Shown here: positions 1 through 15,105 of the stretch, in pieces
Layout: every line of letters starts with the position of its first letter
Numbering within the stretch: position 1 is the stretch's first letter
Source of the DNA: Oscillospiraceae bacterium
GTDB lineage: Bacteria; Bacillota; Clostridia; Oscillospirales; Ruminococcaceae
Assembly (NCBI GenBank): GCA_018110855.1
Contig: JAGBFZ010000349.1
Coordinates: 1-15,105, forward strand
Direction: 5' to 3'
DNA: 15,105 nt
Position numbers and translations under genes: made by a program
Notes under the pieces: generated by a model
What the model was told of the DNA's origin: nothing
Database searches by the model: none
Seen by the model: the letters and a program-made list of their open reading frames with translations, nothing else

Positions 1-162
1 AGTTGGGAGAATCAGGAATCAATAGATTTACATCATTCATCAGCAATGATGAAAACAATAATGCTTCTTAGAGAAAAATATAATTTGCATATGAAAGTTG
101 AGAGGTTTATTTCGGATGAAAGCGGAATCCCCGATTCAGATAAACAATTTATAAAGCAATAG
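1..162 (+). CDS. C-terminal part of an ABM-family (putative quinol) monooxygenase
   Basis: An open frame runs in from the left edge and stops at TAG 160-162, giving the last 53 residues of a protein. It begins SWENQESIDLHHSS and continues through LREKYNLHMKVERF. A Trp-Glu-x-Gln-Glu-x-hydrophobic-x-x-His-His pattern followed by a basic amphipathic strand is typical of the small antibiotic-biosynthesis-monooxygenase (YgiN-like) dimeric alpha/beta barrel proteins, in which WES/WEN-xEAL-xxH marks the last helix. These proteins oxidise quinols or aromatic compounds without cofactor, or in some members are of unknown role. The start is outside the window, so length and N-terminal residues cannot be judged. 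The family call rests on this one motif and on frame integrity; a different ferredoxin-like-fold protein is possible. Confidence 0.6.
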   Translation, partial: SWENQESIDLHHSSAMMKTIMLLREKYNLHMKVERFISDESGIPDSDKQFIKQ

Positions 163-325
163 ATCACAATTTATCTGGCTCATATTGTATCTGTCGGCAC
201 GGTGACAAAGCTATCCGATCTATACAAGCTATCAGTGCGGCATTGCCGCGGGGCGTACCCCCGCTTCCGAATTAGTCGGGCAGTGATCAGGCAAAGCCGG
301 AACATATACAGAAAAAGCATAAATA

Positions 326-366
326 CAAAAAAACAGCCCCGAAAAATCGGGGCTGAACAGTTTTTT
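326..366. terminator. Bidirectional rho-independent terminator
   Basis: A 9-bp perfect stem, CAGCCCCGA (334-342) with TCGGGGCTG (347-355), has an AAAA loop. It is flanked by A-tracts on the left (326-333) and by TTTTTT (361-366) on the right. Read on the minus strand the T-run follows the stem immediately, a classic terminator that ends the ncRNA coming from about 574. Read on the plus strand the T-run starts 5 nt after the stem, so it probably also serves the monooxygenase gene that ends at 162. Confidence 0.85.
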
Positions 367-574
367 GTAAATACCGCCTTGCCGCCATGTGGCGAATAAA
401 ACCCGCACAAAGCAGGTGGGCAACAGCCCTTTGGTTTCACGCTCCCTGCGTCCGTTGCTCCGCACATCTAATGCGGCGGGAGGTCTGCAATCCGCCAAAG
501 GAGACCGAATCCCTATAAAAAAGTGTTGGATTATAAAACCACACTTTATCGGTCAAGGCAGAATTTCTTTCTGT
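327..574 (-). ncRNA. Structured non-coding RNA, about 250 nt, family not identified (6S-like layout)
   Basis: On the minus strand a consensus promoter (581-609) and a strong terminator (326-355) bound about 250 nt with no credible ORF. The ends pair: minus-strand AATTCTGCCTTG (565-554) can pair with CAAGGCGGTATT (381-370) over 12 positions with one mismatch, leaving about 196 nt between and including these arms. Inside, CCTTTGG and CCAAAGG (501-495 and 434-428) form a 7-bp helix, and there are local hairpins, for example AAAGTGT/ACACTTT (547-520) and GGGC-TGTT-GCCC. A closed rod of this length with its own promoter resembles 6S RNA, but I cannot match a diagnostic sequence. SRP, tmRNA and RNase P signatures are absent. 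The 520-547 hairpin is followed by T6 on this strand, so it might instead terminate read-through from the upstream gene. Confidence 0.55.
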
Positions 575-580
575 AATTGT

Positions 581-609
581 AGTATATCACAAACAAAGCG
601 AAAAATCAA
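581..609 (-). promoter_or_regulatory. Sigma-A promoter of the minus-strand ncRNA
   Basis: On the minus strand, TTGATT (609-604) is followed by exactly 17 nt and TATACT (586-581). The predicted start lies near 574, just upstream of the 5' arm of the closing stem of the ncRNA. Confidence 0.65.
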
Positions 610-667
610 TATTAATTTCTGTTAATTTTGCAGCCTTAAATTTGTAGAAATACTATAAAATACGAAA

Positions 668-970
668 TTATTCGTCGTAGGTCTCGGAAAGTCTGTCCAT
701 GAAGATCTGTCCGATCCTTTCGTACTCTTCATCGTCGTCGATGGAAGCAAGTGTTTCCTCGCCGTTTTCATCTTCCTCGCTGCGGAGAACAACAAGCTCA
801 GTGTCTGCCTCGACCATATCCTCGGGATTCTCATAGTAGGGAACAAGAGCGTAGTAAAGCTCTCCGTCCTCGGACTCATAGGTATCCATCAGCTCGAAGG
901 TCTGCTCAACGCCCTCCTCGTCAACCAAGGTGTAGAGATCAGCGCCCAGCTCATCAAATTTTTCAGCCAT
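668..970 (-). CDS. DUF1292 family small acidic protein
   Basis: A 100-residue, strongly acidic protein with the beta-rich layout of DUF1292 (YrzB-like) proteins: an N-terminal segment LYTLVDEEGVEQTFELMDTY, then GELYYALVPY, an acidic stretch, LVVLRSEEDENGEETLASI and a final DDDEEYERIGQIF helix. The family is widespread in Firmicutes, about 90-110 residues, cytosolic and of unknown function; in many genomes yrzB lies with ruvX and yrzL, which are not beside it here. The ATG is set by AGGAGG 8 nt upstream. It has its own promoter (1052-1080) and a leader of about 75 nt. No clear terminator separates it from the ncRNA promoter at 581-609, so some read-through is likely. The assignment is firm at family level; the role is unknown. 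Confidence 0.9.
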   Translation of the reverse strand: MAEKFDELGADLYTLVDEEGVEQTFELMDTYESEDGELYYALVPYYENPEDMVEADTELVVLRSEEDENGEETLASIDDDEEYERIGQIFMDRLSETYDE

Positions 971-1051
971 TTCCGAAACCTCCTGTTATTATTGTATTGG
1001 TCTGTGCATATCCCGAGGATCAGATATCCGCAGGACAGCCTCAACATTTTT

Positions 1052-1080
1052 ATTTTACCACTTTTTAGCTTAATTGTCAA
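1052..1080 (-). promoter_or_regulatory. Promoter of the DUF1292 gene
   Basis: Minus-strand TTGACA (1080-1075), 17-nt spacer, TAAAAT (1057-1052). It is back to back with the plus-strand promoter at 1140-1168, leaving about 60 nt between the two -35 boxes. Confidence 0.8.
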
Positions 1081-1139
1081 TGTTGAAAATCCATAAAAAT
1101 ATTGCACAAAAGATATGCACTATTTTATTCGAAAAACTA

Positions 1140-1168
1140 TTGACTTTTGCTAAAGGGTGTGGTATATT
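1140..1168 (+). promoter_or_regulatory. Promoter of the long repeat-containing RNA
   Basis: TTGACT (1140-1145), exactly 17 nt, then TATATT (1163-1168). The predicted transcription start is near 1175. It is one of the best promoter matches in the window, although the nearest conventional start codon downstream is 1.6 kb away. Confidence 0.8.
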
Positions 1169-1250
1169 ATTATCAAGGAAAGGGAAACAACCAGAAAGTA
1201 AGCCGAAGGGCTGAAGGGGTTTCCGGTTCCCGAGAACAGCAGGCTTTCTG

Positions 1251-1301
1251 ATGAAAGTATTCTGCAAAATGTTTGGAAAGGAAGGCGAGTCCGATGGCTG
1301 A
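1251..1301 (+). CDS. Possible 16-residue peptide ORF
   Basis: ATG 1251 to TGA 1299-1301 encodes MKVFCKMFGKEGESDG. AGCAGG lies about 7 nt before the ATG. The end of this ORF is the first GGCGAGTCCGATGG box, and the next ORF starts inside it at 1294, overlapping by 8 nt. The same bases form part of a CTTTC-TGAT-GAAAG hairpin (1244-1257), so the ORF may be incidental. Confidence 0.2.
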   Translation: MKVFCKMFGKEGESDG

Positions 1302-1368
1302 CGTTACAGAGCAGCAGTTTTTACAGGGAATGTCAATAAGCGGCTCGTTTTTACGGAAGGGCTTTTGA
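1294..1368 (+). CDS. Possible 24-residue peptide ORF
   Basis: ATG 1294 follows an AAGGAAGG ribosome-site-like stretch with an 8-nt gap. The peptide starts MADVTEQQFLQGM and ends SFLRKGF at TGA 1366-1368. It is the longest ORF opened directly by one of the boxes. Its 3' half overlaps the 5' arm (1340-1348) of a long-range helix, so translation and folding would compete. Confidence 0.25.
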   Translation: MADVTEQQFLQGMSISGSFLRKGF

Positions 1369-1718
1369 GAAAAATCATGGGGAGTTTAAAGGCAGTACGG
1401 TTATAGCCGTCCACTCCGAATTATAAAACGATTGGTTTTTCAAAGTCTTAAAGGTCAAAAATGTTACGAGCCGCAATCATCACAGAGTGATATGCGGTAT
1501 TTTTATACTCTCTTTACTGTGACGGACATTCCCCGAGATTTTAGTGAAAGGGATAATTCCGATGGAGTAAAGGGATTTTTTTTCGGGCTTATATGACAGC
1601 TTGGGCAGGCGGCAATTAAGATATCGGCTCCGCAGTCCGCAGGTGTCGGGATGTTATTCCCCCGATCCGCAGTGACAATTATAATGCGGGTGCTTAAAAT
1701 TCGAAAGGGTTGATCGCT

Positions 1719-1751
1719 ATGAAAATGAGGTATTACCGCAGAATTTCGTAG
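1719..1751 (+). CDS. Possible 10-residue basic peptide ORF
   Basis: ATG 1719 to TAG 1749-1751 encodes MKMRYYRRIS, five of ten residues basic. AAAGGG (1704-1709) is 9 nt upstream, inside an ATTC-GAAA-GGGT hairpin. Equivalent positions in the later repeats also carry short ORFs, so this is one member of a series rather than a lone chance ORF. Confidence 0.25.
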   Translation: MKMRYYRRIS

Positions 1752-1840
1752 GATAGGAGTGAGTCCGACAGGTAAGTGATTTCACCGCAGATTGCCGAAA
1801 GGCAGCGGCAGGCTAAAATGATCCGAAGGGATTGATTAAA

Positions 1841-1876
1841 ATGATCACGAGAGGTTTTCACGATTTGAATATCTGA
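1841..1876 (+). CDS. Possible 11-residue peptide ORF (repeat unit 1)
   Basis: ATG 1841 to TGA 1874-1876 encodes MITRGFHDLNI. AAGGG lies 10 nt upstream. In this unit an upstream ATG (1818) opens a separate MIRRD ORF that stops at 1835; in unit 2 a one-base difference fuses the two frames. Confidence 0.22.
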   Translation: MITRGFHDLNI

Positions 1877-1951
1877 TTATCAAACCAAGGGAGTGAGTCC
1901 GACAGGTAAGTGATTTCACCGCGGATTGCCGAAAGGCAGCGGCAGGCTAAA

Positions 1952-2011
1952 ATGATCCGAAGGGATTTGATAAAATTTATCACGAGAGGTTTTCACGATC
2001 TGAATATTTGA
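1952..2011 (+). CDS. Possible 19-residue peptide ORF (repeat unit 2)
   Basis: ATG 1952 to TGA 2009-2011 encodes MIRRDLIKFITRGFHDLNI. It is the unit-2 equivalent of 1818-1876. One extra base in the GGATTTGAT segment joins MIRRD to ITRGFHDLNI and the internal ATG is lost. The ITRGFHDLNI end is unchanged although two third-position bases differ (GATCTG for GATTTG, ATT for ATC), both silent. Confidence 0.25.
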   Translation: MIRRDLIKFITRGFHDLNI

Positions 2012-2114
2012 ATATCAACTCAAGGAAGTGTGTCCGACAGGTAAGTGATTTTCACCGCAGATTGCCGAAAGGCAGCGGCAGGGTATTAAGTAAAGCTCGA
2101 AAGAGATGATTTAT

Positions 2115-2144
2115 ATGATGAGGACAGGCATTACCAAATACTAA
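2115..2144 (+). CDS. Possible 9-residue peptide ORF (repeat unit 3)
   Basis: ATG 2115 to TAA 2142-2144 encodes MMRTGITKY. AAAGAG lies about 9 nt upstream, on the CTC-GAAA-GAG hairpin. It occupies the same place in unit 3 as MITRGFHDLNI in unit 1. Confidence 0.22.
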   Translation: MMRTGITKY

Positions 2145-2151
2145 GCTTATA

Positions 2152-2413
2152 GGAGTGAGTCCCATGGCATGATATGTGCCTTATGTCCCGCGAGGACAGT
2201 TGTATAAAAAATCTGAGATATGGAGAGAGTCCGATGGAAAAGTAGGTTTTCTTCACCAAATCAAAATTATGTAGATCAGGAGTGTTTCCAATGGCATGAT
2301 CATATTGCCTCTGATACTTTAAATCTTACGATATGGAGATTGGTCCGATGGAAAGTTAAGCTATGATTTTTCTGTCAAAATTCTTAATGTCCGGAGTGAT
2401 TCCAATGGATTAA
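2152..2413 (+). repeat. 57-nt phased array of GGAG-N-TCC-RATGG boxes with microORFs
   Basis: Five boxes follow one another. The TCC positions 2230, 2287, 2344 and 2401 are exactly 57 nt apart; the first (2160) is 70 nt before them. Boxes alternate in type: units 1 and 3 read ATGGCATGA followed by a TGCC that pairs with GGCA, while units 2 and 4 read GTCCGATGGAAA followed by TTTTC and later TCAAAATT. The true period is therefore a 114-nt dimer. Each box has GGAG 8-9 nt before an ATG that opens a two- or three-codon ORF: MA (2164-2172), MEK (2234-2245), MA (2291-2299), MES (2348-2359), MD (2405-2413). An earlier box gives ME (1562-1570). Confidence 0.8.
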
Positions 2414-2447
2414 ACGGCGAATAAAGCCGGCTGACGATTGATTCGGC

Positions 2448-2516
2448 ATGAAAGTGCTTTATATAGATAGGCTTTTTAAGTACTGTACTACTGTAATTGA
2501 TATACGAAATGAGTGA
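2448..2516 (+). CDS. Possible 22-residue peptide ORF
   Basis: ATG 2448 to TGA 2514-2516; the peptide begins MKVLYIDRLFKYC and ends VIDIRNE. No ribosome site is visible before it. It ends next to a GAGTGATGAGG stretch that could serve the next small ORF at 2523. Weak candidate. Confidence 0.12.
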   Translation: MKVLYIDRLFKYCTTVIDIRNE

Positions 2517-2522
2517 TGAGGT

Positions 2523-2564
2523 ATGAAAATTATCACTGTACGCCGAATGAACGCTATGTTTTAA
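2523..2564 (+). CDS. Possible 13-residue peptide ORF
   Basis: ATG 2523 to TAA 2562-2564 encodes MKIITVRRMNAMF. TGAGG ends 1-2 nt before the ATG, too close for efficient use, although GAGTGATGAGG extends further upstream. It is the last of the peptide-sized ORFs before the final box (2571-2582) and the terminator. Confidence 0.2.
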   Translation: MKIITVRRMNAMF

Positions 2565-2614
2565 AATACAGGGAGTGAGTCCGCCTAACTATTTGAATTA
2601 AATATCGGTTATCG

Positions 2615-2647
2615 GGAGTCCTGCAGTGTTTTGCGGGACTCCTTTTT
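2615..2647 (+). terminator. Terminator of the long repeat RNA
   Basis: An 11-bp stem, GGAGTCCTGCA (2615-2625) with TGCGGGACTCC (2632-2642, one G-U pair), a 6-nt loop and then TTTTT. It ends the unit that begins near 1175. It could also work as an attenuator before the MATE gene, but that gene has a promoter-like sequence after it. Confidence 0.9.
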
Positions 2648-2705
2648 ATTTATTCCGTACTTATTTTATTATAAATAATATTGAAATATCCCCTTAATAT
2701 TTATT

Positions 2706-2714
2706 TGTTATAAT
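2706..2714 (+). promoter_or_regulatory. Extended -10 promoter candidate for the MATE gene
   Basis: TGTTATAAT (2706-2714) has the TG-N-TATAAT extended -10 form. No good -35 lies 17 nt upstream (TTGAAA at 2681-2686 is 22 nt away). It lies after the terminator at 2615-2647, which argues for independent transcription of the pump. Confidence 0.5.
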
Positions 2715-2760
2715 TGGATTTGTATAATTTTGAAAAATGAGCTTTTCGGAGGTAGTTGTT

Positions 2761-4134
2761 TTGAACAGCAAAGCGGTGGATATTTTTGAAAATGCACCCG
2801 TTCCCAAGGCGGTGCTTCATAATATTGTTCCGAGTATCATAAGTATGCTTATGGTGCTGGTTTATAATCTGGCGGATACCTTCTTTATTAGTCAGACAAA
2901 GGACGCATATATGGTTGCGGCGGTATCACTTGCTACTCCCGCTTTTCTGCTTTTTATGGCGGTGGGAATGTTATTCGGCATAGGCGGAACGTCCCTTATT
3001 TCAAGGCTTTTAGGTGAGGGCAAAAAGGACAAGGCTTTGCACGCCTGCTCCTTCTGCTTCTGGACGGGGGCTGCTGTGGGCGTATTCGGTATGCTGCTGA
3101 TATTTTTTGCGGCAGAGCCTGTTGCCAAGATAGTGGGTGCAACTCCCGATACAGAGGCTTATGTTGTTGAATATCTGAGGATAGTATCCTTTGGCATTCC
3201 CTTTCTGGTTATCGGAAATGCTTTCAGCTCCATTATCCGTGCCGAAGGCAAGGCAAGCAAGGCAATGGCCGGCATGATAATAGGTAATCTTGCTAATATT
3301 ATCCTTGACCCCATTATGATCCTCGGAATGGGAATGAACGTGGGCGGTGCGGCGGCTGCTACCACCATCGGAAATGTGCTTGCCGCTCTGTTTTACATAT
3401 TCCACTTTATCAGCGGAAAATCCATGCTTTCCATCAGCCCAAAGCTTTACAAGGCGGGAGAGGGAATTGCTTCGGGTGTGCTTGCTATCGGCGTTCCCGC
3501 TTCCCTTAACAGTATGCTTATGAGCACATCAAACGTTGTCATCAACAATCTTATGACTCATCACGGCGATATGGCTGTGGCAGGTCTGGGCGTTGCAATG
3601 AAGGTCAATATGATAGCAGTTATGCTTCTTATCGGTCTGGGTACGGGTATCCAGCCCCTCCTCGGATATAATTTCGGCGCAGGAAACAGGCAGAGATTCA
3701 AGGATATACTTAATTTTTCCCTTATCCTTGCGGTTTCTCTCAGCATGGTGATGACGATCATCTGTTATGCATGGGCAGGTCCTATGGTAAGCGCCTTCCT
3801 TGAGGAACCCAGCGCTTATGATTACGGTATGAAGTTTGCCCGTATCTACATTATCTCGGGTCCCATTCTGGGTGTGCTTTTTGTGATGATAAATACTATT
3901 CAGGCAATGGGTGCGGCGATTCCCTCGCTTATTCTGTCCATTAGCCGTCAGGGACTGCTTTTCATGCCTGTGCTGTTTATTTTCAATGCAGTTTTCGGCA
4001 CAGCACGTTCTCTTGCAATGGCTCAGCCTGTTACTGATTATCTTGCGGCGACTCTGGCGGTCATTCTTGCTGTAATATCCTTTAAGAAGTATTTCAAGGA
4101 AAGAAAAACGGAAAATCAGGAGACGGAAACTTAA
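2761..4134 (+). CDS. MATE family multidrug/Na+ (H+) antiporter
   Basis: A 457-residue polytopic membrane protein of the MATE superfamily, which exports cationic drugs or metabolites in exchange for Na+ or H+. Two homologous halves of about six hydrophobic segments each are visible. The first begins NIVPSIISMLMVLVYNLADTFFI and contains the GGTSLISRLLGEGKKDKA loop typical of the family. The second begins IGVPASLNSMLMSTSNVVIN and includes GLGTGIQPLLGYNFGAGNRQR. The sequence pattern resembles the DinF/MepA-like branch, of usual length 440-470. I chose TTG 2761 because GGAGG (2748-2752) lies 8 nt before it; an in-frame ATG at 2737 would add eight residues but lies upstream of that ribosome site. 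The substrate cannot be read from sequence. No regulator gene is adjacent; the neighbour upstream is the 1.5-kb repeat RNA. Confidence 0.95.
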   Translation: MNSKAVDIFENAPVPKAVLHNIVPSIISMLMVLVYNLADTFFISQTKDAYMVAAVSLATPAFLLFMAVGMLFGIGGTSLISRLLGEGKKDKALHACSFCFWTGAAVGVFGMLLIFFAAEPVAKIVGATPDTEAYVVEYLRIVSFGIPFLVIGNAFSSIIRAEGKASKAMAGMIIGNLANIILDPIMILGMGMNVGGAAAATTIGNVLAALFYIFHFISGKSMLSISPKLYKAGEGIASGVLAIGVPASLNSMLMSTSNVVINNLMTHHGDMAVAGLGVAMKVNMIAVMLLIGLGTGIQPLLGYNFGAGNRQRFKDILNFSLILAVSLSMVMTIICYAWAGPMVSAFLEEPSAYDYGMKFARIYIISGPILGVLFVMINTIQAMGAAIPSLILSISRQGLLFMPVLFIFNAVFGTARSLAMAQPVTDYLAATLAVILAVISFKKYFKERKTENQETET

Positions 4135-4148
4135 ATTGAAAAAAACAC

Positions 4149-4177
4149 TTGACAAATGAGAAAATGTGTGATACACT
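4149..4177 (+). promoter_or_regulatory. Promoter of the small leader unit before rtcB
   Basis: TTGACA (4149-4154), 17 nt, TACACT (4172-4177). It lies within an imperfect inverted repeat (ACTTGACAA at 4147-4155 and TTGTTATCAAGT at 4177-4188), which could be an operator. This is the only good promoter between the MATE gene and rtcB. Confidence 0.7.
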
Positions 4178-4234
4178 TGTTATCAAGTTCAATGGCTTAA
4201 AATTTTAATGAATTTATGAAAGGAGGCGGACGCC

Positions 4235-4321
4235 ATGACAAAAGCTAATTTTATAAACATAAAATATAATATATCGGATTTCAAACGGCTGAGTATGGAG
4301 ATTTGTCCGCTGTCTTTTTAA
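4235..4321 (+). CDS. Small peptide ORF (28 codons) in its own transcription unit before rtcB
   Basis: ATG 4235 follows a perfect AGGAGG (4221-4226) with an 8-nt gap, and the frame stops at TAA 4319-4321. The peptide starts MTKANFINIKYNISDFKR and ends SMEICPLSF. It is not recognisably related to a known family and has no signal peptide or membrane segment. A dedicated promoter (4149-4177) and terminator (4345-4376) flank it, so the unit makes a transcript of about 190 nt whether or not rtcB is read through. The last third of the ORF contains TATGGAGATTTGTCCGCTG (4294-4312), 17 of 19 bases identical to a box at 2332-2350 in the long repeat RNA. It may be a leader peptide, a functional micropeptide, or a coincidence within a structured RNA. 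Confidence 0.45.
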   Translation: MTKANFINIKYNISDFKRLSMEICPLSF

Positions 4322-4344
4322 GGTGTGCGGATAGATAAGCTTTG

Positions 4345-4376
4345 TGCGCTCCCGTTTATTCGGGGGCGCATTTTTT
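4345..4376 (+). terminator. Terminator/attenuator between the small ORF and rtcB
   Basis: TGCGCTCCCG (4345-4354) pairs with CGGGGGCGCA (4361-4370) over 10 bp with one G-U pair, a 6-nt loop, then TTTTTT. rtcB starts 33 nt later with no complete promoter in between, so this hairpin is well placed to act as an attenuator. Confidence 0.9.
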
Positions 4377-4408
4377 ATTGACATGACGTATTTTGAAAGG
4401 AAAACATT

Positions 4409-5617
4409 ATGATCGAATTACAGGGAAAATACAATAAGGCAAAGGTTTTTACAGATGTGATAGATCCTGCTTCCGTAGCTCAGATAATCGAGCTTTGCAG
4501 TCAGGAATTTACAGTAGGCGAGCAGATCAGAATGATGCCCGATGTTCATGCGGGAATGGGCTGTGTTATCGGAACGACTATGACCGTTTCGGACAGGATA
4601 GTTCCGAATCTTGTTGGCGTGGATATCGGCTGCGGAATGGAAACGGTCCGCATAAAGGAAAAGAACATTGAGCTTAGTAAGCTTGACAAGCTGATTTATT
4701 CAAAAATACCATCGGGCTTTGCTATCCGCAGCGTTCCTCACAAGCTTAATGAGGAGATAGACATCTGCTCTCTGAAATGCGCCGATAAGATCGACCTGCG
4801 CAGAGCCGAGTGCTCTCTTGGCACTCTTGGCGGCGGAAATCATTTTATCGAGGCTGACAAGGGTGAAAATGGCATTTACATCGTTATCCACAGCGGCTCC
4901 CGTCATCTGGGAGTAGAGGTGGCAAAGTATTATCAGGAAGAGGGCTACAGGCAGCTTAATCATGCCGGAGACGCTGCTGTGAGAGAGCTTATTGACAGTC
5001 TCAAGGCTCAGGGCAGGCAGACGGAGATTCGCAGAGAGCTGAAAAAGCTGGAAAATACCAAGCGGACGGCTATCCCGAAGCATCTTGCCTATGTGAGCGG
5101 TCAGCTTTTCAAGGACTACATCCACGATATGAAGATCGTTCAGAAATATGCCGCTCTGAACAGAAAGGCTATGATGAACGAGATAGTCAAGGGCATGAAG
5201 CTGACAGTTGAGGAGCAGTTCACCACTATTCACAACTATATTGACACCGACAATATGATACTCCGAAAGGGTTCTGTTTCGGCTCAGGCGGGTGAAAAGC
5301 TGATTATCCCCATCAATATGCGTGACGGCAGCCTTATCTGTATCGGAAAGGGCAATCCCGACTGGAATTATTCCGCTCCCCATGGCGCAGGCAGGCTTAT
5401 GAGCAGGGGAGAGGCAAAGCAGAGCTTCACCGTCAGCGAGTTCAAAAAGCAGATGTCGGGTATTTACACCACGTCTGTGGGCAAGGGCACTCTCGATGAA
5501 TGTCCCATGGCGTACAAGGGCATGAACGATATCCTTGATAATATCGGTGACACAGCCGATGTTTTTGAGATCATCAAGCCAATTTACAATTTCAAGGCAG
5601 GTGCGGAAGAGGAATAA
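4409..5617 (+). CDS. rtcB: RNA-splicing ligase RtcB
   Basis: A 402-residue GTP- and Mn2+-dependent RNA ligase that joins 2',3'-cyclic phosphate or 3'-phosphate ends to 5'-OH ends, for RNA repair or tRNA splicing in the cytosol. The family signatures are in order: MPDVHAGMG (43-51, metal-binding Asp and His), VGVDIGCGM (69-77, the metal-binding Cys75), GGGNHFIE (141-148), HSGSRHLG (161-168), TIHNYID (273-279) and SAPHGAGR (322-329), whose His325 corresponds to the guanylylated histidine. Length matches bacterial RtcB (about 400). The ATG follows AAAGGA. No RtcA, archease or RtcR-type regulator is nearby; a short leader unit with an attenuator-like hairpin precedes it and a 55-residue basic protein follows it. 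All catalytic residues are present, so activity is expected. Confidence 0.96.
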   Translation: MIELQGKYNKAKVFTDVIDPASVAQIIELCSQEFTVGEQIRMMPDVHAGMGCVIGTTMTVSDRIVPNLVGVDIGCGMETVRIKEKNIELSKLDKLIYSKIPSGFAIRSVPHKLNEEIDICSLKCADKIDLRRAECSLGTLGGGNHFIEADKGENGIYIVIHSGSRHLGVEVAKYYQEEGYRQLNHAGDAAVRELIDSLKAQGRQTEIRRELKKLENTKRTAIPKHLAYVSGQLFKDYIHDMKIVQKYAALNRKAMMNEIVKGMKLTVEEQFTTIHNYIDTDNMILRKGSVSAQAGEKLIIPINMRDGSLICIGKGNPDWNYSAPHGAGRLMSRGEAKQSFTVSEFKKQMSGIYTTSVGKGTLDECPMAYKGMNDILDNIGDTADVFEIIKPIYNFKAGAEEE

Positions 5618-5624
5618 AAATATC

Positions 5625-5653
5625 GCCCCAATAAACAGGCGGTTTATCGGGGC
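5625..5653. other. Intercistronic hairpin after rtcB
   Basis: GCCCCAATAAAC (5625-5636) pairs with GTTTATCGGGGC (5642-5653), with one A-C mismatch, over 12 positions and a 5-nt loop. It starts 7 nt after the rtcB stop. No T-run follows on the plus strand, so it may set differential stability of the rtcB and downstream messages. On the minus strand GATATTTTT follows, so it may also end transcription coming from the SGNH gene. Confidence 0.6.
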
Positions 5654-5671
5654 ATGAAATGAGGTGATGTT

Positions 5672-5839
5672 ATGGAAAAATATGTATCTCTTGAAAAAAT
5701 GAGCAAGAAAAAGCGTGCCGAATTTTACAAAAGACAGAGAAAAGACTGGGGCGGTTTATCTCCCGTTACACGAGTTCCTGACAAAAAAGGCGTTTACAGC
5801 AGAGCCAAGGAAAAGGCTCTTGCCATGAGAGATATGTAA
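5672..5839 (+). CDS. Small basic hypothetical protein downstream of rtcB
   Basis: ATG 5672 to TAA 5837-5839 encodes 55 residues, preceded by GAGGTGAT 3 nt before the start. The protein is rich in Lys and Arg, with MSKKKRAEFYKRQR at 10-23 followed by DWGGLSPVTRVPDKKGVYSR and a final charged helix. There is no signal peptide or membrane segment. I recall similar short proteins with a W-x-G-x-x-PVTR core in clostridial genomes but know no function. Its composition would suit an RNA- or ribosome-binding protein; this is inference. It lies 54 nt after rtcB on the same strand with no terminator in between, so the two may be co-transcribed. Its stop is 1 nt from the stop of the convergent SGNH gene. 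Confidence 0.75.
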   Translation: MEKYVSLEKMSKKKRAEFYKRQRKDWGGLSPVTRVPDKKGVYSRAKEKALAMRDM

Positions 5840-5840
5840 A

Positions 5841-6926
5841 TTAAAGCCCCATGCTTTCAAATACGGCGTTAACCTCTTTGGAGAGGATATCCGACATCTT
5901 TTCATGTGACTTTTCAGAGGGGTGCCAGTCTGCACCGATACCGTCGGATTCAAGCTGTACGGGGAGGGGGACAAACTTTATCCTGTCATCATGCTCCTTT
6001 TTAAAGCGTTCGGTGCAGGCAATTTCCTCCTCAAGCAGGTCAACGCCCATGATACCGTAGGTGCAGATAATATATGCGTCGGGGTTGAATTTGCGGAGCA
6101 TTTCAAGGAACGCATAATATTTCTCACAGAAGGCGTCGCAGCGCTCCTTGATATGCTTTGTCCATGACTGGTCGTTTGTACCCATATTGAACACGATGAT
6201 CTGAGGTATATAGGAGCTGAAATCCCATTTTGCGAAAGAATCCTTGTCGAAGGACTTTTCAAGGGGGCTGTCGGTATAGGGATAGATATCGGTCACGAGC
6301 CAGTTGTCAAGTGGCTTTTCGGCGGTATCCTCCACCCAGCTCGAGTAAACTCCCATGCCGCTCCATGAGACATACTGAAATTCTGCCCCACACTTGAGGG
6401 CGGTCTTGTAGGCATAGCCCTTTATGGGATTTTCCGTTTCGGTGGAGAAAACGTCCTTGTTCCAGATTCCGTCTATGCCGTAGCCGCAGGTGATGGAATC
6501 GCCCACAAATTCGATCCTGCGCTCCGAAGAAGGAACGGGGGGAGGAAGCAGCTCGCCGTTTATGCTTATTTCGGCAATGCCCATTTTTGAGAAAGCTGCC
6601 TCGGAAAGCTTCATAAGGCGGAGGGTCACTTTTCCGGGCTTGTCCGACTTGTAAAGCTCATATACCGCTTTCTTATCATCAATCTTAAAAACCCTTGAGG
6701 GGATCGTCTCGCCGTTTATGCACACTCCTGCCCATGCACGATAAATTTCCTCGGGAGGCGTCAGGTCGCTTATCAGCTCCGCATATGCGGCGGTGCCTGT
6801 AAACTCAAACTCAATAAAGGAATTGGTATAGCTGAGATAGCGGATATTGTTTTCAAAAATGCTCCTTCCGCTGACTCTCACGTTTTTGCTGTCGGCTGTG
6901 AAGGAATATAGCTTTTCGGCGTTCAT
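5841..6926 (-). CDS. CE2-type SGNH hydrolase (carbohydrate acetyl esterase-like)
   Basis: A 361-residue protein with two parts. Residues 1 to about 130 form a beta-rich domain (for example NSFIEFEFTGTAAYAEL, AGVCINGE) like the N-terminal jelly-roll domain of carbohydrate esterase family 2. Residues 136-361 form an SGNH/GDSL hydrolase domain with GDSITCGYG (block I, nucleophile Ser144), GTND (249-252, block III Asn251) and DWHPS (333-337, Asp333 and His335). CE2 enzymes remove acetyl groups from xylan, mannan or glucomannan sugars. No signal peptide is visible, so it probably acts inside the cell on imported acetylated oligosaccharides, which would fit a fibre-degrading gut bacterium. No transporter or glycoside hydrolase is adjacent. 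AAAGGA lies 12 nt before the ATG, rather distant. The promoter is unclear; read-through from tRNA-Thr is possible. Confidence 0.9.
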   Translation of the reverse strand: MNAEKLYSFTADSKNVRVSGRSIFENNIRYLSYTNSFIEFEFTGTAAYAELISDLTPPEEIYRAWAGVCINGETIPSRVFKIDDKKAVYELYKSDKPGKVTLRLMKLSEAAFSKMGIAEISINGELLPPPVPSSERRIEFVGDSITCGYGIDGIWNKDVFSTETENPIKGYAYKTALKCGAEFQYVSWSGMGVYSSWVEDTAEKPLDNWLVTDIYPYTDSPLEKSFDKDSFAKWDFSSYIPQIIVFNMGTNDQSWTKHIKERCDAFCEKYYAFLEMLRKFNPDAYIICTYGIMGVDLLEEEIACTERFKKEHDDRIKFVPLPVQLESDGIGADWHPSEKSHEKMSDILSKEVNAVFESMGL

Positions 6927-6961
6927 AACAGTATCATTTCCTTTCGGCTAATATAAACCAA

Positions 6962-6999
6962 AAGGTCTGCAAACAGCCATATTGCCGCTTACAGACCTT
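6962..6999 (-). terminator. Terminator-like hairpin after tRNA-Thr
   Basis: AAGGTCTG (6962-6969) pairs with CAGACCTT (6992-6999), 8 bp extended by weaker inner pairs. On the minus strand it is followed by TTGGTTT, a modest T-rich tail. It lies just after the tRNA 3' end and before the SGNH start. Confidence 0.6.
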
Positions 7000-7003
7000 G
7001 CTT

Positions 7004-7079
7004 TGGAGCTGATAACCGGATTTGAACCGGTGACCTCATCCTTACCAAGGATGTGCTCTACCAACTGAGCTATATCAGC
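7004..7079 (-). tRNA. tRNA-Thr (anticodon GGU)
   Basis: On the minus strand the acceptor arm GCTGATA pairs perfectly with TATCAGC, followed by discriminator T and an encoded CCA. The D-arm is AGCTCAGTTGGTAGAGC, the anticodon stem CATCC/GGATG encloses loop TTGGTAA (anticodon GGT, reading ACC and ACU), and the T-arm is CCGGTTCAAATCCGG. At 76 nt it is a full-length, normal tRNA with its own promoter at 7116-7144. Confidence 0.97.
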
Positions 7080-7115
7080 ATTTCATTCTGCCCTCTCTCG
7101 TCAGAGTGCTTTTAT

Positions 7116-7144
7116 ATTATAACTCTTTTAATTACAAAAGTCAA
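7116..7144 (-). promoter_or_regulatory. Promoter of tRNA-Thr
   Basis: Minus-strand TTGACT (7144-7139), 17-nt spacer, TATAAT (7121-7116). The tRNA 5' end is 37 nt downstream of the -10 box. Confidence 0.85.
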
Positions 7145-7306
7145 GAGCTTTTGACAAAAAACTTATGTTAACTTTTTGTGAATAGTGAAGGGCGCATTTG
7201 TTTCAAAGACCAAAGGAAAATTTTAGTAACAAAACGGCAAAATGGTTTCAAAAGGATAACAAATGATTACAGTTTAGCGTAATCTATGGTAATTGCCGAA
7301 AAAGTA

Positions 7307-7315
7307 TGATATAAT
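7307..7315 (+). promoter_or_regulatory. Extended -10 promoter of the lipoprotein gene
   Basis: TGATATAAT (7307-7315) is a perfect extended -10. The -35 position (TGGTAA, 17 nt upstream) is poor, which may mean an activator is needed. The start codon is 46 nt downstream. Confidence 0.6.
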
Positions 7316-7360
7316 GTGCCTGTACAAACAACATGATAAGGAAAGGAAGGATTTTACATA

Positions 7361-9784
7361 ATGAAGAAAATAACTTTTTCAAAAAAGAATGTAAAAAAGG
7401 CTGCCTGCGTTCTTACAGCAGGTATGATGCTCTTTTCCGCGGGAGCGCTGACTGCCTGCGGAAATAAAAGCGATGGGAACAATACCGCTGTTGTGGATCA
7501 GCAGGAGGCTGTAAAGACTCTTGCCTACAAGGTGACTGACGTTCCTATTCAGGGGCTTGAGAATTTCTATGGAACTGTTGCTGCCAAGAACGGTCTTTAC
7601 TATCTTGTACTGAACGAGTATGAGAAAAAGGACGATCAATATTTCGGAAAATATTTCATAAAGATTTACGATGAAAGCGGTGCGGAAACCAAGTCCATCA
7701 CCGTTGCAGAGCAGACCGACCCCAACTCTTATGTTGGCATCAACGGCGGACTTTTCGTTAACGATGACGGTTCTGTTACCTGCCTTGTTTATGAAGGCTC
7801 ATGGAACGAGGAAACAGGCGAGAACAAGGAGAGCTACAAGCTCTGCACCTATGATGCCGCAGGCACTAAGACAAAGGAGCTTGATCTGGGTCAGCTCATT
7901 ACTCAGGAGGACAGAGACAATAACAGATATTTCCAGAACTACATTATTGATAATCAGGGAAATCTTATTATAAGCCTCGGAAGCACTATCAGGGTCTGCG
8001 ACGCAAACGGAAACAAGCTTTTTGACACAGAAGCTCTGAATTCCGAAAATGCATGGCTTAATAACTCCTTCCTGACAAATGCGGGTGTTCCTGCGGTAAT
8101 GATCTACGATTACAGCAACGGTAAAAGCTCCTGCATTATCAAGGAGATCGACGTTAACGCAAAGGGCTACGGCAAGGAATACAGCGTTAATAATATGAAT
8201 GGCGAGGTTTATTCGGGCAGCGGCGATTATCTCTGCTATATGTCCTCCGATACGGGTATTTCGGGTCTGAGAGCAGACACCCTTGCTGTTGAGTCTGTGC
8301 TGAATCTTCTTAACTTAGGTGTTGATAATTCCAACATCTCAGGCTTCACCATCTGCGAGGACGGCTCCTTTATTACTGTGAACAATAATTATTCGGGATA
8401 TAGCTCGTCTGTTAATGTGAGCAAGATAGTTCCCGTTGACAGCTCCGAGGTCAAGGAAAAGGAGATAGTTACCTTAGGCTGCTTCAACATCGACTGGAAT
8501 ATCCGCTCCGAGATAGCTAAGTTCAACAAGGAGAATGACAAGTACACCATCTATGCTACCAGCTTCGGCGAAACAAATGACACCTCCGACTGGGAAGCAG
8601 CTCTCACCAAATTCAACAATGAGCTTCTTGCAGGAAATGTTCCCGACCTTATTCTTCTGAATAATTCCATGCCTGTAAGCAGCTACGCAGCAAAGGGACT
8701 TTTCGCCGACCTTTACGAGATGCTCGACAAGGACCCCGATCTGGGTAAGGAGGACTTTATGCCAAACGTTCTCACTGCCCTTGAGACTAACGGCAAGCTT
8801 TATGAGCTGACTCCCGGCTTCTCCGTTCAGACCGTAGCAGCAAAAACCTCTCTTGTGGGAACCGAGCGCTCCATTACTCTTGACAGAGCAAGGGAGATAA
8901 TGAACGGAATGGGCGAGGACACTAAGATGTTCGGCTATGAAATGACCTCCTCCGACTTTATTTCAAATGCTCTGATCTATTCGGATTTTGTTGATTACGA
9001 AAACGGCACCTGCAATTTTGACACTCCCGAGTTCAAGGCATTCCTTGAGTATGCCAAGACTCTCCCCAAGGAGATAGATTACGATAAGCTTTACAATGAC
9101 AATCCCAACTACTGGCAGGAGCAGGAAAAGGCTTGCCGTGAGAACAAGGCGCTTTTCTACAATATGTATTTCTATGGTTTCGATTCATACACTCAGGCAA
9201 GAGACGGCAACTTCGGTGAGGAAATCACCTTTACCGGATTCCCTGTTACTCAGGAGGGCGTTTCGGGTGCGATCATGAACGCTAATACCGAGATGGCTAT
9301 TTCCTCCAAGTCAAAACACAAGGAGGGCGCATGGGAATTTATCAAGTATGTTATCAATAACAGCGTAGTTGAAGAGCCTGTTTATATCTGGGACGAAGCC
9401 AAGGGCGATCAGGTTGATACGGGTAAGACAAGATATTCTTCCGCAAACTATGCTTTTCCCGTGCTCAAGGACCAGATGCAGAAGATAGGCATTCAGGCAA
9501 CTGTTCCCGATACCTACATCAATGCCGACGGGGAAGAGGTCGAGCAGGAAATGTCTTACTATATCGGCGACCAGGAGGTCAAGATATCAAAGCCCACTCA
9601 GGCTGAGGTCGATATGCTGATAGAATATTTCGGCACTGTTACCAGAATGGCAAGATACGATCAGAGCATTGTAAATATCGTTAACGAGGAGACTGCTCTC
9701 TTCTTCGACGGCACTAAGTCCGCCGATGAGACTGCTTCCATTATTCAGTCGAGAGCAAGCATTTATATGAGCGAGCAGTATTAA
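7361..9784 (+). CDS. Lipoprotein with N-terminal propeller-like region and C-terminal solute-binding domain
   Basis: An 807-residue secreted lipoprotein. A basic start, a hydrophobic stretch and lipobox LTAC put lipidated Cys33 at the outer face of the membrane. Residues of about 50-360 are a series of short beta-strand repeats with Asp/Gly-rich turns (GGLFVNDDGSVTCLVY, NQGNLIISLGSTIRVCDANG), which suggests a beta-propeller. From about 366 the sequence changes to a family-1 extracellular solute-binding protein: an opening VTLGCFN strand, AKFNKENDKYTI, NNELLAGNVPDLILLNN and a late SSKSKHKEGAWEFIKYV helix. Family-1 proteins usually bind sugars for ABC importers and are about 420 residues, so the extra N-terminal half is notable. 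No permease or ATPase genes are adjacent, so it is an orphan binding protein or a sensor. ATG follows AAGGAAGG with a 10-nt gap. A terminator follows at 9801. Confidence 0.88.
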   Translation: MKKITFSKKNVKKAACVLTAGMMLFSAGALTACGNKSDGNNTAVVDQQEAVKTLAYKVTDVPIQGLENFYGTVAAKNGLYYLVLNEYEKKDDQYFGKYFIKIYDESGAETKSITVAEQTDPNSYVGINGGLFVNDDGSVTCLVYEGSWNEETGENKESYKLCTYDAAGTKTKELDLGQLITQEDRDNNRYFQNYIIDNQGNLIISLGSTIRVCDANGNKLFDTEALNSENAWLNNSFLTNAGVPAVMIYDYSNGKSSCIIKEIDVNAKGYGKEYSVNNMNGEVYSGSGDYLCYMSSDTGISGLRADTLAVESVLNLLNLGVDNSNISGFTICEDGSFITVNNNYSGYSSSVNVSKIVPVDSSEVKEKEIVTLGCFNIDWNIRSEIAKFNKENDKYTIYATSFGETNDTSDWEAALTKFNNELLAGNVPDLILLNNSMPVSSYAAKGLFADLYEMLDKDPDLGKEDFMPNVLTALETNGKLYELTPGFSVQTVAAKTSLVGTERSITLDRAREIMNGMGEDTKMFGYEMTSSDFISNALIYSDFVDYENGTCNFDTPEFKAFLEYAKTLPKEIDYDKLYNDNPNYWQEQEKACRENKALFYNMYFYGFDSYTQARDGNFGEEITFTGFPVTQEGVSGAIMNANTEMAISSKSKHKEGAWEFIKYVINNSVVEEPVYIWDEAKGDQVDTGKTRYSSANYAFPVLKDQMQKIGIQATVPDTYINADGEEVEQEMSYYIGDQEVKISKPTQAEVDMLIEYFGTVTRMARYDQSIVNIVNEETALFFDGTKSADETASIIQSRASIYMSEQY

Positions 9785-9800
9785 TTTTAATGATTTTTTC

Positions 9801-9834
9801 GGGCGGCAGCTTTATTCTGCCGTCCGTCTTTTTT
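9801..9834 (+). terminator. Terminator of the lipoprotein gene
   Basis: GGGCGGCAG (9801-9809) pairs with CTGCCGTCC (9817-9825), 9 bp with one G-U, loop of 7 nt, then GTCTTTTTT. It makes the lipoprotein gene monocistronic. Confidence 0.92.
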
Positions 9835-9858
9835 AGTTGATTTTTTTAGCAAAAGCTA

Positions 9859-9887
9859 TTGACGGGGTTTGAAAAATAATATATAAT
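9859..9887 (+). promoter_or_regulatory. Promoter of glgA
   Basis: TTGACG (9859-9864), 17 nt, TATAAT (9882-9887). The untranslated leader is about 60 nt and has a weak GGGAG/CTCCC hairpin (9909-9925). Confidence 0.85.
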
Positions 9888-9949
9888 ATGTATAATGATA
9901 TATGTGATGGGAGCATCGCTCTCCCGTATTTCTCACCGAAAGGACGGAA

Positions 9950-9961
9950 ATGGTTTTATGA
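9950..9961 (+). CDS. Three-codon upstream ORF (MVL) overlapping the glgA start
   Basis: ATG 9950 GTT TTA TGA ends in ATGA, where the glgA ATG (9958) overlaps the stop. AAAGGA (9939-9944) is 5 nt before this ATG, an ideal distance, but 13 nt before the glgA ATG. A ribosome should therefore engage the three-codon ORF first and re-initiate at glgA. It is seen in sequence only; translation is not shown. Confidence 0.35.
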   Translation: MVL

Positions 9962-11400
9962 AAAATATTCTCTTTGTAGCCTCCGAATGTGTTCCTTTTA
10001 TCAAGACAGGCGGTCTTGCAGACGTTGTTGGTACTCTCCCCAAAATGTTCAATAAGAACGAATTTGACTGCCGCGTTATTATTCCTAATTACAGATGTAT
10101 TCCCGATAAATTCAGAAATGCCTTCAAATATGTTACTCACTTCTACATGGATATGGGCGAGCGTTTCAGCAGCGTTCATGTAGGTATAATGGAATATCAG
10201 TATGACGGCATTACCTTCTATTTTGTGGACAATCTTTTCTATTTCGGCGGTGACAAGCCCTATGCCGACACAAGATACGATATCGAGAAGTTTATCTATT
10301 TCTCCAAGGCTGTTATGGCTATTCTGCCCGTTATCGGCTTCAAGCCCGATATTATCCACTGCCACGACTGGCAGGCAGGTCTGGTTCCCGTTTATCTCCA
10401 TACTCTTTATAAGGATAATCCCTTCTTCCGGGGTACAAAAACCATATTCACAATACATAATCTGAGATTCCAGGGAATCTGGGACATCAAGACTATCAGA
10501 TCTCTTTCGGGTCTCCCCGATTATGTTTTCACTCCCGATAAGCTTGAATATAAAAAGGACGCCAATATGCTCAAGGGCGGTCTTGTTTATGCCGACCTTA
10601 TCACCACCGTAAGCGGCACATATGCAGGGGAGATACAGACTCCTTATTACGGCGAGGGACTTGACGGACTTCTCCGTGCGAGAAATCAGTCTCTCTGCGG
10701 TATTATAAACGGTATTGATTACGACGCATACAATCCCGAGACTGATTCCGCTATTTCCAAAACCTACAGCATCAAGAACGTGAAGAAGGGTAAGGCGGCG
10801 AACAAGAAGGCTCTTCAGAGCGAGTTGGGTCTGCCTCAGGACGAAAACAAGTTTATGATCGCCATAATCTCCCGTCTGACCGATCAGAAGGGTCTTGACC
10901 TTGTCCGCTATGCTCTGAACCGTATCTGCGACCAGCATACTCAGTTTGTTGTTATCGGTACGGGCGACCCGCAGTATGAGAACCTTTTCCGTGACTATGC
11001 ATGGAGAATGCCCGACAGAGTTTCTGCAAATATCCTTTTCAATGAGAGCTTTGCTCACAGGCTTTATGCAGGTGCGGACGCTGTTCTTGTTCCCAGCCAG
11101 TTTGAGCCTTGCGGTCTTACTCAGCTTATCGGTCTCAGATACGGTACTGTGCCTATTGTCCGTGAAACAGGCGGTCTCAAGGATACTGTTATTCCCTACA
11201 ACGAGTATGACGGAACGGGTATCGGCTTCTCCTTTGCAAATTATAACGGCGAGGAACTGCTTTCTGTTATCAACTATGCTAAGCATATCTATTTTGACTG
11301 CCGCAAGGAATGGGATCAGATGGTTCTGAGGGGCATGAAAACAGATTATTCATGGGTCAATTCCGCAAGAAAATATGAGGAGCTTTACAACCGCTTCTGA
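9958..11400 (+). CDS. glgA: Glycogen synthase (ADP-glucose-dependent, GT5)
   Basis: A 480-residue cytosolic glucosyltransferase that extends alpha-1,4-glucan chains from ADP-glucose. The typical start MKNILFVASECVPFIKTGGLADV carries the KTGGLAD motif (16-22) for ADP-glucose binding. GINGIDYDAYNPE and IIATISRL-type segments (here AIISRLTDQKGLDLV) mark the start of the second Rossmann half, and SQFEPCGLTQLIGLRYG (from 380, Glu383) is the conserved C-terminal E-x7-E-type region, followed by ETGGLKDTV. Length matches bacterial GlgA (about 475-480). The frame is open to 9895, but 9958 gives the family's standard N-terminus. glgC, glgD, glgB and glgP are not adjacent, so this gene stands alone, unlike the usual glg operon. 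A perfect 11-bp hairpin follows. Confidence 0.97.
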   Translation: MKNILFVASECVPFIKTGGLADVVGTLPKMFNKNEFDCRVIIPNYRCIPDKFRNAFKYVTHFYMDMGERFSSVHVGIMEYQYDGITFYFVDNLFYFGGDKPYADTRYDIEKFIYFSKAVMAILPVIGFKPDIIHCHDWQAGLVPVYLHTLYKDNPFFRGTKTIFTIHNLRFQGIWDIKTIRSLSGLPDYVFTPDKLEYKKDANMLKGGLVYADLITTVSGTYAGEIQTPYYGEGLDGLLRARNQSLCGIINGIDYDAYNPETDSAISKTYSIKNVKKGKAANKKALQSELGLPQDENKFMIAIISRLTDQKGLDLVRYALNRICDQHTQFVVIGTGDPQYENLFRDYAWRMPDRVSANILFNESFAHRLYAGADAVLVPSQFEPCGLTQLIGLRYGTVPIVRETGGLKDTVIPYNEYDGTGIGFSFANYNGEELLSVINYAKHIYFDCRKEWDQMVLRGMKTDYSWVNSARKYEELYNRF

Positions 11401-11422
11401 TATTTTAATTAATACAAAAATT

Positions 11423-11456
11423 CGGGGCATGATATCATCATGCCCCGTTGTGCTTT
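11423..11456 (+). terminator. Hairpin terminator after glgA
   Basis: CGGGGCATGAT (11423-11433) and ATCATGCCCCG (11437-11447) form a perfect 11-bp stem. The plus-strand tail TTGTGCTTT is weak; the minus-strand tail AATTTTTG is better. Termination may be partial, allowing some read-through into the leucine-rich-repeat gene only 22 nt away. Confidence 0.65.
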
Positions 11457-11468
11457 GGAGTGGATATT

Positions 11469-12059
11469 TTGAAAAAAAGAGCCGTTGAAGCGGTAATAAT
11501 ACTTGCTTCGGTTATTGCTGTGTTTTTAGCCGTAAATTTTGTTATGGGAAGTGTCTCGGGAAATACCCGAAAAATTGATGGTGAATATTTTAACATCGGA
11601 GAACGGGAGCTTATTCTTTGCCTTATGACGGAGGACGGCACGGAACAGCTTTCGGATTTTACCCGTCTTGAAGGTCTGACCGTCACGCCCTATAAATATG
11701 CTGCCGCAAGGGCGTTGGAAATGGGAGATCCCGAATATGACGCTGCTCTTCAAAGGAAAGCCGAGGCAGCATATTCCGACTGCACCGACCTTTCCGAGCT
11801 GTCCTTCATAGCTCCGCTTACGGGTCTCAAAAGGCTTGACGTTTCGTACTGCGCCGTAAGTGACCTGTCCTTTGTTTCGGGAATGACTGCCCTTGAGGAG
11901 CTTGATATTTCCCACACGAAGATAACCGATCTGTCACCTCTTCTTTCTATGCCGTCACTTAAAAAACTGACTGCGGACAAAGAGCTTTCGGGAAATATCA
12001 CCGACAAGCTGACACAAAATGGTGTGACGGTGATATTCCCCGATAAAGCAGAGGAATGA
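11469..12059 (+). CDS. Small membrane-anchored leucine-rich-repeat protein
   Basis: A 196-residue protein. I place the start at TTG 11469 because GGAG (11457-11460) is 8 nt before it; an in-frame ATG at 11448 lies in the glgA terminator stem and lacks a ribosome site. The N-terminus MKKRAVEAVIILASVIAVFLAVNF is a positively charged signal anchor or uncleaved membrane helix with no lipobox or clear cleavage site, so the rest lies outside the cell. Residues of about 115-185 hold internalin-like repeats of about 22 residues (LTGLKRLDVSYCAVSDLSFV, MTALEELDISHTKITDLSPL, MPSLKKLTADKEL). Such domains bind proteins; the partner is unknown. The protein is short for this class (two to three repeats). 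Its TGA directly abuts the stop of the convergent ATPase. Confidence 0.8.
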   Translation: MKKRAVEAVIILASVIAVFLAVNFVMGSVSGNTRKIDGEYFNIGERELILCLMTEDGTEQLSDFTRLEGLTVTPYKYAAARALEMGDPEYDAALQRKAEAAYSDCTDLSELSFIAPLTGLKRLDVSYCAVSDLSFVSGMTALEELDISHTKITDLSPLLSMPSLKKLTADKELSGNITDKLTQNGVTVIFPDKAEE

Positions 12060-14720
12060 TCATTTCGCTCCGAAGCACTGAAGCAGGGGAGCGGCAAATG
12101 CAAGTCCTGCCGCAATTAGAAGCTGCTCTGAGCTTAGCGGAACGGTAGTGAATACCATTTGCAGAAACGGAAGATATATTGCCGCCGCCAGCACTGCCGC
12201 CGAAAACAGCACTGCGAATATGAGCTTTACATTATTGAAATACGGCACTGTGAAGATGTTTCCCTTTTCCGATTTGCACTCGAATACATGGAAAAGCTGC
12301 GACAATACAAGTGTGACAAGTGCGCCTGTCCGAGCCGCTTCAAGTGCTGCTCCCGTTCTCATCATAATTGTAAAGCAGGCAAGGGTGCAAAGCCCGATAA
12401 GCACACCTCTGAATACTATTCTGAACATCAGTCCCCCCGAAAAGAAGCTTTCGTCTTTTTTTCTCGGGGGCATTTTCATATTCTCCTCGCCGCATGGCTC
12501 AACACCGAGAGCTATGGCGGGAAGTCCGTCCGTTACGAGATTTACAAGAAGTATCTGAGCTGGAAGCAGCACCATTGGCATTCCCATTACAATGCCCAGA
12601 AACATGGTGAGAACCTCTCCGATATTGCAGGAAAGAAGATAGCGCACGAATTTCCTGATATTGGCGTATATTCCCCGTCCCTGCTCCACTGCGCTGACAA
12701 GGGTGGCGAAATTATCGTCAAGAAGTACCATATCCGCCGCTTCACGGGTAACGTCCGTTCCTGTTATTCCCATGGCAACACCGATATCCGCTTCCTTGAC
12801 AGCAGGAGCGTCATTTACGCCATCTCCAGTCATGGTGACTATATGACCGAGACGCTTATAGGCTCTGACTATTCTCAGCTTATCCGCAGGGGATACACGG
12901 GCAAAAACGGAGGTGTGACGAGCGGCATTTTCAAGCTCCTTGTCGGTCATTTTTTCCATTTCCTCGCCTGTTATAACGCCGTCCTCACCTGTGAGTATAC
13001 CCGCCTGACGTGCTACTGCGGCGGCGGTGTTTTTATGATCTCCCGTTATCATTACCGTCCTTATCCGTGCGCTTCTGCAAAGGCGCACGGCTTTTTTTGC
13101 CTCTTCTCTTGGCGGGTCTGACATTCCCATCAGACCGAGGAAAACCATTCCGCTGTCGGGTGTGCTCCGCACAGCCTTGGGACAATAGGCAAATGCAAGC
13201 ACTCTCAGGGCTTCCGAGGACATTTCTCCGCATTTGTCCATGATTTCTTTTTTCTTTGAATATGTCAGTTCCTTAATTCCGCTTTCGGTAAGGATATGGC
13301 TGCACCTGTCGAGGATAACGTCCGCCGCTCCTTTGGTATAGGATATTATTCCCTGTCCCGAGGGGTCTTTAACGATAACTGTCATGCGCCGCACATCGCT
13401 GTCAAAGGGCAGCTCGTCTATTCGTCTGTATGCGATGCGTTCTGCCGAATGGTTCATTCCGCCCTTTGCCGCAGCTATGAGAAGAGCTGCTTCTGTGGGG
13501 TCTCCTGCGATATTCCGTTCGTCCTCGGTTCCCCCCGATATATCCGCATTGGAGCATAATACTCCGCAGCGGAGCAGCTCGCACAATACCTTCGAGGTCT
13601 TTATATTTGAAGTCTCGCCGCTTCCCGAAATTATCCGTCCCGATACACGATAGCCTTGTCCCGTAAGCTCGTATTCTTCGCTGCCGTCATATGCTTTGCG
13701 GACTGTCATTTTATTTTCGGTGACGGTTCCCGTTTTGTCGGTGCATATTACAGAGGTGCAGCCCAAGGTCTCAACCGAATGGAGCTTATGCACAAGTGCA
13801 TTCTGCTTTAACATTCTGCTGACTGCAAGGGCAAGGGCAATGGTGACAGTGGCAGGGAGTCCCTCGGGAATGGCGGCAATTGCTATGGTAATGCCCGTCA
13901 TGAGCATATCGAAAACAGGCTCGCCCTTTAATATTCCCGCTCCCGCAACTATTGCGCAGACTATAAGGCATATGACTGCCACTATTTTTCCAAGCTCGCC
14001 CAGCCGCTTTTGCAGGGGAGTTTCCTCCTCTTCAATGTCGGTGAGCATTCCCGATATTTTTCCCATCTGTGCGCTTGTGCCTGTTGCAATGACTCGGGCA
14101 ATTGCCGTGCCTTTGGTGATTATGCTGCCGCTGTATATGATATTGGACTTTCCGAGGGAATTGTCCGTATCCTTTGTATTTCCTGCCGATTTTGCCGCAG
14201 GAACGCTTTCGCCCGTGAGAATACTCTCGTCTGCCATCAGTCCCTTTGAGTTAAGTATCACACTGTCCGCTGCTGCCTTGTCTCCCGCTTCAAGGGAGAT
14301 AACGTCCCCCGGAACAAGCTCCGCTGCGGGCAAGGAGGTGAGATGTCCGTCTCTGAAAACGCTCGCCATGGGAGCTGCCATGCTTCTGAGGGCAAGGAGC
14401 GTTTTTTCTGTGCGGTACTCCTGAACAAAGCCTAAGACCGCATTTATCACCACGATTATCATTATTGTTACCGCATCGTAATATTCTCCGATAAAGGCGG
14501 ATATAGCCGAGGCGATTATGAGTATCATTACCATTACGTCCTTAAATTGCCCCATGAATATCCGCAGTGGCTTTGCTTTTCTTTCCGTGGCAAGTGTGTT
14601 CGGACCATGCTTTTTCAGAATCTCTGCCGCCTGCTCCGAGGTAAGTCCTGTTGATGGGGCATGATTCTTAGGCGCAGGGGTATTTTCCGTATAATCTCTT
14701 TCAAGGATACTTTGAGACAT
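12060..14720 (-). CDS. P-type Ca2+-transporting ATPase (P2-type, PMCA/SERCA-like)
   Basis: An 886-residue P2-type ATPase that uses ATP to pump Ca2+ out of the cytosol. It has an N-terminal cation-ATPase domain (27-100), TGES (169-172) in the actuator domain, PEGLP in M4 (285-289), the phosphorylation motif DKTGT with Asp328, a KGA motif in the nucleotide domain, the hinge TGDGVNDAP, and M5/M6 residues NIGE and NLVTDG that match Ca2+ ligands of SERCA. In M8 the position of SERCA Glu908 appears to be Gln (LSQLFHVFE), as in plasma-membrane pumps, which suggests one Ca2+ per cycle; this reading is an alignment by eye. Length is typical. ATG follows AAAGGAG with an 8-nt gap. No good promoter is visible between 14720 and 14796, and no terminator lies after the stop. 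Confidence 0.95.
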   Translation of the reverse strand: MSQSILERDYTENTPAPKNHAPSTGLTSEQAAEILKKHGPNTLATERKAKPLRIFMGQFKDVMVMILIIASAISAFIGEYYDAVTIMIIVVINAVLGFVQEYRTEKTLLALRSMAAPMASVFRDGHLTSLPAAELVPGDVISLEAGDKAAADSVILNSKGLMADESILTGESVPAAKSAGNTKDTDNSLGKSNIIYSGSIITKGTAIARVIATGTSAQMGKISGMLTDIEEEETPLQKRLGELGKIVAVICLIVCAIVAGAGILKGEPVFDMLMTGITIAIAAIPEGLPATVTIALALAVSRMLKQNALVHKLHSVETLGCTSVICTDKTGTVTENKMTVRKAYDGSEEYELTGQGYRVSGRIISGSGETSNIKTSKVLCELLRCGVLCSNADISGGTEDERNIAGDPTEAALLIAAAKGGMNHSAERIAYRRIDELPFDSDVRRMTVIVKDPSGQGIISYTKGAADVILDRCSHILTESGIKELTYSKKKEIMDKCGEMSSEALRVLAFAYCPKAVRSTPDSGMVFLGLMGMSDPPREEAKKAVRLCRSARIRTVMITGDHKNTAAAVARQAGILTGEDGVITGEEMEKMTDKELENAARHTSVFARVSPADKLRIVRAYKRLGHIVTMTGDGVNDAPAVKEADIGVAMGITGTDVTREAADMVLLDDNFATLVSAVEQGRGIYANIRKFVRYLLSCNIGEVLTMFLGIVMGMPMVLLPAQILLVNLVTDGLPAIALGVEPCGEENMKMPPRKKDESFFSGGLMFRIVFRGVLIGLCTLACFTIMMRTGAALEAARTGALVTLVLSQLFHVFECKSEKGNIFTVPYFNNVKLIFAVLFSAAVLAAAIYLPFLQMVFTTVPLSSEQLLIAAGLAFAAPLLQCFGAK

Positions 14721-14795
14721 AGCGTTCTCTCCTTTATATTTTCAGCTTGTCTAATCTATATTCGGATTATCTGAAAATAAGACCCTGCCATATGC

Positions 14796-14834
14796 AAAAA
14801 AATCAGCTCCGTATCAAAAAAATGACACAGAGCT
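14796..14834 (-). terminator. Minus-strand terminator from an unseen gene to the right
   Basis: On the minus strand a 12-bp stem (14834-14823 with 14816-14805, including G-U pairs) with a 6-nt loop is followed by GATTTTTTT (14803-14795). It ends a minus-strand transcript entering from the right and insulates the ATPase gene from it. Confidence 0.8.
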
Positions 14835-14897
14835 CAGCTTGTCGATAAAGCGTAAAATGAATAAATTTCACAAAAATTGCCACACTAAAAGTTTCGT

Positions 14898-15100
14898 CCA
14901 CCTTTTCAAAGGTGGCAGGGGTCATGGGGGCGGAGCCTCCTTGTCGCCGTCCGCAGACGGCGAAACCCCCTTTATACAAAAAAACGGAGCAGGGGTGAGG
15001 AAATGCGACAGCATTTCCGAGGGGCGCGAACAAGACCGCGCCCCTTCTATGGCGGTTGTGCAAAACTATCCTCAAAAACGTTCCGGTGGAACGTTTTTGA
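14898..15100. repeat. Mosaic of six inverted repeats, probable dispersed intergenic element
   Basis: In about 200 nt there are six hairpins: CCACCTTT/AAAGGTGG (14898-14915), GGGGGC/GCCTCC (14926-14940), TCGCCGTC/GACGGCGA (14944-14963), GGAAATGC/GCATTTCC (14999-15018), GGGGCGCG/CGCGCCCC (15021-15044) and TCAAAAACGTTCC/GGAACGTTTTTGA (15072-15100), the last a perfect 13-bp stem with a GGT loop. All but the second are pure Watson-Crick. There is no credible gene. The style and GC shift suggest a REP/MITE-like intergenic element; only one copy lies in this window, so dispersal is inference. Confidence 0.55.
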
Positions 15101-15105
15101 CAAAG

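Follow-up and report, generated by a model that had tools for sequence, protein, structure and literature searches.

The DNA analysed here, a stretch of 15,105 nucleotides from an Oscillospiraceae bacterium that we refer to as the window, carries at positions 1140-2643 of the forward strand a unit that runs from promoter to terminator and holds no ordinary protein gene. The promoter (1140-1168) joins the -35 hexamer TTGACT (1140-1145) to the -10 hexamer TATATT (1163-1168) across a 17-nt spacer, matches 10 of 12 consensus positions and is TG-extended, with TG preceding the second hexamer. The scanner also finds promoter-like sites by chance, giving eight in 1000-2800 where shuffled sequences give 5.2 (sd 2.2), and the site at 1140 is credited because a like block, read by eye, stands at the same place in relatives. 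An intrinsic terminator with a 13-pair stem and a T-run (2614-2643) is the one candidate found in this region (shuffles 1.1, sd 1.2). Divergently upstream, on the reverse strand, lie a DUF1292 gene (PF06949; 668-970) and a 6S RNA (RF00013; 367-567), and a MATE gene lies downstream.

All features of the unit are on the forward strand. The first SD box, GAAGGCGAGTCC (1281-1292), contains CGAG-U-CC, able to pair with a GGCTCG at 1342-1347, and precedes a leader micro-ORF of 24 codons, MADVTEQQFLQGMSISGSFLRKGF (1294-1368); leader frames have 17-28 codons in 36 translated loci. After a hairpin, GGAGUUUAAAGG...CCACUCC (1380-1418), comes a box with the start-stop minigene ME (1550-1570; peptides are given here without their stops), conserved in all four aligned near relatives. 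The micro-ORF MKMRYYRRIS (1719-1751) is followed by a start-less box, GGAGTGAGTCC (1756-1766), and the first copy of a module hairpin (1785-1808). The micro-ORF MITRGFHDLNI (1841-1876), a second GGAGTGAGTCC box (1890-1900) and hairpin copy 2 (1919-1942) come next, and then a second ITRGFHDLNI copy (1979-2011), a start-less box GAAGTGTGTCC (2025-2035) and hairpin copy 3 (2055-2078). Beyond the micro-ORF MMRTGITKY (2115-2144) stands a row of boxes with minigenes: MA (2152-2172), MEK (2222-2245), a second MA (2279-2299), MES (2335-2359) and MD (2393-2413). The unit closes with the micro-ORF MKIITVRRMNAMF (2523-2564), a last, start-less box followed by GCC (2572-2582), and the terminator.

Eleven intact micro-ORFs were selected in the unit, one of 24 codons, four of 9-13 and six of 2-3. 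MEK and MES have SDs weaker than the -7 kcal/mol threshold of the site list and were retained on the strength of their boxes, and four listed sites were excluded, namely two nested starts and two overlapping frames (12 and 8 codons). The second ITRGFHDLNI copy would make a twelfth frame, but no ATG immediately precedes it here. The repeats comprise a module of ~134 nt, present three times, and box modules spaced 57-70 nt apart; Tandem Repeats Finder listed neither. An earlier sequence-only reading had described a promoter-to-terminator unit without an ordinary gene, bounded by TTGACT-17-TATATT and a terminator with a T-run, and containing eleven copies of one box and tandem repeats. These elements were all recovered (11 box anchors; frames of 24 and 2-13 codons), with the terminator stem, given there as 11 bp, measuring 13 pairs.

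That reading had also found no large bacterial RNA family that the unit fits by signature, and the Rfam search agrees. At the gathering threshold the window yielded the 6S RNA and a tRNA (7007-7079, reverse strand, typed as tRNA-Thr), with no family matched in 1000-2800, and 41 further loci yielded 6S RNA and tRNAs alone; at E up to 10, the window unit drew just four weak matches (E 6.2-8.2), all to eukaryotic families. The 'several strong helices' of the same reading stand in part. Two hairpin types show two-sided changes among relatives: the leader-proximal hairpin (4 of 6 pairs changed on both sides, 95.2% of cells paired) and the module hairpin (3 of 8 pairs, 100% paired in 12 distinct rows, from which copies misfitting the short form had been dropped). 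The helix between the first box and GGCTCG is nearly invariant, with a two-sided change at one pair in one sequence. The unit as a whole, on the other hand, folds like its dinucleotide shuffles (z -1.6; parts -1.0, -0.6 and +0.1), and coding-sequence controls gave z of -1.6 and +0.3 in the same test.

Of the 20 genus genomes, 17 proved on reading of the matches to carry a unit, and relatives also turned up in other genera of the order; none was found in the genus genomes G007, G012 and G017, which are 80, 85 and 91% complete. The DNA search gave matches in 16 of 61 genomes (the window's own among them), which belong to two genera; its match in G019 (L035) was judged a non-member, and the true copy of that genome came from a pattern built on the HDLN peptide motif. 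This pattern matched 14 of the 20 genus genomes, the match G002:C21 being taken as chance. Named genomes with the motif are assemblies labelled as uncultured Oscillospiraceae, Ruminococcus and Clostridia, and several of them derive from rumen or gut samples. A family-wide pattern matched 22 of 396 genomes, against seven for the reversed-pattern control. Seven of the 22 belong to the genus itself, and 12 of the other 15 were taken as real: 11 on reading, including L113, a contig end with DUF1292 adjoining, and G231 by scan and alignment. The remaining three (G126, G326, G344) were taken as chance because the scan showed no additional box or minigene; L113, L119, L120 and L122 likewise show none by scan and were accepted on reading and on their DUF1292 neighbour. 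Covariance model R1 picked up 12 of 297 order genomes and R2, at E up to 0.05, 35 of 393 genomes of the class, 25 of them outside the order; members found by these models include some in family f24 and, more weakly, f13. A motif scan of seven of the 25 R2 loci outside the order (L148, L150, L151, L152, L155, L156, L157) found no second box-like site, and the two that were read, L148 and L150, are located at protein genes. Prevalence by sequence models is an underestimate, since the array carriers G106 and G154 match neither R1 nor R2. A viral origin was considered and set aside: the 16-base box occurs in 22 stretches of viral contigs with one exact match each, and when up to 3 mismatches were allowed, one of these, L087, gave a pair of box-like sites on the same strand, separated by 5.5 kb, both results being read as chance.

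Far-diverged units share a common order: the promoter, a leader frame with the box GCGAGTCCnATGG and the motif GYGGCTCG, a hairpin, a stretch in which micro-ORFs of 9-14 codons alternate irregularly with boxes that have no start, then start-stop minigenes, and finally a last start-less box and the terminator, with some parts lacking in several members. The minimal form, L178 from another family, spans ~260 nt, with boxes, a pair of 3-codon minigenes and a single frame of 15 codons. Two variants of the arrangement were seen. Two tandem units lie ~2 kb apart in G003:C11 (L101/L036), the upstream one short (~0.65 kb), and the f13 loci L138, L139 and L146 have a leader-like element and a promoter with no DUF1292 adjoining, the element in L138 being preceded by two start-stop boxes.

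The genomic position recurs. Divergent DUF1292 lies upstream in 32 of 47 oriented sequences, and the other 15 comprise two 3' halves, two non-members (L035, L105), the three f13 loci and eight genus loci from seven genomes in which the unit is sited elsewhere (L031, L034, L036, L037, L101-L104). DUF1292 itself was detected in 44 of 44 genomes of the order, and 30 loci were fetched from that anchor, a sample chosen without using the box. An array adjoined DUF1292 in 3/3 loci of f1, which include the window, and 2/2 of f24, which include G059, both of these found earlier, and in 0/25 of the others, four of which are shortened by contig ends; scoring was by automatic scan, and three arrays and three f13 loci were read. 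6S RNA is divergent upstream in 16 of 42 sources at the gathering threshold, with orientation taken from coordinates and many fetched stretches ending before its position, and three more copies fall below the threshold. The 6S RNA of the window scores a little above the cut-off (52.7 against 46.4 bits), and several 6S copies of the clade lie near or below it.

Start sites are concentrated on the transcribed strand. Across 21 units (24,092 bases), 215 SD+ATG sites lie on the forward strand and 11 on the reverse strand, compared with 69.0 (sd 7.6, maximum 87) in shuffles, and the frames that follow are short, with 34% of at most 4 codons (21% in shuffles) and 5% of more than 30 (19%). The pattern CCnATG, which was picked after the units had been read, occurs 123 times on the transcribed strand and 14 times on the opposite one in 23 units. 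For 78 of the 123 sites the frame is no longer than 4 codons (45 of 2, 29 of 3, 3 of 4 and 1 of 1) and ends in TAA (35), TGA (31) or TAG (12), and 26 of the 123 sites have no stop within 15 codons, a number in which leader frames are not separated out. Predicted binding to the 16S tail has a median of -12.3 kcal/mol for the boxes and -11.6 for nearby ordinary genes (78 sites and 18 genes; windows of 16 and 18 nt). The boxes therefore do not look unusually strong as sinks, and the idea of unusually strong SDs finds no support in these energies. Boxes of the strict form GRRGTGAGWCC stand without ATG in 70 cases and with one in 17, and 48 of the 70 have a micro-ORF stop at most 45 nt upstream, at a median of 8 nt; both counts include redundant loci, and the second is given without a control. 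Some start-less boxes in several loci have GUCC-NNNN-GGAC, a possible 4-bp hairpin, together with ACAGGUAAG.

The sites are also regularly spaced. The commonest box-to-box distance is 50-59 nt (35 of 152 cases), with further peaks near 110-139 and 170-179 nt, and many of the longer gaps contain a micro-ORF start. Taken alone, boxes are 45-75 nt apart in 57 of 152 spacings (random 22.5, sd 4.2) and closer than 40 nt in 4 (random 38.2, minimum 23). With micro-ORF starts added, 136 of 222 spacings measure 45-85 nt, where random placement gives 48.4 (sd 6.0), and 6 are shorter than 40 nt, where it gives 71.4 (sd 5.9). Any start lying 25 nt or less from a box had been dropped, which cannot create the gap between 25 and 40 nt. 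Tandem duplication, which the random control leaves out, accounts for some of this regularity, such as the 57-57-57 series of the window, and regular spacing is present in different loci, for example L124, L103 and L104. The number of sites per unit reaches 19 (L026). A ribosome occupies 34-38 nt of mRNA (PMC5972666), so neighbouring sites could be occupied simultaneously. Comparison of the units shows a conserved layout, a strand-specific excess of SD+ATG sites, short frames, a pitch and a recurring locus.

Between the two classes proposed by the sequence-only reading, a large RNA or a polycistronic micro-ORF message, the message has strong comparative support: starts and stops of frames persist as the sequences diverge, start-stop minigenes turn up again in many genera, and sites keep a pitch of 50-75 nt. 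A large structured RNA as proposed there is not supported, with neither an Rfam match nor a global folding signal, although two local hairpins covary. As to what such a message does, we favour, at a probability of about 45%, a ribosome-loading array that would work through initiation and termination themselves. An independently transcribed RNA would offer ribosomes a series of loading sites. Each box would serve as an SD element (GGAG or GGUG, a few nucleotides, then UCC) for the 3' end of 16S rRNA to bind, and a 30S subunit could be seated about every 50-75 nt. Most seated subunits would initiate and reach a stop after 2-14 codons; where a start-less box lies a few nucleotides downstream of that stop, it may retain the subunit released there or capture it again. 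The selected trait would be repeated ribosome binding, initiation and termination, by which the RNA could read out or tie up initiation-competent ribosomes, and for most sites the peptide would not be what is selected. Translation events are favoured as the function because the start-stop layout persists even though the products of the shortest frames vary widely (MA, MDS, MY, ME, MQ, MK and others). The SD+ATG excess, the short CCnATG frames, the spacing, the stops close upstream of start-less boxes and the minimal form L178 also speak for the array. Transcription, 16S pairing, ribosome occupancy and a role as sink or gauge are all inferred.

A more specific form of this reading is offered tentatively, and with some doubt. 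The unit may be an RNA gene of its own, in many cases sharing its locus with 6S RNA, whose minigenes and start-less SD boxes would seat up to ~19 ribosomes at a pitch of 50-75 nt. It would serve as a sink, a reservoir or a gauge for ribosomes engaged in initiation, a translational counterpart of 6S RNA. If ribosomes do engage in this way, the output of the gene would be a pattern of translation events, neither a protein nor a folded RNA; bacteria would have a new means of sensing or buffering ribosomes, and selection could act on frames of 2-8 codons. Frames of this size fall below the 30-nt floor of one catalogue (PMC11364881).

The main rival holds that the peptides matter, the unit being an operon for very short signal or regulator peptides (basic ones of 9-14 residues, together with di- and tripeptides), and we regard this as a possible, though doubtful, explanation. 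Peptide classes recur across genera, for example the basic M[KI]xRGFHDLN[IL], and the HDLN class has a pN/pS of 0.52, with pN below pS in 872 of 936 pairs. This suggests that some peptides are selected, which favours the product and speaks against the loading array. Leader frames, however, give a pN/pS of only 0.80, pN being the lower value in 453 of 627 pairs. In both cases the pairs are non-independent, some of the frames are nested, and there is no neutral control. Retention of starts and stops among near relatives speaks for the loading array. In the seven near-relative loci, which come from five genomes, 9 of the 11 window micro-ORFs retain both the start and the in-frame stop where they could be aligned, some stops being exchanged for other stop codons. 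The exceptions are the second MA, whose stop is lost in all three aligned relatives, and MD, for which both rows end in gaps; one MEK row also terminates in a gap. Substitutions at codon positions 1, 2 and 3 number 30, 28 and 42 of 253 each, a modest third-position excess in keeping with peptide coding. Weighing against a peptide function are the variable products of the minigenes and the leader frames of, for example, L113, L119, L120 and L122, which are shifted against the conserved RNA motif; nor would such an operon need start-less boxes or a pitch.

A structured regulatory RNA, in which boxes are binding sites for RNA or protein and the frames are by-products, appears unlikely. The covarying hairpins agree with it, as do the retention of GYGGCTCG where the leader frame changes and the excess of strict boxes without ATG. 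The base before CC also partly tracks the SD triplet (GGA with U 38 times and with A once; GGU with U 16 and with A 7 times), but a simple GGA-UCC hairpin at each box would be partial at best, because GGA and GGU both go mostly with UCC. Such an RNA is at odds with the absent global folding signal, the strand-specific SD+ATG excess and the 78 of 123 CCnATG frames of at most 4 codons.

Three other readings are very unlikely: that the unit is a leader or attenuator of the downstream gene, that it is what decay has left of a protein gene, or that the gene lies on the opposite strand. The MATE gene of the window could be the target of an attenuator, but the unit has its own terminator and the gene that follows is not fixed, being MATE in the window and L021 and other frames in L023, L025, L026 and L028. 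The sequence-only reading had itself named decay of long ORFs that are intact in homologues as a refutation, along with a significant Rfam hit. No such hit appeared, and no intact long forward frame was seen in relatives, the longest forward stop-free stretch in 33 units being 107 codons. Stop-free stretches of at least 60 codons are more frequent on the reverse strand of these units (97, the longest of 145 codons) than on the forward strand (26), and some of the former resemble each other between relatives beyond the close group. Few long forward stretches are expected from a stop-rich row of micro-ORFs, and the reverse ones are not read as genes because that strand has just 11 SD+ATG sites in 21 units. 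A CsrB-like sponge titrating CsrA through repeated GGA, suggested by the many GGA boxes and by a CsrA gene (PF02599) in the window's own genome, is rejected as wholly improbable, as CsrA was found in 10 of the 20 genus genomes and not in the unit carriers G003, G008, G013 and G014, which are 93-100% complete.

To our knowledge, the unit belongs to no known family, and among the openly licensed matches listed in a literature search there was no description of such an arrangement. A likeness to the favoured ribosome-loading array is found in the bar minigenes of phage lambda, which act via peptidyl-tRNA drop-off. These too combine an SD with frames of two to a few codons that engage ribosomes, a combination found here at the 78 short CCnATG sites; bar minigenes are isolated elements of a phage, whereas here up to 19 sites are gathered in one chromosomal unit (L026). 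6S RNA, the recurring divergent neighbour, is a decoy for RNA polymerase, in contrast to a unit that would be directed at the ribosome. Leader-peptide attenuators such as mgtCBR similarly bring short frames and hairpins together in one RNA, but act in cis on the next gene (PMC3641672), unlike a unit with its own terminator and varying neighbours. The AUG-stop of Arabidopsis NIP5;1 likewise places a stop immediately after a start and acts through the ribosome, and differs in being a cis element of a eukaryotic mRNA (PMC11915504). ROOL, whose name refers to its rumen origin, GOLLD and OLE are also long units without a protein gene (PMC12286853); the present unit differs from them in having start-stop frames and neither an Rfam match nor a global folding signal.

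A second small unit was observed in the window at 4147-4378, before RtcB. It has a promoter-like TTGACA, a frame of 28 codons with an SD (4235-4321) and, by eye, a GC hairpin with a T-run after the frame. It may encode a leader peptide or stand as a small gene of its own.
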